This document shows, in pieces, positions 1 through 64,000 of a stretch of DNA of 64,000 nt. The DNA is from Qipengyuania soli (GTDB lineage: Bacteria; Pseudomonadota; Alphaproteobacteria; Sphingomonadales; Sphingomonadaceae). The notes below the pieces were generated by a model. It was given only the letters and a program-made list of their open reading frames with translations, ran no database searches and had not been told where the DNA came from. Within the stretch, counting starts at the first letter, position 1. Each line of letters starts with the position of its first letter. Made by a program: the position numbers and the translations under genes. The stretch spans positions 2,356,001-2,420,000 of the forward strand of contig NZ_CP064654.1 of assembly GCF_015529805.1 (NCBI RefSeq). The letters run 5' to 3'.

Positions 1-78
1 CCGGCGGTCTTCCTCAACCGGAAGAGCGCCCGGCTCGAAACCTGGCCCGACGAAGACCCGAACGCCTATGCCATCTGA
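1..78 (+). CDS. C-terminal end of an unidentified protein (cut by window start)
   Basis: An open frame enters from the left edge and stops with TGA at 76-78, giving 25 residues that end in DEDPNAYAI. The fragment holds no recognisable motif. It lies 40 bases upstream of a CoA-transferase gene on the same strand, so it may belong to the same acyl-CoA metabolism operon, but that is inference from position only. Confidence 0.5.
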   Translation, partial: PAVFLNRKSARLETWPDEDPNAYAI

Positions 79-118
79 GGCTTGACCGCCTGCCGCCACT
101 GGCGCAGCAGCACCAATC

Positions 119-1255
119 ATGTGGCTCGACCAACCCCGTAATCCGAATGCCCCGCTTGCCGGGCTAAAAGTCCTCGAACTTGCCCGCGTCCTCGCCGGGC
201 CATGGGCTGGACAGATTCTGTCCGACCTAGGCGCGGACGTGATCAAGGTAGAAAGCCCGGAAGGCGACGGGACCCGCCTGTGGGGGCCGCCCTGGGTCGA
301 GCACGAGGGCGAGCGCTCGGCAGCCTATTACCATGCGACCAATCGCGGCAAACGCAGCGTGGTCGCCAACTTCAAGAACCCCGACGATCTTGCGCGCGTG
401 CGGGCGCTCGCCGAAAGCGCGGACGTCGTTCTCGAGAACTTCAAGACCGGCACGTTGGCCAAGTTCGGCCTCGACTACGAGGTCTTGTCCGAAGCCAACC
501 CCGGTCTCGTCTACTGCTCGATCACGGGCTTCGGGCAGACCGGACCGCGCGCGCATGAAGCAGGGTATGACTTCGTCATTCAAGGCATGAGTGGTTTCAT
601 GGCCCTGACCGGCGAGCCGCAGGGGCAGCCGATGAAGATGGGGGTGTCGATCTCCGACCTCAGTTGCGGGCTCTATTCGGTAATCGGCATCCAGGCCGCG
701 CTGGCGATGCGCGAGCGCACGGGCCGCGGGCAGCATGTCGACATGGCATTGCTCGACTGTTCGGTTGGCTTGCTCGCCAGCCAGGCGCTGCACTTCCTGA
801 CGACGGGCACGAACCCGCCCCGGATGGGAAACGAACACGCGCAGGTGAGCGCCTATGGTGTGTTCCCGGTTGCCGACGGCGAGGTGGTCCTGGCACCCGC
901 GAACGATGGCCTGTTCCGGCGCCTGCTCAAGCTGCTCGGGCGCGACGACCTGCTCACCGAAACCCGCTTCGCCTCCAATGAGGCCCGCCTCGCCAATCGC
1001 GCCGAGCTGGACGCCTTGATCGCGAGCGAAACATCGAAGTGGCAAATGGACGAATTGCTGGCCGACTGCGCCGAGGACGGCATCCCCGCAGGGCCGATCA
1101 ACGCCATCGATCAGGTCTTTGCCGACCGGCAAGTCCTCGCCCGCGGCATGCGCGTCGATCTCGACGGCATCCCCGGCGTGCGCAGCCCCTTCACCTTCTC
1201 CGAAGCCGAGCTTGCACTGGACCGTCCCAGCCCGCGCAAGGGGCGCGACGGCTAG
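119..1255 (+). CDS. CaiB/BaiF (family III) CoA-transferase
   Basis: This 378-residue protein is a family III CoA-transferase, the group that moves CoA between carboxylic acids through acyl-aspartyl and CoA-thioester intermediates. Family marks visible are the N-terminal GLKVLELARVLAGPWAGQILSDLGADVIKVE block, the RGKRSVVANFK segment, the SITGFGQTGP loop, and the GRGQHVDMALLD helix. The length is normal for one subunit of the interlocked dimer. The acyl substrate cannot be read from sequence. No strong Shine-Dalgarno sequence precedes the ATG, but the family N-terminus begins within the first 20 residues, so the start fits. It converges with metK, with one base between the stop codons. Confidence 0.9.
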   Translation: MWLDQPRNPNAPLAGLKVLELARVLAGPWAGQILSDLGADVIKVESPEGDGTRLWGPPWVEHEGERSAAYYHATNRGKRSVVANFKNPDDLARVRALAESADVVLENFKTGTLAKFGLDYEVLSEANPGLVYCSITGFGQTGPRAHEAGYDFVIQGMSGFMALTGEPQGQPMKMGVSISDLSCGLYSVIGIQAALAMRERTGRGQHVDMALLDCSVGLLASQALHFLTTGTNPPRMGNEHAQVSAYGVFPVADGEVVLAPANDGLFRRLLKLLGRDDLLTETRFASNEARLANRAELDALIASETSKWQMDELLADCAEDGIPAGPINAIDQVFADRQVLARGMRVDLDGIPGVRSPFTFSEAELALDRPSPRKGRDG

Positions 1256-1256
1256 A

Positions 1257-2495
1257 TCAGGCCAGGGCTGCCTTCAGGTCGTCGACGAGGTCGATCCGCT
1301 CCCACGGGAACAGGTCGCCTTCCGCCTTGCGGCCGAAGTGGCCGTATGCGGCGGTCTGGCGATAGATCGGCTTGTTGAGGCCGAGATGGGTACGGATCGC
1401 GCGCGGGGTCAGCCCGCCCAGCTTGTCGATACTTGCGATCGCTTCCTCAAGCGCTTCGTCGGTCACACCCGGGGCGCAGGTGCCGTGGGTGTCGACATAG
1501 AGCGACAGCGGCTGCGAAACGCCGATGGCATAGGCGATCTGGATCGTGCATCGCCGGGCAAGGCCCGCAGCGACGACGTTCTTGGCAAGGTAGCGGGTAA
1601 TATAGGCTGCCGAGCGGTCGACCTTGGTCGGGTCCTTGCCGCTGAAGGCGCCGCCACCGTGCGGAGCCGCGCCGCCATAGGTGTCGACAATGATCTTGCG
1701 CCCGGTCAAGCCAGCGTCACCATCGGGCCCGCCGATCTCGAACGAACCGGTCGGGTTGATATGCCAAGTCGTCTCGTCCGACAGGAAGCCTTCGGGCAGG
1801 ATCTCGCCGACGACCTTCTTCACATAGGCGTGGAGCTCTGCCTCTTTCTCGCCTTCGTCGTAGCCCGGAGCATGTTGCGTGCTGACGACGACGGCGGTGC
1901 AGGCGACCGGCTTGCCGTTTTCGTAGCGCAGCGTGACCTGGCTCTTGGCGTCGGGTTCGAGGAAGGGCGCGGTACCGCTCTTGCGATCAGCCGCAAGGCG
2001 TTCGAGGATCTTGTGGCTGTAGTCGATCGGTGCCGGCATCAGGTCGGGCGTCTCGTCGCAGGCGAAGCCGAACATGATGCCTTGGTCACCTGCGCCCTCG
2101 TCCTTGTTGCCGCTGGCATCGACGCCCTGCGCGATATGGGCGCTCTGGCCGTGGAGGTGGTTTTCGAAGGTCAGTGTCTGCCAGTGGAAACCATCCTGCT
2201 CGTAACCGATTTCGCGAACCGTACGGCGGACAGCCTTCTCGATTTCTTCCTTTGCGCCCGGCGCCCAGCCGCCGTTCTCCGCCCAGTCGGGGTTGTTGGC
2301 ATCGTACATCGGTGCGCAGCGAATCTCGCCGGACAGGATCACCCTCTGCGTCGTGGTCATGGTCTCGCAGGCAACCCGCGCCTCGGGATCCTTGGCCAGC
2401 ATCAGGTCGACGATGGCATCGCTGATCTGGTCCGAGACCTTGTCGGGATGACCCTCTGAGACGCTCTCGGAAGTGAACAGGAAGTTGGCGCGCAT
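1257..2495 (-). CDS. metK: S-adenosylmethionine synthetase
   Basis: MetK makes S-adenosylmethionine from methionine and ATP in the cytosol. The protein is 412 residues when started at [19 protein letters not shown]; the open frame extends much further upstream but that extension is not family-like. Visible signatures are [13 protein letters not shown] near the N-terminus (ATP and metal binding), [12 protein letters not shown] (the MetK GAGDQG signature), and the [16 protein letters not shown] loop with the catalytic lysines and aspartate. The gene lies 50 bases downstream of lnt on the same strand but has its own palindromic operator in that gap, so it is probably transcribed independently. 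Confidence 0.97.
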
Positions 2496-2513
2496 TGGGA
2501 CCCCGAGATATGG

Positions 2514-2533
2514 ATATAAAGAAAGCTTTATGT
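2514..2533. promoter_or_regulatory. palindromic operator upstream of metK (SahR/SamR-like)
   Basis: An imperfect 20-bp palindrome has inner arms ATAAAG (2516-2521) and CTTTAT (2526-2531) around a 4-bp AT-rich core, with one more matching outer pair. It sits 19-38 bases upstream of the metK start. ArsR-family methionine regulators of proteobacteria (SahR, SamR) bind ATAAAG/CTTTAT-type palindromes in front of metK and related genes, so this is a candidate binding site. No such regulator gene is in the window. Confidence 0.55.
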
Positions 2534-2545
2534 GCTCGAAGTCAC

Positions 2546-4123
2546 CTAGCCGCCCCGTCGCCGCATGGCAACCAGCGATGCGCCGGCAAGGGCAATTCCC
2601 CAGAGCAAAGTGAGCCAGTGGCCAAGTCGCGCGAAGGGTGTCGGCGCGGCGGCGGGAGGCACCACGGTGTCGATCCGCCCCGCGACGTTGCGTCCGATGT
2701 GCTCCCTCACGACCCCGCGCGCGTCGATGACGGCGCTGATCCCGGTGGTGGTGGCGCGCAGGACCGGCAGCCCCTCCTCTGCTGCACGCATGCGCGCCTG
2801 GCCGAGATGCTGCGGAGGACCCCAAGATCCGAACCAGCCGTCGTTTGAGGGATTGAAGATATAGTCGGGGCGGTCGGCACGATCGGCCACCTCGCCCGAG
2901 AAGACGATCTCGTAGCAAATCTGCATCCCGGCCTTGCCGTGCTCGCCCAGATCGACCGTCGCAGCGCCAGGGCCGGGCAGGAAGTCGATCGAGCCGGCGA
3001 CAAGCCGCGACGCGCCGAGTGGTTCGAGGATATCGCGTAGCGGGAGATATTCGCCGTAGGGCACGAGGTGGGCCTTGGCATAGCGCTTGCCGAGGTTGCC
3101 CTGCGCATCGATCGGCGTGATCGTATTGTAGGCGCCGACGGCGCGGCGGCGGCCGTCCACTTCGCCGATAATGAGGTCGGTCACGCCGGTCAGCAGCAGG
3201 CTACCCTCTCCGATGACGGCGCCGATCCGCTGGCGTGCGAAGGCGGGGTCGCCGGCTGCGGTCATCTGGTCGTAATAGCGCTGCGGATAGCCGTCGCGCA
3301 GGTAGTCGGGCACCCCGCTCTCGGGCCACAGGACCAGACGATGCGAAAGCGGTCGTTCCGGCAGGCTCAGCCGCGCGATATTCTGGAACTGGCTCTCGAA
3401 CTTGGTCGGGTCGTCGATCTCCTCCTGCCGCAGGTTCGGCTGGACGAGGGTGAGTGGAAGATTGCCCTGCGCAGCCTTCCCGGCAGGCAGGAACATTCCC
3501 ACGGCAAGCGCAATCGAGGCAATCCCGAGCGGGAGCCAGTGGCGGCCCTGCACCCAGATGCCGAGCATCGCGCAGAGGGTGATGGCGATGCCCGAAAGGG
3601 CGTAGGTTCCGGTGAAAGGCAGCAACAGGCCAAGGCCGGGTCGGTCCCAGATACCCATCAGGGCGAGCGAGAACGGTCCCCAGGCGTATCCGGTAAAGAC
3701 CCAGCTGCGCAGCCACTCTGCCAGCACCCACGCCGCGCCGAGCGCCAGGGCAAAGGCTACACCGGGACGCCGTGGCACCAATGACCACGCCAGCGTCACG
3801 GCGATCGCGGGAAAGACCGCGAGGTAGAGCGACAGGAGCGGCACCGCCGCCCAGCCAAGGACGGCGGGCATCTCCGCCTGGTAGGTAAAGGCAGTGGCGA
3901 TCCAGTTGTCGGTGATGGTGAAATGCGCGACGCCGAACAGCCAGCCGCGCAGGAAGGCGGCCTTGCGGGTCGGGCTGTCGGCGACCAGCAGCGCAAAGGC
4001 ACCCATGGCGGCCAATGCTACCGGCCACAGCTGGAGCGGGGGGAAGCCGAGCGCGGCTAGCGCGCCCAGCACGAGTGCGGTCCAGTTGGGGTGCCGCCGG
4101 GCGAAACCGAGGAAAGCGTCCAT
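2546..4123 (-). CDS. lnt: apolipoprotein N-acyltransferase
   Basis: Lnt adds the third acyl chain to the N-terminal cysteine of bacterial lipoproteins at the outer face of the inner membrane. The 525-residue protein has six or more hydrophobic segments in its first 220 residues, followed by a periplasmic nitrilase-fold domain. The catalytic triad is visible: glutamate in [11 protein letters not shown], lysine in [17 protein letters not shown], and cysteine in [15 protein letters not shown] last transmembrane helix closes the C-terminus. Length and order are typical. Lipoprotein substrates in the window include SodC (55613) and a solute-binding protein (37662). Confidence 0.96.
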
Positions 4124-4165
4124 CGGCTTCGCCCTTACGGCCTTGGTTCAGTCAATCAAGCGCGA

Positions 4166-4819
4166 TCAGCCGACCGCGCTGACCTCGCTGTCGTCTTCCT
4201 GCTTGCGGCGGCGGCGGCGCGGCGCGGGTTTTTCCTCGCGGTCGTCGTCGTTCGAGCCGAATGCGGGCGGCAGGACGGTTGCGTCGATCTCGCCTTCCAC
4301 GCCCGCTTCGCCTTCCGCGTCTTTGCGCGGGCGACGCTGGTTGCGGCGCTTTTTCGGCTCATTGTCCGAGCGGCGGGTAAACGGGTTGTCGGCCGGTTCG
4401 AAATCGCTGTCGTCGCCGTCGCTGTCCTGCACGTCGTCGTCGCGTTCGTCACGGTCGTCGCGATCTTCGCGGCGGCTACGCTGGCGGCGGTTGTCGCTGC
4501 GGCCGCGACGGTCGTCGAAACCGTCATCGCCATCATCGTCACGATCGTCGCGGTCGTCCTGGCGCTTGCCCTTGGCTTCGTCCTGGCGCGCCTTGTTGTC
4601 GGCGATCACGCGGAAATAGTGGTCGGCGAACTGCAGGTAGTATTCCATCTGCACCCGGTCGCCGTTGTGTTGCGCATCCTGGGCCAGCTTCTTGTACTTG
4701 TCGAGCAGCTGCGGGGCATTGCCACGCGCGCGGCTGTCGATGCGGTTGGCATTGTTGCCGCCGCCCTGGTTGCGATTGTTCCCGCGTCCGCGACGACGGT
4801 TATTGCGATTGTTGTTCAA
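4166..4819 (-). CDS. DUF4167 protein, highly charged, probably RNA-associated
   Basis: The 217-residue protein starts with an Asn/Arg-rich stretch (MNNNRNNRRRGRGNNRN) and then shows the DUF4167 core at about residues 30-90, recognisable by the QLLDKYKKLAQDA, GDRVQMEYYLQFADHYFRV segments. The rest is almost entirely alternating Asp/Arg, Lys and Glu low complexity. DUF4167 is widespread in alphaproteobacteria and its function is not settled; the composition suggests nucleic-acid binding, which is inference. It follows prmC on the same strand after about 230 non-coding bases that hold a small CTGGCC/GGCCAG hairpin (5006-5020) and no clear gene. Confidence 0.8.
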   Translation of the reverse strand: MNNNRNNRRRGRGNNRNQGGGNNANRIDSRARGNAPQLLDKYKKLAQDAQHNGDRVQMEYYLQFADHYFRVIADNKARQDEAKGKRQDDRDDRDDDGDDGFDDRRGRSDNRRQRSRREDRDDRDERDDDVQDSDGDDSDFEPADNPFTRRSDNEPKKRRNQRRPRKDAEGEAGVEGEIDATVLPPAFGSNDDDREEKPAPRRRRRKQEDDSEVSAVG

Positions 4820-5051
4820 GGGTTACCTGTCCTCATAAATGACGCGGCGCGAATTCGCTTGGAAATGGCTGCGTGACCCCTTGCACGACCGCGAACATCG
4901 CCAGTCGTGTGCCCCAGTCTTGTGCATGGTATGCGAGGCCGAAGCCGCGCACCGTAACTGCATATTTCGGAGCTCAGGCCGGCGGGTCGAGCATGTCGCG
5001 CACCACTGGCCTGCGGCCAGAGGTAGAGGGTCGAATCGGCTTTGCCAAGTC

Positions 5052-5879
5052 TTATCTGAGAATCAGTGCACGCGGACGTCCGCCGAGGTCGTGACGGAGT
5101 TCGGATTCAAACCCCGAGTCGCGTGCGATGGCCGCGACGCTATCTGCTTGAGTCGCGCCGATTTCGAGCACCGCGATGCCATCCGGCAAAAGGAGCTTGC
5201 CAAGCTGCGGGATGATCGCGCGATAGTCGTCAAGGCCTTCGGGGCCTGCGAATAGCGCGCCGGCCGGTTCATAATCGCTCACATCGGGATCGAGAGCGGC
5301 ATCGTCCTCGACGTAAGGTGGGTTGCAGAGGACGAGGTCGAACTGTCCCAGCCCAACGGTCCAATCCTCTGCCAGCCAGGAATCGAGGCGAAACTCCGCC
5401 CGTTCCCCGAGACCCAGGCGATCGGCATTGCCTCGCGCAACTGCGATTGCCGCTTCGGAGGCGTCCATCCCCAGCCCCCGCGCCGCCTCGCGCTGGCTGA
5501 GGAATGCCAGCAGCAGGGCGCCCGTACCCGTGCCCATGTCGAGCACCCGGCCGGCGGATGGTGCGGCCTCCAGCGCCGCCTCCACGATTGTTTCGCTGTC
5601 GCCACGGGGGATCAGCGTATCCGGCGTTACCGCGAGTTCGAGACCGAAAAATTCCTGCCGTCCGAGGATATGCGCGACCGGCTCGTGGCTGGAACGCCGT
5701 TCGACGAGGTCGGGGAACACGGCTGGCGCAGCATCGCGCATTGCTTTCAGCAGCATGTCCGAACGCGCGATGCCCAGCGCATGCGCCATCAGCAATTCGG
5801 CATCGAGCCGGGCGGTATCACTGGTCTTGGCAAGGCGCTCTGCTGCAGCGCGGATCGCTTCGCCGACCGTCTCAGTCAT
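5052..5879 (-). CDS. prmC: peptide chain release factor N5-glutamine methyltransferase
   Basis: PrmC methylates the glutamine of the GGQ motif in release factors RF1 and RF2, using S-adenosylmethionine. In this 275-residue protein the SAM-binding motif I is DMGTGTGAL (114-122) and the substrate-binding NPPY motif is at 186-189. An N-terminal helical domain precedes them, as usual. The start overlaps the 3' end of prfA, its own substrate gene, by eight bases, so the pair is translationally coupled within a hisS-prfA-prmC operon. Confidence 0.96.
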
Positions 5880-6939
5880 TCATCGCGGCGAGCCGCTTGG
5901 CTTCGTCCTCGGCGATCAGCGCGTCGACCAGTTCGCCAAGGCCGGGCCCGGCGATGATCTGCGGCAGCTTCTGCAGCGTCAGCCCGATGCGGTGGTCGGT
6001 CACGCGGCCTTGCGGGAAATTGTAGGTGCGGATGCGTTCGGAACGATCGCCCGAACCGACCATCGCCTTGCGCGCCGCGGCTTCTTCGCCATGCGCCTCT
6101 TCGCGCATCTTCTCGTAAAGACGCGCGCGCAGCACCTGCATGGCCTTGGCCTTGTTCTTGTGCTGGCTGCGCTCGTCCTGCTGCGTCACCACGAGGCCCG
6201 ACGGCAGGTGGGTGATGCGCACGGCGGAATCGGTCGTGTTGACGTGCTGCCCGCCCGCGCCGCTCGCGCGGTAGATGTCGATCTTGAGGTCCTTGTCCTC
6301 GATCTGGACATCGACCTCATCAGGTTCGGGCAGGACGGCGACCGTCGCGGCCGAGGTATGGATGCGCCCGCCGCTTTCCGTCTCGGGCACGCGCTGGACG
6401 CGATGCACGCCACTTTCGAACTTCAATTTGGCGAAGACCCCGTTGCCGGTGACGTTGGCGACGATTTCCTTGAAGCCGCCGACCTCGGACGCATTCATGC
6501 TGACCGGCTCGACGCGCCAGCCCTGTTCGGCGGCATAGCGTTCGTACATGCGATAAAGGTCGCCCGCGAACAGTGCCGCCTCGTCGCCGCCGGTCCCGGC
6601 GCGGATTTCGAGCATGGCCGGACGGGCATCGGCGCTGTCCTTGGGCAGCATGGCGATGGCAAGTTCGCGCTCGGCCGCGGGAAGGCGCTGGCGCAATTCG
6701 GCCAGTTCCTCGTCCGCCAGCGCCTTCATCTCCGGGTCTTCGGTCAGGACCGAGAGTTCGGCGATTTCGGCGCGGATCTCCTTTACCTCGCGCGCGACCT
6801 TGGCGACCGGCTCGAGCTCGGCATAGTCGCGGCTCGCCTTGACGAACTCCTCGCCTTCGAGCGTACCCGAAGCCATTCGCGCCTCGAGCTCGGCAAAGCG
6901 ATGGGTGATCTGGTCAAGGCGTTCAGCGGGTATGCTCAT
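5872..6939 (-). CDS. prfA: peptide chain release factor 1
   Basis: RF1 terminates translation at UAA and UAG. The 355-residue protein carries the codon-reading tripeptide PET (185-187, the PxT form that marks RF1 rather than RF2) in [18 protein letters not shown], and the peptidyl-tRNA hydrolysis motif GGQ at 229-231. Length is standard. It lies two bases downstream of hisS and overlaps prmC, so the three translation genes form one compact transcription unit. Confidence 0.97.
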
Positions 6940-6941
6940 GG

Positions 6942-8177
6942 TCAGGCGAGCAGGCCTTCGAGACGGATCCGGCCTTCGTCGTCGGCCTTGATGCGGACGT
7001 GCTCTTCGCCATCGCGCATCGCGAAGGCGACGATCTTCTCCGCACCCGCCTTGACTGCCTTGTCGAAGCGCTTGCGCGGGCTGCCGGTGGCGATCAGTTC
7101 CGCCGAATGTCCCGCGGAGCGGATGCGCCCGATGGCGGCAATCGCATGGCTAAGCAGCTGGTCGTCCTCGACCACGACGATGACGTCGGCCTTGGGTTCG
7201 CCCTTGTCGCCGACGAGCATCGCCAGCCGCTCGATCCCCGCAGCCCAGCCGACCGCAGGGGTCGGCGCGCCGCCAAGGCTTTCCATCAATCCGTCATAGC
7301 GCCCACCACCGAGGATGGTGCTCTGGCTGCCGAGCCTGCCTGCTGCCTCGCTACCCTCGTCGGGAATGAACTCGAAGGCGGTGTGGCGGTAATAGTCGAG
7401 ACCGCGCACGAGGCTTTCGGCGCGCGTCCACCTGACCCCAGCTGCATCGAGGCCGCTGGTCACCGCCTCGAAGAAGGCCCGTGCGTCGTCCGACAGGTAG
7501 GCGTCGATCTTCGGCGCATCGGCCACGAACCTGCGGTCACGCGGGTCCTTGCTGTCGAGGATGCGCAGCGGGTTCTTTTCCAGACGCTCCTGCGAATCCT
7601 CGGACAGATCGCCCTGCACTGCGCGGAAATGCTCGACCAGTGCGGCGCGCCAGGCCTCGCGGCTGTCGCCGTCGCCGAGCGTGTTCAGATGCAGTGTCAC
7701 GCCCTCGATGCCGAGTTCGCGGATGATATGGTCGGCCATGGCCAGCAGTTCGACGTCGGCCTGCGGTTCGGCAGCACCGATGATCTCGGCATCGATCTGG
7801 TGGAACTGGCGATAGCGACCCTTCTGCGGGCGCTCGTAGCGGAACAGCGGGCCGTGCGCCGCCAGCTTCAGCGGCGCGTGCTGCTGCCAGCCGTTGGTGA
7901 GATAGGCGCGTGCAATGCCCGCCGTGAACTCGGGGCGCAGCGTCAGGCTCTCGCCGCCGCGATCCTCGAACGAATACATCTCCTTGGAGACGATATCGGT
8001 CGTCTCGCCGATGGAGCGAGCGAAAACCTCGGTCTTCTCGAACACGGGCATTTCCGCGCGGCGGAAACGATAGAGCTTGCGCACGCGCTCGAAGGTTTCG
8101 ACCACGAAGGCGAAAGCCTCGGCATCGGCGCCGAAGATGTCCTGGGTCCCACGGATAGCTTGCGGTGTTTTCGACAT
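6942..8177 (-). CDS. hisS: histidyl-tRNA synthetase
   Basis: HisRS charges tRNA-His with histidine. I start it at [16 protein letters not shown], giving 411 residues; the frame is open for another 58 codons but those residues are not family-like and would run into the divergent M61 gene. Class II synthetase marks include RGTQDI, motif 2 ([26 protein letters not shown]), the histidine-binding [13 protein letters not shown], and motif 3 ([13 protein letters not shown]...[10 protein letters not shown]). The C-terminal anticodon-binding domain is present. It is first in the hisS-prfA-prmC operon. Confidence 0.96.
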
Positions 8178-8259
8178 GGCCCGCCCGTTACTCGGCACAG
8201 GGCCGCACCGCAATGGGCAGCGATTGCCTTGGAGGCGCGTTGCGGGCAGGGAGGCGCGC

Positions 8260-10158
8260 ATGATCAATCGCTTCGTGTCGCTCGTCTTTCTCGCCACCGC
8301 CGTACCGCTGTCAGCCGGTGATCCGGCGCCGACCCCGGCTCTGCCCGTCACGCAGGCGGCGGCTTATCCCGGGACAATCGCGATCGAGGTCGATGCGCGC
8401 GACACGGTCAGCCGAGCCTTCACCACGACACAGACCATCCCCGTCGTCGCGGGCACGCGCGATCTGGTGCTGGTCTATCCCAAGTGGCTGCAGGGCAACC
8501 ACGCGCCCTCGGGCCAGATACAGCGTGTCTCGCGGCTGGCGTTCACCAGCGACAAGGGTCCGGTCGAATGGCAGCGCGTGCCGAGCGAGCCCTATGCCTT
8601 CCGCCTCGCCCTGCCCGATGGGGCGAGCAAGGTCATGGTCGAGCTCACCTACACCTCGCCCTTCCCGGGCGACGCGTGGCGCGTGCTGATGACCGACGCC
8701 ATGCTGAACCTGCAGTGGGAGAAGATGTCGCTCTATCCCGCAGGCTGGGACATCAACCGCATGCGCGTGAAGCCGAGCGTCCTCCTGCCCGATGGTTGGG
8801 CGGTTGCGGGCGCGCTGGATGGCGAGGTCCGCGAGGGCAACAGGGTCAGCTATGCCGAGACCGACTATGCCACGCTCGCCGACTCGCCGCTGTTCGCAGG
8901 CAAGCACCACAGGCGCTGGGACCTTGGCCAGGGCGTCGAGCTGGAGGCTTTCGGCGACGAGGCCAAGAACCTGGTCGCCAAGGACGAGGCCATTGCTGCA
9001 GGAAAGGCGCTGGTCGCCGAAGCTGTCGCAACCTTCGGGTCGAAGCACTTCGACCACTACGATTTCCTGCTTGCGCTGACCGACCAGCTCGGCGGCATCG
9101 GGCTCGAACACCACCGTTCGAGCGAGAACACGCAGTCGCCCGACGATCTCAGCGATTTCGCCGGCAACACGCACGACAACTCCCTGCTGCCGCACGAGTT
9201 CACGCACAGCTGGAATGGCAAGTTCCGCCGTCCCGCGGGTCTCGTCGCACCCGACTTCCACACCGCGCTCGATGCGCGGCTGCTGTGGGTCTACGAAGGG
9301 CAGACCTCGTTCTGGGACTGGGTGCTGGCGGCCCGTTCCGGCTTCATGCCGCGCGACGTGGTTCTGGGATCGCTGGCCGAGGATGCAGCCTATTACAGCC
9401 GCCAGGCCGGCCGCGAATGGCGCAGTGTCGAGGATTCCACCTTCGACCCCATGCTCGGCTACAGGGCCGACCGCCCCTTCCCTTCGCTCAGCCGCAACCG
9501 CGACTATTACAGCGAGGCGGGGCTGGTGTGGCTCGAGGTCGACCAGATCATCCGCAAGGGTACCAAGGGCAAGCGTGGGCTCGACGATTTCGCGAAACTG
9601 TTCTTCGGCGTGAAGGACGGTTCGTGGCAGGTCCTTCCCTATGAATTCGCCGATGTGGTCGCCGCGCTGGACGCGGTCTATCCGTATGACTGGACGGGTT
9701 TCCTCAAGAGCCGCATGGGCGAGGCCGGACAGCCCGCACCGCTCGCGGGGATCGAGGCGGCCGGCTATCGCCTGACCTGGCGGAGCGAGCCCAACCCCTA
9801 CACCAAGCAGGCGCGGAGCGGGGCGAAGGGCGACTTCAGCGGATCGCTTGGCATCAGGGTATCGGGCGACGGCAATGTTTCCGCCACGCAATGGAACTCG
9901 CCCGGCTTCGCCGCAGGCCTGACCCCCGACACGCGCATCGTCGCGGTCAACAGCCTCGCCTTCACGCAAGCCCGGCTCGCCGAAGCGCTCGAATCGGCGA
10001 AGGCCAGCAAGGTCGCGCCGCAGCTGATCGTCAAGCGGGGCGAGCGTTTCGAGACCATCGCACTGCCCTATTTCGACGGCGTGCGTTATCCATGGCTGGA
10101 ACGCGTCGGCGACAAGCCTGTCGGGCTCGACCGCCTGCTCGATCCGCGCCGCAAATAG
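8260..10158 (+). CDS. secreted M61-family zinc metallopeptidase with PDZ domain
   Basis: This 632-residue protein begins with a signal peptide (hydrophobic residues 5-19, cleavage near SAG-DP) and carries the gluzincin HEFTH motif at 312-316, followed by the [12 protein letters not shown] segment that supplies the third zinc ligand, a glutamate. This is the glycyl-aminopeptidase (M61) arrangement. A PDZ-like domain occupies about residues 525-610. The start at 8260 is chosen because GGGAGG lies six bases upstream and the signal peptide follows directly. Likely exported to the periplasm or outside; the substrate is unknown. It is divergent from hisS. Confidence 0.9.
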
Positions 10159-10255
10159 GACGAAAGCAGGGGTTGCCCGGCGGGGCCACGCACTCTAGTG
10201 CGCGCCGCGAAGTCTTTCTGGGGAGAGGGGCCGCACGCAACGAAGAAGAGTAGTC

Positions 10256-10795
10256 ATGCGCATCGACAAGATCCCCGTGGGCGACAATCCGCCCGAGAGC
10301 CTCAACGTCATCATCGAAGTGCCGACCGGCGGCGAGCCCGTGAAATACGAGTTCGACAAGGAATCGGGCGCACTGTTCGTCGACCGCATCCTCCACACGC
10401 CGATGCGCTATCCGGCCAACTACGGCTTCGTGCCGCACACCCTGTCGGACGACGGCGACCCGCTCGACGCGCTGGTCATCTCGCGCTCGCCCTTCATCCC
10501 GGGCTGCGTCGTGCGTGCCCGCCCCATCGGCGTGCTCAACCTCGAAGACGAACACGGCGGCGACGAGAAGCTGATCTGCGTGCCCGTCGACACGACCTTC
10601 CCCTATTACTCCGACGTCGGCCAGACGAAGGACCTGCCCTCGATCATCTTCCAGCAGATCGAGCACTTCTTCACCCACTACAAGGACCTCGAGGCCGAGA
10701 AGTGGGTGCGCATCGGCAATTGGGGCGATGCGGAAGATGCCAAGCGCATCGTGCTCGAATGCATCGAGCGCTACGAAGCCAACAAGAACAAGTAG
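10256..10795 (+). CDS. ppa: inorganic pyrophosphatase (family I)
   Basis: This soluble enzyme hydrolyses pyrophosphate to two phosphates and pulls biosynthetic reactions forward. The 179-residue length fits the bacterial hexameric family I type. Visible marks are the KYEFDKESGALFVDR substrate-binding segment, YPANYGFVPHTLSDDGDPLDALV with the signature metal-binding aspartates, and the later KDLPSIIFQQIEHFF region. It is convergent with the mechanosensitive channel gene, with three bases between stop codons. Confidence 0.97.
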   Translation: MRIDKIPVGDNPPESLNVIIEVPTGGEPVKYEFDKESGALFVDRILHTPMRYPANYGFVPHTLSDDGDPLDALVISRSPFIPGCVVRARPIGVLNLEDEHGGDEKLICVPVDTTFPYYSDVGQTKDLPSIIFQQIEHFFTHYKDLEAEKWVRIGNWGDAEDAKRIVLECIERYEANKNK

Positions 10796-10798
10796 GCG

Positions 10799-12175
10799 CT
10801 ATTCGACCGGTCGGGACTGGTCGAGCAGGTCCTTTTCCTGCCCGCCGCCCGACTGGCGCCGTTCGGCTTCGACCATTTCGCTGATTTCGTCCTTGGGGGC
10901 GGTATCCGCGGCTTGCTGCGCAGGGGCCGACGCAGGCTTCCTGTGTTTTGCCGGAGCTTCCGGCTGCTTCCCCTCGCCCACGTTTTCGAATGGGAGGGGC
11001 CGCGTCCGCTGATCGAAACGCAAACGATAGATCGGTTCCGGCAAGGCAAATCCTGCATCCTCAAGCGCAGATTTGACCGCCGCGATGGCATGGGTCTGCG
11101 ACTTCCACCAATCCGCCTCGCGCTGGTCGATCCAGCCGAGGAAGCGGATCACCACATTCGAATCGCCCACCTCGACGATGCGCCCCTCCGGCGGCGGCTC
11201 GTCGAGCACGAAATCGAGCGCTGCCAGCGTGTCACGACCGAGCTTACGCGCGGCCAACGCATCGTCATCCGCATCGACGCCCAGGTCGAACTGGAACCGC
11301 CTGTGCGGATTGCGCGTGTAGTTGAGGATCACCGCGCGAAAGACCTGTCCGTTGGGAATGCGCAGGTGATTACCGTCGAGCGTCATGAGCACGGTGGCGC
11401 GGCTCGTCAGGCGGATTACGCGCCCTTCGTATTCGTCGATCTTCACCCAGTCGTTGGCCCGGAAGGGCTGGCGCAGGCTCAGCATTAGCGAGGCGACGTA
11501 GTTCTCGATCGTGTCGCGCATCGCAAAACCGAGCGCGATGCCGACGACGCCCGCGCCGCCAAGTACTGCGCCTAGCAGTGCGGTCGCGCCGATCATGTCG
11601 AGCGCGATGACGAGACCCCCGATGAAGAACACGAAACGGATCGCACTGGAGATCAGTTCGGCAAGGAAGCTGTTCGGTGCCAGCCGGTGCCACAAGGTCC
11701 CGAGACCCGCGATGACATAGCCGACCATCGTTACGAGCACCCATACACCCAGCGCCGCGGCGATGAGCGGCAGGATGCGCACGAAGCTTGCCCAGCGATC
11801 CGCAAGGCTGGTGATCCCTGCGCCGTCCGAAGAAATCGAAACGTCGCGCTTGAGCCGGTTCTCGACCGTCACCACGCCCGAAATGCGCCCTGCGATCGCT
11901 TCGGCGCGATCGATGTCCTCGGCCTTGGGCACGGTTCCCGCCAGCGAAACCACGCCCTGGCTTACCGACACCTCTACGTCGGCGAAGGCGGGCAGTTCGG
12001 CGAAGATTCCCGAGATGCGGTCGGTGATGCGCTGGTCGGCGCCGTCATCCTGCGTGGCGGCAATCGTCTGCGGCGTCGCGGTTTCGACCGGTGCCGGATC
12101 TGCTGCTTCTCCGAGCTGAGCTACCGCAGGTGCGGCGAGCGCCAGTGCGAGAAAGGCGAGCAGGCGGAGTATCAC
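10799..12175 (-). CDS. MscS-family mechanosensitive channel with N-terminal BON domain
   Basis: The 458-residue protein has a signal peptide (MILRLLAFLALALAAPAVAQ), then a periplasmic BON domain at about 45-105 (DVEVSVSQGVVSLAGTVPKAEDIDRAEAIAGRI), transmembrane helices near 130-215, and the MscS pore helix and beta-domain (GALLGGAGVVGIALGFAMRDTIENYVASLMLSLRQPF, VEIGDSNVV-type strands). The cytosolic tail ends in a basic, alanine- and proline-rich stretch. MscS channels release solutes on hypo-osmotic shock. The added BON domain may contact lipid or periplasmic material; that is inference. Its ATG overlaps the pmbA stop by four bases. Confidence 0.9.
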   Translation of the reverse strand: MILRLLAFLALALAAPAVAQLGEAADPAPVETATPQTIAATQDDGADQRITDRISGIFAELPAFADVEVSVSQGVVSLAGTVPKAEDIDRAEAIAGRISGVVTVENRLKRDVSISSDGAGITSLADRWASFVRILPLIAAALGVWVLVTMVGYVIAGLGTLWHRLAPNSFLAELISSAIRFVFFIGGLVIALDMIGATALLGAVLGGAGVVGIALGFAMRDTIENYVASLMLSLRQPFRANDWVKIDEYEGRVIRLTSRATVLMTLDGNHLRIPNGQVFRAVILNYTRNPHRRFQFDLGVDADDDALAARKLGRDTLAALDFVLDEPPPEGRIVEVGDSNVVIRFLGWIDQREADWWKSQTHAIAAVKSALEDAGFALPEPIYRLRFDQRTRPLPFENVGEGKQPEAPAKHRKPASAPAQQAADTAPKDEISEMVEAERRQSGGGQEKDLLDQSRPVE

Positions 12176-13518
12176 TGTCCCGCCACCGCCATCCCGTCGA
12201 TACGGAAGGTAGGTACGTCGATCCCGTGACGGAACTCGAGATCGTTCGCGGGGACCAACGCCTTGAACATTTCCGGCAGTGTACCCGCGATGGTGATTTC
12301 GGCGACCGGCCCGGCGATTTCGCCATTGCGGATGCGAAACCCGCTCGCACCACGACTATAGTCGCCGGTGACGAGGTTGACCCCCTGACCGAAAAGGCCG
12401 GTTACGAACAGGCCGTCCTCGATGTCGGCAATCAGCTCCGCGACCGAAACGCTCCCCGGCTCCATCCAGACATTGCTTGATGAAACGCCCGGAGCGCCGC
12501 CACTACCCCGCCCCGCGTGACCGGTCAGGCCAAGCCCAAGCTGGCGGGCCGAAGCCACATTGGTCAGCCATCCGCCGAGCCTGCCGCCATCCACCAGCGT
12601 GCGCGGGCCGCAGGCGACACCCTCGCCGTCGAACACGCGCGAGCGTAGCCCGCGAACGCGCAAAGGGTCCTCGAGAACGCGTACCGAACTGTCGAACAGC
12701 TGCTGGTCCTCGCGACCAATCAGGAAGCTCGCCTTGCGCGCAATCGAGGGCGCACTCATGGACGAGAGGAGGTGGCCGATGACACCATTGCCGACGCGCG
12801 GATCGAAGACGACCGGCATCTTGCCCGAAAGGATCGAACCCGGCCCGACCTTGCGGACAGTACGTTCGCCCGCCTCTGTTCCGATTATCGAGGCTTCGGG
12901 CAGGTCGCCCAGATGGCGAACCGTGCGATAGGAATAGTCGGTCTGCTTGTCAGCACCCTCACCCGCGACCACGCTGGCCGAGAGCGAATGCGAGCCACCC
13001 GCATGCGATCTGCCGAACCCTGTCGAGGTGGCGAGCGCGAAGACGCTGCGCGCCGAACTGGCGCTGCCGCCGTTGGAATTGGTCACCCCTGCCACGGCGC
13101 GCGCAGCGTCTTCTACTGCCAGCGCCGCATCGCGCAGCGCATCGGGAGATGGTTCCACTGGATCGAGCAGGTCGAGATCGGGCATCTCGCCGGTGAACAG
13201 TTGGTCCTGGCCGGCGAGGCCCGCATACTGGTCCTCGGGCGCAAGTCGCGCCATTTCCACCGCCCGTTCCGCCAGCACCGCCAGCCCCTCGGGGGCGAAA
13301 TCGCTGGTATGGATGGACGAGGATCGCGAACCCACGAAGACCCGCAGGCCGATCTCTTCGCTCTCCGATCGCTCGACATCCTCGAGCGCACCGAGCCGCA
13401 CACCGACGCTTTCGGAAGAGCTTGCCCGGCACACTGCATCGGCAGCGTCGGCGCCACGCGCTATCGCGAGGTCGACCAGTTCGCGGCAGCGCGACAGGGC
13501 TTCATCGCCGCCGATCAT
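12172..13518 (-). CDS. pmbA: TldD/PmbA-family metallopeptidase subunit (TldE-like)
   Basis: A 448-residue member of the TldD/PmbA family, which acts as a heterodimeric zinc peptidase (maturation of some peptides, degradation of unfolded CcdA in E. coli). PmbA-like marks are the N-terminal ALSRCRELVDLAIARGADAADA, the GLRVFVGSRSSSIHTSDF strand region, VVFDPRVGNGVIGHLLSSMSAPSIARKASFL, and the C-terminal GASGFRIRNGEIAGPVAEITIAG. The HExxH of the TldD partner is absent, as expected for this subunit. No tldD lies nearby. A four-base overlap couples it to the channel gene downstream. Confidence 0.9.
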   Translation of the reverse strand: MIGGDEALSRCRELVDLAIARGADAADAVCRASSSESVGVRLGALEDVERSESEEIGLRVFVGSRSSSIHTSDFAPEGLAVLAERAVEMARLAPEDQYAGLAGQDQLFTGEMPDLDLLDPVEPSPDALRDAALAVEDAARAVAGVTNSNGGSASSARSVFALATSTGFGRSHAGGSHSLSASVVAGEGADKQTDYSYRTVRHLGDLPEASIIGTEAGERTVRKVGPGSILSGKMPVVFDPRVGNGVIGHLLSSMSAPSIARKASFLIGREDQQLFDSSVRVLEDPLRVRGLRSRVFDGEGVACGPRTLVDGGRLGGWLTNVASARQLGLGLTGHAGRGSGGAPGVSSSNVWMEPGSVSVAELIADIEDGLFVTGLFGQGVNLVTGDYSRGASGFRIRNGEIAGPVAEITIAGTLPEMFKALVPANDLEFRHGIDVPTFRIDGMAVAGQ

Positions 13519-13594
13519 CGCAAATTGTCATGTCTTGGGAGCATCGTCCCGCAAGTAGGGACGGGATTGCGGCGAGGCAACCGCGCGAAAGAAA

Positions 13595-13969
13595 TCAGGA
13601 AAAGACGAGCTTGAAGAAGGCCGTCAGCGCGATCGGCACAATCAGGGCGAGCGCCCACAACATTATGACATCGCGCTTGAATGCGGTTCCCATCTCGGGA
13701 TTGCGTGCCTGCTCGTTGCTGAGCGAGGTCCAGCGGCGTTCGTATTTGTGGCAGAAGGGAATGATGCCGGCGACGAGTATGACAAGGATAACGTAAGGCG
13801 CGATGTTGTTCATGCCTTCGCGCATGGCGTGGACGGTCGCGAATATCTGGAGGCCGGTATAGACGAGGAGCGCGGTCGCGACGTGGTCGCTCATGCTTTT
13901 GCGGTAGTCGCGCTTGCGCTCCTTCGCATGCACGGATCCCACGGTATTCTCCTCGAGCGCCTTTACCAT
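13595..13969 (-). CDS. small three-helix membrane protein of unknown function
   Basis: I do not recognise this protein. Started at MVKALEENTVG (preceded by AGGGGAAAG), it is 124 residues with a charged N-terminal 30 residues and three hydrophobic segments: VATALLVYTGLQIFATVHAM, APYVILVILVAGIIPFC, and VIMLWALALIVPIALTAFFKLVF. The frame is open 35 codons further upstream, but that part is basic, not hydrophobic, and lacks a ribosome site. It is upstream of pmbA on the same strand with a 76-base gap that contains a CGTCCC/GGGACG hairpin, so co-transcription is uncertain. Confidence 0.7.
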   Translation of the reverse strand: MVKALEENTVGSVHAKERKRDYRKSMSDHVATALLVYTGLQIFATVHAMREGMNNIAPYVILVILVAGIIPFCHKYERRWTSLSNEQARNPEMGTAFKRDVIMLWALALIVPIALTAFFKLVFS

Positions 13970-14151
13970 GCGCTTTCCCCTGTCAGTCTCACCCGAATCA
14001 CATTGTTTCAAATTTGCTTCCCGCTGGCAAGCGCCGCTCGACCTGCGCTGGTGGACCGTCCCGTTGCGGTCCATGCAGGAATCCTGCCAATTCGTCGAAC
14101 AATGGGCCGCGCGGGGTTTTCACCAGCGGCAGACCTGCCTATGTCGCGCGC

Positions 14152-14937
14152 ATGGCAGACATCGATCAAGCCAGTGTAGCCGACCCGGTACACGATGCCG
14201 CACCGCCCATCCCGCAGGGCGGGCTGGAGGTCATTTCGATCGCCAAGAGCTATGACAAGCGCAACGTCCTGACCGACATTTCGCTGACCGTCGGCAAGGG
14301 CGAAGTGCTTGGCCTGCTCGGCCCGAATGGTGCTGGCAAGACGACCTGTTTCTATTCGATCATGGGTCTCGTCAGGCCGGATGCTGGCCGCATCCTGATG
14401 GATGGCCACGATGTGACCAAGCTGCCGATGTACCGCCGCGCGATCCTCGGCCTCGGCTACCTGCCGCAGGAAACGAGCATCTTTCGCGGCATGACGGTCG
14501 AACAGAACATCAACTGCGTGCTCGAAATGGTCGAGCCGGACGACGAGACGCGCGCGGCCGAACTCGAGCGGTTGCTCGAGGAATTCGGGCTCACGCGGCT
14601 GCGCACCAGCCCCGCAATGGCGCTGTCGGGCGGCGAGCGGCGGCGCTGCGAAATCGCCCGCGCTCTGGCAGCCAAGCCCTCGATCATGCTGCTCGACGAA
14701 CCTTTTGCGGGCATCGACCCGCTGTCGATCAGCGACATTCGCGACCTGGTAAAGGACCTGAAGACGCGCGGCATCGGCGTCCTCATCACTGACCACAACG
14801 TGCGCGAGACGCTCGAGATCGTCGACCGCGCCTGCATCATCTATGGCGGGCAGGTGCTGTTCGCCGGGACGCCGCAGGCACTGGTGGCGGACGAGAACGT
14901 CAAGCGGCTCTATCTCGGCGAGAACTTCTCGCTGTGA
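14152..14937 (+). CDS. lptB: LPS export ABC transporter ATPase
   Basis: LptB is the ATPase of the LptB2FG complex that extracts lipopolysaccharide from the inner membrane. The 261-residue protein, started at MADIDQASV, shows Walker A GPNGAGKTT, the ABC signature LSGGERRRCEIARAL, Walker B IMLLDEPFAGIDP, and a switch histidine in LITDHNVRET. The VRETLEIVDRACIIYGGQVLFAGTP end is characteristic of LptB. It is 26 bases upstream of rpoN, the conserved lptB-rpoN pairing in proteobacteria. In this lineage the exported lipid may be a reduced or absent LPS; sphingolipid genes lie at 44.5 kb. Confidence 0.95.
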   Translation: MADIDQASVADPVHDAAPPIPQGGLEVISIAKSYDKRNVLTDISLTVGKGEVLGLLGPNGAGKTTCFYSIMGLVRPDAGRILMDGHDVTKLPMYRRAILGLGYLPQETSIFRGMTVEQNINCVLEMVEPDDETRAAELERLLEEFGLTRLRTSPAMALSGGERRRCEIARALAAKPSIMLLDEPFAGIDPLSISDIRDLVKDLKTRGIGVLITDHNVRETLEIVDRACIIYGGQVLFAGTPQALVADENVKRLYLGENFSL

Positions 14938-14963
14938 CCGACGGGCGCGCCCGGAGATAGGTC

Positions 14964-16421
14964 ATGGCGCTCGGTCCGAGGCTAGACCTCAGGCAAACCC
15001 AATCGCTGGTCATGACGCCGCAGCTGCAGCAGGCGATCAAGCTGCTGGCGCTGTCCAATCTCGAGATCGAGACTTTCGTTGCCGAGGCGCTCGAATCGAA
15101 CCCGCTGCTCGACATCGGCGAAGTACGTCGCGAGGCTGGCGAGGACACGGCACCCGAATCCGGCGAGCATGACAGTGCCCCCGACTTCGATGGCGAGGCT
15201 GCGCTCGATGTCGCCGATCACGCGATCGATCCCGAGGCGGCGCCCGGCGACATGGGCGACTGGAGTCGCGGTGATGGTCCCTCGCTTTCATCGGATGACC
15301 TTCCCGACCTCGAAAACCGGTCGGCAGAAGGCCCGACGCTTGCCGAGCACCTGTCCGACCAGATCGGCGCATCGGCACACGACGCGCGCGAGGCACTGAT
15401 CGCGCATCGCCTCGTCGGCGAGCTGGACGAGGCAGGCTACCTCACCACCGAACTGAGGTTCATCGCCGAGGAACTGGGTGCGCCGCTCGCCGAAGTCGAA
15501 CGCGCCCTCGCGCTCGTCCAGTCGCTCGACCCGACCGGCGTCGGTGCGCGGAACCTGGCCGAGTGCCTCGCACTGCAGGCGAAGGAGGTCGACCGCTACG
15601 ACCCCTGCATGGCGCGTCTCATCGACAACCTCGATCTCGTGGCTTCGGGAGAGATCGCCCGGCTGAAGCGCATGTGCGAAGTCGATGACGAGGATTTCGC
15701 CGACATGCTTGCCGAGCTGCGGACATACGATCCAAAGCCCGGCCTGCGCTTCGGCGGCGGAACCGAAGCCGCAATCGTGCCGGACGTGCTGGTCTCGCCG
15801 ACCGACAATGGCGGGTGGGACATCCGCCTCAATGAAGCGAGCCTGCCCCGCCTGGTGGTCAATCGCGAATACTATGTCGAACTCAAGGCGGGTGCGCGCG
15901 ACAAGGCGTCCATGGTCTGGCTTAACGAGCAGCTGGGTGAGGCCGACTGGCTGATCCGCGCGCTCGACCAGCGGCAGAAGACCATCCTCAAGACCGCTGC
16001 CGAGATCGTCAAGCGCCAGGAGGGCTTCCTCAAGGAAGGCGTCACCGCCATGCGTCCGCTGACCCTGCGCGAGGTCGCCGAGACCATCGAGATGCACGAA
16101 AGCACGGTCAGCCGCGTCACGAGCAACAAGTACCTCGCCTGCCCGCGCGGCACCTTCGAGCTGAAGTACTTCTTCTCGAGCGGGGTTGCCGCAGCCGATG
16201 GCGAGGGCGCGAGTTCGGAAGCGATCAAGGCCCGTATCCGGGCGCTGTGCGATGCCGAAGACCCGAAAAAGGTTCTCTCCGACGAAGCACTCGCAGGACT
16301 GCTGAAGCAGGAAGGCTACGACCTCGCCCGGCGCACCGTTGCCAAGTACCGCGAAGCCATCGGCATCGGCTCCAGCGCGGAACGGCGCCGCGCGAAGAAG
16401 CTTCGCGCGATGGGCGGCTGA
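14964..16421 (+). CDS. rpoN: RNA polymerase sigma-54 factor
   Basis: RpoN directs RNA polymerase to -24/-12 promoters and needs an AAA+ activator to open DNA. The 485-residue protein has region I (LDLRQTQSLVMTPQLQQAIKLLALSNLEI), an acidic region II (about 55-110), the core-binding domain, the HTH (LTLREVAETIEMHESTVSRVTSNKYL) and the RpoN box ARRTVAKYRE near residue 452. All key parts are present. No sigma-54 activator gene is in the window. Confidence 0.97.
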   Translation: MALGPRLDLRQTQSLVMTPQLQQAIKLLALSNLEIETFVAEALESNPLLDIGEVRREAGEDTAPESGEHDSAPDFDGEAALDVADHAIDPEAAPGDMGDWSRGDGPSLSSDDLPDLENRSAEGPTLAEHLSDQIGASAHDAREALIAHRLVGELDEAGYLTTELRFIAEELGAPLAEVERALALVQSLDPTGVGARNLAECLALQAKEVDRYDPCMARLIDNLDLVASGEIARLKRMCEVDDEDFADMLAELRTYDPKPGLRFGGGTEAAIVPDVLVSPTDNGGWDIRLNEASLPRLVVNREYYVELKAGARDKASMVWLNEQLGEADWLIRALDQRQKTILKTAAEIVKRQEGFLKEGVTAMRPLTLREVAETIEMHESTVSRVTSNKYLACPRGTFELKYFFSSGVAAADGEGASSEAIKARIRALCDAEDPKKVLSDEALAGLLKQEGYDLARRTVAKYREAIGIGSSAERRRAKKLRAMGG

Positions 16422-16470
16422 CAAGTCCGCTCAGCCGTGGCAGGTTCACGCCAATCGACGGGAGAGCGCG

Positions 16471-16905
16471 ATGTCCGACCTTGCCGAACGCCGCATCCGG
16501 GTGGTTCGCGACCACATGCACCTCGAAACGGTCTATGACTGGGACGGCGTGATCGCGACCTTTGCCGGGCATCCCCGCTACGAGATGTCGACCGGACAGG
16601 TGTTCGACGGCGAAGCGTCCGTGCGCGGCTATTTCAACGCCTCGCGTTCGGTCTTCCCGGACCAGGGTAACGAGGTCATTGCAATCGCGCACACCGGAAA
16701 TACCGTTCTCGTCGAGTTCTGGCTGACCGGCACGCATCTCGGCGAAATGCGCATTGGCGACCGGGTCATCGAGCCTACAGGGCGAAAACTGCGCATGCGC
16801 ATGGCTGCAAGTTTCGAGTTCGAGGAAGGGAGCGACCGCATCCTCGTCGAACGCCCGTATTACGACCAGGCCGCGGTGGCGCGGAATATCGGAATCGAAC
16901 TGTGA
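16471..16905 (+). CDS. NTF2-like (SnoaL-type) protein
   Basis: This 144-residue protein has the cone-shaped NTF2-like pattern: an N-terminal helix (LAERRIRVVRDHMHLETVYDWDGVIATF), the short GHPRYEMSTGQVFDGEASVRGYFNASRSVFPD segment, and alternating strands with VEFWLTGTH. Such proteins are small-ligand enzymes or binding proteins, and the ligand cannot be inferred. Start chosen at MSDLAERR because GGGAGAG lies just upstream; the longer open frame overlaps the end of rpoN. It is 49 bases behind rpoN and could be co-transcribed. Confidence 0.75.
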   Translation: MSDLAERRIRVVRDHMHLETVYDWDGVIATFAGHPRYEMSTGQVFDGEASVRGYFNASRSVFPDQGNEVIAIAHTGNTVLVEFWLTGTHLGEMRIGDRVIEPTGRKLRMRMAASFEFEEGSDRILVERPYYDQAAVARNIGIEL

Positions 16906-16930
16906 GTCCTCCCTGCAACAGTAAAAAGTC

Positions 16931-17024
16931 TTAACGCGCTTTACCTGACGTTAACCTTTTCCGTTCAGACCTCGTGTGGTTAATAAGCGACAACACCTCT
17001 TATCGAGGGGTTACCGCAAGTTAG
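16931..17024. promoter_or_regulatory. ctrA upstream region with 10-bp-spaced TTA half-sites
   Basis: The 140-base gap before ctrA holds TTAA at 16931, TTAC at 16941, TTAA at 16951, TTAA at 16980, and TTAC/TTAG at 17011/17021. Within each group the half-sites repeat every 10 bp. The CtrA consensus is TTAA-N7-TTAA (11 bp repeat), so these are not canonical full sites. Two GANTC (CcrM methylation) sites, 16892-16896 and 16904-16908, lie just before them. Autoregulation of ctrA and methylation control are known in Caulobacter; here they are inference. Confidence 0.4.
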
Positions 17025-17045
17025 GGGCAACCGGGGGGACCACCC

Positions 17046-17741
17046 ATGCGTGTACTGCTGATCGAAGACGAGCCGACAACCGCGAAAGCGATCGAGCTCA
17101 TGCTCACGACCGAAGGGTTTAATGTCTACTCGACCGACCTGGGCGAGGAAGGCCTCGATCTGGGCAAGCTGTATGACTACGACATCATCCTGCTCGACCT
17201 CAACCTGCCGGACATGCACGGCTACGACGTGCTCAAGAAGCTGCGCGTCGCCAAGGTGCAGACCCCGGTCCTGATCCTCTCGGGCATTGCCGAGATGGAC
17301 AGCAAGATCCGCTCGTTCGGCTTCGGTGCCGACGACTACGTGACCAAGCCCTTCCACCGCGAAGAGCTGGTTGCCCGCATCCACGCCGTGGTGCGCCGCT
17401 CGAAGGGCCACAGCCAGTCGATCATCCGCACCGGCAAGCTGGCCGTGAACCTCGATGCGAAGACCGTCGAAGTCGACGGCGCCCGCGTCCACCTGACCGG
17501 CAAGGAATATGCGATGCTGGAGCTGCTCTCGCTCCGCAAGGGCACCACGCTGACCAAGGAAATGTTCCTCAACCACCTTTACGGCGGCATGGACGAACCC
17601 GAACTCAAGATCATCGACGTCTTCATCTGCAAGCTGCGCAAGAAGCTCAGCCATGCGTGCGGCGGCGACAACTACATCGAGACCGTGTGGGGCCGCGGCT
17701 ACGTGCTGCGCGACGCCGGCGAAGAGGCGGAAGCCGCCTGA
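17046..17741 (+). CDS. ctrA: cell-cycle master response regulator CtrA
   Basis: CtrA is the OmpR-type transcription factor controlling cell cycle, motility and GTA genes in alphaproteobacteria. The 231-residue protein has a receiver domain with phospho-acceptor D51 ([13 protein letters not shown]), acidic pocket IEDE, and KPF at the usual place, followed by a winged-helix domain ([28 protein letters not shown]...[14 protein letters not shown]). The near-identity to the Caulobacter type is evident from [19 protein letters not shown] and [25 protein letters not shown]. DivK, an upstream regulator of CtrA phosphorylation, is at 44047. Confidence 0.97.
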
Positions 17742-17771
17742 CAGAATAATCCTGGACGGGAATAGCGAGGA

Positions 17772-17809
17772 CGCCCGGGGTGCCATGCACTCCGGGCGTT
17801 TCGCTTTCT
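17772..17809 (+). terminator. intrinsic terminator of ctrA
   Basis: CGCCCGG (17772-17778) pairs with CCGGGCG (17792-17798), with an inner GTGC/GCAC extension and a CAT loop. It is followed by TTTCGCTTTCT. It lies 30 bases after the ctrA stop. Confidence 0.75.
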
Positions 17810-17821
17810 CGCGGGCGCCGA

Positions 17822-18646
17822 TCAGCCGACCCGGTTGAAATAGGTCGTGGGGAGGTCGGGGATCCCTTCGCCCGCCCAGACGATCGTCTCCGTCATCGAC
17901 CGCCCGTCATTGGCGACGGTATAGACCCGCGTCGAGACGCGCTTCCCGGCCTTGCCCAATGTCATGACCAGCGTGTTCGGCGAAGGCTGGCGCAGAGAGA
18001 CCGTGTCGATGAAGCCCATGTTGCCGGAAATCGGAACAGGCACCCCGTCGGCCAACGCGGTCGAGGCTGCTTCCATGACTGAGCCGTCGGGCGCGACGAT
18101 TGCGACGCGGGTGGTCCATGCCTGCTTGGGGGAGACATCGAAACTGATGGTTACCTTCTGGGGACGCTCGGCTTCGGGTATCCGCGCGATATCGAGCGAC
18201 CAGCTGCCTACCAGCGGCGAGGTCTGTGGGGCGGCAGCCTCCGTCGGGGGAGCAGCTTCGGCTCCGGTGGGGGACTGGTTGGCAGCGTAGAGAGCGCCGG
18301 CAACGGCGATGGGTAGCAAGAGAAGCATAAGCGCGGTTCCTTTCGACCAATTGCGGCCCGCCTTGTCGGGCCATGCCGAACTCTTGGTCGTGGTCCCAGC
18401 GTTCGCCAGATCGATATTCTCGTCCCAGATTTTTTGGGCATCGAGGAGCCGGGCAAGCTCGCGGCTGCTGCCCACCCCGGTCTTGCGTCGCGCTTCGCGC
18501 AGCCGCTCGTTGATCGCTGTCTCGGAACGCCCGAGGCTCGCCGCGATCGACTTGGCCGTATGCCCGTTCGCCAGCAGGTGGAGTATTTCCAGCTCGTTGT
18601 CGTTGAGTGCGGCCAGGGAACTCTTCGGGATCAGCGGGCGTGACAT
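17822..18646 (-). CDS. membrane-tethered LuxR-type HTH regulator
   Basis: The 274-residue protein has a LuxR/GerE-type HTH at the N-terminus (residues 14-67, NDNELEILHLLANGHTAKSIAASLGRSETAINERLREARRKTGVGSSRELARLL), a linker, one transmembrane helix (about 103-122), and a C-terminal domain of about 150 residues that would be periplasmic (SWSLDIARIPEAERPQKVTISFDVSP and similar beta-rich stretches). This is a one-component sensor layout with DNA binding inside and sensing outside. Target and ligand are unknown. Convergent with ctrA; divergent from an orphan receiver protein. Confidence 0.8.
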   Translation of the reverse strand: MSRPLIPKSSLAALNDNELEILHLLANGHTAKSIAASLGRSETAINERLREARRKTGVGSSRELARLLDAQKIWDENIDLANAGTTTKSSAWPDKAGRNWSKGTALMLLLLPIAVAGALYAANQSPTGAEAAPPTEAAAPQTSPLVGSWSLDIARIPEAERPQKVTISFDVSPKQAWTTRVAIVAPDGSVMEAASTALADGVPVPISGNMGFIDTVSLRQPSPNTLVMTLGKAGKRVSTRVYTVANDGRSMTETIVWAGEGIPDLPTTYFNRVG

Positions 18647-18851
18647 GAGGCGAGATCATCACAAGCCGGTGAGAGCGTCCAGCACGATTTTTTTGGGACC
18701 GAGCTGGTGCCTCACTTCAGCCACCGCCGAGAAGGACAAGCGCAGGACAGGTTCCATCATAGGTGATTCTCCTGAGGCGCGGCGACGCATCGTCGCTGAT
18801 AGAATCCCTCCCGCAGGAGCACATTCCTGAAGAACGGTTGGGGGATCGTCG

Positions 18852-19277
18852 GTGACAACGGGACCGGGAAGAAAGATTGCTATCGTCGAAAACGATGAAA
18901 TCCTCGCTATGCTGTGGAAGGAAACCTGCCGCGCGGCGGGATATGAGGTTGTGGGCATCGCGACCAGCTTTTCGCAAGCGTGCCGCCTGGTTACCGGTGC
19001 TTCTCCAGATGTGGTGATCGCGGATTTCGCCCTCGACGATGGTCGCGATGGCCTTGAGTTGCTGCATCGCGTCATGAGCGAACAGGCGGACCTCGCAACC
19101 ATCCTCGTGACCGGCTGGGACCTCGCTGTGGTGCAGGACAGGCTCGCCTATGTCGGGCCCGGTGCCGTGCTGGCAAAGCCGGTCATGCCAGGCGAGCTGC
19201 TCGACTGCCTCGCGACGCTTCGCACGGGAGCGGCACAAGAAGAGGTGGACGCTGTCGTCTGGGCACACGCCGCCTGA
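18852..19277 (+). CDS. single-domain response regulator
   Basis: A stand-alone receiver domain of 141 residues starting at a GTG. The acidic pair is in IVENDE, the phospho-acceptor is D58 (DVVIADFALDDGRDG), the Thr/Ser switch is in TILVTGWD, and the lysine is in AVLAKPVMP. No output domain is present, so it acts by protein contact, for example in a phosphorelay. No histidine kinase is adjacent. It is divergent from the tethered LuxR-type regulator with about 200 bases between the genes, so the two may be functionally linked, which is inference. Confidence 0.85.
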   Translation: MTTGPGRKIAIVENDEILAMLWKETCRAAGYEVVGIATSFSQACRLVTGASPDVVIADFALDDGRDGLELLHRVMSEQADLATILVTGWDLAVVQDRLAYVGPGAVLAKPVMPGELLDCLATLRTGAAQEEVDAVVWAHAA

Positions 19278-19341
19278 AGCGCAACGGTCGCTCTACGGAA
19301 CGACTGGACAGCGGACCCCTGCCTCGCCTAGCGGGCGCGCC

Positions 19342-20043
19342 ATGTCAGCATTCAAGGAAGGCGATCCGACAACCCTCAACCGGCTCTATGGCCGCAGCCA
19401 GGGCAAGCCCCTGCGCGCAGGCCAACAGGAGCTGGTCGACCGCCTGTTGCCGCAGATCTCGGTTCCGGCAGAAGGGCCGGTGACGTCGGACTTGCTGTTC
19501 GGCTTCGACCGTCCGCTTCATTTCGAAATCGGCTTCGGCGGCGGGGAACACATGGCCGAACGCGCCGACATGCTGCCCGACCACGGCTTCATCGGTGCCG
19601 AACCCTTCGTCAACGGCGTCGCCCAGGCATTGACCCACGTCCGCGACCGGACGCTCGCCAATGTCCGCATCCATCATGGCGATGCGCTCGATGTCCTCAA
19701 GCGCGTGCCCGATGGGGCGCTGACCATGGTCTACCTTCTCCACCCCGATCCCTGGCCCAAGAACAAGCACGCCAAGCGGCGGATGATGAACGACGGGCCG
19801 GTGCGTATGATCGCCGACAAGCTCAAGCCCGGCGGCGAGTTCCGCTTCGGCACCGACCATGCGGTTTACCTGCGTCATGCACTGATGGTGATGCGCCGCT
19901 TCACCGACGAGTTCGAATGGGTGGTCGAGGGCCGGTCGAGCTGGGAAAACCGCCCCTCAGGCTGGCCCGAAACACGCTACGAACACAAGGCGCGCACGGT
20001 GTACGGCCACGAAGTCTGGTACTTCCGCTTCCGCCGCAAGTAG
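19342..20043 (+). CDS. trmB: tRNA (guanine-N7-)-methyltransferase
   Basis: TrmB makes 7-methylguanosine at position 46 of tRNAs using S-adenosylmethionine. The 233-residue protein, started at MSAFKEGDPTTLNRLYGRSQGK, has the SAM-binding LHFEIGFGGGEHMAE, the IGAEPFVNGV motif, and the signature HPDPWPKNKHAKRRMMN. The longer open frame upstream overlaps the receiver gene and is not family-like. Length is normal. Confidence 0.96.
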   Translation: MSAFKEGDPTTLNRLYGRSQGKPLRAGQQELVDRLLPQISVPAEGPVTSDLLFGFDRPLHFEIGFGGGEHMAERADMLPDHGFIGAEPFVNGVAQALTHVRDRTLANVRIHHGDALDVLKRVPDGALTMVYLLHPDPWPKNKHAKRRMMNDGPVRMIADKLKPGGEFRFGTDHAVYLRHALMVMRRFTDEFEWVVEGRSSWENRPSGWPETRYEHKARTVYGHEVWYFRFRRK

Positions 20044-20055
20044 GCCGGAAACAGA

Positions 20056-20084
20056 AAGGGCCGCCCCGACGGAGCGGCCCTTCC
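20056..20084. terminator. bidirectional terminator between trmB and the beta-barrel gene
   Basis: AAGGGCCGC (20056-20064) pairs with GCGGCCCTT (20074-20082) around a 9-base loop. It lies between the convergent trmB and outer-membrane gene, with A-rich sequence on one side and TTCCCTTATT on the other, so it can stop transcripts from both sides. Confidence 0.7.
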
Positions 20085-20101
20085 CTTATTGGATGCTAAT
20101 C

Positions 20102-20710
20102 TCAGAAGCGCAGGCCGAGCCCTGCGACGATCTGGTCCGTCGAGGCATCGCCGAAATCGGCGTCGGCGACGTTCTTGTACTTCGAACGACGGTATTCGAT
20201 GCGACCTTCGAGCGGTCCGGGCAGCTGCACCTGAACGCCGCCGCCGAAGCGCAGGCCGTCGGTGTTGTCCTTGAGGTCGGCGAGCGAACCTGCCGAAGTG
20301 AAGGCCTTGGTGTCGAGCGCGGTGTAGCCGACCTTGCCATAGGCCGCGATGCCCGGGGTCAGCGCGAAGCCGGCGCGGGCGCCCACATAGTACTGGCCAT
20401 TGGCTTCAAGGCCGTCGCGCGCGCCGCCGAAGCTGGAAGGAAACTGGGTCGATCCGGTGCTCGTCGAGATCTCGCCTTCGACGCCGACGAACGCGCTGCC
20501 GAGCGAAAGGTCGTAGCCCGCATTGACGCCGTAGACCGCCGAACTTGCATCGGCCGAGACGCTGCCGTCGCCGGAATCGACATTGAGGCCCTCATAGCCG
20601 CCCAGAACGCCGACATAGAGCCCACCGGGAGCGGTGGTGGCTTCCTGCGCCAAGGCGGGAGCAGCCATGCTGCCGAGTGCGATCGCGACCAGTGTGATTG
20701 TCTTCTTCAT
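20102..20710 (-). CDS. outer-membrane beta-barrel protein
   Basis: Started at MKKTITLVAIALGSMAAPALA, this 202-residue protein has a signal peptide cleaved after ALA and then alternating amphipathic strands typical of small OmpA/OmpW-like 8-stranded barrels (GLYVGVLGGYEGL, AVYGVNAGYDLSLGSAFVGVEGE, YYVGARAGFALTPGIAAYGKVGY, LEGRIEYRRSKYK). It ends in the outer-membrane signature phenylalanine (VAGLGLRF). No peptidoglycan-binding domain follows. Ligand and role are unknown. The frame is open far upstream, but the signal peptide fixes the start. Confidence 0.85.
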   Translation of the reverse strand: MKKTITLVAIALGSMAAPALAQEATTAPGGLYVGVLGGYEGLNVDSGDGSVSADASSAVYGVNAGYDLSLGSAFVGVEGEISTSTGSTQFPSSFGGARDGLEANGQYYVGARAGFALTPGIAAYGKVGYTALDTKAFTSAGSLADLKDNTDGLRFGGGVQVQLPGPLEGRIEYRRSKYKNVADADFGDASTDQIVAGLGLRF

Positions 20711-20885
20711 TGTCAGTCCTTTCGCGTGCTGACTTGTGCACGGAAGGGCTCGATTTCTCCCACCCGCTTGCGCGATGATGAACCGGATGGCGAATCCATG
20801 CCGGGGCGCGACGGAGCGACAGAAAAAGCAGAGGAACGGCTCATGACCTGCTACGCCGAGACATTCAGAGCAAAGGGGACCAGAG

Positions 20886-21557
20886 ATGGCTGACGGTACG
20901 ATCTTCATTCTTGGCGCGTCGCGCGGCATCGGGCTGGGACTGGTCCAGGAATTCCTCGCCCGCGGGTGGAAAGTCGTCGCGAGCGAACGGTCGCATAGCG
21001 AGAAGTTGCATGCGCTCGAGGGCAAGGGCGTGCAGATCGTCACTGCCGACGTCACCGATCCCGCCAGCTTCGCCAGCCTCCCCATCGCGGATGGAAGCCT
21101 CGATGCAATCATCGTCAATGCCGGAATCACCGGCGCTGCGCACCAGTCGGTGGAAAAGGCGACTGCCGACGAAGTGGCGCATGTCATGATGACCAATTCC
21201 TTCGGGCCTGCACGCGCGGCGAAGGCGCTGTTGCCCAAGCTCAAGGACGGCGGCACGCTCGGCTTCATGTCCTCGCTGATGGGCTCGATCGCCGACAGTT
21301 CGGGCGGATACGAGCTCTACCGGTCGAGCAAGGCGGCGCTCAATATGCTGGCAAAGGGCATTGCCGAACAGAATGCCGGGCCGCGCGGCATCGAGGTGCT
21401 GTCGCTGCACCCGGGCTGGGTGCAGACCGACATGGGAGGCCCCAACGCGACGCTGACCGTCGACGAGAGCGTCAACGGCCTCGCCAATGTCATCGAAGGA
21501 TCGGGCGGTGGCGGCTTCCGCTACATCGACTATAGCGGCCGCGAACTGCCCTTCTAG
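20886..21557 (+). CDS. short-chain dehydrogenase/reductase
   Basis: This 223-residue SDR has the nucleotide-binding GASRGIGLG near the N-terminus, the VNAG motif (IIVNAGITG), a catalytic serine in FMSSLMGS, and YRSSKAAL supplying the Tyr-x3-Lys pair. The C-terminal LHPGWVQTDMGG is typical of the classical family. It is short but complete. Substrate unknown. Its stop overlaps the stop of the convergent class V PLP enzyme by four bases. Confidence 0.9.
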   Translation: MADGTIFILGASRGIGLGLVQEFLARGWKVVASERSHSEKLHALEGKGVQIVTADVTDPASFASLPIADGSLDAIIVNAGITGAAHQSVEKATADEVAHVMMTNSFGPARAAKALLPKLKDGGTLGFMSSLMGSIADSSGGYELYRSSKAALNMLAKGIAEQNAGPRGIEVLSLHPGWVQTDMGGPNATLTVDESVNGLANVIEGSGGGGFRYIDYSGRELPF

Positions 21558-22696
21558 CCAAGGCAGGCCCTGAGCGAACCGATCAGCGCTTCGCGGTCGG
21601 CGTCACTGTTGTAGAGGTGTGGAGTAACGCGCAGCGACGCGCCGCGCAGCGATACGAACACGTGGTTGGCGGCGAGTGTCTCGGTCAGGCCATCAGGCAC
21701 GCCATCGGGAAATTCCAGCGCCAGGAAATGTGCGGCGCGGTTGCCGACGGGAGCAGCCAACAGACCCAGTTCGCGCGCCTCGGCCGCTATCGCTTCAGTC
21801 GAATCCGCCAAGGTTCCAGCGATCGCATCGACACCGAATTCGAGCAGGAAATCGATGGCGGCACCCGCCCCCATCAGCAGCGGCGGGTTCGATTTCTCGC
21901 CCATGTCGAACCGCCTCGCCCCCGGCTGGAAATCATCGCGATAGTCGACCAGCCGCGAAAAATCCTCGGACCCTGCACGATTGATCCAGTTGTGCTCGAT
22001 CGGTCGTCCCGCATGGTGCTTGGGATCGACATAGAGCATGCCGATGCCATAGGGTCCCATCAGCCACTTGTAGCACGCCGCCACCGCGAAATCGGGCCGA
22101 ACCGCTGCAAAGTCGATAGGCATCGCGCCAAGAGACTGCGTTAGGTCGAGGACGAGCGCCGCACCCATTGCGCGACATTTCTCGCCCACCGCGACGAGGT
22201 CGACCACTCGACCGTCGGCCCAGTGACAGTTCGGGAGAGCGACGATCCCGGTATCCTGGCCGATCGCGTCGAGCACCGCATCGGTCCAGCTGTCCTGCGA
22301 CGGGCGCTGCACCTGGACGACCTCTCCCCCGCATGTCCGCGCCAGTTCCTGCCAGGCATAGACGTTGGAGGGGAACTGGTCCGCCAGGGTGACGATCTTC
22401 TGACCCTTCGCCAATGACAGGTTCGCGGCTGCGATGGCCAGCGCGTAGCTGGCGGAGGGCACCACGGCTACGCAGTCCGCAGGGACGCCCGCAAGCCTTG
22501 CGGCACGGCTGCGGAAGTCCTCGGTGATCGAAAAGAAGTCGGCCGGGCGGTAATCCCATGGCTGCTGCTTCAGCCGAGCGCCACGTGCAACGGCCTCGCT
22601 CACATCATGCGACAGCGGCGCCATATAGGCGCAGTTGATGTAATGCACATCGTCGGGGATGGCGAAGCGGTGTCGCTGGGACCGTATCGCGCCCAT
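21554..22696 (-). CDS. class V aminotransferase-fold PLP enzyme
   Basis: The 380-residue protein resembles the cysteine desulfurase/isopenicillin-epimerase branch of fold-type I PLP enzymes: VPSASYALAIAAANL near residue 80, a histidine in LPNCHWADG, the aspartate in LVLDLTQSLGAMPID (PLP ring), and the Schiff-base lysine in VAACYKWLMGPYGIGMLY. The following RPIEHNWINRAGSEDF also fits. Substrate cannot be decided from sequence. It is distinct from the kynureninase at 34573, which is in the same fold class. The stop of maeB's start region lies 12 bases upstream, so the two may be co-transcribed. Confidence 0.85.
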   Translation of the reverse strand: MGAIRSQRHRFAIPDDVHYINCAYMAPLSHDVSEAVARGARLKQQPWDYRPADFFSITEDFRSRAARLAGVPADCVAVVPSASYALAIAAANLSLAKGQKIVTLADQFPSNVYAWQELARTCGGEVVQVQRPSQDSWTDAVLDAIGQDTGIVALPNCHWADGRVVDLVAVGEKCRAMGAALVLDLTQSLGAMPIDFAAVRPDFAVAACYKWLMGPYGIGMLYVDPKHHAGRPIEHNWINRAGSEDFSRLVDYRDDFQPGARRFDMGEKSNPPLLMGAGAAIDFLLEFGVDAIAGTLADSTEAIAAEARELGLLAAPVGNRAAHFLALEFPDGVPDGLTETLAANHVFVSLRGASLRVTPHLYNSDADREALIGSLRACLG

Positions 22697-22708
22697 TGCA
22701 GGAGGCGC

Positions 22709-24973
22709 CTAGCCGACGACCCCAGCCGCAGCGAGAACCGCCAGCGTCAGCACGTCGGGCGCAATGGCGGTCATCGGTGCGATCTGCACCGGCTTTTCCA
22801 TGCCGATCAGCATCGGACCGATGGTCGTCGCCCCAGCCAGTTCGCGCAGCAGCTTGGCCGAAAGATTGGCCGATTGCAGCCCGGGCATGATCAGCACATT
22901 GGCCGGACCCGAAAGGCGGCTGAAGGGATAGAGCTCCATCACCTTGGGGTTGAGCGCGGCGTCCGGGGCCATTTCGCCTTCGTACTCGAACTCGCACTCC
23001 TCGGCATCGAGTATGGCAACGGCATCGCGGATGTTGTCGAGCCACTGTCCCGAAGGATTGCCGAAGGTCGAATAGGACAGGAATGCCACACGCGGCTCGT
23101 GGCCCATGCGGCGCGCGACCGCTGCCGTTTCGCGGGCGATATGGGCCAGCTGCTCGGCAGTCGGGCGCTCGTTGATCGTCGTGTCGGCAAGGAAGGTCGT
23201 GTGGTTCTTGCCGATCATCAGGTGGATGCCGAAGGAGATCGCACCCGGCGCCGGATCGAGGACGCGAGCCACTTCTCGTGCGGTCTGTGCGAAGGTCCGC
23301 GTAAGGCCGGAAATCATGCCATCGCCGTGGCCAAGCGCGACCAGCAGGGCAGCAAAGACGTTGCGTTCCTGGTTGACCATCCGACCCACGTCACGCTCGG
23401 TGTAGCCGCGCCGCTGGAGCCGCTTGTAGAGATAGTCGACCATCGCCGGCACCTTGTCCGACACGGCCGAGTTCTCGATGATCCAGTCGTCCGGATCGTC
23501 CACTGCCAGTTCTACCAGCTTCTCGCGCACCTTCTCCGTGCGGCCGACGAGGATCGGAGTGCCATAGCCGAAGTCGCGGAACTGGATCGCGGCGCGCAGC
23601 ACCACGTCCTCTTCCGCCTCGGCGAAGACCATCCGCTTGGGATTGGCCTTGGCGAGCTCGTAGATATTGGTGAGCGCGGCCGTCGTCGGATTGAGGCGCG
23701 CCTTCAGCGAATGGCGGTACTCGTCGAAATCGGCGATCGGGGCCTGCGCGACGCCCGAATCCATCGCCGCCTTGGCCACTGCGCTCGAAACCACCTCCAT
23801 CAGACGAGGATCGAAGGGGGCCGGGATGATGTAATCCTCGCCGAACTGGTGGGTCACGCCATAGGCAGCCGCCACTTCCTCGGGCACGCGTTCGCGCGCG
23901 AGTTCGGCAATGGCGCGGGCGGCGGCAACCTTCATCTCCTCGTTGATTGCGGTCGCCTGTACGTCGAGCGCGCCGCGGAAGATGAAGGGGAAACCGAGGA
24001 CGTTGTTGACCTGGTTCGGATAGTCCGACCGCCCAGTTGCAATAATTGCGTCGGGGCGCACGGCCTTGGCTTCTTCCGGCATGATTTCCGGCGTCGGGTT
24101 GGCCATGGCGAAGATGATCGGCTTGTCGGCCATCCTGGCGACCCATTCGGGCTTCAATGCCCCTGCGGCGCTGAGACCCAGGAAGATGTCGGCGCCCACC
24201 AGCGCTTCCTCCAGGCTGCGTGCCTCGGTTGCCACGGCGTGTGCGCTCTTCCACTGGTCGATGCCTTCGCGACCCGGATAGATCGGGCCCGAGCGGTCGC
24301 AGACGATGACATTCTCGTGCGGCACGCCGACCGACTTGATCAGCGCGGTACAGGCGAGCGCCGAGGCACCCGCCCCGTTCACGACCATGCGCACGTCCTT
24401 CAGATCGCGGCCGGTCAGGTGGCAGGCGTTGATGAGGCCGGCAGTGGCGATGATGGCAGTGCCATGCTGGTCGTCATGCATGACGGGAATGTTCATCCGC
24501 TCGCGCAGGGCCTGCTCGATGATGAAGCATTCGGGTGCGGCGATGTCCTCGAGATTGATGCCGCCGAAACTCGGCTCCATCAGCGCCACGGCTTCGATGA
24601 ACTTGTCCGGATCCTCGGTGGCGAGCTCGATGTCGATCGAATCGACGTCGGCGAAGCGCTTGAACAGGACCGCCTTGCCTTCCATCACCGGCTTCGACGC
24701 CAGCGCGCCGAGATTGCCCAGGCCGAGGATGGCGGTGCCGTTGGAAATGACTGCGACGAGGTTCGAACGGGCGGTGTACTTCGCCGCCAGCGACGGGTCG
24801 GCAGCAATCGCTTCGACGGGGGCCGCAACGCCGGGCGAGTAGGCCAGGCTCAGGTCGCGCTGGGTCGCCATGGGCTTGCTGGCGATGATCTCGATCTTAC
24901 CCGGTCGGATCGTCTCGTGGTAAAACAGCGCCTCGCGCGTGGTGAAACCGGTCGGCTTTTCGTCGGACATCAT
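22709..24973 (-). CDS. maeB: NADP-dependent malic enzyme with phosphotransacetylase-like domain
   Basis: A 754-residue MaeB-type malic enzyme, which oxidatively decarboxylates malate to pyruvate and supplies NADPH. The N-terminal malic domain shows LAYSPGVAAPVEAI and SNGTAILGLGNLGALASKPVMEGKAVLFKRF; the NAD(P)-binding domain has VVNGAGASALAC and ANPTPEI. From about residue 430 a phosphate-acetyl/butaryl-transferase-like domain follows (RMVFAEAEEDVVLRAA, PLPYSMP-region, MPGLQSANLSAKLL). In this family the C-terminal domain is thought to be regulatory (acetyl-CoA response). Length is standard for the hybrid form. Confidence 0.95.
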   Translation of the reverse strand: MMSDEKPTGFTTREALFYHETIRPGKIEIIASKPMATQRDLSLAYSPGVAAPVEAIAADPSLAAKYTARSNLVAVISNGTAILGLGNLGALASKPVMEGKAVLFKRFADVDSIDIELATEDPDKFIEAVALMEPSFGGINLEDIAAPECFIIEQALRERMNIPVMHDDQHGTAIIATAGLINACHLTGRDLKDVRMVVNGAGASALACTALIKSVGVPHENVIVCDRSGPIYPGREGIDQWKSAHAVATEARSLEEALVGADIFLGLSAAGALKPEWVARMADKPIIFAMANPTPEIMPEEAKAVRPDAIIATGRSDYPNQVNNVLGFPFIFRGALDVQATAINEEMKVAAARAIAELARERVPEEVAAAYGVTHQFGEDYIIPAPFDPRLMEVVSSAVAKAAMDSGVAQAPIADFDEYRHSLKARLNPTTAALTNIYELAKANPKRMVFAEAEEDVVLRAAIQFRDFGYGTPILVGRTEKVREKLVELAVDDPDDWIIENSAVSDKVPAMVDYLYKRLQRRGYTERDVGRMVNQERNVFAALLVALGHGDGMISGLTRTFAQTAREVARVLDPAPGAISFGIHLMIGKNHTTFLADTTINERPTAEQLAHIARETAAVARRMGHEPRVAFLSYSTFGNPSGQWLDNIRDAVAILDAEECEFEYEGEMAPDAALNPKVMELYPFSRLSGPANVLIMPGLQSANLSAKLLRELAGATTIGPMLIGMEKPVQIAPMTAIAPDVLTLAVLAAAGVVG

Positions 24974-25088
24974 ATTCCTCTAGTCGCTTGGGGGCTGCCC
25001 TAACGTCACTTCGGAAGGAGTCATAGGGTCAATGCACCTGCGCCAAATTTCTTGACGCTCCGGATGCCGGGCATAGCAGTCTGTCGCG

Positions 25089-25796
25089 ATGGCTGATGAA
25101 ACCCACGAATCAGGCGCAACCGAGGCGCGGATTGCGCAGTTGGAGGCGCGGCTCACCGAAATCGACCAGACGGGCAAGCGGGGCGGCATGGTGGATCGGG
25201 TGATGCGATACCTGCCCCTGCTGGCGCTTGGGAATGCCTTCGTCGCCGCGCCCGCGATGATCATATCGGTGGCTGTGGCCTATTTCGCTTTCGAGCAGGC
25301 CGAAGCGACGAAGAAAATGCAGATCGCAGAAGTCTGGCCGCGTGTGACCTACTCGACTTCGAACATGGACGAAGAAGGCGAGTCCGACATCAAGCTGGCA
25401 CTGCTCAACAAGGGTGTCGGCCCTGCAATCGTCCGCGGGATGCAGGTAAGTTACAAGGGCAAATCCTACGTCGATTTCCGATCCATCCTTGCCGATTGCT
25501 GTTCAGGCGATGCGCAAAATCTCTCCATCGGGATTGGCACGGTCAACGGTGAAGTGATCCGCCCTGGCGAGGAAATGATGTTCGCCGTCCTGCCGCGCAG
25601 TGAGCAGAACTCCGAGGCGTGGGAGAGGTTCAACTCCGAACGATTCCAGCTTGAAATCGCCACCTGCTATTGCTCGGTTTTCGATGCTTGCTGGGTGGAT
25701 GACGGAACTTCGAACGAACCGCTCGAGGTCAAGCAATGTCCGGTGGAATGGACCCAATACACCGGTTTTCCCCAAAGCGCTGGCAACGGGTCATGA
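25089..25796 (+). CDS. membrane-anchored protein of unknown function
   Basis: I do not recognise this 235-residue protein. It has a short N-terminal coiled-coil-like stretch (EARIAQLEARLTEIDQ, residues 11-26), one transmembrane helix (about 43-67, LLALGNAFVAAPAMIISVAVAYFAF), and a soluble C-terminal domain of about 160 residues with beta-rich pattern (IKLALLNKGVGPAIVRGMQVSYKGKSYVDF). Seven cysteines are present, including a CC pair (ADCCSGD), CYC and DAC. Divergent from maeB; ends 32 bases before mutS, so it may be co-transcribed with it. Confidence 0.7.
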   Translation: MADETHESGATEARIAQLEARLTEIDQTGKRGGMVDRVMRYLPLLALGNAFVAAPAMIISVAVAYFAFEQAEATKKMQIAEVWPRVTYSTSNMDEEGESDIKLALLNKGVGPAIVRGMQVSYKGKSYVDFRSILADCCSGDAQNLSIGIGTVNGEVIRPGEEMMFAVLPRSEQNSEAWERFNSERFQLEIATCYCSVFDACWVDDGTSNEPLEVKQCPVEWTQYTGFPQSAGNGS

Positions 25797-25828
25797 CCCA
25801 CGGGCGATGACTCGATAAGCGGGAAGCC

Positions 25829-28453
25829 ATGTCCGGCCAGCCCACCCCGATGATGCAGCAATATCTCGCCTTGAAGCGCGAGGCGGGCGATGCGCTGCTG
25901 TTCTACCGCATGGGCGATTTCTTCGAACTGTTCTTCGACGACGCGAAAGTGGCCTCGGGTGTGCTCGACATCGCGCTCACCAGCCGCGGCGAGCATGGCG
26001 GGGAGCCGGTGCCGATGTGCGGTGTGCCGGTACACGCGGCGGAAGGTTACCTCGCGCGGCTGATCAAGGCAGGATGCCGCGTGGCCATTGCCGAACAGAC
26101 CGAAACGCCCGACGAGGCCAAGGTCAGGGCCAAGCGCGAGGGACTGCCCTCGTCCAAGGTGCTGGTCGCCCGCGACATCGTGCGCTTCGTCACTGCAGGT
26201 ACCCTCACGGAAGAGGCTCTGCTCGAACCGCGGCGGGCGAACCTGCTGGTCGCAGTGGCACCGGTGCGCGACGGGATCGGGCTTGCAGCGTGCGATATCT
26301 CGACCGGCCGGATGGAGCTGGAGCAATGTCGACCCGAGGCGATCGACGCAGCGCTGGCGCGCCTCGGGGCGAGCGAGGTGGTGGCCCCCGACGACTGGGA
26401 AGACGCGCCTTTCGGCACAATTTCCCGCCCGCGTTCGGATTTCCGCAGTGAAGAGGGCGAGGCGCGGCTGAAGGCGCTCCATGGAATCGCAACGCTCGAC
26501 GGGCTGGGCGACTTCACCCGCCCGATGCTGGCTGCAGCAGCCGGCCTCGTCGCCTATCTCGACCACGCCGGTCGGGGCAAATTGCCCTTCCTCCTGCCGC
26601 CGGTTGCGCGCAGTACTGGTGCGCACCTCGCGATGGATGCCGCGACACGCACCAGTCTCGAAATCCTGCAAGCGCAGGGCGGAGGTCGCGAGGGAAGCCT
26701 CATCGCCTGCATCGACCGCTGCGTTACCGGCGCGGGCGCGCGCCAGCTGGCTGAAGACCTCTCCGCGCCGCTCGCAGATGCCAAGGCGATCGAGGCGCGC
26801 CTCGCAGCCGTGCACCACTTCCATGCCGATCCGCTCCTGCGCGCCGACCTGCGAGCAATGCTCAGGCAAGCGCCCGATATCGGTCGCGCGCTCGGCCGCA
26901 TCGTGGCGGGCCGGGGATCGCCCCGTGACCTTGGCCAGATCCGCGACGGGCTCTCGGAGGCACGACGGATCCGCGATATCCTACAGTCCAGTCCGGACCT
27001 GCCGGAGCTTCTGCAGGACGCCACGTCAGCGCTGGGTGGCCATGCAGCCCTTGTCGACCACCTCGCCCGTGCGCTCGTCGCTTCCCCCCCGACCGAGCGC
27101 CAACAGGGCGGCTTCATCGCGCCGGGCTACGACCATGCGCTCGATGCCCTGCGCGAAACCAGCGGCAACGCCCGCCGCGCCATTGCCGCGCTGGAAGCGA
27201 AGTATCGCGACGAGACCGGCACCCCCTCGCTCAAGATCAAGCACAACAAGGTGCTCGGCTATTTCATCGAAGTGCCTGCCAAGCATGGCGACAAGCTGAT
27301 GGCACCCGGCAGCGGCTTCAGCCATCGCCAGACCATGGCGGGCGCGGTCCGTTTCAACTCGCTCGGCCTGCACGAGGAGGCGAGCCGCATTGCCGAAGCG
27401 GGCGGCCACGCCCTGGCCGCCGAGGAAGCGCATTTCGAGGAGCTCGTTGGCGAGATATTCGCAGCGCGCGAAGCCATCGCGGCAACCGCCGCCGCCTTGG
27501 CGCGGATCGACGTCAGCGCTGCCCTGGCGGAGCGTGCCGTTGAAGACGACTGGGCGCGTCCCGAAGTCATCGACCAGCCTTGCCTTGAGGTTGTCGGTGG
27601 GCGCCACCCGGTGGTCGAGCAGGCCCTGGCGCGCGGCGGCGAGCGTTTCGTCGCCAATGACTGCCGACTGGGGAACGACGATCGCCTGTGGCTGATCGGG
27701 GGCCCCAATATGGGCGGCAAGTCGACCTTCCTCAGGCAGAACGCGCTGATCGTCCTCCTCGCCCAGGCGGGAAGCTACGTCCCGGCAAGCTCTGCGAGGG
27801 TGGGTATTGCGGACCGCCTCTTCAGCCGGGTCGGAGCGTCAGACAATCTCGCCCGTGGCCGTTCGACCTTCATGGTCGAGATGGTCGAAACCGCCGCCAT
27901 CCTGAGCCAGGCGACAGAGCGCAGTTTCGTCATCCTCGACGAGGTCGGTCGTGGCACATCGACCTACGATGGCATGGCGCTCGCCTGGGCGGTGGTCGAG
28001 GCGGTGCACGAACAATTGAAATGCCGCTGCCTGTTCGCCACGCACTATCACGAGCTCTCGCGCCTCGCCGACACATGCGATGCGCTGAGCCTCCACCATG
28101 TTCGTGCACGCGAATGGAAGGGCGATCTCGTGCTGCTCCATGAACTTGCCGGCGGAGCGGCAGACCGTAGCTACGGCCTCGATGTGGCGCGTCTTGCGGG
28201 CGTGCCGCAGCCGGTCATCAAGCGCGCCCGCGCCGTCCTCGACAAGCTCGAGAAGGGGCGTGCCGAGACAGGCGGACTGGCGGCGGGCCTTGGCGACCTC
28301 CCGCTATTTGCAGTGACGGCGGCGACCGCGGAAGCGAAGGTGGATGGCCTACGGGAGGCCCTAAGGGAACTCGACCTTGATTCGCTCAGCCCGCGCGAGG
28401 CGCTTGAAAAACTCTACCAATTCAAGGCCGAAGCAAACGAAACGAAGGCTTAA
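25829..28453 (+). CDS. mutS: DNA mismatch repair ATPase MutS
   Basis: MutS recognises mispaired or looped bases and recruits MutL. The 874-residue protein opens with the mismatch-binding domain ([28 protein letters not shown], with the Phe-x-Glu motif in [11 protein letters not shown]), then connector, lever ([14 protein letters not shown]) and the ATPase with Walker [11 protein letters not shown] at 624-633, Walker [14 protein letters not shown], and a histidine in [10 protein letters not shown]-terminal dimerisation tail ends the protein. MutL is not in the window. Confidence 0.98.
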
Positions 28454-28478
28454 CCGCGTTCTTCTATAGTCACCGGTC

Positions 28479-28853
28479 ATGGAAGACGGGCTGTTTACCA
28501 ATCAGGGCAAGAAGCTCCTTTTCGTGGCCATTTTCCTGGTGCTGGTCGCAGCACTGGTTGGCGGCGAAGAGGACCCGGGCATGATCGCGCAGATCAGCGA
28601 CCAGGAAGGCACGCAATCCGCGCCGACGGCCAGTGTTGCGAGCGCCAGCACCTATTCCGAGCCCGAAGTAGTTGTACGTGATCCCCGCCCGGTCGAGCGG
28701 CCGAGTGCGAGTGATACGAGCCTCGAAGACTGGTACGCCGAAGCAGGCCCCTCCGAACCGGTCGATCCGCAGCCGGTCGATGAAAGCTACCTCATCAATG
28801 ACACCCAGCCCGCCGTCAGTGCCGAGCCGCAAGGCGGGGACTACGAGTTCTGA
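28479..28853 (+). CDS. small membrane-anchored acidic protein, unknown
   Basis: A 124-residue protein of unknown function. One hydrophobic helix (residues 9-26, KLLFVAIFLVLVAALVGG) is followed by an acidic, Ser/Ala/Pro-rich tail with repeated EP, VDPQPVD-type turns and no predicted fold. It lies 25 bases behind mutS and 34 bases before the DUF202 gene, so a mutS-linked unit is possible. The composition resembles a periplasmic linker or a tail of a membrane protein, but no function can be assigned. Confidence 0.6.
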   Translation: MEDGLFTNQGKKLLFVAIFLVLVAALVGGEEDPGMIAQISDQEGTQSAPTASVASASTYSEPEVVVRDPRPVERPSASDTSLEDWYAEAGPSEPVDPQPVDESYLINDTQPAVSAEPQGGDYEF

Positions 28854-28887
28854 GGAACCCCCCGCCCCGCTCACCCATTCCTAGGGC

Positions 28888-29304
28888 ATGGCGCAGGCAG
28901 ATCCCGAAGACGACGACATAGATAAAAGCACCGCCTGGGCGGAATTGCGCACCGATCTCGCCGAAGATCGCAACATCATGGCGATGGAGCGCACTTTCGC
29001 CGGATGGATGAGAACCGCATTCGCAGCGATCGGTATCGGTCTGGCATTCAAGGCATTGTTCGGAGCTTTCGATCCGCCTTGGCTTGCAAAGGCCATAGCC
29101 ACCGTTTTCATCCTGTCGGGAGGTTGGCTGGCGGTAACCGCACAGCGTCGCGCCTGCGCCACGCTGGACAGGCTCGACGCGCACCGGTTCGAGGCCATAT
29201 CGACCCCGAACTTTCGTGTGCTCGCCTATAGCGTGGCGGCGGGGTCGCTGATCCTCACCGCCGGACTATGGATCCTGAACGACGGCTCCCTGCACGCCGG
29301 TTGA
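28888..29304 (+). CDS. DUF202 (YidH-like) membrane protein
   Basis: The 138-residue protein fits the DUF202/YidH family: an N-terminal hydrophilic stretch with DLAEDRNIMAMERTFAGWMRTAFAAIGIGLAF (the conserved ERTxLAWxRT-like segment), and three hydrophobic helices at about 37-58, 68-86 and 113-131. The family is widespread and its role is unsettled. It converges with a small acidic protein gene. Confidence 0.8.
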   Translation: MAQADPEDDDIDKSTAWAELRTDLAEDRNIMAMERTFAGWMRTAFAAIGIGLAFKALFGAFDPPWLAKAIATVFILSGGWLAVTAQRRACATLDRLDAHRFEAISTPNFRVLAYSVAAGSLILTAGLWILNDGSLHAG

Positions 29305-29308
29305 CGGC

Positions 29309-29620
29309 CTAGCTGTCGTCTTCCTCGAACTCGACATCATGGCCCTCGCCGTACTTGCCGGCATTGTCGTCCATGTTGGACTCGCCGTCATATGCGCCCA
29401 TGTCGATCCTGCCGGAACTTTCCATGTCGCGCATGTGGTCGATGACGTCCTGGGTTGTATCACCCATCAGGCCGGATTCGTTGGAACTCTTGATGCTTTC
29501 GGTGGGGCTGGACGAGTGATCGCGCTGTGCCTGCTCGGCGACGGTCTGCGCCTGACTGCGCTCGTCGTCTTGCTCGTCATTATGGGTCTCGGGCGGAAGG
29601 TTGTTCGGGGGGGTAGTCAT
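29309..29620 (-). CDS. small acidic hydrophilic protein with hairpin-occluded start
   Basis: This 103-residue protein has no hydrophobic segment and is rich in Asp, Glu, Ser, Gln and Asn (THNDEQDDERSQAQTVAEQAQRDHSS in the first 40 residues, GEGHDVEFEEDDS at the end). It is probably disordered and soluble. I do not recognise a family. The ATG at 29618-29620 sits in the 3' arm of a perfect hairpin whose loop is the ribosome binding site, so translation is likely regulated. It is 49 bases downstream of the hydroxybutyryl-CoA dehydrogenase gene on the same strand. Confidence 0.65.
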   Translation of the reverse strand: MTTPPNNLPPETHNDEQDDERSQAQTVAEQAQRDHSSSPTESIKSSNESGLMGDTTQDVIDHMRDMESSGRIDMGAYDGESNMDDNAGKYGEGHDVEFEEDDS

Positions 29621-29643
29621 CGGGAAATCTCCTTTCCCGATGA
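29617..29643 (-). promoter_or_regulatory. hairpin enclosing ribosome binding site and start codon
   Basis: TCATCGGGAAA (29617-29627) is perfectly complementary to TTTCCCGATGA (29633-29643), with a 5-base loop (29628-29632). In the minus-strand mRNA the loop is GGAGA, the Shine-Dalgarno sequence, and the AUG of the 103-residue protein is in the 3' stem arm. An 11-bp perfect stem over both elements should limit ribosome access until it melts or is bound. No U-tract follows, so it is not an ordinary terminator. Confidence 0.7.
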
Positions 29644-29669
29644 ACGGCCCCGCCCCGATGCGGGTTCCC

Positions 29670-30542
29670 TCAGCGGGTCGGCACTGGCATCTCGCCCGAA
29701 TAGTCGTAGAAACCGCGACCGGTCTTGCGGCCGAGCCAGCCGGCCTCGACGTACTTCACCAGCAGCGGAGCAGGGCGGTACTTGGCATCGCGGGTGGTCT
29801 TGTAGAGCACCATGATGATGTCGAGGCAGGTGTCGAGGCCGACGAAATCGGCCAGCTGCAGCGGCCCCATCGGGTGGTTGAGGCCGAGGCGGCAGCCCGT
29901 GTCGATGTCCTCGATCCCCGCGGTCGACTGACCGAGGACGAAGATTGCCTCGTTGATCATCGGCAGGAGGATGCGGTTGACGACGAAGCCGGGCTCGTCC
30001 TGCGAGAGGACCACTTCCTTGCCGAGCCCTTCGGCGAAGGCGACCGTCCGGTCTGTGGTGTCCTTGGCAGTGGCAAGTCCGGGGATGACCTCGATCAGGC
30101 CCATGACCGGCACCGGATTAAAGAAGTGCAGGCCGATGAACCGCGCCGGATCGGGCGAATAGTTCGCCATGCGGGTGATAGGGATTGAGCTGGTGTTCGA
30201 CGCCATGATCGCGCCTTGCGAAAGGAACTCGCCGGCCTTCTGGAAGATCGCTTTCTTGATCTCTTCCTTCTCGGTCGCCGCCTCGATGATGAGGTCGGCA
30301 TCCTTCATCGGCGTGTAGTCGGCCACCGGCGTAATGCGCTTGAGGATGGCTTCCGCTTCGGCGATTTCCATCTTGCCGCGTCCGACGAGCTTGCCGAGCG
30401 CCTTGTCGATGCCTGCGTGCGCCTTCTGCGCAACTTCGAGGCTGATGTCGGCGAGCATCACGTCCATGCCGTTGGCGGCAACGGTCTGGGCGATGCCCGA
30501 ACCCATCTGTCCCGCGCCGATGATGGCGACCGTCTTGCTCAT
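29670..30542 (-). CDS. 3-hydroxybutyryl-CoA dehydrogenase
   Basis: This 290-residue enzyme oxidises (S)-3-hydroxyacyl-CoA with NAD(P), or runs in reverse to reduce acetoacetyl-CoA. The N-terminal Rossmann fold has [15 protein letters not shown], followed by [22 protein letters not shown]. The catalytic segment is [19 protein letters not shown] with its histidine, and the C-terminal domain has [15 protein letters not shown] and [17 protein letters not shown]. Started at MSKTVAIIG, with AAGGGA upstream. Related acyl-CoA genes in the window are the CoA-transferase (119) and crotonase (46018). Confidence 0.93.
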
Positions 30543-30602
30543 CCAGAAATCCCTTCGCACGTGCAGCAAAGGCGCTGCCCTAGCGAGCGGCGAAGGCGCT
30601 GG

Positions 30603-31172
30603 CTAGCGGTTTGCTCCGGGAATCCACTTTACGTCGTCGGCACCGTCGGCATTGGCAACACGCGCGAGGACGAAGAGGTAGTCCGACAGGCGGTTGATGT
30701 AGGCGAGAGCCTGGGGGTTGGTCGGCACATCGGCAGCCATCGCCGTCATGGCGCGTTCCGCACGACGGGCCGAGGCGCGGGCGACGTGGAGGCGCGCGGC
30801 AGCTTCCGAGCCGCCTGGGAGGACGAAGCTGGTGAGCGGGGCCAGCCTTTCGTTGGCCGCGTCGATCGACCGCTCCAGCCACTCGACCTGCGAGGTCACA
30901 ATCCGGAGCGTCATCTCGGACGGGGCGAAGTCGTCCCCCGGTGTCGCAAGATCGGCGCCGAGGTCGAAAAGGTCGTTCTGGATGCGGTAGAGCGCTTCGG
31001 CGTGGTCGCTGCCCTTCAACGCAACAGCAGCAAGGCCCAATACACTGTTCGCTTCGTCTACCGCGCCGATTGCCTCCATGCGCGATGCGTGTTTCGGGAG
31101 GCGCGATCCGTCGACGAGGCCCGTCGTGCCGTCGTCGCCGGTGCGGGTGTAAATCTTGTTGAGTTTGACCAC
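30603..31172 (-). CDS. PduO-type cob(I)alamin adenosyltransferase
   Basis: This enzyme transfers the adenosyl group of ATP to cobalamin to make coenzyme B12. The 189-residue protein has the PduO-type ATP motif KIYTRTGDDGTTGLVDGSRLPK, the EAIGAVDEANSVLGL helix, and ERSIDAANERLAPLTSFVLPGG with RASARRAERAM and YINRLSDYLFVLAR, all typical of the ATR trimer. It is 13 bases downstream of the HIG1 gene on the same strand. Confidence 0.95.
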   Translation of the reverse strand: MVKLNKIYTRTGDDGTTGLVDGSRLPKHASRMEAIGAVDEANSVLGLAAVALKGSDHAEALYRIQNDLFDLGADLATPGDDFAPSEMTLRIVTSQVEWLERSIDAANERLAPLTSFVLPGGSEAAARLHVARASARRAERAMTAMAADVPTNPQALAYINRLSDYLFVLARVANADGADDVKWIPGANR

Positions 31173-31185
31173 GAGGCGCCGCGCC

Positions 31186-31416
31186 TCAGTTGGCTATGGC
31201 GAGGATGACCGCGACCACGACGATCGCAAGTGCCTGGTACTTGATGCGGTTGAACATCATCCGGTTCTGCAACAGCTGCATCTCGGTGGCGTCCACCTGT
31301 TCCCCGCTTTGGAGGTCGATCTTGGTGCTCTTGAGAAAGGCGACGATGCCGCGAACCAGGCTGACGACCACCAGGATCATCAGCACGACGAGGACGATGA
31401 TGAGGAATGTGTTCAT
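31186..31416 (-). CDS. HIG1-domain twin-transmembrane protein
   Basis: A 76-residue protein with two transmembrane helices (about 3-28 and 58-75) and a short cytosolic segment carrying the HIG1-like pattern (QLLQNRMMFNRIKYQALAI). HIG1 proteins associate with respiratory supercomplexes in mitochondria; the alphaproteobacterial forms are thought to be their bacterial relatives, with no defined role here. Between gluQ and the cobalamin adenosyltransferase gene, probably one transcription unit. Confidence 0.75.
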   Translation of the reverse strand: MNTFLIIVLVVLMILVVVSLVRGIVAFLKSTKIDLQSGEQVDATEMQLLQNRMMFNRIKYQALAIVVVAVILAIAN

Positions 31417-31428
31417 AGTGACCCCGAT

Positions 31429-32271
31429 CTAGGTACTGGCGAGCGTAATTCCAGCCGGAAACCGCCCCTGCCGCATTTCCTCTGCCAGCGCCAGCCCGTC
31501 CTCGCCGGCACGGCGCCGATCGGCGAGCGAAGGCGAGTGACGGCTCTTCGACAGCTTCTTGCCGTCGGCGTCCATCAGCAGGCCATGGTGGTGCCAGCGC
31601 GGCACAGGAAGGCCGAGCAGTGCCTGGAGCAGGCGGTGGACATTGGTGGCGTAGAACAAGTCCTGTCCCCGCGTCACCAGCGTTACCCCGTCGGCCGCAT
31701 CGTCCAGCGTCGCGGCGAGGTGGTAGCTGGCCGGCGAATCCTTGCGCACGATGACGACATCGCCCGCCTCGCGCGGATCGGCGCGCATCCTGCCAGCCAG
31801 CTCATCCTCCCACCAGATATCGCCAACTTCCGCCATGGCCTTGCCGACGTCGAAGCGCAGCGCGAGTGGCTTGCCGATATCGAGTTCGCGGCCCTTGCAG
31901 GTGCCGGGATAGACCAGCCCGTCGGGCCCGAGATGCGGTTCGAGCGCCTCGATCTCGGCGCGGGTGCAGGTGCATGGATAGAGCAGGCCGCGTTCGAGTA
32001 GGTTGCGCGCTGCAGCATCATAGCTCGCCAGGCGGGTCGATTGCGCCGGGACTTCCTCCCATTCGAGGCCCAGCCATTCGAGGTCGGCTCGAAACTCGTC
32101 GGCCAGCTCGGCGCGCGAGCGGGTGCCGTCGATATCCTCGATCCTCAGCTGGAAGCGGCCCTGCCCTTCACGCGCCCGGTCATGTGCGACGATGGCCGCA
32201 TAGGCATGGCCGAGGTGGAGCGAGCCGTTCGGGCTCGGGGCAAACCGTGTGACTGTCATCGGTGCGGACAC
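31429..32271 (-). CDS. gluQ: glutamyl-queuosine tRNA(Asp) synthetase
   Basis: GluQRS attaches glutamate to the queuosine base at position 34 of tRNA-Asp. The 280-residue protein is a truncated GltX-like enzyme: HIGH-type motif FAPSPNGSLHLGHAYAA, zinc-binding YPCTCTRAEIEAL and a YPGTCKGRE partner, and KLSKSRHSPSL at the KMSKS position. It lacks the tRNA anticodon-binding domain, which separates it from real GltX. A start at the second methionine (32259) is equally possible. A queuosine-precursor gene, queC, is at 57737. Confidence 0.93.
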   Translation of the reverse strand: MSAPMTVTRFAPSPNGSLHLGHAYAAIVAHDRAREGQGRFQLRIEDIDGTRSRAELADEFRADLEWLGLEWEEVPAQSTRLASYDAAARNLLERGLLYPCTCTRAEIEALEPHLGPDGLVYPGTCKGRELDIGKPLALRFDVGKAMAEVGDIWWEDELAGRMRADPREAGDVVIVRKDSPASYHLAATLDDAADGVTLVTRGQDLFYATNVHRLLQALLGLPVPRWHHHGLLMDADGKKLSKSRHSPSLADRRRAGEDGLALAEEMRQGRFPAGITLAST

Positions 32272-32403
32272 GGTTGCTTTGAGAGTGAGTCAATAATGTC
32301 GCGATTCCCGGGATAAGCCTGTGGAAAGCCTGTCTGTAACAGTCTTGACCCTTTTCCTTGCAAGTGCATTTTTCGAACCAAGAGATCGGGGAGGAACGCC
32401 AAC

Positions 32404-33012
32404 GTGTTCAGGGCCGAACTGCTGGAACGGGCCGCGAGGTTCCGAAGTACGCTCGAGGATCCGACGCGCAATCTGCAGTCGTGTCCGTCCCTCGTCCTGA
32501 ATGCCGATTACACACCGCTATCCTATTATCCCCTGAGCCTGTGGCCGTGGCAGACCGCGATCAAGGCCATCTTCCTCGACCGGGTCGATGTCATCGCGAC
32601 CTACGACCGGGAAGTCCACTCCCCCTCGCTCGACATGAAGATCCCCAGCGTGATAGCGCTGAAGCAATATGTGAAGCCGAGCGAATTTCCCGCCTTCACC
32701 CGCTTCAACGTCTTCCTGCGCGACCGCTTCAGCTGCCAGTTCTGCGGCGACATGCACAACCTCACCTTCGACCACGTGACCCCGCGCCGGCTGGGCGGCA
32801 AGACTACTTGGGAAAACATCGCCACCGCCTGCGCACCCTGCAACATGAAGAAGGGCGGGCGGACACCGAAACAGGCGGGGATGCACCTCTACGCAGAGCC
32901 GATCCGCCCAACGCACTGGCAGTTGCAGCAGCACGGCAAGATGTTCCCGCCGAACTACCTCCACGAAACCTGGCGCGACTGGCTTTACTGGGACATCGAG
33001 CTGGAGGAATAG
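32404..33012 (+). CDS. HNH endonuclease-family protein
   Basis: The 202-residue protein starts at GTG with GGGGAGGA nine bases upstream. The C-terminal half holds the HNH motif with a zinc ribbon: FSCQFCG, then LTFDHVTPRRLGGKTTWENIATACAPCNMKKGGRTP, with the two CxxC pairs flanking the HNH. Related bacterial proteins are annotated as general HNH nucleases of uncertain role (repair or defence). It converges with the amidohydrolase gene; the gap holds a CGGGTG/CACCCG hairpin (33021-33041) without a U-tract. Confidence 0.9.
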   Translation: MFRAELLERAARFRSTLEDPTRNLQSCPSLVLNADYTPLSYYPLSLWPWQTAIKAIFLDRVDVIATYDREVHSPSLDMKIPSVIALKQYVKPSEFPAFTRFNVFLRDRFSCQFCGDMHNLTFDHVTPRRLGGKTTWENIATACAPCNMKKGGRTPKQAGMHLYAEPIRPTHWQLQQHGKMFPPNYLHETWRDWLYWDIELEE

Positions 33013-33049
33013 GAGATTGTCGGGTGGTCACGGGTCACCCGCGCACCGG

Positions 33050-34489
33050 CTACAATCCGAGGCCGGCAATATCGACGCCCTGCGCCTCGAGAGCTTCCGC
33101 CAGATTTCGCTGCGTTCTTGCGACATCATGCACTGCCGCGCTCTTGCTTAGATCGTCGAGCTTCTCGCGATCGAGGTATCGCCCTTTGGCAATGACGGCG
33201 GACAGCCGCCTCAACGCCGAAAGATCCATGCTGGGGTCTGCATCCAAAAGCAGGAGGTCCGCCCTCTGCCCTTCTGCGACACGTCCGAAGCGGTCCGTCT
33301 CTCCCAGTACCTTGGCTGGATTGAGCGTAGCCGCTCGCAGCGCATCTTGAGGTTGAAGGCCAGCTTCGACAAGCAAGTCGAGTTCCTCGACCAACGAGAC
33401 GCCGGGAATATTCGTAAAAATGCCGGCATCGCTGCCCGCCACCATCAGCGCACCTTCTTCATGAAGGTACTGCGTCATGGTCTTGAAGAACTCGAAAGCT
33501 GCGCGGTTCTGCGGAATATCTTCGTGGGACCAGCGATCGTACTCAGCTTGTGATTGAGCGACGAGCAGGGGATTGAGCATCTCGGTCCCGGGTCGCTGGA
33601 GGTACTTACCCCGAGTCTCTGCGACCCTAAGTAGGTTGGAAAAGGCAAGAAGCGTCGGATCGACCGGAACATTCGCATCTGCGATTTTCGCAGCGAGCGT
33701 CTTGGCAACCGACTCATCGTAGCGGTTGCGGAGACCGTGCCAGACAATCGATTCCACGTGTTCGATCGTGACGAAACCATCGTCGAGGATTTCGTCGAAA
33801 CCGATCGTGAATGGGCGTGCAGCTGGAGTTCCTGCCATCCGAACCCCCTCAGGCGTATGACCCATGACGGTCATTCCCAATTTGCCGGCCTCGTCCCGGA
33901 TTGCGTCGTATGCTTCGCGGGTGAGGTTCGAATAGACCTTCAGTCGCCTGAAACCGGCATCGTACTGCCGCCGCACTGCGCCGCGTGCTTCCTCGGCAGT
34001 GGCTACGATCTCATGATTTATCTGCTCATTCGCACCATGACTGTTGAGGATCGGGCCCGTGGTGATCAGCCGGGGGCCAAGAACCTCACCATTTTCGATC
34101 CGATCTGCCAGCGGGAGGTGGAACGGCATTCCCGATGCGTTTCGGACTGTCGTCACGCCATTGGCAAGATAGGCACCGAGCGACGCTTCATCCCAGATGT
34201 GGACGTGCATGTCGACGAGCCCTGGCATCGCGATGCGCCCCTGGCCATCGATGACCATGAGCCCCTCGTCCGCAATTTCTCGGCTCGCAGGGGCTATGCG
34301 GGAAACCACGCCATCTTCGATGAGGATCGCCATGTCCCTTTCGATCCGCGGACTATCCACATCGAGATGAAGGATATCGACATCGCGAAGTAAGTATCGA
34401 TCAACCGGCCTAGCGGAAGCTTGAGCCGCAAAGGCCATCGCAACCGCAAAGACGAACACTCGAAGTCTACATGCCTTCGCTATCAACAT
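33050..34489 (-). CDS. secreted amidohydrolase-family protein
   Basis: This 479-residue metal-dependent hydrolase has a signal peptide (VFVFAVAMAFAAQASA) and the amidohydrolase fold: the MPGLVDMHVHIWDE metal-binding HxH, MGHTPEGV, TIEHVESI and the VAGSDAGIF aspartate near the C-terminus. Members with this layout cleave peptides or amides (prolidase/imidazolonepropionase-like), but the substrate is unknown. By eye its composition is less GC-rich than its neighbours, so horizontal acquisition is possible. It is isolated between an HNH gene and the kynurenine operon. Confidence 0.88.
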   Translation of the reverse strand: MLIAKACRLRVFVFAVAMAFAAQASARPVDRYLLRDVDILHLDVDSPRIERDMAILIEDGVVSRIAPASREIADEGLMVIDGQGRIAMPGLVDMHVHIWDEASLGAYLANGVTTVRNASGMPFHLPLADRIENGEVLGPRLITTGPILNSHGANEQINHEIVATAEEARGAVRRQYDAGFRRLKVYSNLTREAYDAIRDEAGKLGMTVMGHTPEGVRMAGTPAARPFTIGFDEILDDGFVTIEHVESIVWHGLRNRYDESVAKTLAAKIADANVPVDPTLLAFSNLLRVAETRGKYLQRPGTEMLNPLLVAQSQAEYDRWSHEDIPQNRAAFEFFKTMTQYLHEEGALMVAGSDAGIFTNIPGVSLVEELDLLVEAGLQPQDALRAATLNPAKVLGETDRFGRVAEGQRADLLLLDADPSMDLSALRRLSAVIAKGRYLDREKLDDLSKSAAVHDVARTQRNLAEALEAQGVDIAGLGL

Positions 34490-34572
34490 TCTTCCCCCCG
34501 CGAGATCATCACGGGTTTGACCGTACGCATCGAGGCGACGAATTCAACTTTGGGCCCGGATTGGGCGCTTGC

Positions 34573-35790
34573 TTACGTCACTGCCGCCCGCTCGCGGAAC
34601 TCGTCGCGCTGCCACTCTCCCGTTTCCAAGACCTCGGTGAGATGCCGTGCCGCCTCGGCTATGTCCTCGAAGCGCAGGTAGGCGGGCGCGAAACCGAGGC
34701 GCAGGATGTCGGGATCGCGGAAATCGCCGATGACACCGCGGGCGATGAGGGCCTGGCAGATGGCGTAGGCCTCGGGATGACGGAAGGAGAGCTGGCTGCC
34801 GCGCCGGGCCGGATCGGTCGGGCTGACGATCTCGAGTTCGATACCGTGTTCCGACACGCACTGGCGGAAGAATTCGGACAGCTGCTGCGACTTGGCATAG
34901 AGCCGCTCGACGCCGATTTCGGCGATCAGGTCGACTCCCACCTCCAGCGCGGCGAGACCGAGGATGGGCGGTGTGCCGCAGAGCATCCGGTCGACGCCGA
35001 GCGCGGGCGCATAATCGTCGCTGAAGGCGAAAGGCGCGGCGTGGCCCATCCAGCCGGTGAGCGGTTGTTGCACCTCGATCTGGTGACGCTCGGCAACGAA
35101 AAGATAGCCGGGCGCACCGGGTCCGCCATTGAAATACTTGTAACCGCAGCCGACCGCGAAATCAGCGTTGCAGGCGTTCAGATCGACCGGCAGCGCCCCG
35201 CCCGAATGCGACAGGTCCCACAGTACCAGCGCGCCCCTGGCATGGGCCGCCTCGGTGAGCGCGGCCATGTCGAAGATCGCGCCGGTCTTGTAGTGGACAT
35301 GGGTCAGCATCAGCAGCGCGACGTTCTCGTCGATCGCGTCGGCCATCGCTTCGCGCGGTGCCAGACGGCGCTCGGCAAGCCCCTGCTGTTCAAGCCCCGC
35401 GATCATGTAAAGGTCGGTGGGGAAGTTGCCCGGTTCACTCAGCACAACCTTGCGCCCGGGTCGCATGGCGAGGGCAGCGGAGATCAGCTTGAACAGGTTC
35501 ACGCTGGTGGAGTCGCAGGCGATGACCTCGTGCGGCTGCGCTCCGACCAACGGCGCGATCTTGGCCCCGACGCGTTGGGGCAGTGTGATCCAATCAGCGG
35601 AATTCCAGCTGCGGATCAAGCCTTGGCCCCACTCGCCCAGGACGACCTCTTCAAGTCGGTCGGGCGTCGCCTTTGGCAATGCACCGAGCGAATTGCCGTC
35701 GAGATAGATGACGCCTTCGGCCACGTCGAAACGGTCGCGGAACTCGCGCAGCGGATCGCCCGCGTCGAGGGTGCGCGCACGCTCAAGCAT
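34573..35790 (-). CDS. kynU: kynureninase
   Basis: Kynureninase cleaves kynurenine to anthranilate and alanine using PLP. Started at MLERARTLDAGDP, the protein is 405 residues. Family marks are IYLDGNSLGALP, the CDSTSVNLFKLI phosphate-binding helix, WDLSHSGGALPVDL (aspartate to the PLP ring) and the Schiff-base lysine K218 in GCGYKYFNGGPGAPGYLF. The start overlaps the end of kynB by eight bases. It is last of the kynA-kynB-kynU operon. Anthranilate can be degraded or reused for tryptophan; no anthranilate dioxygenase is nearby. Confidence 0.96.
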   Translation of the reverse strand: MLERARTLDAGDPLREFRDRFDVAEGVIYLDGNSLGALPKATPDRLEEVVLGEWGQGLIRSWNSADWITLPQRVGAKIAPLVGAQPHEVIACDSTSVNLFKLISAALAMRPGRKVVLSEPGNFPTDLYMIAGLEQQGLAERRLAPREAMADAIDENVALLMLTHVHYKTGAIFDMAALTEAAHARGALVLWDLSHSGGALPVDLNACNADFAVGCGYKYFNGGPGAPGYLFVAERHQIEVQQPLTGWMGHAAPFAFSDDYAPALGVDRMLCGTPPILGLAALEVGVDLIAEIGVERLYAKSQQLSEFFRQCVSEHGIELEIVSPTDPARRGSQLSFRHPEAYAICQALIARGVIGDFRDPDILRLGFAPAYLRFEDIAEAARHLTEVLETGEWQRDEFRERAAVT

Positions 35791-36412
35791 CCGGGAGCTC
35801 CCGCAGCACCGCACGACACAGGCCCGCATCCCCGCCCGTGATCTTCAGCGGCAGGGCAATGAGCTCGTAGCGCCCCGGCGGCACGTCATCGAGCACCAGC
35901 CCTTCAAGGATGCGCATGTCGTTGGCGAGCACCGCCTTGTGGGCGTCCATCGTCTTCGATTCCTGCGGGTCGACCGAGGGCGCATCGGTACCGATCAGGA
36001 CAACGCCCTGCCCGGCCAGCCAGTCGATCATCTCGGCAGCGATGGCAGTGAAATCGCTGTCCCATTGATCATGCGGGAAGCGCTCGTAGGTCCGCAACAG
36101 CACCCGCGTCGCACCGCCGAGGTCGGGCAAGTCGGCGATCTGCACCCACCCCCGCGCCGCACGCGCATCGACCACCAGGCATTCGCCAAGGTAGGGGTCG
36201 AGCGAGACGCTGGCGATATCCTCGGCCGTTGCCGAATAGTGCAACGGCGCGTCGCCGTGCGTGCCCGAATGCGTGCTCATGGTCATGCGCCCGACATTGA
36301 CCGGCGAGCCGTCCTCCATCTTCCACGTGCGGTCGAATGCGAATTCGGTGTCGCCCGGCCAGACCGGCAGGCTGGGGCGCAAGGTCTGGGAAATATCCCG
36401 GATGCGGCTCAC
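35783..36412 (-). CDS. kynB: kynurenine formamidase (arylformamidase)
   Basis: KynB hydrolyses N-formylkynurenine to kynurenine. The 209-residue protein starts at GTG, overlapping the kynA stop by four bases (GTGA). Cyclase-family marks are MSTHSGTHGDAPLHYS (the HxGTHxD metal site), the LVVDARAARG strand and LIGTDAPSVDPQESKTMDAHKAVL. The order kynA-kynB-kynU is a standard bacterial layout. A longer ATG frame runs antisense to kynA in part and is not real. Confidence 0.95.
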   Translation of the reverse strand: MSRIRDISQTLRPSLPVWPGDTEFAFDRTWKMEDGSPVNVGRMTMSTHSGTHGDAPLHYSATAEDIASVSLDPYLGECLVVDARAARGWVQIADLPDLGGATRVLLRTYERFPHDQWDSDFTAIAAEMIDWLAGQGVVLIGTDAPSVDPQESKTMDAHKAVLANDMRILEGLVLDDVPPGRYELIALPLKITGGDAGLCRAVLRELPDA

Positions 36413-37200
36413 AGTGCGGTCCTGACGCTGAGCAGTTCGGGGAAGAACGCCGCCTTCAGCACGCCTTCGAGGTACGGAACGCCAGGCGTCCCGCCAGTGC
36501 CGGTCTTGAAGCCGATGATGCGCTCGACGGTCTTCAGGTGTCCGAAACGCCAGCGCTGGAAGTGGTATTCGAGGTCGACGAGCTTCTCGGCCAGTTCGTA
36601 GAGGTCCCAGTGTTTCTGCGGGTCTCGGTAAATCTCTGCCCATGCGGCTTCGACTGCAGGCGAATGCTCCCACGCCGCGCCAACTGGTCGGTCGAGGACC
36701 TCCGCGGGGATCGTGAACCCGCGCCGTGCCAGCAGCGCGACCGCTTCGGCATAGATGCTCTTGCGGTCGAGTTCGGCCCGCAGCTCGCGCGCGACCTCGG
36801 GGGTCGCCTCGTGCATCTCCACCATCTTGGGTTTCCTGCCGCCGAGGAGGAACTCCATCATCCGGTATTGTGCGCTCTGGAAGCCGCTGGAGCCGCCGAG
36901 ATGCGGGCGGATGGTCGAATAGTCGTGCGGGGTCATGGTGCTGAGCACGTCCCAGCTCTGGATCAGCTGCCCTTGAGCCCGGGCGACGCGGGCGAGCATC
37001 TTGAACGCGGGACGCAAATTGTCGGCCACGATGCACTCGCGCGCAGCGAGCAGTTCGTGGATGCACAGCTTGAGCCACAGCTCGGAAGCCTGGTGGACGA
37101 TGATGAACAGCATCTCGTCATGCGCGTCCGATGCCGGATGCTGCGCTGCGAGGATGCGGTCGAGGTCGAGATAGGACCCGTAGGTAACGTCTTGCGCCAT
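36409..37200 (-). CDS. kynA: tryptophan 2,3-dioxygenase
   Basis: KynA is the heme enzyme that opens the indole ring of tryptophan to N-formylkynurenine. Started at MAQDVTYGSYLDLDRIL, it has 263 residues, normal for the bacterial form. Visible segments are DEMLFIIVHQASELWLKL (with the substrate-binding histidine), YSTIRPHLGGSSGFQSAQYRMMEF, and the heme-ligand histidine in FGHLKTVERIIGFKTGTGGTPGVPYL. It is the first gene of the operon, with 36 bases between its start and the DUF4112 gene upstream. Confidence 0.97.
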   Translation of the reverse strand: MAQDVTYGSYLDLDRILAAQHPASDAHDEMLFIIVHQASELWLKLCIHELLAARECIVADNLRPAFKMLARVARAQGQLIQSWDVLSTMTPHDYSTIRPHLGGSSGFQSAQYRMMEFLLGGRKPKMVEMHEATPEVARELRAELDRKSIYAEAVALLARRGFTIPAEVLDRPVGAAWEHSPAVEAAWAEIYRDPQKHWDLYELAEKLVDLEYHFQRWRFGHLKTVERIIGFKTGTGGTPGVPYLEGVLKAAFFPELLSVRTAL

Positions 37201-37236
37201 GCGCGCACCCCTAGCGCGCAATCGTCTCGCTTGAAA

Positions 37237-37656
37237 CTACCCCTCGATAACGCGGGTCGCGGGATGATGCTTGTCGAGGTGGTTTTTGACGATCTTGAGA
37301 TTGCGGCTGTTCGAGCGGAAGGCGAGGTCGAAGGCATCGCCCAGCACGGGCACGGCGCCGACCGCGCTGTCGAAGACGATATTGCCCGCCATGCGCCACA
37401 GCTTCCATTTGGGAATGCCGAGGTTGCGCGCTTCCCAGACGATGTAGGCGCCCATCGCAGCCGTAACGAAATCGCCGATCACCGGGACCAGGCCGACGAT
37501 GGAGTCGAGGCCAATGGGATAGCTGGTGCCGGGAATGACGAGACTGCGTTCGAGCAATAGCTCCATCGCCTCAATGCGTTTGCGCACGGACAGAGGGTCG
37601 GTGCCGGTCGGCATTTCGAAGCCCAGCGGTCGGGCGCGGGGGAAGCGTTCGTCCAT
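37237..37656 (-). CDS. DUF4112 membrane protein
   Basis: The 139-residue protein matches the DUF4112 pattern: an N-terminal helix, then LDSIVGLVPVIGDFVTAAMGAYIVWEARNLGIPKWKLWRMAGNIVFDSAVGAVPVLGDAFDLAF, with the two repeated GxVPVxGD segments each preceding a hydrophobic stretch. The family is unassigned. It lies five bases from the stop of the solute-binding lipoprotein gene, which is upstream on the same strand, so they may be one unit. Confidence 0.85.
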   Translation of the reverse strand: MDERFPRARPLGFEMPTGTDPLSVRKRIEAMELLLERSLVIPGTSYPIGLDSIVGLVPVIGDFVTAAMGAYIVWEARNLGIPKWKLWRMAGNIVFDSAVGAVPVLGDAFDLAFRSNSRNLKIVKNHLDKHHPATRVIEG

Positions 37657-37661
37657 CTTCC

Positions 37662-39122
37662 CTAGATGGGGGCGTGGGAGAGTGGGAACAAGGGATGGAC
37701 GTTCCAGCCGTTCTCGGAAAAGCCAGTAGTGTCACCGCGCACCAGTGACCAGCGGATAGGAGCGCCCAGCGGGATAAACAGGTTTGACGCCGTCAATGCC
37801 TGCTCCGCTTCGGCGAGGAAGGAGGCCTCTTCTGCCGGATCGCGCGCATCCACGGCCAGGCCGACGAGGTAATCCGCGCCCTCGGAGCAAACCTGGCGCG
37901 AGACGCGGCAATTGAACTGGTTGAGAAACCAGCGCGGACCCCCGAAGCGTGCCACGCGATCGCGCAGGACGAGGTTGGCCTTCTTGCCCTTTGCCGTGCG
38001 TTCGACTGCTATGCCGACCTGCGACAGATCCCGTGCAAGTGCCTCGAACAACAGGTCGGAACCGGGCCCGTGCGGCAATTCGATGCTGACGCGCACTTCG
38101 CCACCATTGAGGCCTTTCCAGCGCGACACGCGCGAGGCAGCCCGCGAACGCCGCGCGCCCATGTCCATGTCGCTCCAGCGCTCTCCCACGGTCCCGGGAT
38201 CGTTAGGTAGTCCCGGAGCGACAATCCGCGTCGTCGGGACCCAGCCACCGATGTTGAATGCACCGAGCAGGGTTGATCGGTCGATCGCCATTGCCACGGC
38301 CTCGCGGTTCTCGGCTGTGGAGAGGAAGCCTGCGGGATTGACGACATCAAGGCCGAACAGTCCCAGCGCTGCGTCGAGCCGGATCGTGCCGCGGCTCAAC
38401 GGGCCGGCGTTCACTAACGGGAGGCTTTCGATCCGTCCGCCGAGAACGAGGTCGTACTTGCCTTGCGCGAAACCCTCCGCAGCAGTGGCCGCATCCTTCG
38501 CATAAACGCGCACCGGCGAGACTGCCTCCTCCCAACCCTCCTGGCTCGGCAAGCCGCGGTCTTCGGGCGGCATGGCATCGAGCTGGATGTAGTCGGCTTC
38601 TCGAGTGGCGCGCATCGGCCCGATCTGGGTCTTGTCGAGCGACAGGCCCAATTCCGGCTGGGCGAGCAGCTGGAGCAGGTCGGGCATGGGGCTCTTCAGG
38701 CGGACTTCGATCACCCTGCCGGTCATCGCCCGGATATCGCGCACCTTGGCAAGGTCGAGGCCGAGCGAGGTCCCGTCCAGCCGCCGCAAGGTCACAGCCA
38801 GCTTGTCGCGCACCATCTGGGCCGTCAGGCGCGAGCCATCAGGAAGGTCGAATTCGCGGATGCGGAAAATGTAGCTGGAGCCGTCATCGGTGACGATCCA
38901 GCGCTCTGCCAGCGCGGGAACGACCGAACCTGCCGGATCGAGCGACACCAACCCCTGCGCCTGCGCAGCACGAAGTTCCTGCCCGGGATAGGCCAATCGG
39001 ACGCCGCCGGTAGCAAGTTCACTCGGCGCAGCAATGAAGGCGACATCGACTACACCGTCATTGACCCCGCCGCTGCATGCAGCGGTTGCCAGTGCCAGTA
39101 TCAGGGCAGGGATGAAGCGCAT
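37662..39122 (-). CDS. ABC-type substrate-binding lipoprotein
   Basis: A 486-residue family 5 (peptide/nickel-type) substrate-binding protein. The first 18 residues (MRFIPALILALATAAC) form a lipoprotein signal with the acylated cysteine at ATAACSGG. The body has the family's QGLVSLDPAGSVVPALAERWIVTDDGSSYIFRIREF and later lobes. It would bind a solute in the periplasm, anchored in a membrane, after processing by Lnt. No permease or ATPase gene is adjacent, so it is an orphan in this window. Confidence 0.85.
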   Translation of the reverse strand: MRFIPALILALATAACSGGVNDGVVDVAFIAAPSELATGGVRLAYPGQELRAAQAQGLVSLDPAGSVVPALAERWIVTDDGSSYIFRIREFDLPDGSRLTAQMVRDKLAVTLRRLDGTSLGLDLAKVRDIRAMTGRVIEVRLKSPMPDLLQLLAQPELGLSLDKTQIGPMRATREADYIQLDAMPPEDRGLPSQEGWEEAVSPVRVYAKDAATAAEGFAQGKYDLVLGGRIESLPLVNAGPLSRGTIRLDAALGLFGLDVVNPAGFLSTAENREAVAMAIDRSTLLGAFNIGGWVPTTRIVAPGLPNDPGTVGERWSDMDMGARRSRAASRVSRWKGLNGGEVRVSIELPHGPGSDLLFEALARDLSQVGIAVERTAKGKKANLVLRDRVARFGGPRWFLNQFNCRVSRQVCSEGADYLVGLAVDARDPAEEASFLAEAEQALTASNLFIPLGAPIRWSLVRGDTTGFSENGWNVHPLFPLSHAPI

Positions 39123-39170
39123 CGCCCGCGACTAGCAGTCATGGGCCGCCGCGTCAGCCGCAAGTTTCAC

Positions 39171-39548
39171 TCAGATCGAGCGAACGCCATGTTCATTGTC
39201 GAAGATGCGTCCCGTCCGCACTGGTCGCGTATGGCGCGGAGCCTCGCTTCCTTGCGTTCCCGCCGAATTCGCCGCGCGCACCAGGATCGGGTCGATTTCG
39301 CGATCGAACGCGATTCCGAAGCGGATTCCCTGGACCCAGGCAACCACGCCCTTCACCTCGCCGACATTGCGCAGGCCGGCTGTGACGCGATCGCCGCTGG
39401 CCACCGCCACGCCGGATTCAGCCATCATGCCACCGGCCGACAGATTGCGCACTTTCGCGCGCACCACTTCCGTGCGTCCGTCGAAAGCCAGATCCGCAAA
39501 CAGGAAAAGGCTGTCGCGCACGACATTCCGGGTTTCCAGCGAAGACAT
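39171..39548 (-). CDS. PilZ-domain protein
   Basis: The 125-residue protein is essentially one PilZ-type domain (RDSLFLFADLAFDGRTEVVRAKVRNLSAGGMMAESGVAVASGDRVTAGLRNVGEVKGVVAWVQGIRFGIAFDREIDP). The DxSxGG-type segment (NLSAGGM) is present. The N-terminal RxxxR that completes a c-di-GMP site is not clearly seen, so ligand binding is uncertain. Start at MSSLETRN; the first ATG is six codons upstream (39566). It follows dksA by about 108 bases that contain TTAAC-type half-sites. Confidence 0.75.
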   Translation of the reverse strand: MSSLETRNVVRDSLFLFADLAFDGRTEVVRAKVRNLSAGGMMAESGVAVASGDRVTAGLRNVGEVKGVVAWVQGIRFGIAFDREIDPILVRAANSAGTQGSEAPRHTRPVRTGRIFDNEHGVRSI

Positions 39549-39656
39549 TAAGCTTCCGTCTCCCAAGCCTTAACAACCACCACGCAAATGCGGCGTGTGT
39601 GGAGCTATATGCCCGAGGAGACTTGAAAGAGCGGTAAAACGAAAAGGTTAACGCAC

Positions 39657-40115
39657 CTAGTCGTCGCGGGAGATCTTCTCGCGTCGCTCGTGCGCTTCCT
39701 GCGCCTCGACGGTCATCGTGGCGACGGGACGCGCGATCAGGCGCTTCAGGCCGATCGGGTCGCCGGTCACTTCGCAATAGCCATATTCGCCCCGGTCGAT
39801 GCGGCGCAGGGCAGAATCGATCTTGGCGATGAGCTTGCGCTGGCGATCGCGCGTGCGCAGTTCGATCCCCCAGTCGGTTTCGGAAGATGCGCGGTCGTTT
39901 AGGTCGGGTTCGCGTATCGGACCATCCTGGAGCGATTGCAGCGTCTGTCCGGCAGCGTCGTGGATCGACTTTTTCCAGTCGAGCAACAGGATGCGGAAAT
40001 AATCCAGCTGCCTGTCATTCATGTACTCTTCGTCTTCGCTGGGATTGTAATCGTCACCGACCGCCGCGCGGGCCTTGGCCAGTTTCTCCATGTCGCTCGA
40101 AGCCGTTGAGGCCAT
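39657..40115 (-). CDS. dksA: DksA-family RNA polymerase-binding regulator
   Basis: DksA binds RNA polymerase in the secondary channel and helps ppGpp to control rRNA and amino-acid genes. The 152-residue protein has the long coiled coil (EYMNDRQLDYFRILLLDWKKSIHDAAGQTLQSLQD, tip near DRASSETD) and the C-terminal globular part. The zinc site seems reduced: one cysteine is seen in YGYCEVTGDPIGLKRLIARPVATM, where E. coli has four. Loss of three cysteines is known for alphaproteobacterial DksA. It is divergent from the SEL1 gene. Confidence 0.93.
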   Translation of the reverse strand: MASTASSDMEKLAKARAAVGDDYNPSEDEEYMNDRQLDYFRILLLDWKKSIHDAAGQTLQSLQDGPIREPDLNDRASSETDWGIELRTRDRQRKLIAKIDSALRRIDRGEYGYCEVTGDPIGLKRLIARPVATMTVEAQEAHERREKISRDD

Positions 40116-40323
40116 TCGACCCTCTCACCTGTAAGAACCGTAGTCGCAGGTCACCGCCGCCCCGCTGGCCCGAATTTTTCCGGTGCCCGACGCCCTGTTG
40201 GGCGGGCCTATAGGCAAGCGCCCCTAGGCACACAAGCGGCAATCCCGGCAAGGTGCCAAATTGATGCTGCACGTGCCCCAAACAGCGCGAATTACCTCCT
40301 CCGCAAAGAAAATCGCCGGGGCG

Positions 40324-40338
40324 TTAACCAATTGTTGA
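40324..40338. promoter_or_regulatory. CtrA-type box upstream of the SEL1 gene
   Basis: The sequence TTAA (40324-40327), seven bases, then TTGA (40335-40338) differs from the CtrA consensus TTAA-N7-TTAA at one position. It is 65 bases upstream of the SEL1 start and 209 bases from the divergent dksA start. No clear -10 element can be read beside it. Confidence 0.5.
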
Positions 40339-40402
40339 CCATAAAAGCCGACCTCTTGGCTGTCCGGTGGGGCAAATGCCGGGCTCAATGGGGGAAATGA
40401 CA

Positions 40403-40732
40403 ATGGCTTTTACCGCTATCCAGGGAGGCGCCGGTGCCATCGTGCAGGGCAAGGCTGCTGCCGAACTCGTCGCCGAATGTCTCGCCGCTTACGGCAATGG
40501 CAGCCTCGATGCTCTCTATGACCTCGGTGTCGCCTTTTCGACCGCCAGCCACGGCGTGACCTGCGACATGATCGAAGCACACAAGTGGTTCAACATCGCG
40601 GCCTCGAAGGGGCACGAGGAAGCTGCTTGGTGCCGCGCCGACATTTCCGAGGAAATGACCGCCCGCGAAATCGCCGAGGCCCAGCGCCGTGCGCGCGAAT
40701 GGCTCCTCGAAGGACAGCGCAAGGCCGCCTGA
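40403..40732 (+). CDS. SEL1-repeat protein
   Basis: A 109-residue protein with one SEL1-like helical repeat (DALYDLGVAFSTASHGVTCDMIEAHKWFNIAASKGHEEAAWCRADISEEM, residues about 31-82) and a basic C-terminal helix. SEL1 repeats make protein contacts in signalling and development. The start at 40403 is chosen because GGGGGAA lies seven bases upstream; earlier methionines at 40367 and 40388 lack that spacing. Its promoter holds a CtrA-type box, so it is probably in the cell-cycle regulon. Confidence 0.8.
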   Translation: MAFTAIQGGAGAIVQGKAAAELVAECLAAYGNGSLDALYDLGVAFSTASHGVTCDMIEAHKWFNIAASKGHEEAAWCRADISEEMTAREIAEAQRRAREWLLEGQRKAA

Positions 40733-40735
40733 AGC

Positions 40736-41875
40736 CTATCCGCCCTTCCTGAACGGGGTTCGGCCGGAAAGGTAGTTGCGGTCGGCGGCCACTCCGGCAC
40801 GCTCGCGCTGGAGGAATTCCGCCACCGCCTCGCGGAAACCGGGGTCGGCGATCCAGTGCGCCGAGACGGTCTCCACCGGTTCATAGCCGCGGGCAAGCTT
40901 GTGCCCGCCCTGCGCCCCGGCTTCGACACGCGACAGGCCCAGTTCGATCGCCGCGTCGATCGCCTGGTAGTAACACAGTTCAAAATGCAGGAAGCGGATG
41001 TCGCGCGTGCAGCCCCAGTAGCGGCCATATAGCGCATCATCGCCAATGAAATTGAGCGCTCCGGCCACGGGAAAGCGGTCCTGCACTGCCAGCACCAGCA
41101 TGATCTTCTCTCCCATCCGCTCGCCGAACAGGTCGAAAGCCTCGCGCGTCAGGTATGGATGGCCCCATTTGCGTGCGCCGGTGTCCTGGTAGAAATGCCA
41201 GAAGGCGTCCCAATGCTCGGGACGAATGTCGCCTCCCGTCAGCCTGACAATCTCGACCTCCGCCTGTGCAGCCGCGCGTTCCTTGCGCAGGTCCTTGCGC
41301 TTTCGTGACGACAGCGTGGCGAGGAAATCGTCGAAGGTTGAATACCCGCGATTGTGCCAGTGGAACTGGATGTCCGAGCGCAGCATCCACCCCGCATTCT
41401 CGAACAGCGGCTGCTGGGCCGGTTCGATGAAGGTCGCATGGGCCGAAGAGAAGCGGTTCTGGAGGCACAGCTGCTCGGCCGCATTGAGCAGCGGCCCGGC
41501 ATAGGCCTCGTTCGACAGCAGCAGTCGCGGCCCCGTCGCCGGGGTGAACGGCGCGGCAATCTGGAGCTTGGGGTAGTAGCGTCCGCCGGCGCGCTCGTAG
41601 GCATCGGCCCAACTATGGTCGAAGACGTATTCGCCCTGGCTGTGGCTTTTGAGATAGGCGGGCATGGCGGCGAGGATCGGGCCGCCCTCCTCGTTGATGA
41701 CGATCGGTGTCGCCTGCCACCCGGTGCCCGGTCCGACGCTACCCGAATCTTCCAGCGCGGTCAGGAATTCATGGCTCACGAATGGATTGTCGGCACCTGC
41801 GAGCGCGTTCCATTCCGCGCGGTCGAAAGCGCCGACCGACCCGCCGACGCGGGCGGCAAGGCCGCCATCGCTCAT
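40736..41875 (-). CDS. GNAT/FemAB-like protein (DUF482)
   Basis: This 379-residue protein resembles the family annotated as peptidogalycan biosynthesis protein (DUF482), with a GNAT-like core: DNPFVSHEFLTALEDSGSVGPGTGW in the first 50 residues, HWHNRGYSTFDDFLATLSSRKRKDLRKERAAA, and the C-terminal RYWGCTRDIRFLHFELCYYQAIDAAIELGL...GAQGGHKLARGY. The function is not established. Start at MSDGGLAARV, overlapping the upstream GDPD stop by four bases. Last gene of a five-gene overlapping operon. Confidence 0.8.
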   Translation of the reverse strand: MSDGGLAARVGGSVGAFDRAEWNALAGADNPFVSHEFLTALEDSGSVGPGTGWQATPIVINEEGGPILAAMPAYLKSHSQGEYVFDHSWADAYERAGGRYYPKLQIAAPFTPATGPRLLLSNEAYAGPLLNAAEQLCLQNRFSSAHATFIEPAQQPLFENAGWMLRSDIQFHWHNRGYSTFDDFLATLSSRKRKDLRKERAAAQAEVEIVRLTGGDIRPEHWDAFWHFYQDTGARKWGHPYLTREAFDLFGERMGEKIMLVLAVQDRFPVAGALNFIGDDALYGRYWGCTRDIRFLHFELCYYQAIDAAIELGLSRVEAGAQGGHKLARGYEPVETVSAHWIADPGFREAVAEFLQRERAGVAADRNYLSGRTPFRKGG

Positions 41876-42639
41876 GGCAGGCCGGCGCCTTCGGCGATGG
41901 GTGCATCGGCATATTGCCGCGCCCGTTCGCGCAGGTCGGGGGAACTGACGGTCCAGGTGAGCACCGGCAGCCCTGCGGTGCGAGCAGCCGTGACCATCCG
42001 GTTGGGAAGTGCGTGAACGTGATAGGCGAGGAAATCGGGCTGGGCGGCCCATAGCGCGAGGTGGCGACTGATCTCGCTCTGTGTATGCCCCTTGCTATCC
42101 TCGCGCATTACCAGGCCGCGCACGGTCATGGGCGAGTGCTGCTTGAGCCACCGGGAGACACGGGGATCGAAGCTCATCACCGCGTGCTGTCCGGTATATC
42201 CGTCGAGCGCATCGACGACGCGGCGACAAGTCCGCGTCACATCGTAGCGTGGCTTGGATTTCACCTCGATCAGCAGCGGGACCCGACCTGCAACGATTTC
42301 GAGCAGGGCGGCAAGGTCTATCGGCGCCTCGCCATCGGCATAATGCAAGGCTTGCCATTGCGCCCTGGTGCGATGTTCGCCCTGGTCGGGAGACCCGAGC
42401 AAGCGGGCAAAATCCCAGTCGTGAAAGACCATGGGCCAGTCATCGAGGCTGCGCTGGATATCGCACTCGATGCCCAAGCCTTCTTCGACCGCCGCGCGAA
42501 AAGCGGCAGGCGAGTTCTCTACCCGCCCCTCGCCATGCAACCCGCGATGGGCATAGGTCCATTGCCGCAGCCACCCGACCCGCTCAGGGTCGGGCGAAGC
42601 GACGAAGAAGCGATCAAGCCGTGATAGCAATGATCGCAT
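41872..42639 (-). CDS. glycerophosphodiester phosphodiesterase
   Basis: This cytosolic GDPD cleaves glycerophosphodiesters to glycerol-3-phosphate and an alcohol. The 255-residue protein has the HRG motif followed by EN (YAHRGLHGEGRVENSPAAF), a catalytic GIECDIQRSLD aspartate/glutamate segment, PMVFHDWDFARLLG with its histidine, and LLIEVKSK. The start at MRSLLSRLD overlaps the RidA gene by 26 bases; a longer frame is open but the family begins there. Four-base overlap with the FemAB-like gene. Confidence 0.9.
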   Translation of the reverse strand: MRSLLSRLDRFFVASPDPERVGWLRQWTYAHRGLHGEGRVENSPAAFRAAVEEGLGIECDIQRSLDDWPMVFHDWDFARLLGSPDQGEHRTRAQWQALHYADGEAPIDLAALLEIVAGRVPLLIEVKSKPRYDVTRTCRRVVDALDGYTGQHAVMSFDPRVSRWLKQHSPMTVRGLVMREDSKGHTQSEISRHLALWAAQPDFLAYHVHALPNRMVTAARTAGLPVLTWTVSSPDLRERARQYADAPIAEGAGLP

Positions 42640-43069
42640 CGACCTCGACCGCGGCATCGAGCGGCAGGACCGGTACGCCGACTGCGCTGCGAGCGTGCTT
42701 GCCGGCATCGCCGAACACTTCGACCATCAGGTCGGACGCGCCGTTTGCGACCTTGGGCTGGTCGGTGAAATCGGGCGTCGATGCGACGAAGCCACCCAGC
42801 TTAACCACCTGTTCGACCCGCTCGAGCAGGCCTGCAGCCTCGAGCTGGGCGAGAATCATCAACCCGCAAGCGCGGGCCGCCGCCTGGCCTTCCTCGAGGC
42901 TCACGGTGTCGCCCAGCTTTCCGGTGACGAGCTTGCCGTCGACGAAGGGCAGCTGGCCCGAAAGGTATGCGCGGCGGCCGTCGACAACGACCGGCACGTA
43001 GCTGGCGACGGGGGCTGCGGCCTTGGGCAGGGTGATGCCGAGTTCCTGGAGCCGTGCGGCGATAGTCAT
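42614..43069 (-). CDS. RidA/YjgF-family enamine/imine deaminase
   Basis: RidA proteins hydrolyse reactive 2-aminoacrylate and related imines made by PLP enzymes. The 151-residue protein is slightly long for the family, and shows YLSGQLPFVDGKLVTGKLGD, a CGLMILAQLEAAGLLERVEQVVKLGGFVAS segment, and HARSAVGVPVLPLDAAVEVDAI, with the active-site arginine in HARSAVG. It overlaps HAD (upstream) by four bases and GDPD (downstream) by 26. PLP enzymes elsewhere in the window could produce its substrates. Confidence 0.9.
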   Translation of the reverse strand: MTIAARLQELGITLPKAAAPVASYVPVVVDGRRAYLSGQLPFVDGKLVTGKLGDTVSLEEGQAAARACGLMILAQLEAAGLLERVEQVVKLGGFVASTPDFTDQPKVANGASDLMVEVFGDAGKHARSAVGVPVLPLDAAVEVDAIIAITA

Positions 43070-43707
43070 GCGTCTTCCTTTTCGAGTTTGCCCATCAGCC
43101 AGGGCAGCGCGTGCTCCCACGTGTCGATCCGCGCGTCGGCATGGCCGGACTTGTGTGCGCAATCGATCAGCGGGGCGAGCATGGGTTCGCCGCACAGGTG
43201 GAGGGTCGTGATATTGGCGCCGGTCCCGCCCAGCGTTTCGCGTGCCGAACGGTGATGCTGGGCAAGATCGTCGATGAAAATGGCGTGCGACGGATTGTAT
43301 TCCTCGAGAATCGCCTGGAGTGCCGGACCCTTCGGCCCCTGGTTGGTGAAGACCCGCGCATGGAAACCGTGGTCCGCGAGCTGCTCACGCCGCATCTGCT
43401 GGCGCGCATCGTTGAGATTGGTCAGCACCACGACGTCTGCATGGTCGGCAAGCGCGTTGATGCCTTCGATCGCACCAGGGATCGGCGTCTGGCGATGCAT
43501 CTGCGTGTCGAAGAAACCGCCAAGCATCTTCCAGATGTCCTCGGGCGCAAGATAGTCGCCGCTATTCTGCCAACGCAGCGCCTTTGAAAAATCGTTGCCG
43601 ACCATGCGGAATTCGACGCCCTGCGTCTCGGCCAGCCAGTCGCGGAAGGGCGCGACCATGTAGAGCAGGACCTCGTCGCAGTCGGAGATGATCAGCGGCC
43701 GGCTCAT
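43066..43707 (-). CDS. HAD-family hydrolase
   Basis: The 213-residue protein is a HAD-superfamily phosphatase-like enzyme: motif I ISDCDEVLL with the DxD nucleophile pair, a helical cap, motif II VVVLTNLND, the lysine in NQGPKGPAL, and a motif III/IV IFIDDLAQHH. Substrate unknown. The start overlaps the DUF3572 stop by four bases and the end overlaps RidA by four, so it sits in the middle of the coupled operon. Confidence 0.88.
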   Translation of the reverse strand: MSRPLIISDCDEVLLYMVAPFRDWLAETQGVEFRMVGNDFSKALRWQNSGDYLAPEDIWKMLGGFFDTQMHRQTPIPGAIEGINALADHADVVVLTNLNDARQQMRREQLADHGFHARVFTNQGPKGPALQAILEEYNPSHAIFIDDLAQHHRSARETLGGTGANITTLHLCGEPMLAPLIDCAHKSGHADARIDTWEHALPWLMGKLEKEDA

Positions 43708-44027
43708 CGAGCGAGCTCCCGGCTGGCGGCCACCAGAGCTTCGGGCGTCGTGCCCAGCGCATCGGCGGCGAGCACGAGGTCGGGCTCATGGTTGGCGAGG
43801 AATTCGAGCACGGCTGCCTGCACGCCGCGATCCTCGATCCCGTGCCGCAGGCGCTCGGGCGTCAGGCCGGTCAGCGACAGCAGGCGGTCGGCCCGCTGAC
43901 CGTCCGCCAACGCCCAGCCGAGTGCCTCGAGTGCCAAGACCTCGGGCGCCCTGCCCTCTGCCTGCGAAGATGATGCGTCGCGGATAATTGTCAGTTCCCT
44001 TCGATTTCCATATGGCGCCTTGCACAC
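43704..44027 (-). CDS. DUF3572 protein with non-ATG start
   Basis: The core APEVLALEALGWALADGQRADRLLSLTGLTPERLRHGIEDRGVQAAVLEFLANHEPDLVLAADALGTTPEAL is a clear DUF3572 domain. No ATG is in frame between the divK promoter side and this core. I start at GTG (44027), giving 107 residues, but GTG has no Shine-Dalgarno. An ATT at 43988 follows AAGGGA with good spacing and would give 94 residues, a rare initiation codon. First gene of the five-gene operon, divergent from divK by 19 bases; adjacency to divK suggests a cell-cycle link, by inference. Confidence 0.7.
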   Translation of the reverse strand: MCKAPYGNRRELTIIRDASSSQAEGRAPEVLALEALGWALADGQRADRLLSLTGLTPERLRHGIEDRGVQAAVLEFLANHEPDLVLAADALGTTPEALVAASRELAR

Positions 44028-44046
44028 GCCCTGAGGAGGCCCGCAG

Positions 44047-44415
44047 GTGGCAAAGAGAATCCTCGTTGTCGAGGACAACGATCTCAACCGGAAACTGTTC
44101 TGCGACGTTTTGAAGGCCAACGGCTTCGAAGTCGTGCCTGTCGCTGACGGTTCCAACGTGCTGCCTACGGCCAAGCGATTCGCGCCCGACCTGGTCATCA
44201 TGGACATCCAGTTGCCCAATGTCAGCGGGGTCGACCTGATCGTCCAGCTCAAATCGGATTACTCGCTGCGCGACATCCCGGTTCTGGCGGTGACCGCCTA
44301 CGCCGGCAAGGGCGACGAAGAGCGCATCCGCGATGCCGGTGCGGCGGATTACCTCGCCAAACCCGTCTCAATCGGCCCCTTCATGGCCGCCGTGCGCGCG
44401 TTGCTGCCCGACTAG
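44047..44415 (+). CDS. divK: single-domain response regulator DivK
   Basis: DivK is the receiver protein that, with DivJ/PleC and DivL, controls CtrA phosphorylation. Starts at GTG with GAGGAGG upstream, 122 residues. Phospho-acceptor D53 (LVIMDIQLPNVSG), acidic pair in VVEDND, and KPV at the end match DivK, and the AKRILVVEDNDLNRKLFCDVLKANG start is characteristic. It is divergent from DUF3572, with ctrA at 17046 in the same window. Confidence 0.93.
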   Translation: MAKRILVVEDNDLNRKLFCDVLKANGFEVVPVADGSNVLPTAKRFAPDLVIMDIQLPNVSGVDLIVQLKSDYSLRDIPVLAVTAYAGKGDEERIRDAGAADYLAKPVSIGPFMAAVRALLPD

Positions 44416-44510
44416 GCAAGCTTGACAAGCGCCGCGCGAAACCGTTTGGCCCCGACATCATGCAGGACTACGCCCTGCGCACCGGAAGAACGCAGAGAAC
44501 TGGACCCCCT

Positions 44511-44753
44511 ATGGACCGCGCCGAAGTCGACACCATGATCCGCTCGCTGATCGAGCCCTTCAACAAGAAGGAAGTCGCGATCACCGACAGCACCACTTTT
44601 GCCAACGATCTCGAATTCGACAGCCTCACGGTCATGGATTTCGTTGCCGAGATCGAGGACGCGTTCGACATCATCATCTCGATGAACCAGCAGGCCGAGA
44701 TCGAGAATTACGGCCAGCTCGTCGATGCCGTGACCAAGCTGCAGGCCGACTGA
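44511..44753 (+). CDS. acyl carrier protein of the sphingolipid pathway
   Basis: An 80-residue carrier protein. Phosphopantetheine is expected on S38 in NDLEFDSLTVMDF, within the usual acidic helix II (DFVAEIEDAFDIII). Start at MDRAEVDTMIRSL; an earlier ATG (44460) adds 17 non-family residues. Its stop overlaps the serine palmitoyltransferase start as TGATG, so the two are translationally coupled. In Sphingomonas and Caulobacter a dedicated ACP feeds acyl groups to Spt. A TTGACA at 44422-44427 is a possible -35 element with a poor -10. Confidence 0.92.
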   Translation: MDRAEVDTMIRSLIEPFNKKEVAITDSTTFANDLEFDSLTVMDFVAEIEDAFDIIISMNQQAEIENYGQLVDAVTKLQAD

Positions 44754-46003
44754 TGAGCGAGGGCATCCTGCAGCCGGACCAGCCGGAGACGCTCGAAGGA
44801 GAGGGCAAGGACCTTTTCTCGAAGTTCGACGACATCATCGCCATGCGCGAAGGCCTCCTCGCCAGCGGCGTGGAGGATCCCTTCAACCTGGTAATGGAAA
44901 AGGTCCTCTCGCCGACCCGCGCGATCTGCAACGGGCGCGAGACGATCCTGCTCGGCACCTACAACTACATGGGCATGACGTTCGACCCGGATGTGGTCGA
45001 GGCGGGCAAGAAGGCGCTTGCCGATTTCGGTTCGGGCACCACCGGTAGCCGCGTGCTTAACGGCACCTACCAGGGCCACAAGGAAGTCGAGCAGGCGCTC
45101 AAGGACTTCTACGACATGGACCACGCGATGGTCTTCTCGACCGGCTACCAGGCCAATCTCGGGATCATCAGCACCATCGCCGGCAAGGGCGACTACGTCA
45201 TCCTCGACATCGACAGCCACGCCAGCATCTGGGACGGCTGCGCGATGGGCAATGCCGAGATCGTGCCCTTCAAGCACAACGACATCGAAGCGCTGGAAAA
45301 GCGGCTCAAGCGCATCCCCGAAGGCGCGGGCAAGCTGGTCGTCCTCGAAGGCGTCTACTCGATGCTCGGCGACATTGCGCCGCTCAAGGAAATGGTCGCG
45401 GTCGCCAAGAAGTACGGCGCCATGGTGCTGGTCGACGAGGCTCACTCGATGGGCTTCATCGGCGAGCATGGCCGCGGCGTGTGCGAACAGGCCGGTGTCA
45501 TCGACGATTGCGACTTCATCATCGGCACCTTCTCCAAGAGTGTCGGCACCGTCGGTGGCTTCTGCGTATCGAACCATCCGAAGTTCGAGATCATGCGCCT
45601 CGTCTGCCGTCCCTATGTCTTCACCGCCTCGCTGCCGCCGAGCGTGGTCGCGACGGCCGAGACCTCGATCCGCAAGCTGATGCACGGGTCGAACAAGCGT
45701 GCGCATCTGTGGGAGAACTCCAAGAACCTCCACAAGGGCCTGCGTGACCTCGGCTTCCAGCTCGGCACTGACGAACCGCAGAGCGCAATCATCGCGGTGA
45801 TCATGCCCGACCTCGAGCGCGGCGCAGCCATGTGGGAGGCGTTGATCAAGAACGGGCTCTACGTGAACCTCGCCCGCCCGCCGGCGACGCCTGCGAACAT
45901 GACCCTTCTGCGCTGCTCGCTGTGCGCCGAGCATTCCGAGGAGGAAGTGGGCGAGATCCTGCGCATCTTCGAGGTTGCCGGGAAGGCCGTGGGCATCATC
46001 TGA
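44753..46003 (+). CDS. spt: serine palmitoyltransferase
   Basis: Spt condenses L-serine with a long-chain acyl thioester to 3-ketosphinganine, the first step of sphingolipid synthesis; sphingomonads use sphingolipids in their outer membrane. The 416-residue soluble homodimer has the alpha-oxoamine synthase pattern: LGTYNYMGM, TTGSRVLNGTY, H156 in DSHASIWDG (stacking with PLP), D228/H231 in LVDEAHSMGFIGEHGRG, and the Schiff-base lysine K262 in IGTFSKSVGTVGGF. The N-terminal 45 residues resemble the Sphingomonas enzyme. Coupled to the ACP upstream; 14 bases before a crotonase. Confidence 0.95.
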   Translation: MSEGILQPDQPETLEGEGKDLFSKFDDIIAMREGLLASGVEDPFNLVMEKVLSPTRAICNGRETILLGTYNYMGMTFDPDVVEAGKKALADFGSGTTGSRVLNGTYQGHKEVEQALKDFYDMDHAMVFSTGYQANLGIISTIAGKGDYVILDIDSHASIWDGCAMGNAEIVPFKHNDIEALEKRLKRIPEGAGKLVVLEGVYSMLGDIAPLKEMVAVAKKYGAMVLVDEAHSMGFIGEHGRGVCEQAGVIDDCDFIIGTFSKSVGTVGGFCVSNHPKFEIMRLVCRPYVFTASLPPSVVATAETSIRKLMHGSNKRAHLWENSKNLHKGLRDLGFQLGTDEPQSAIIAVIMPDLERGAAMWEALIKNGLYVNLARPPATPANMTLLRCSLCAEHSEEEVGEILRIFEVAGKAVGII

Positions 46004-46017
46004 CGAAGGGACAGCCA

Positions 46018-46812
46018 GTGACCGACCCGATCCTCATCCACTCCGATGGTCCGGTCGAGACGGTCACGCTGAACCGGCCCGAGCGCCTCAACGCCATGGA
46101 CGAGGCGTTGATCTATGCATTGCAGGACTATTTCCGCGGCCTGCACGATCGCCTCGATGTGCGCGTCGTGGTGCTCAGGGCTGCGGGCCGGGCATTCTGC
46201 GCGGGCCTCGATCTGGGCAGCTGGAAGAATACCGGCAACGAGGGGGCGATCCATCACACTTGGCGCACCCAGCGGGCCATTGCCACGGTGATGCAGCTGA
46301 TGCGCAGCTGCCCCCAGCCGATCATCGCCCTGGCACAGGGCGCTGCCTGCGGGGGCGGCCTGTCGTTGCTGCTGTCGAGCGACATCCGGTTTTGCACGCC
46401 GGATTTCCGCATGAACGCGGCCTATATCAAGATCGGTCTCGGCGGGTGCGACATGGGATCGAGCTACTTCCTGCCGCGCCTGGTCGGCTCGTCGCTGGCC
46501 TCGGAGATGATCCTCACAGGTCGCTTCATCCATGCCGATCGCGCGCTCGCCTCAGGCTTCGTCAGTGCAGTGGTCGCGAGCGACCAGCTGGATGCCGCAG
46601 CGGCCGGAATCGTCGACGACATGCTCCTGACCGCACCGATGGGCCTGAGGCTCAGCAAGGATGCCCTAAATCGCAATATCGATGCGCCCGGCTTCGAGGC
46701 AGCGCTGGCGATCGAGGATCGTCAGCAGGTGATGCTGAGCCAGACGGCCGATGCACTGGAGGCACAGCGCGCTTTCCTCGACAAGCGGCGGCCCGATTAC
46801 CGCGACCGCTAG
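46018..46812 (+). CDS. enoyl-CoA hydratase/isomerase (crotonase) family protein
   Basis: The 264-residue protein starts at GTG, 14 bases behind spt, with AAGGGA upstream. Crotonase oxyanion-hole residues are in AFCAGLDL and ACGGGLSLLLSSDIRFC, and the EMILTGRFIHADRALASGFVS region is typical. It may hydrate or isomerise an acyl-CoA; whether it serves sphingolipid acyl chains or ordinary beta-oxidation is not known. Its place after acp-spt suggests co-transcription, which is inference. Confidence 0.88.
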   Translation: MTDPILIHSDGPVETVTLNRPERLNAMDEALIYALQDYFRGLHDRLDVRVVVLRAAGRAFCAGLDLGSWKNTGNEGAIHHTWRTQRAIATVMQLMRSCPQPIIALAQGAACGGGLSLLLSSDIRFCTPDFRMNAAYIKIGLGGCDMGSSYFLPRLVGSSLASEMILTGRFIHADRALASGFVSAVVASDQLDAAAAGIVDDMLLTAPMGLRLSKDALNRNIDAPGFEAALAIEDRQQVMLSQTADALEAQRAFLDKRRPDYRDR

Positions 46813-46819
46813 CATAAAG

Positions 46820-46851
46820 GTGCCGGCCAGGCTCTCCTTCCCGGCCGGCAC
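46820..46851. terminator. hairpin between convergent crotonase and hydroxylase genes
   Basis: GTGCCGGCC (46820-46828) pairs with GGCCGGCAC (46843-46851). It lies between convergent stops. The minus side is followed by CTTTATGC; no long U-tract is present, so it is a weak or factor-assisted terminator. Confidence 0.5.
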
Positions 46852-46857
46852 GCCCGG

Positions 46858-47712
46858 TCAGGCGGCGCTGGGCGCTGCCTGCTCTGCAACTTTTTCCCCG
46901 CCTTCGGGCATGATCTTGTTCTCGGGGAAGATCGGCCACAGCAATTGCTGGCCGAGTGTCGCCGGGGCGAGGTTCTCGACACCGTAGCTTGTGGGATAGG
47001 TGCGGGTGATCTTCGCGGTTCCGAACAGCACGTCCCAGAAGAACAGCAGGTTCCCGTAGTTGCCCTTGTAGTTGACCGCCGGATCGTCGGCGTGGCGACC
47101 ATGGTGGGCATGGTGCGTGGCAGGCGTCGAGATGGTCCGCTCAACCACCCACATGATGGGCGAGAGCCACTTGATGGCGTAGAGCGGCTTGTCCCAGGCG
47201 ACATCGGAATGCGCACCGATGATGACCAGCATCTTGACGACGATGTAGCCCGCATAGACCCAGCCGAGGCCTAGCCAGACAAGCACGCCCGCGAGCCACA
47301 GGCTGGGCATCATCGCGTAATAAATGATGTTGTTCCGGTAGACGAGCCGGACGCTCATGTACTTGGCGTTGTGATGCGCGCGGTGGAGGTTGTAGAGCCA
47401 GGATGTCGAATGGCTCGCGCGGTGCCACCAGTATTGCATCATGTCCTCGCAAACGAGGAACAGCGCAATCGCGGCGAAGACGCTGAGGCCGGCCAGTGCT
47501 CCTGCGTATTGCGGGGCGATCGCATTGGCCAAGGCTCCGGCGGCAAACAGGACGGTCGGCTGGGTCACCGCGATCAGCATCGTCATGCTGACGGCTTCGA
47601 CGATCCCGTCGTCGCGGGTCTGCTCGGATTTCGAGAACAGGTCCGAGCGCCACAGCTCGGCAAGGGCAAAGCCCAGATAGATGGCGATGATGGCGATGGT
47701 CGATCCGGGCAT
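46858..47712 (-). CDS. sterol desaturase/fatty-acid hydroxylase family protein
   Basis: This 284-residue integral membrane protein has four to five hydrophobic segments and the three histidine clusters of the di-iron hydroxylase superfamily: WWHRASH near residue 96, LHRAHHN near 110, and TPATHHAHHGRH near 195. Such enzymes hydroxylate fatty acids, sterols or carotenoids. Near the sphingolipid genes a fatty-acid or sphingoid hydroxylase is an attractive guess; a carotenoid hydroxylase is also possible. It is divergent from a Crp/Fnr regulator across a palindrome (47771-47794). Confidence 0.85.
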   Translation of the reverse strand: MPGSTIAIIAIYLGFALAELWRSDLFSKSEQTRDDGIVEAVSMTMLIAVTQPTVLFAAGALANAIAPQYAGALAGLSVFAAIALFLVCEDMMQYWWHRASHSTSWLYNLHRAHHNAKYMSVRLVYRNNIIYYAMMPSLWLAGVLVWLGLGWVYAGYIVVKMLVIIGAHSDVAWDKPLYAIKWLSPIMWVVERTISTPATHHAHHGRHADDPAVNYKGNYGNLLFFWDVLFGTAKITRTYPTSYGVENLAPATLGQQLLWPIFPENKIMPEGGEKVAEQAAPSAA

Positions 47713-47770
47713 GTCTCTCTCCCAAGAGGACGGTCTTGTCGATTCGCGGTCTAGCGTTTACTGACGAATA

Positions 47771-47794
47771 AGAATGTCCAATAGTTTACATTCT
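47771..47794. promoter_or_regulatory. 24-bp palindrome between the hydroxylase and Crp/Fnr genes
   Basis: AGAATGT (47771-47777) and ACATTCT (47788-47794) form perfect arms 10 bases apart. The site overlaps the first ATG of the Crp/Fnr frame, which supports a later start. It is not the E. coli CRP (TGTGA) or FNR (TTGAT) consensus, but is the right size for a dimeric regulator and could control both genes. Confidence 0.5.
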
Positions 47795-47815
47795 ACAGCG
47801 ACTCGACGTTCGTTG

Positions 47816-48460
47816 ATGTCGCCGATGCTGTTTTCGGCGCTAGATCCTGCCTTGCGGGTCCATCTCCTGCGCAATGCCGCGGTGCGCGAATTCGGCGACG
47901 GTCAGATCATCCAGCAGAGGGGTGAGCGAGCCGACGGCTTCTGGCTGATCGAAGAAGGATCGGTCATGGTCGGTCAGTTCCTGCCCGAAGGGGAATTTCG
48001 CGCGGTCGCACTGCTCGGCCCTGGCGATTCCTATGGCGAGCTGGCGGTCTTCGCCGGCAAGCCGCGCATCGTCGACGCGGTTTCGCGTGGCAACAGCCGG
48101 GTCAGGCTGATCGCGGCGCGCCCGTTCCTCGAAGCACTGAGCAACTACCCCGCATCGACCCGAGCCTTGCTGGGTGCCCTGTCCGAGCAGCTTCAGGACA
48201 CGCTGGCGCAACTTGCCGGCCTGAGGCGCGGGACCAATCCGCAGCGGCTGGCGGCGATCCTCGCCAACATGGCCTCCGACCAGGACCAGCCGGCGAGCGT
48301 GGTGGTGACACAACAGGAACTCGCCGACCTGCTCGGAGTGACCCGTGCGACTGCCAATGCGGCGCTGCGCGAACTGCAGAAGCTCGGCCTCGTCCAGCGC
48401 GGCTACGGGGCGGTCACGATCCCCGTCCGCGACCGGCTGGCACAATTCGCCCTCGGCTAG
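47816..48460 (+). CDS. Crp/Fnr-family transcriptional regulator
   Basis: A regulator with an N-terminal cyclic-nucleotide-binding-like domain (FGDGQIIQQRGERADGFWLIEEGSVMVGQFLPEGEFRAVALLGPGDSYGELAVFAG) and a C-terminal winged HTH (VTQQELADLLGVTRATANAALRELQKLGLVQ). No iron-sulfur cysteines are present, so it is not an Fnr-type oxygen sensor. I use the ATG at 47816 (214 residues); the first ATG, at 47774, falls inside a palindrome that looks like an operator. Probably autoregulatory and a controller of the divergent hydroxylase, by inference. Confidence 0.85.
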   Translation: MSPMLFSALDPALRVHLLRNAAVREFGDGQIIQQRGERADGFWLIEEGSVMVGQFLPEGEFRAVALLGPGDSYGELAVFAGKPRIVDAVSRGNSRVRLIAARPFLEALSNYPASTRALLGALSEQLQDTLAQLAGLRRGTNPQRLAAILANMASDQDQPASVVVTQQELADLLGVTRATANAALRELQKLGLVQRGYGAVTIPVRDRLAQFALG

Positions 48461-48467
48461 GTCCCGC

Positions 48468-49103
48468 TTACTGCTCCAGCGTAGCGGCGGCGCATTTCTC
48501 GGCCGTGGCCTGGTCTTCCCCGCCGTCGAGATAGGCGATGGCGACGAAGCCGGCGATCACCAGCGCCACGAAGCCCACGGTCACGAGGCCGAGGTACTTG
48601 TCGATGAAGCGCTTGATCGGGGCACCGAACATGCGGAACAGCACGCCCACGATCATGAAGCTGATCGAGCGGGAAACGATGCTGGCAAGGATGAAGGGCA
48701 CCAGCGCCATGCCGATGAAGCCCGCGGTGATGGTAAGCAGCTTGAACGGGATCGGGGTCGCGCCCTTCACGATCAGGATCTCGACCCCGTATTCGCGCAG
48801 GTAGCACGCCGCGACCGGGAAACTCTCCGACAGGCCGAGCCAGCGCAACAGGTCCGCCCCGATGGTATCGTAGAGACCCCAGCCGATCGCATATCCGAGG
48901 AGGCCCCCGGCGACCGAGGCCAGCGTCGCGATAACCGCGAAGCGGATCGCCTTCTTCGGCTCGGCAAGGCACATCAGGCCCAGCAGCGGGTGCGGCGGGA
49001 CCGGGAAGAAGCTCGCCTCGATAAAGGCGAACATCGCCAGCCACCATTCGGCATGCGGGTGGGACGCCTTTTCGAGCGTCCAGTCGTAGAGCTTGCGCAG
49101 CAT
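48468..49103 (-). CDS. YqaA/DedA-like membrane protein
   Basis: The 211-residue protein starts at MLRKLYDWTLEKASHPHAEWWLAMFAFIEASFFPVPPHPLLGLM. It matches the VTT/SNARE-associated (YqaA) family: the FFPVPP re-entrant segment, a GGLLGYAIGWG helix and the KGATPIPFKLLTITAGFIGMALVPFILASIVSRSI segment. DedA-family members are lipid scramblase or transport-like; the specific role is not known. A longer frame starts at 49169. Confidence 0.85.
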   Translation of the reverse strand: MLRKLYDWTLEKASHPHAEWWLAMFAFIEASFFPVPPHPLLGLMCLAEPKKAIRFAVIATLASVAGGLLGYAIGWGLYDTIGADLLRWLGLSESFPVAACYLREYGVEILIVKGATPIPFKLLTITAGFIGMALVPFILASIVSRSISFMIVGVLFRMFGAPIKRFIDKYLGLVTVGFVALVIAGFVAIAYLDGGEDQATAEKCAAATLEQ

Positions 49104-49202
49104 GGTCTGGTGAAATTCCTCGCGTCCCGTGGTCCCTTGCGGACTAGGCGAGCATCCCGGCGTAGGCAAGCGCGACTGAATAACCTATTTGGTTCTTTTT
49201 GA

Positions 49203-49232
49203 TTGACATCGTCACGCTGTTTGGGCACATAA
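49203..49232 (+). promoter_or_regulatory. candidate sigma-70 promoter of the GTA remnant
   Basis: TTGACA at 49203-49208 (a perfect -35) and ACATAA at 49227-49232 (18-base spacer) precede the terminase-like gene by about 100 bases. The transcript would cross the hairpin at 49264-49301 before the first gene. Confidence 0.45.
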
Positions 49233-49263
49233 AAGGAACATCGCGATAGTGTGATTCGCACTG

Positions 49264-49302
49264 AAGGGCGGCCATCTCCACCAGCCGGAGCGGCCGCCCT
49301 TT
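49264..49302 (+). terminator. strong hairpin ahead of the GTA genes (possible attenuator)
   Basis: AAGGGCGGCC (49264-49273) pairs with GGCCGCCCTT (49292-49301), with an inner CTCC/GGAG pair. It is 34 bases upstream of the first GTA-type gene and downstream of the candidate promoter. It may terminate or attenuate entry into the cluster. Confidence 0.6.
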
Positions 49303-49334
49303 CGCGTTCAGTCGATTTATTGCGGGAGGGCAAG

Positions 49335-49958
49335 ATGGGCAAAGCCAAGTCTGGCGACCGCCATGCCTGGGAAGCGCCTTTCCTGAAGGCGCTCAGGAAG
49401 TATGGCTCGGTCAAACGCGCAGCCAGCGCAGCCGGGATCACCACCGGACCCGTCTATAACCGGCGCCAGCGCAGCGAGGAGTTCGTCGAAGCTTGCACGA
49501 AGGCCCGCGAGGCTTTCCATGCCAATGGCGGCAGGGTCATCCGCAACAGCGCCGACAAGCCAGCACCACGGCAGTGGAAGCGTACTTTCCTCGACATGCT
49601 GGCGGAGACTTCCAACGTCACCGCTTCGGCCAGCGAAGCCAATGTCTCGGTGCGCGAGGTCTATCGCACCCGGCGGTCGGACGAGGATTTCGCGGGCGAG
49701 TGGCGCACGGCCCTCTTCGAAGGCTATGCCAATCTGGAAATGGAGGTGCTCGGCTTCCTGCGCGATCCGGCTCCGACCCGGAAGCTGGATGTGGCCGCGG
49801 CGCTGCGCCTGCTGACCGCGCACAAGGATACTATCGCCACCGAGCGAGCGGCCCGCGCCAATGTCAGCGCCGCGGAAGTGCGCGCCTCGATCGAGCGCAA
49901 GGTCGAGATTTTCCGCCAGCAGGTCGCCGCCGAACAGGCGCGCAAGGCCCGTGACTGA
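49335..49958 (+). CDS. GTA small-terminase-like HTH protein
   Basis: This 207-residue protein occupies the first position of sphingomonad GTA clusters, just before the large terminase. It has two helix-turn-helix-like segments (FLKALRKYGSVKRAASAAGITTGPVYNRRQRSEEFVEAC and FLDMLAETSNVTASASEANVSVREVYRTRRSDEDFAGEW) and a C-terminal helix (VRASIERKVEIFRQQVAAEQARK). Two HTH units suit a DNA-recognition component of packaging. GCGGGAGG lies just upstream of the start. Its last bases overlap a GTG that would start the large terminase. Confidence 0.75.
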   Translation: MGKAKSGDRHAWEAPFLKALRKYGSVKRAASAAGITTGPVYNRRQRSEEFVEACTKAREAFHANGGRVIRNSADKPAPRQWKRTFLDMLAETSNVTASASEANVSVREVYRTRRSDEDFAGEWRTALFEGYANLEMEVLGFLRDPAPTRKLDVAAALRLLTAHKDTIATERAARANVSAAEVRASIERKVEIFRQQVAAEQARKARD

Positions 49959-50388
49959 CTTGAGCGGCAGGCCGCGCCTGTTCTCGCAGGCCTCGTGCGA
50001 TCTCACCGACAGCTTCGTTGCCGGACTGGACCAGAAGGAAAAGGACGAATGGTCGTTCGACTTCGCCAACACCGCGCACGACGGGCAGCTACCACCGTCG
50101 GGCGACTGGCGGACCTGGCTGATCATGGCCGGACGCGGTTTCGGCAAGACGCGAGCAGGGGCCGAATGGGTCCGCTCGCTCGCCGAAGCGAACCGCCATG
50201 CGCGTATCGCACTGATCGGCGCGAGCCTGGGCGAGGCGCGCAGCGTCATGGTCGAGGGCGAGAGCGGCATCCTTGCCTGCTCGCCGCCCGAACGGAGACC
50301 TGTTTTCGAACCTTCCTTGCGGAGGCTGCGCTGGCCCAACGGGGCCGAAGCGATGCTCTGTGGCGGATCTATCGCAGCGATGGAGTGA
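49951..50388 (+). pseudogene. truncated GTA large terminase (TerL, N-terminal fragment)
   Basis: Only about the first 140 residues of the packaging ATPase remain. GDWRTWLIMAGRGFGKTRAGAEWVRSL carries the Walker A GRGFGKT (61-67), and RIALIGASLGEARSVMVEGESGILA and EPSLRRLRWPNGAEAM match GTA ORFg2. After GAEAM the homology stops, and the frame runs 9 more codons to a TGA at 50386-50388. The Walker B, motif III and RNase-H nuclease parts of an approximately 450-residue TerL are gone, so it cannot package DNA. Start at GTG overlapping the previous gene. Confidence 0.85.
50345..50365. other. deletion junction within the GTA cluster
   Basis: TerL homology in one frame ends at NGAEAM (about 50341-50356) and GTA ORFg13 homology (LWRIYRSDGVTLGFTTHD) begins in the next frame at about 50358. 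This collapses the interval normally holding the rest of g2 through g12. GCGATGCTCTG at the junction could be shared by both parent sequences, as the ORFg13 N-terminal segment and TerL both tend to read Ala-x-Leu here; that is inference. Confidence 0.7.
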
Positions 50389-51128
50389 CGCTCGGCTTCA
50401 CCACGCATGACCGCGACCTCCTCTTCGACGGGGTGCTGCATCGGGCAGCGCCCGGCATGCTGCCCTCGGCGATCCGCAAGACGATCGGGTTCTCCGACGA
50501 CGAGAGCGAAGTAGAGGGCGCAATCTCGCACGCCGCCATCCGCGAGGAGGACCTGGTCGCGGGCAGGTATGACGGAGCTCGCGTCGAAAGCGGCATCGTC
50601 GACTGGCAATCGCTCGAAACTGCCACCCTGCACGGCGGGTCGATTGGTTCGGTATCGCAGGAAGGCGGGAAGTTCGCCGCCCAGCTGCGCTCGGCCAAGG
50701 CCGACCTCGATGTCGATCCCGTGCCGCTTTCCAGTCCGACCTGTCGCGCAAGCTTCTGTGGCCCGGAATGCGCGTTGAACCCGCTCGATCACGAGACGCG
50801 CACGACAATCCGGTCGGTGGACCCCGATGCCAACAGGATCGCGACCGAAGAGGCCGACCACTCCGGATATTCCTTTGGCACCGTGACCTTCCTCGATGGG
50901 ACGATGGCGGGACTTTCCGCGCGGATCATCGCCACTTCGCAGGTAGGGCTAACACTCGACCGTCCGGTGGACCCGGCTCTGGCAACCGGAGCAAGGGTGA
51001 AGCTTCGCGAGGGCTGCGACAAGACCATCGCCACCTGCACTGGTCGCTTCGACAATGCCTGCAACTTCCGTGGCGAGCCATTCCTGCCCGGCAACGACAT
51101 GCTGGCCCAGTATCCCATGCCGCGATGA
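50385..51128 (+). CDS. GTA ORFg13-like tail protein (DUF2163), N-terminally truncated
   Basis: This is the DUF2163/BR0599-type protein of RcGTA-like tails. TLGFTTHDRDLLFDGVLHRAAPGMLPSAIRKTIGFSDDESEVEGAI begins the recognised part, and CRASFCGPECALNP and CDKTIATCTGRFDNACNFRGEPFLPGND give the C-terminal DUF2163 cysteine-rich segments. The deletion removed about 20 N-terminal residues. GTG at 50385 overlaps the TerL fragment's TGA as GTGA, so reinitiation could still make a 247-residue protein. Whether it is made is untested. Confidence 0.75.
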   Translation: MTLGFTTHDRDLLFDGVLHRAAPGMLPSAIRKTIGFSDDESEVEGAISHAAIREEDLVAGRYDGARVESGIVDWQSLETATLHGGSIGSVSQEGGKFAAQLRSAKADLDVDPVPLSSPTCRASFCGPECALNPLDHETRTTIRSVDPDANRIATEEADHSGYSFGTVTFLDGTMAGLSARIIATSQVGLTLDRPVDPALATGARVKLREGCDKTIATCTGRFDNACNFRGEPFLPGNDMLAQYPMPR

Positions 51129-51541
51129 CCCTTGCGGAAAACTTCGCCAGAGAGGCGGAGAAACTGGTCGGCACCTCGTTCAGGCTGCGAGGGAGGAATC
51201 CGGCAACTGGTCTCGACTGCGTCGGACTTGTTTCCTGCGCACTCTCTGCAGCGCGGGGATGGGTGAAAACCCCCGAGGGCTATGCGTTACGTAACGCAAC
51301 GTTGGAGCCCTATCTCACCTTCGCTGGGCGAAATGGTTTCGAGATCGCGGTCGGGCCAATCGTTCGGGGCGACCTGCTGCTGGTCCGGCCCGGTCCTGCA
51401 CAAACGCACCTGGTGGTTGCAACTTCACTGGATCGCTTCGTGCACGCTCATGCAAGCTTGGGACGCGTCGCGATCCATGCCGGCACGCTGACCTGGTCCA
51501 TCCACCGACACTACCGGCTCCTGCCCCTAATCGAGGAATAG
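51125..51541 (+). CDS. GTA NlpC/P60-family peptidase (ORFg14-like)
   Basis: A 138-residue peptidoglycan-peptidase-like protein. The active-site cysteine is C32 in GLDCVGLVSC, the histidine is H95 in AQTHLVVAT, and HAHASLGRV gives a further polar residue, matching the NlpC/P60 order. In RcGTA this protein helps cross the cell wall. ATG overlaps the g13 stop as ATGA. The catalytic triad appears intact though the head genes are gone. Confidence 0.88.
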   Translation: MTLAENFAREAEKLVGTSFRLRGRNPATGLDCVGLVSCALSAARGWVKTPEGYALRNATLEPYLTFAGRNGFEIAVGPIVRGDLLLVRPGPAQTHLVVATSLDRFVHAHASLGRVAIHAGTLTWSIHRHYRLLPLIEE

Positions 51542-51544
51542 ATC

Positions 51545-53734
51545 ATGGCGACCGTCGTACTCACCACGCTGGGCTCGCTCTTCGGAGGACCGCTTGGCGG
51601 CGCAGTCGGAACGCTCATCGGTCGCCAGATAGACGGCGCCATCATCAGCGGCCCAAAAAGCGAAGGTCCGCGCCTGAAGGACCTCGCCGTTAGCACTTCG
51701 AGCTATGGCCAGCCGATCGCCCGTCATTATGGCAGCGTGCGCGCTGCCGGGACCGTCATCTGGGCGACCGACCTCAAGGAGACGAAGCAGAAATCCGGTG
51801 GCGGCAAGGGACGCCCCTCGAGCACCTCCTATGTCTACAGCGTCTCCTTCGCGGTGGCGCTTTCGAGCAGACCGATCGAGGGGATCGGCCGCATCTGGGC
51901 CGATGGCAATCTATTGCGAGGCTCGGGCGGCGACCTCAAGTCATCAGGTGCCCTGCGCATTCATTCCGGCCATGGGGACCAGCGACCAGATCCCCTCCTG
52001 GCGGCCGAGCTGGGCGACAAATGCCCGGCTCACCGCGGCTGCGCCTATGTTGTTTTCGAAGACCTTTCTCTGGCCGATTTCGGCAATCGCATTCCCGCCC
52101 TTACATTCGAAATCCTCGCCGGTGATGGAGCCGGGCTGCTCCCGGAGATGGTCGGAAATCTCGGTTCCGTAGATACATCGGCACTGATGGATCAGCTCAA
52201 AGGCTACAGCCATGACGGTGGCAGCCTTGCCGGCGTGCTGGCGCAGGTCGACCGATTGAAACCGGTCGTTCCGCTTTATCGGGGAGGCGCATTGCGGCTT
52301 GCCGGGAGCAGCACGGCGGAACAGATGACCAAGTCCCTCCCGCCCCCCGCGACTTGGGATCAGGGTGAATTTGGTCGCGAGGACGGGCGTGCTCGCGCAC
52401 GCGGATCGCTGACGGCCAATGCTCTATCGGCCCTGCGGTACTACGATCCCGCGCGCGACTATCAGCCGGGCATGCAGCGGGCTGAGGGAGGTGCCACAGC
52501 CACACAGAGAAGGACATTGGAGTTCCCCGGCGTCCTGTCTGCTCAGGACGCGCGCATGCTGCTGCGTGAGGCCTCCATGCGAGAAGCAATTGGACAGGAA
52601 ACACTGTCCTGGCGGGTCGCACAACTCGATCCTGCGTTGGGTCCGGGTTCGAAGGTAAAGGTGCCCGGTATTCCCGGCACATGGCGAGTGGCGGAATGGG
52701 AGTGGCGAGGCGCTGGCATAGAATTGCAGCTTGTCCGCCATCTCCAACAGGGCGCATTCCATGCGGTGACTTCCGACCCCGGCGACGGCTGGCATCCACC
52801 GGATCGTGAGATCGGGGCCACGAGCCTCCGCGTCTTCGAGTTGCCTTGGGACGGACACGGATCGAATGAAGAGGTCCGCATCTTTGGGGCAACCAGCGCG
52901 CCCGCTGGCCCCTGGGCCGGGGCAGCGCTGTTTGCGCAGCAAGGTACCGCGCTCGAACCTGTCGGCAATAGCGGGCCGTCCCGCGCCACGACTGGCAAAC
53001 TCCTCCAGCCATTGGAACCCAGCCCTGCACATCGTTTCGAACAGGCAGCATCGCTGCTGGTAAAGATGCTGGACCACAGTTCCGAACTGGTCTCGACCGA
53101 CTCTGCAGGCCTGGCACGCGGGGTCAACCGGATGCTGGTTGGCGAAGAAGTGCTGCAATTCGCCCAGGCCGAACCCCTCGGTGAAGGCGAGTGGAAACTG
53201 ACCGGCCTCCTTCGCGGTCGCGGCGGGAGTGAACGGCCCGCGCTTGCCGGACATGCGGCAGGCAGCGAAGCAACACTTCTGGACGAGGATTTATTGTTAC
53301 TGCGTGTCGATCTGCCAGCGCTGGCCGGCAGCACCGAGTTTGCAGCGATCGGACTCGCCGAGAGCGAACCCGTGAAGGCTTCGCTGGAGAACCAGGGAGC
53401 AAGCAGGCGCCCTCCCAGCCCGTGCCACGGCTGCGTCCGGCATACTGACGACGGCGCCCTGGCCATTTCCTGGACCCGAAGAGCCCGCGGTGGCTGGATC
53501 TGGCAAGACGAGGTCGAACAGCCCCTCGTCGAACGGCAGGAACTTTACGAAGTCGGGATCGGTCCGCCTTCGGCACCCTTGCGGTCGTTTACTACCCCGA
53601 CCCCGGATCTGGTCCTTGGGGCTGCGACCTTGGCCGATCTCACCGCGACGCACCCCGATAGCCCGATCTGGGTGAGGCAGTGCGGCGACTACAGCAAATC
53701 ACAACCGCTAATGCTCGGCCACTTGGCCGGGTAA
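51545..53734 (+). CDS. GTA host-specificity/tail tip protein (ORFg15-like)
   Basis: The 729-residue protein starts ATVVLTTLGSLFGGPLGGAVGTLIGRQIDGAIISGPKSEGPRLKDLAVSTSSYGQPIARHYGSVRAAGTVIWATDLKET, the hallmark of GTA ORFg15. It lies three bases after g14. RcGTA ORFg15 is about 1300 residues with a central TIM-barrel-like domain; that domain is not recognisable here. Many sphingomonad versions may be of the shorter kind, so I cannot say it is truncated. The frame is open throughout. Confidence 0.8.
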   Translation: MATVVLTTLGSLFGGPLGGAVGTLIGRQIDGAIISGPKSEGPRLKDLAVSTSSYGQPIARHYGSVRAAGTVIWATDLKETKQKSGGGKGRPSSTSYVYSVSFAVALSSRPIEGIGRIWADGNLLRGSGGDLKSSGALRIHSGHGDQRPDPLLAAELGDKCPAHRGCAYVVFEDLSLADFGNRIPALTFEILAGDGAGLLPEMVGNLGSVDTSALMDQLKGYSHDGGSLAGVLAQVDRLKPVVPLYRGGALRLAGSSTAEQMTKSLPPPATWDQGEFGREDGRARARGSLTANALSALRYYDPARDYQPGMQRAEGGATATQRRTLEFPGVLSAQDARMLLREASMREAIGQETLSWRVAQLDPALGPGSKVKVPGIPGTWRVAEWEWRGAGIELQLVRHLQQGAFHAVTSDPGDGWHPPDREIGATSLRVFELPWDGHGSNEEVRIFGATSAPAGPWAGAALFAQQGTALEPVGNSGPSRATTGKLLQPLEPSPAHRFEQAASLLVKMLDHSSELVSTDSAGLARGVNRMLVGEEVLQFAQAEPLGEGEWKLTGLLRGRGGSERPALAGHAAGSEATLLDEDLLLLRVDLPALAGSTEFAAIGLAESEPVKASLENQGASRRPPSPCHGCVRHTDDGALAISWTRRARGGWIWQDEVEQPLVERQELYEVGIGPPSAPLRSFTTPTPDLVLGAATLADLTATHPDSPIWVRQCGDYSKSQPLMLGHLAG

Positions 53735-53756
53735 CTTCGCCTTGAAGGATCATACC

Positions 53757-54212
53757 GTGACCGAATTTGTCAGCTTTCCAGAATCCACCGCCCGATATTC
53801 ATTGCCATTTCTTGTCGCAGGACAGGCCCAGAAGGAATTTTTCGTCAACGAGGCGCTCGAACGTCTCGATATACTTCTTCATCCGGTGGTCGAAGGCGAG
53901 GTCTGCGATCCGCCTTCCTCCCCGCAAAAGGGGCAGGCTTACCTTGTAGCTACGCCTGCGACAGGAGCCTGGATTGGTCAGGAGGATCGTATCGCCGGAT
54001 GGGACGGTAACCAATGGACCTTCATCGACCCGACCGCGCAAATGAATGTCTTTGATAAGAATCTCGGGCGTAGACGGTGTTTTCGCGAAGGATGGAATCT
54101 GCCGCCGGAGCCGGTGCTGCCGACGGGTGGTTCGACCATCGACAGCGAGGCGCGCGAGGCGATCGAGACCATTGTTGAACTCCTGCAACAGGCCGGACTC
54201 ATATCATCGTAA
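53757..54212 (+). CDS. DUF2793 protein at the end of the GTA remnant
   Basis: This 151-residue protein matches DUF2793 (RYSLPFLVAGQAQKEFFVNEALERLDILLHPVVEGE...PPSSPQKGQAYLVATPATGAWIGQEDRIAGWDGNQWTFIDP), a tail-associated domain commonly last in sphingomonad GTA clusters. I start at GTG (53757), with GAAGGA seven bases upstream; a TTG at 53742 is an alternative. The C-terminal 40 residues are a linker and a helix. Probably a tail fibre or surface-binding module. Confidence 0.8.
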   Translation: MTEFVSFPESTARYSLPFLVAGQAQKEFFVNEALERLDILLHPVVEGEVCDPPSSPQKGQAYLVATPATGAWIGQEDRIAGWDGNQWTFIDPTAQMNVFDKNLGRRRCFREGWNLPPEPVLPTGGSTIDSEAREAIETIVELLQQAGLISS

Positions 54213-54335
54213 CAATCTGGGAACGAAATTGTTCTAGCGCCGTTCGCACCGCCATGGAGGATATCCCATTCTCTTATCGCAAGAATCTCGTTCGCAAGAG
54301 CGGCATAATTGCAACAGTTCCCGGACATTGTCCGC

Positions 54336-54364
54336 TTGCCACTGTAGGGGTTGAAAGTTAGATA
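54336..54364 (+). promoter_or_regulatory. candidate promoter of ompA
   Basis: TTGCCA (54336-54341), 17 bases, then TAGATA (54359-54364) precede the ompA start by 44 bases. The -35 is close to consensus and the -10 is weak. GGGGAA lies eight bases before the ATG. Confidence 0.4.
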
Positions 54365-54407
54365 TCTTCCACTCGGTGGCTCTAATTCGCAAAAAGGGGA
54401 AACAATA

Positions 54408-55517
54408 ATGCGGAAATTCGTCATAGGTATGGCGATGGCCTCTACGGCACTTGCATCGCCCGCCCTCGCCAAGGAAGACAGCTGGTATGTCGGCGTCGAG
54501 GGTGGTCCGAGCATCGTTGAGGATATCGATTTCAACGTCGACGACGGCGCTAGCTCGCTCGGTGTCGATTTTGACACCGGCTACGACTTTGGTGGTTTCA
54601 TCGGTTATGACTTCGGCGCCTTCCGTCTGGAAGCAGAAGTCCGTTACGCCGGTGCCAACCCGAACACGCTGATCGTGAATGGCCCGACCACCCTGGGCGG
54701 TGGCAGTGTCATCGGTGCCAACCAGTATGAAGTCGCCGACGGTGAACTCACCTCGCTGGCATTCATGCTCAATGGCCTGTTCGATTTCGGTCCCGATGAC
54801 GGCCTCCAGGGCTTCGTCGGCGGCGGTATCGGTGTGGCTCGCACCAGCCTCGACACGGTTGTCGGCGTTCAGCAGGCCTTCGATGATTCGGACAGCGGTC
54901 TGGCATGGCAGGTTCTCGCGGGTATCCGCGCGCCCCTGACCGACAACATCGACGTTGGCCTCAAGTATCGCCTCTTCACTGCCGAAGACGTGACGCTGGT
55001 CGACGTTGCTGGTCGTTCGCTGAACGACTCGATCCGCAGCCACTCGCTGCTCGGTACGTTCACCTACAACTTCGGCGAGCCGCCGGCACCTCCGCCGCCG
55101 CCCCCGCCGCCGCCGCCCCCGCCGCCGCCTCCCCCCCCGCCGCCGCCGCCGCCGCCGGCTCCGGTCTGCGAGCAGGGTCCGTACATCGTCTTCTTCAACT
55201 GGGACGAATCGGACATCACTCCGGAAGCAGCGACGATCCTCGACAACGCGGTTTCGGCCTACGCCAACTGCGGCACCGCCGCAGTCATGCTGGCCGGTCA
55301 CACCGACACGTCGGGTTCGACGGCTTACAACATGGGCCTCGCCGAGCGTCGTAACTCGTCGGTCCGTGGCTACCTGACCTCGCGTGGCATTCCGGATGGC
55401 CGGATCTCCAGCGAAGCCTTCGGTGAATCGCAGCTGCGCGTCCCGACGGCGGATGGTGTCCGCGAACTCCAGAACCGTCGCGTGGAAATCACCTACGGTC
55501 CGGGTTCGGGCATGTAA
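54408..55517 (+). CDS. ompA: OmpA-family outer-membrane porin with polyproline linker
   Basis: A 369-residue precursor. Signal peptide MRKFVIGMAMASTALASPALA, an 8-stranded barrel (about 23-222), then a linker with 23 consecutive prolines (228-250), and an OmpA peptidoglycan-binding domain (about 253-365: NWDESDITPEAATILDNAV, AGHTDTSGSTAYNMGLAERRNSSVRGYL, with the diaminopimelate-binding D and R). It links the outer membrane to peptidoglycan. It has its own promoter and terminator. Confidence 0.95.
   Translation: MRKFVIGMAMASTALASPALAKEDSWYVGVEGGPSIVEDIDFNVDDGASSLGVDFDTGYDFGGFIGYDFGAFRLEAEVRYAGANPNTLIVNGPTTLGGGSVIGANQYEVADGELTSLAFMLNGLFDFGPDDGLQGFVGGGIGVARTSLDTVVGVQQAFDDSDSGLAWQVLAGIRAPLTDNIDVGLKYRLFTAEDVTLVDVAGRSLNDSIRSHSLLGTFTYNFGEPPAPPPPPPPPPPPPPPPPPPPPPPPAPVCEQGPYIVFFNWDESDITPEAATILDNAVSAYANCGTAAVMLAGHTDTSGSTAYNMGLAERRNSSVRGYLTSRGIPDGRISSEAFGESQLRVPTADGVRELQNRRVEITYGPGSGM
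55089..55157 (+). repeat. polyproline codon tract (CCG/CCC/CCT repeat)
   Basis: Sixty-nine bases of proline codons only, 23 in a row, mostly CCG with CCC and CCT. This is a low-complexity tract, prone to slippage in replication and to ribosome stalling, which EF-P relieves. Confidence 0.9.
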
Positions 55518-55544
55518 TCTTCGCTTCATTGCGAAATCGAACGA

Positions 55545-55571
55545 GGGGCCGGAGCAATCCGGCCCCTTTTT
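55545..55571 (+). terminator. intrinsic terminator of ompA
   Basis: GGGGCCGGA (55545-55553), loop GCAA, TCCGGCCCC (55558-55566), then TTTTT. A textbook Rho-independent terminator 28 bases after the ompA stop. Confidence 0.92.
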
Positions 55572-55612
55572 CGTTGGGATCGTGTCGGATCCATGGAAGG
55601 GAGAACTGAGTA

Positions 55613-56137
55613 ATGCGCTTTTTTGTCGCCAGCCTTGCGCTTGCTGCTGTTGTCAGCGGCTGCACCACGATCGACAGTCTGCCCGAAGAACGGCTCGGAG
55701 AAGCTACAATCAGGCTGCCAAGCGGCATCCCGATTGGCTCAGCCCAGATCACGCGCAAGGGCGACCGGCTGACCCTCAGTGCGGCGGTTGCCGGTATCGA
55801 ACCGGGTATCCATGGCTTCCATCTTCACACCACCGGCAAGTGCATCGCACCTGACTTCACGAGCGCGGGTGGACACCTCAATCCTGGGGGCAAAGCACAC
55901 GGATCGCTATCGGCCGGTGGCAAGCACCTCGGCGACATGCCTAATCTGGACGTGGCGTCCAATCGAACCGCCACTGCCGTGGTCGATCTGCCGGGCGAAC
56001 CGTCCAACGTAATGGCCGACCTGTTCGATGCCGACGGTACGGCCATCGTCATTCACGCAAATGCTGACGACTATCGCACCGACCCGACAGGCAATGCCGG
56101 GTCACGCATTGCATGCGGAGTATTCGAAGCGAACTAG
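55613..56137 (+). CDS. sodC: lipoprotein Cu,Zn superoxide dismutase
   Basis: The 174-residue precursor has a lipobox (VVSGC, acylated Cys17) and the Cu,Zn-SOD ligands: H70 and H72 (GFHLH), bridging H88 (GGHLNPGG), H96 (KAHG), an aspartate after LGDMPNL and the C-terminal copper histidine in VIHANADDY. The disulfide pair C77 and the cysteine of RIACGVFE is present. It destroys superoxide in the periplasm. GAAGGGAG lies upstream. Convergent with the MFS gene, overlapping stops by four bases. Confidence 0.93.
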   Translation: MRFFVASLALAAVVSGCTTIDSLPEERLGEATIRLPSGIPIGSAQITRKGDRLTLSAAVAGIEPGIHGFHLHTTGKCIAPDFTSAGGHLNPGGKAHGSLSAGGKHLGDMPNLDVASNRTATAVVDLPGEPSNVMADLFDADGTAIVIHANADDYRTDPTGNAGSRIACGVFEAN

Positions 56138-57732
56138 GCCTCGATCGGTTCGCCGGCTTCGCGGGCCCAGTTGCGCACATTGGCACTGGCCCGCGGGACC
56201 AGCCAAAGCGCCCCGACGAGGAGTGCGAAACCGAACGGCGCGACGATGAATGTCGACAGCACTCCCTTGGAGAGGTCATCGCCGTTGGTAGCCGAGACAT
56301 AGCCCGCCATAAAGGGTCCCAGGCCGAGGCCAACCAGAGTCGTTGCGAGGAAAAAAGTCGCGGTCGCCAATCCACGCATCCGTGGCAACACCAGGGACTG
56401 GCTTGTTGCAGCCGCTCCTCCAAGCGCCGATGCGCTGAGCATCTGGGCAAAGAAGCTGGCGATGTAGAAGATGGTCACATCACTCGTGGTGTAGGCCACC
56501 CACATCACGGGAAGCGGTGCCAGCAGGCCCAGCATGATGATCCAGACGCGTCCGTTGGGGCGTCGCTTGATCAGCATGTCCGCGATCCAGCCCCCGACGA
56601 TGACCCCTACGAAACCAGCCACGGCGGCCGGCGCGCCAAGCAAGAGGCCAAGATCGGACTTGGATGCGCCCAGCGCGCGCTCCGCGTAAGGGGCACCCCA
56701 GTACGATGCGGCATAGGAAATGAAGGATACTGTGCCGTAACCAAGGATCGTGCACAGGAACGCCGGTGAACCCCAGGTCAGACGAAACGTCGGGAGGTCA
56801 CGGGCGCGCAGGCCCATCGCCCAGCTGAAGACGGCATAATAGCCGACTCCCAGGAATACCCATTGTTCGAGCACTCCGGTCCAGCGCCAGAGGATCCAAG
56901 CGAGCGCTGCGAAGAATGCCGCGCCAGCAAGGTTCATCGCCAACGCGCTCGTCCCTCGAGCCGCCGCTCCGAAGATAGTGAACGGCGGAATTACCTGGAA
57001 GAGCTCGCGTACGAAGCCCTTGAAAGGTTCGGGATCTTCGGGAGTCGGGAGGCCGTCAATCGCACCGCGCACTGGTTCCCGCAAAGTTAGGACCCAGAGT
57101 GCCAGCAACAGCCCCGGGATGCCCACTGCGAGGAATGCCGCTTGCCAGCCTGCGAGGCCGAGTGGCCCACCTTCCGGATAGGCCGCGTTCCAGTTTTCGA
57201 CGATCAGGCCGCCAATGAGCAGCGAGATTCCGCCGCCTAGGTACAGGCCCGATGAATATATCGCCAAGGCAGTCGCTCTCAGCCGCGCGGGGAACCAGTC
57301 GCTGATGAGAGAATACGCAGAGGGGCTGGCCGTAGCTTCGCCCACGCCCACCCCGATGCGTGCAACGGTCAAGGTGGTGGCATTTTTCGCGAATCCCGAC
57401 AACGCGGTCATGGTCGACCACAGGGTCAGGCCGATTGCCATCAGGCGCACGCGTTTCCAGCTGTCGGCGAGCTTACCCAGCGGAATGCCGAACAGCGCAT
57501 AAAATACGGCAAAAGCCGTGCCGTAGAGGAAGCCAAGGTAGTCATCCTCGACACCGAGGTCGGCCTTGATATCGTTCGCCAGGATTGAAAGAATCTGGCG
57601 ATCGATGAAGTTCAGCACGTAGATTAGGACGAGGACGCTGAGCGCGTACCAGCTATAGGCCGAGACCTTGGTTTCGGCGCCACTCCCGTTCTGTTCAGTT
57701 GCGGGGGCGGTCGCGTCTGTGGCTTCGGTCAA
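56134..57732 (-). CDS. MFS transporter (spinster-like)
   Basis: The 532-residue inner-membrane transporter has twelve predicted helices and the MFS loop 2-3 motif (GKLADSWKRVRLM). RIGVGVGEATASPSAYSLISDWFPARLRATALAIYSSGLYLGGG resembles the spinster-like group. Substrate unknown. Its start is four bases past the queC stop, so it is probably in the queC unit. Its N-terminal 25 residues are low-complexity Thr/Glu/Ala. Confidence 0.85.
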   Translation of the reverse strand: MTEATDATAPATEQNGSGAETKVSAYSWYALSVLVLIYVLNFIDRQILSILANDIKADLGVEDDYLGFLYGTAFAVFYALFGIPLGKLADSWKRVRLMAIGLTLWSTMTALSGFAKNATTLTVARIGVGVGEATASPSAYSLISDWFPARLRATALAIYSSGLYLGGGISLLIGGLIVENWNAAYPEGGPLGLAGWQAAFLAVGIPGLLLALWVLTLREPVRGAIDGLPTPEDPEPFKGFVRELFQVIPPFTIFGAAARGTSALAMNLAGAAFFAALAWILWRWTGVLEQWVFLGVGYYAVFSWAMGLRARDLPTFRLTWGSPAFLCTILGYGTVSFISYAASYWGAPYAERALGASKSDLGLLLGAPAAVAGFVGVIVGGWIADMLIKRRPNGRVWIIMLGLLAPLPVMWVAYTTSDVTIFYIASFFAQMLSASALGGAAATSQSLVLPRMRGLATATFFLATTLVGLGLGPFMAGYVSATNGDDLSKGVLSTFIVAPFGFALLVGALWLVPRASANVRNWAREAGEPIEA

Positions 57733-57736
57733 TTAC

Positions 57737-58453
57737 TTACTCCGTCAGTGCTGGCGCATCCTGTGCGTAGGGAGTGCTATCGACAACCCCCGCTTCGGCA
57801 AAGCCCTTTCGGCGCAATCGACACGAATCACATCCGCCACATGCCAATCCCTCGGGTGTTGGATCGTAACAGGACCAACTCCAGGAAGGGTTCAGGTCGA
57901 GCCGATCGCATTCACGTGCGATGTCCGCTTTCGACATGTGCTGAAGAGGCGCATGAATGGTGAAAGGCATGCCTTCCACGCCCTGCTTGGTCCCGAGGCG
58001 TGCGGTTTCGGCAAAGCTGGCGATGAACTCGGGCCGGCAATCCGGATAGCCCGAGTAGTCGAGCGCATTTACGCCGATGAAGATATCGCGGGATCCGGAC
58101 GTTTCCGCGAAGGCGGTGGTCAGAGCCAGAAAGACCAGGTTTCGGGCGGGAACATAAGTTACCGGAATGTCTTCCCCGACACCGCCCTTGGGCACATCGA
58201 TATCGTCGGTCAGTGCCGAGCCGCCGAATTGGCGAAGGTCGAGCGGAAGCAGGACGTGCCGGACGACACCCAGCTTCTGCGCGATTGCCCTTGCCGATTC
58301 CAGCTCACGAACGTGACGCTGACCGTAATCAATCGTCAGTGCATGGATTTCATGGCCACGCTCGCGCGCAATGGCGGCGGTCACCATGGAATCCAGGCCG
58401 CCGGACAGGAGGATTACCGCCGGGCCGGGCTTAGTATCGTTTTCATTGGGCAT
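57737..58453 (-). CDS. queC: 7-cyano-7-deazaguanine synthase
   Basis: QueC converts 7-carboxy-7-deazaguanine to preQ0, on the way to queuosine. The 238-residue protein has the PP-loop ATP motif VILLSGGLDSM, the VPARNLVFLALTTAFAE segment and the zinc site of four cysteines in WSCYDPTPEGLACGGCDSCRLR. Queuosine is completed elsewhere; gluQ at 31429 modifies queuosine-bearing tRNA-Asp. MFS follows by four bases. Confidence 0.95.
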   Translation of the reverse strand: MPNENDTKPGPAVILLSGGLDSMVTAAIARERGHEIHALTIDYGQRHVRELESARAIAQKLGVVRHVLLPLDLRQFGGSALTDDIDVPKGGVGEDIPVTYVPARNLVFLALTTAFAETSGSRDIFIGVNALDYSGYPDCRPEFIASFAETARLGTKQGVEGMPFTIHAPLQHMSKADIARECDRLDLNPSWSWSCYDPTPEGLACGGCDSCRLRRKGFAEAGVVDSTPYAQDAPALTE

Positions 58454-58493
58454 GGTGCGAGCCGCTAGAACGGATCGCGTCCTGCTGCAATCA

Positions 58494-58883
58494 TCAGTCG
58501 CAGGACGCAGTCCGTCGGGCTTCGGCAGAAAACTGGAATGGCTTGCCGTCCGCGATCCCTTGGCTGTCTATTTGGACGAGGGCCGGGGTTTCCTTGCGAA
58601 TGTTCGTCCGGCCATAGCCATTGCCACGGCAGGTGTACTGAACGGTCACTTCACTGGCGCCGTCTTCGACGACGAAGCGATTGCAGCCACTGTCCGTGTG
58701 GCGCAGCTGGATGAACTCGCGGCCCGAGCGCACGCAGACCTTACGGCTGGCACTACCATCGCGATAGCGCACTTCCCAACCGCCCTTTTGCAGCGTGTCG
58801 AGCATCGCCAGCGATCCCTGCGCAAGCACAGGACCCGCCAGACAAGCCGCCGCAATGGCTATCGCCTTTGCAGATACACGCAT
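58494..58883 (-). CDS. small secreted protein, DUF3617-like
   Basis: The protein started at MRVSAKAIAIAAACLAGPVLAQ is 129 residues with a clear signal peptide cleaved after LAQ. The mature part (LDTLQKGGWEVRYRDGSASRKVCVRSGREFIQLRHTDSGCNRFVVEDGASEVTVQYTCRGNGYGRTNIRKETPALVQIDSQG) resembles DUF3617-type periplasmic proteins, with paired cysteines that could form disulfides. Function unknown. A GTG at 58898 could give a slightly longer form. A CtrA-like box and a TAATAT -10 element lie upstream. Confidence 0.7.
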   Translation of the reverse strand: MRVSAKAIAIAAACLAGPVLAQGSLAMLDTLQKGGWEVRYRDGSASRKVCVRSGREFIQLRHTDSGCNRFVVEDGASEVTVQYTCRGNGYGRTNIRKETPALVQIDSQGIADGKPFQFSAEARRTASCD

Positions 58884-58955
58884 CTTCACTCGAACCACCT
58901 TTCAAGCGGAGCGAAATCGCCGCCCCGATTCGTCCATATTACAGCAAAACTGCGC

Positions 58956-58970
58956 TTAACCGTTGTATAA
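58956..58970. promoter_or_regulatory. CtrA-type box upstream of the secreted protein
   Basis: TTAA (58956-58959), seven bases, ATAA (58967-58970) on the plus strand reads TTAT-N7-TTAA on the minus strand, one mismatch from the CtrA consensus. A TAATAT -10 at 58936-58941 places the box over the -35 position, the classic layout of CtrA-activated promoters. Confidence 0.5.
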
Positions 58971-58983
58971 CATCGACAGACCG

Positions 58984-59889
58984 TTATCGGGCGATGGCAA
59001 ACTGCTTCGAACAGAACGCACAATCGACCAGAATGAGCCCGTCGTCATTGCGCATTTCTTCCCTGTCTTCTTCCGGGAAACGGCCAAGAACCTGCTCGTA
59101 GTGCTCGATCGAGCACCTGCATCCACGCGCGATGGCGGCACCCGGCTGAATGCGGACCTCGTCTTCATCGTGGAACAGCCTCCAGGCTATGGCCTCCAGC
59201 GACAAATCGTTGTCGAGCAACTCTTCATGGCGGATAGAGCCGCCCATGACGGCGACATGTTCCCACTCGGGATGGTCTAGTCGCGCATGGAGGCGTTCGC
59301 GTCCTTCCTCTCCGTCGGGCAGATGCTGGACAAGCATGCCCGCAGCCACCGTTCCCTCGCTTCCGGAGCGTACGGCGCAACGGATGAGTGTGGGGACCTG
59401 CTCCGACTGGTAGAAGTAGCTCTCGCATGCTTCCGAGAGGCTGCCACCCTCCAGCGGTACGATGCCTTGGTAACGGCCCTGGCCCGACGGGATATCGAAA
59501 GTGATCGCGAGATAGCCTTTGCCAAAGAGCGCAAAGAGGGATGGATTGGCCCCCAGTTCGGCAAGTCGGCTCTCGTCGAAATCAACATAGCCACGTAACG
59601 CGCCACCCTTGAAGTCGCACACCAGCAGTCGAACGGCGCCCTCTTCGGTCTGCGCCTGCATGGTCACCTGCGACCCATCGTCCTTGAGCAGACCGCCGAT
59701 GAGCGTGGCCAGGACCAGCGCCTCGGCAAGTAGGTGCGTGATCGGCGCAGGATAGGCATGTGCCGACAGGACTTCATCGAGGACACCGTCGAGACGGACA
59801 AGCCGGCCACGCGCGTTCTGCGAAGGGATGGTGAAGCCGAGGAGGCGGCCCGAATAAGTTTCTTCGGGCTGGAGGGGGGTATCGTTCAT
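58984..59889 (-). CDS. hslO: Hsp33 redox chaperone
   Basis: Hsp33 is activated by oxidation and prevents aggregation of unfolded proteins. The 301-residue protein has the N-terminal domain (LLGFTIPSQNARGRLVRLDGVLDEVLSAHAYP), and the C-terminal zinc redox switch CRCS ... CAFC (CxC and CxxC). Start at MNDTPLQPEE; an earlier methionine is possible. It is 49 bases downstream of argF, a common alphaproteobacterial pairing. Confidence 0.95.
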   Translation of the reverse strand: MNDTPLQPEETYSGRLLGFTIPSQNARGRLVRLDGVLDEVLSAHAYPAPITHLLAEALVLATLIGGLLKDDGSQVTMQAQTEEGAVRLLVCDFKGGALRGYVDFDESRLAELGANPSLFALFGKGYLAITFDIPSGQGRYQGIVPLEGGSLSEACESYFYQSEQVPTLIRCAVRSGSEGTVAAGMLVQHLPDGEEGRERLHARLDHPEWEHVAVMGGSIRHEELLDNDLSLEAIAWRLFHDEDEVRIQPGAAIARGCRCSIEHYEQVLGRFPEEDREEMRNDDGLILVDCAFCSKQFAIAR

Positions 59890-59938
59890 CGCCGCCATAT
59901 GGGGCGTGGGCAGCAAAATGGTAGGGGCTCGGCCCCGC

Positions 59939-60868
59939 CTACAGCTTGCCGTGGCACCAAAGCAGGATCGACTTCTGCGCGTGGATGCGGTTTTCCGCCT
60001 CGTCGAAAACCACCGATTGGGGGCTTTCGAAGACGCCGCTACTCACTTCGTCTCCCACATGCGCTGGCAGGCAATGGAGAAAGCGCGCATCGGGCTTGGC
60101 GCGGGCCATCAGTTTCTCGTCGACGCGGAACGGCTCCATCGCCGCAAGCTTGTTGTGAACATGCTCCTGGCCCATCGACACCCAGGTGTCGGTGACGACG
60201 ATGTCCGCGCCCTCGGCAGCTTCGGCTGCATTCTTGGTCAGCGTGACCTGCGCACCGCCGGCCCGGGCCATCTCGACGAATTCGGTCTCCGGCTCGTAAC
60301 CCTGCGGAGTGCCGACGCGGACGTTGAACTTGAAGATGCCTGCTGCCTCGAGGATCGAGTGGAGGACATTATTGCCGTCCCCCAGCCAGGCGAGTTCGAG
60401 ACCCGGCAGGGCCTTGCCCTGTTCGACCATGGTCAGAAGGTCGGCAACGATCTGGCAGGGATGCGAGCGATCGGTCAGGCCGTTGATGACCGGTACACTG
60501 GCATAGTGCGCCAGTTCTTCGGCTTTCACATGGTCGTCCGTGCGGATCATGATTGCATCGGCCATACGGCTGAGCACGCGTGCCGTATCGGCAATGCTTT
60601 CACCTCGGCCGAGCTGGCTTGTCCCCGAATCAAGGATTAGCGCACTACCGCCCAGCTGGCGCATGGCTATGTCGAAGCTGGCGCGGGTGCGGGTAGAATT
60701 CTTCTCGAAGATCATCGCCAGCACGTGACCCGCAAGCGGCGCGTCGGCGTCGGGCTTGCCTTTCGGCCAGCCCGCACGCGCCGCCTTCCGATCCTGTGCG
60801 TCGGCAAGCATGGCGGCAATCGCATCCCCGCCCGCATCCGAGAGGTCGAGGAAGTGATTCACCGCCAT
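59939..60868 (-). CDS. argF: ornithine carbamoyltransferase
   Basis: ArgF forms citrulline from ornithine and carbamoyl phosphate. Started at [14 protein letters not shown] (309 residues); the longer frame is not family-like. Carbamoyl-phosphate binding is STRTRAS ([16 protein letters not shown]), ornithine binding involves DRSHPCQ and the DTWVSMGQE loop, and [16 protein letters not shown] closes the active site. Seven bases downstream of argD. Confidence 0.97.
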
Positions 60869-60875
60869 CGTCTCC

Positions 60876-62063
60876 TCAGGCCGTGGCCGGATCGAAGCTC
60901 GCCGCACCGGCGGAGAGCTTGTCGAAGAATTCGTCGAATTCGGCATCGTCGGCCACCAACGGAGGCAGGATGCGCAGTGTGTTGTCGCCCGCAGCAACGG
61001 TCAGCAGTTGGTGATTGTCGCGCAGGTGCACGTAGAACGGCCGGCTTTCGACCTTCATCTTGAGGCCGAGCATCAATCCCTTGCCGCGCACGAGCTCGAA
61101 AAGCTCCGGATAGTTGCCGATGAACTGTTCGAGCCGGCTGCGCAGGCGCTCCCCCTTCTCGGTCACTTCGGCGAGGAATTCGTCATTTGCGACGGCATCC
61201 ATCACCGCCATGCCAGCTGCCATGGCCAGCGGATTGCCGCCATAGGTCGAGCCGTGCGTACCAAAGCCCATGCCGCGCGCTGCCTTTTCGGTCGCAAGGC
61301 AGGCTCCGAGCGGGAAGCCCCCACCGATGCCCTTGGCGGTCGCCATGATGTCGGGCTCGATACCGTAGTGTTCGTAGGCGTAGAACTTGCCGGTGCGCGC
61401 AACGCCGCACTGCACTTCGTCGAACACCAGCATGAGGTCGTTTTCGTCAGCGAGCTGGCGCAGGCCGCGAATGAACTCCTCGCTGCCGGGGCGGATGCCC
61501 CCTTCGCCCTGGATCGGTTCGACCAGGAAGCCTGCGGTATTCGGGCCCATCAGCGCCTTGGCGCTCTCGAGATCGTCGAACTCTGCATATTTGAACCCGG
61601 CGAGCAGCGGCATGAAGCCCTTGTGCATCTTCTCCTGGTTCGAGGCGCTGATCGTCGCCATTGTCCGCCCGTGGAAGGCGTTGGTGAAGGTGATGAGTTC
61701 GAACTTGTCGTCATTGCCGACATGCTGGTGATAGGCACGCGCGGTCTTGATCGCGCACTCGACCGCCTCGGCACCCGAATTGGTGAAGAACACGGTATCG
61801 GCAAATGTCTTGTCGACCAGACGCTGTGCAAGCGCCTCGCCCTGCGGGCTGCCGTAGAGGTTCGAGACGTGCATCAGCTTCGCAGCCTGCTGCTGGATCG
61901 CGCCGATCAGGCCAGCGTGGCTGTGGCCGAGCAGGTTCACGGCAATGCCACTGGCAAAATCGAGATAGCGGGTGCCGTCTTCGTCGATGAGGTGACAGTG
62001 GTCCCCTTCAACGGGGCGCACGCCGCAGCGGGGATAGACGGGCATCAGGGGCGAAATCGACAT
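60876..62063 (-). CDS. argD: acetylornithine/succinyldiaminopimelate aminotransferase
   Basis: ArgD transfers the amino group to N-acetylglutamate semialdehyde in arginine synthesis and often also acts in lysine synthesis. The 395-residue class III PLP enzyme shows [51 protein letters not shown] and the Schiff-base lysine in [20 protein letters not shown]. The [17 protein letters not shown] start fits. First gene of the argD-argF-hslO unit. Confidence 0.96.
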
Positions 62064-62097
62064 GGTGTCTCCGGGGGCTCTCTCGGGTCAAAGACAA

Positions 62098-62124
62098 ATG
62101 GCGGTCCCGTCAGGGAACCGCCAT
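62098..62124 (-). terminator. terminator of the cold-shock gene
   Basis: ATGGCGGTCCC (62098-62108) pairs with GGGAACCGCCAT (62113-62124) with one bulged A. It follows the cold-shock gene on the minus strand and is followed by TTTGTCTTTG. It lies just before argD. Confidence 0.7.
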
Positions 62125-62194
62125 CTGCGTGTTTGTCAGCGATCTATTGCGTCTCGCCTGCCGGGTCAAACCCGGGAGGGCCGAGGCGCGCACC

Positions 62195-62941
62195 TTATTC
62201 CGAGATCGGAACCAGGTTGACCGCCGAATATTTGCCGCGTCGGTCGACTTCGAGATCGAACTCGAAGCGCTGGCCTTCGTCGATTCCGGACAGGCCCGAA
62301 CGCTCGACCGCACTGATGTGCACGAAAGCGTCCGGCTGGCCGTCATCGCGAGTCAGGAAGCCGAAGCCCTTCATCGAATTGAAGAACTTCACGGTTCCGC
62401 TGGCCTTTTCGCCTGTCAGCTCGCGACGCGGTGCCGCGTCTTCGCGCTTGGCGACAGCGATGACATCGCCGACGACCTGGAGGTCCTGAGCCGAAACCTT
62501 GCCGCCGCGATCGACGAGGTTGAACTCGAGCTCCTGACCTTCAGCCAGGCCTTCGAGACCCGCACGCTCGACAGCGCTGATGTGGACAAAAACGTCCTCG
62601 CCACCGGTTTCCTGCTGGATAAAGCCAAAGCCCTTCTGGCTGTTGAAGAACTTCACCGTGCCCTTGCCGGTGCCGACGACTTGCGCGGGCATGCGGTTGA
62701 AGCCGCCGCCACCGCCACCGCCACCACGCGGGCCGCCGCCGAAGCCGCCGCCACCGCCGCCGCGGTTGCCGCCGCCGAAACGGTCGCCGCCACCGCCGAA
62801 GCGATCGCCGCCGCCGCGGTCGTCACGGAATGAATTGTGTGGAGCAAAATCCGCCGGCGGTCCGCCAAACGGATCGAAACCTTCCTCCCCGAAACCGTCG
62901 CGCTTGTCCCGTCCGCGGCGGCGCCCTCTGTCGTAACCCAT
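62195..62941 (-). CDS. two-domain cold-shock protein with Gly/Arg-rich N-terminus
   Basis: The 248-residue form starts at [15 protein letters not shown], a conserved start in related proteins as I recall. An RG- and Gly-rich N-terminal region (about 1-85, typical of RNA-binding tails) precedes two cold-shock domains (about 92-155 and 180-245), each with the RNP1 KGFGF and RNP2 VFVHISA (or AFVHISA) motifs. Such proteins melt RNA secondary structure and act in stress adaptation. A GTG at 63049 with a very strong Shine-Dalgarno could give a 284-residue form. Confidence 0.88.
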
Positions 62942-63048
62942 AACTCGAACATTACCTTCGGCCGCCCTTGGGTAACTGTGCTTCGGCGCGGGGCAGCAGG
63001 ATACGCCGGACACGGACTCATGCGCACCGATTTCGGACGCATTCGCCA

Positions 63049-63063
63049 CATTTTGTCCTCCTC
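63049..63063 (-). promoter_or_regulatory. strong ribosome binding site 110 bases upstream of the cold-shock start
   Basis: GAGGAGGACAAA (minus strand, 63063-63052) precedes overlapping ATG (63051-63049) and GTG (63049-63047) codons. GTG is in frame with the cold-shock protein; the ATG opens a different frame of 132 codons rich in Ala and Arg. Confidence 0.6.
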
Positions 63064-63199
63064 ATAGCGCGAAACATCGCCATACGCGAATGATTTAGCT
63101 CAACCGTCCGATGCGCGGCAAAATTGTGACATTTTCGCAAGGCCGGATTTGTCAGCCGTTTCCCTTGTCACCGCCGGAACGAGTTGGCAGAGCGGGACG

Positions 63200-64000
63200 A
63201 TGGAAATCATGGCCTTGCTCACCGATCCGGCCGCCTGGCTGGCCCTGCTGACACTGATCGCTCTTGAAGTCGTTCTCGGCGTCGACAACCTCATTTTCAT
63301 AGCGATCCTGTCCAACAAGCTGCCCGAGCATCAACAGCAGAAGGCGCGCAAGATCGGCCTGGCACTCGCGCTCGTCATGCGCATCGGCCTGCTCATGCTG
63401 ATCGGCTGGCTGGTGACCCTGCAAACGCCGCTTTTCGACCTGGGCCTGACCGGTGCGCCAAACCAGTACGGCGAACCCAGCTTCGAGACTGCCTTTTCAG
63501 GACGCGACCTGATCCTGCTCACGGGAGGCCTTTTCCTGCTGTGGAAGGCGACCAAGGAAATTCATCACTCGATGGAGCCTGAAGATGATTCGGGCGACCT
63601 GCTGGACAAGACGCCGGGCACGGCAGCTGCCGTGACCGCTACCTTCGGAGCAGTGATCGCGCAGATTATCGCAATCGACATGGTCTTCTCGATCGATTCG
63701 ATCCTCACCGCCGTGGGCATGACCGATGACATCCCGATCATGGTTGCTGCAGTCGTGATCACCGTAGGCATCATGATGGTCGCTGCCGATCCGCTGGCCC
63801 AGTTCATCGAGAAGAACCCGACGCTGGTCATGCTGGCGCTCGCGTTCCTGGTCATGATCGGCGCGATCCTGGTGGCCGATGGATTGGGTTTCCATGTGCC
63901 AAAAGGATATGTCTACGCTTCCATGGGATTCGCACTAGGTGTCGAACTGCTCAACATGCTGCAGCGCAACAGGCGCAAGGCGAAGAATAGCAGGACGACG
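63200..64000 (+). CDS. TerC-family integral membrane protein (cut by window end)
   Basis: An open frame from ATG (63200) runs off the window, at least 267 codons. It has seven or more hydrophobic helices, with LEVVLGVDNLIFIAIL near residue 27 and IIAIDMVFSIDSILTAVGM near 155 carrying the conserved aspartates of TerC. TerC-like proteins export metals or manganese. The frame has no ATG-initiated complete ORF inside the window, so it is easily missed. It is divergent from the cold-shock gene. Confidence 0.85.
   Translation, partial: MEIMALLTDPAAWLALLTLIALEVVLGVDNLIFIAILSNKLPEHQQQKARKIGLALALVMRIGLLMLIGWLVTLQTPLFDLGLTGAPNQYGEPSFETAFSGRDLILLTGGLFLLWKATKEIHHSMEPEDDSGDLLDKTPGTAAAVTATFGAVIAQIIAIDMVFSIDSILTAVGMTDDIPIMVAAVVITVGIMMVAADPLAQFIEKNPTLVMLALAFLVMIGAILVADGLGFHVPKGYVYASMGFALGVELLNMLQRNRRKAKNSRTT

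Follow-up and report, generated by a model that had tools for sequence, protein, structure and literature searches.

The closest described systems are the RcGTA-like GTAs (alphaproteobacterial type I), with which the locus described here shares the gene order terS, terL, portal, capsid, tail genes, g12-g15, and DUF2793, and phage and GTA models of Pfam and NCBIfam match its genes. Compared with these GTAs, the window, i.e., the analysed stretch of 64,000 nucleotides from Qipengyuania soli, retains only terS, a part of terL, a part of g13, g14, g15, and DUF2793. The latter corresponds to a GTA tail fibre protein according to PMC10883770, in which GTA loss is described for many alphaproteobacterial lineages, cheater lineages are proposed as one cause, and incomplete clusters are left out of the data set.

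In relatives of Q. soli, the locus is affected by a deletion joining terL to DUF2793, which is referred to as J152. Repeat- or microhomology-mediated deletion resembles J152 in being an internal deletion of several kb with one junction, but no repeat is present at the J152 sites of 30 intact clusters and no microhomology was seen in the window. Breaks by serine recombinases and homing endonucleases leave two-base staggered joints and occur at conserved positions of phage genes such as terL. J152 is alike in its presumed two-base staggered joint, but its sites lack a shared core. As in the GTA-loss survey of PMC10883770 loss is recurrent in case of J152, but a base-exact recurrent junction is not described in the consulted passages of that survey. 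A description of a recurrent exact GTA deletion was likewise not found in the open-licence literature, including the consulted passages of PMC9836097, PMC10883770, PMC9662315, and PMC3338782; due to the fact that subscription journals lie mostly outside this literature, absence is not proven. J152 removes the GTA core base-exactly, recurring across genera in the absence of homology; unlike the deletion of the window, it is not ordinary.

The remnant cluster of Qipengyuania soli

The Q. soli genome (G000) consists of one contig of 2,910,044 bases, is 100% complete, and contains the window at positions 2356001-2420000. The cluster (Table 1) has the order terS, terL codons 1-135, g13, g14, g15, and DUF2793 tail-fibre gene. 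The terL gene starts with the GTG at 49951, which overlaps the terS stop. Its homology covers residues 2-135 of the 440 residues of an intact relative and stops at 50358, followed by out-of-frame residues up to the TGA at 50386-50388, and the match to Pfam Terminase_6N (PF03237) comprises positions 1-83 of 215. Homology to g13 extends from 50358 to 51125 in the +1 frame relative to terL, starting at residue 18 of the query, which has 273 residues and its first Met at residue 3. The original prediction of a terL gene that retains Walker A and about 140 residues before shifting frame into g13 near 50358 is borne out by these data. The overlap that it described between the terL stop and an in-frame g13 GTG at 50385 is seen as well, and a restart of g13 at this GTG is possible, as far as sequence alone can tell. 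The genes terS, g14, g15, and DUF2793, which were not listed in that prediction, are still open frames.

Table 1. Features of the GTA remnant and its flanks in the window (positions refer to the window)
Feature	Position	Strand	Evidence and remarks
Flank gene, presumably of the DedA family	48468..49169	-	tblastn synteny; borders the GTA locus on its left in most relatives
terS, GTA small terminase, open	49335..49958	+	phrog_4044 terminase small subunit, E 2.3e-17; 68% identity to L092 terS
Truncated terL, N-terminal part with Walker A	49951..50388	+	PF03237; homology to intact relative; Walker A from translation
Deletion junction with frame shift, from terL codon 135 to codon 18 of the g13 query	50357..50360	+	sequence comparison with relatives
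g13, baseplate hub, TIGR02218, without approximately the first 15 codons	50358..51128	+	TIGR02218, 199 bits; residues 18-273 of the intact-relative query
g14, NlpC/P60 peptidase, open	51125..51541	+	PF00877; TIGR02219 below cut-off; L092 g14 residues 7-139 of 143
g15, baseplate multidomain protein, open	51545..53734	+	NF048004, 360 bits, under the cut-off of 800; intact-relative g15 matches nearly full length
DUF2793 tail-fibre gene, full length	53742..54212	+	PF10983; 3' partner of the J152 deletion in relatives
Flank gene, which we take from its sequence to be OmpA-like	54351..55517	+	synteny; right border of the GTA locus

In close relatives, intact clusters likewise lie between DedA and OmpA and include the genes that Q. 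soli lacks, which supports the predicted internal deletion. In case of the reference intact cluster L092 (genome G071), whose genes were named with Pfam and NCBIfam, approximately 10.4 kb lie between the points homologous to the two sides of the Q. soli junction, in good agreement with the "about 10 kb" originally estimated. Portal and capsid genes, for which a search in the rest of the genome had been proposed, gave no match to PF04860 and PF05065, respectively, anywhere in G000 in a profile search, and the only Terminase_6N match of the genome is the truncated terL of the window. This genome-wide absence covers portal, capsid, and a second Terminase_6N, not the tail genes. Due to the completeness of the genome in one contig, the missing genes are not located on another contig. 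The locus fails as a functional RcGTA-like cluster, with terL truncated and no portal or capsid match in the genome, and it qualifies as an RcGTA-like remnant by the homology and order of the remaining genes and by its place between DedA and OmpA.

The suggestion that GCGATGCTCTG represents microhomology at the junction did not hold. The terL side reads ...CTCT and the g13 side GTGGCGG, and six relatives have G instead of T directly before GTGG at the start of g13; in comparison with these, no microhomology was seen at 50358-50360. According to the best explanation, one deletion of about 10.4 kb joined terL codon 135 to approximately codon 18 of g13 by end joining without visible homology, which eliminated the remainder of terL, portal, capsid, and the majority of the tail genes. 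The deletion in G000 is observed, and a frame-shifting internal deletion appears as the simplest account of the junction, with the reservation that a join made by the assembler cannot be excluded without reads. The window is best read as a dead RcGTA-type cluster with a real deletion that is ordinary in kind, and from the gene content it is inferred that Q. soli is unable to make GTA particles from this locus.

Within the genus, this locus has undergone many independent collapses, including the one of Q. soli. Its rpoB sister G015 (SH-aLRT 98) carries J152 and keeps terL codons 136-152 without g13-g15, and G000 shows the reverse. The two deletions are incompatible and therefore independent.

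The GTA locus across the genus and the J152 junction

The locus was read in 60 genomes of the genus, among them Qipengyuania aquimaris, Q. intermedia, Q. proteolytica, and Erythrobacter sp. SD-21 and AP23. The gene set is kept in 28 genomes and the cluster is collapsed or lost in 29, and three (G006, G013, and G074) cannot be judged because their contigs end. Among the 29 lost clusters, 11 carry J152 and two (G029 and G062) have nearly the same junction, located at the J152 place but shifted. The remaining 16, including Q. soli, show other junctions or no remnant. These other junctions are scattered, e.g., terL 354 to g15 651 (G080), portal 80 to g13 59 (G066), portal 170 to DUF2793 112 (G036), and terS 151 to DUF2793 50 (G030).

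The count of 28 intact clusters includes some in which the adaptor is unmatched, one (G077) on two contigs, and three in which a gene is covered by two matches, namely the portal of G017 (L123, 11856-12985) and the capsid of G016 (L122, 8415-9543) and G035 (L125, 7863-8931). The latter three are otherwise full clusters, and the split matches perhaps reflect an early stage of decay or a sequencing error. In L112 of G001 (4471-6710), separate deletions occur at terS 107, portal 328-364, capsid 248-378, and from g12 448 onward, so that this cluster, in contrast to J152, collapsed stepwise. DNA matches to the start region of terL in L232 (G083) and L233 (G006) are weak (E of approximately 4e-4) and were rejected as chance, as none of the GTA and flank proteins used gave a match there.

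Comparison of loci also revealed uneven similarity along the cluster. Portal, capsid, and tape measure of L117 (G005) and L092 are 94-97% identical, with only 42% identity for terS and 68% for terL, and the terS-terL block may have been swapped between lineages. L111 (G021) and L117 are 97.5% identical in the region of the terL piece (terL'), with rpoB approximately 10% apart; by this comparison, the GTA locus appears to have been exchanged recently between the two species.

In J152, terL is joined after codon 152 (...Gln-His-Ser-His-Ala, before Trp-Cys-Asp-Glu) to approximately codon 20 of DUF2793 (Ala-Gly-Gln-Ala-Gln-Lys-Glu), which removes about 13.8 kb by the coordinates of L092. It is the commonest collapse and occurs base-exact and in register in 11 of the 60 genus genomes. 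In all 11 junctions the DUF2793 piece (DUF2793') stands in +1 relative to terL', and an in-frame terL-DUF2793 fusion product was rejected on this ground.

Outside this sample, a GTDB scan with the terL piece of the window gave 281 relatives, of which the best 80 were kept. The terL152-DUF2793 join is present in 20 of these best 80, 18 of them not already in the genus set. Carriers include Erythrobacter longus, E. crassostrea, E. ani, E. rubeus, Novosphingobium aquimarinum, N. cyanobacteriorum, Allopontixanthobacter sediminis, Croceicoccus mobilis, Altererythrobacter lutimaris, and Aurantiacibacter rhizosphaerae. A third set comprised 397 family genomes, 309 of which have the terL piece; 20 of the 27 places listed outside the genus, with frames of less than 400 residues, were examined. 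Except for L311, which ends at the junction, L316, which is cut elsewhere, L317 with a full-length terL, and L321, which joins g10, all of these loci (16 of 20) carry the J152 join, five of them being the same records as loci already named. Since the family and GTDB sets were chosen by terL likeness or a short frame, no frequency of J152 can be derived from them.

After removal of duplicates, 42 distinct J152 loci remain, of which 39 share the register (37 by regular expression and two, L098 and L153, by eye); L107, L224, and L152 do not fit. In L141 (8357 onward) and L321, read against the usual intact sequence, terL is broken within approximately two bases of the J152 point and joined to g13 or g10. 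These breaks with other partners suggest that the terL point is itself a break hotspot. Enrichment of J152 genomes in the residues QHSH was also considered, but is absent (33 of 39 J152 versus 67 of 82 intact).

Distribution, age, and effect of J152

On the rpoB tree (55 genomes), J152 is scattered among intact genomes. G021 is located by the intact G005, G014 by the intact G016 and G069, G070 and G076 group with the intact G035 and G078, G034 and G028 with the intact G031, and G020 is located by the intact G032; the other J152 genomes are G015, G019, G022, and G081. In the trees of the terL N-terminal and DUF2793 C-terminal parts, G021, G014, G070, and the G034-G028 group keep the same sisters. 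In case of G076, DUF2793' is placed beside G035 and terL' is that of another lineage. A single clade of J152 genomes was rejected in the AU test for terL' (p 1.5e-5), DUF2793' (p 5e-43), and rpoB (p 9e-70), and parsimony on rpoB gave 10 changes of the J152 state. The trees stem from "quick" searches and were seen before the clade test was made, and the species tree is based on rpoB only, for 55 of the 60 genomes.

Contig ends were checked in eight genomes, selected for terL contigs that stop or are broken off early. The MAG of L149 (G471) has a terL contig ending with ...AGCCATGCCTG and a second contig that shares an overlap of exactly 141 bases with it and extends into DUF2793; we infer that such an overlap results from a fork met by a de Bruijn assembler. 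G315 has one contig with the end ...CATGCCTG and another with the start GCCGGGCAGG; in G472 (the MAG of L179, the same genome as G223), one ends with ...AGCCATGC and another starts with TTGCCGG. In all three, the ends fall on the last or first base that would be common to intact and J152 alleles, and on this ground an insertion at the junction was set aside as their cause. The intact branch was not found in the three assemblies, and coexistence of intact and J152 alleles in these samples is an inference. The terL contigs of G303 (residue 164, with a 99-base overlap into intact terL), G233 (near 144), G474 (374), and G475 (365) break elsewhere, which cautions against over-reading contig ends; in G473, terL is collapsed in another way.

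No stop was found in terL' codons 30-148 in 48 genus copies, and among 50 copies of DUF2793 stops occur only in G022, which has two. For terL', dN/dS between J152 and intact genomes is 0-0.20 in eight of nine pairs and 0.28 in the pair G076-G035, whose terL genes belong to different lineages, compared to 0-0.14 between intact genomes. The corresponding values for DUF2793 are 0.07-0.24 (J152-intact) and 0.13-0.31 (intact-intact). The J152 copies are young or still constrained, and given their scatter over the tree we read them as young. Portal, capsid, tail, and the remainder of terL are missing from the J152 product, and with these genes GTA production from the locus is lost. Only this loss of production genes is observed; that the cells are GTA non-producers ("cheaters") that keep the flanks is inferred from it. 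A cheater lineage in the sense of PMC10883770 would make no GTA and yet still be able to receive GTA DNA.

Formation of J152 and competing explanations

According to our best reading, the locus has an unexplained, position-exact deletion hotspot in relatives of Q. soli. J152 would most likely form repeatedly as a sequence-directed deletion, in which the two sites come together and are joined in the absence of homology. The dinucleotide at the junction reads either like the terL side (CT or GT) or like the DUF2793 side (TT, TC, or AC), and may represent what a two-base staggered joint would leave. Among 37 junctions, the dinucleotides are TC (12), CT (11), TT (8), GT (4), CC (1), and AC (1), with a Fisher p of 6e-4 that is post hoc and uncorrected for kinship.

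In 30 intact clusters, neither homology between the two breakpoints (mean z 0.0, -0.3, and -0.8 at ±5, ±10, and ±20 bases) nor a core sequence shared by both sites was detected, and DNA cofolding of the two sites gave no pairing signal relative to neighbouring windows (z -0.23, sd 0.81). Deletion between direct repeats or microhomologies was discarded, as these clusters have no repeat at the J152 sites and none was seen at the junction of the window. Filing J152 under conservative site-specific recombination was rejected too: the fixed product register is met by 39 of the 42 distinct loci, but the shared-core test fails. Phage records yielded nothing close (nine records, covering at most 8% of the query), and 80 viral contigs with a terL C-terminus have no DUF2793 match in the fetched stretches, which thus speak neither for nor against excised circles. 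Such precision without an identified enzyme, repeat, or base pairing is a point against recurrent formation, and it also counts against it that no locus combining the DUF2793 breakpoint with another 5' partner was noticed, although such loci were not systematically sought. It is possible, if on the whole doubtful, that the locus contains two built-in sites, one in terL before Trp-Cys-Asp-Glu and one at the DUF2793 start, between which an unknown enzyme repeatedly and exactly removes the core, so that producers become non-producers in natural populations, as a programmed or enzyme-driven off-switch for gene transfer.

Alternatively, J152 may have arisen once, either as an old allele persisting beside the intact one (producers versus cheaters, perhaps under frequency-dependent selection) or as one moving between species by homologous recombination of very short tracts, with flanks replaced locally. 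We consider this unlikely, without being able to dismiss it: the single register of 39 of 42 loci is also expected from common descent, the contig ends of three samples hint at both states, recombination would be aided by the two conserved coding blocks next to the sites, and some spread of J152 by this route cannot be excluded because the locus recombines between species (G021/G005). One old allele should have left shared silent bases near the junction, which are hardly seen. Third-position identity in the four junction-side codons of terL is 0.64 among J152 alleles, slightly higher than the 0.60 among intact ones, with 0.63 for mixed pairs, and in case of DUF2793 it is 0.49, 0.52, and 0.50, respectively (no significance test was made), so that no clear sign of a junction neighbourhood derived from one allele is apparent at the sequence level. 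In G021 and the intact G005, the last 60 terL bases before the junction are identical and the first 60 DUF2793 bases differ by one mismatch, and thus crossovers almost at the junction itself would be needed. Divergence near the junction is no higher than elsewhere in G014-G016 and G070-G078. Moreover, the junction bases resemble one of the two sites, 5' or 3', more than a single ancestral pair, and in L141 and L321 terL was broken at this place as well, with different partners. It counts against repeated formation that several J152 genomes have no close intact sister and that terL' and DUF2793' of G076 belong to different lineages. Observations in case of J152 are its fixed register, its scatter over the trees, and the lack of homology; its independent formation is inferred, and repeated formation, which is favoured over a single origin, is probable within the best explanation taken jointly.

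Selection on the exact J152 product would explain the precision if several unrelated deletions were retained for its usefulness, with a shortened TerL or a DUF2793 piece with a new start blocking packaging or tails. This would fit the lack of stops in terL' and, except for G022, in DUF2793', as well as the low dN/dS of terL'. We consider such selection quite improbable, as terL' and DUF2793' are mutually out of frame and a three-base shift, which is not seen, would serve equally; furthermore, several J152 genomes have ACG in place of the possible ATG at the junction, DUF2793' of G022 is interrupted by two stops, and a recent origin explains the low dN/dS equally well, with intact pairs showing similar or somewhat lower values. 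An assembly error or a strain mixture instead of a real deletion is suggested by the few draft assemblies that break at the junction and can hardly be credited: J152 is located inside long contigs of many separate assemblies, including five genus genomes of one or three contigs (G014, G015, G020, G028, and G070), and the one-contig genome of Q. soli has a different junction and no portal or capsid match anywhere.

The production of GTAs is costly and its loss is expected; what is not expected is a loss that takes place repeatedly by the same exact cut. Should J152 instead be an old shared allele, its occurrence as a polymorphism in several genera would still be remarkable. If J152 forms by a dedicated or enzyme-driven route, it would provide a single DNA mark by which GTA non-producers could be counted in genomes and metagenomes, and the question of producers versus cheaters would become directly testable.
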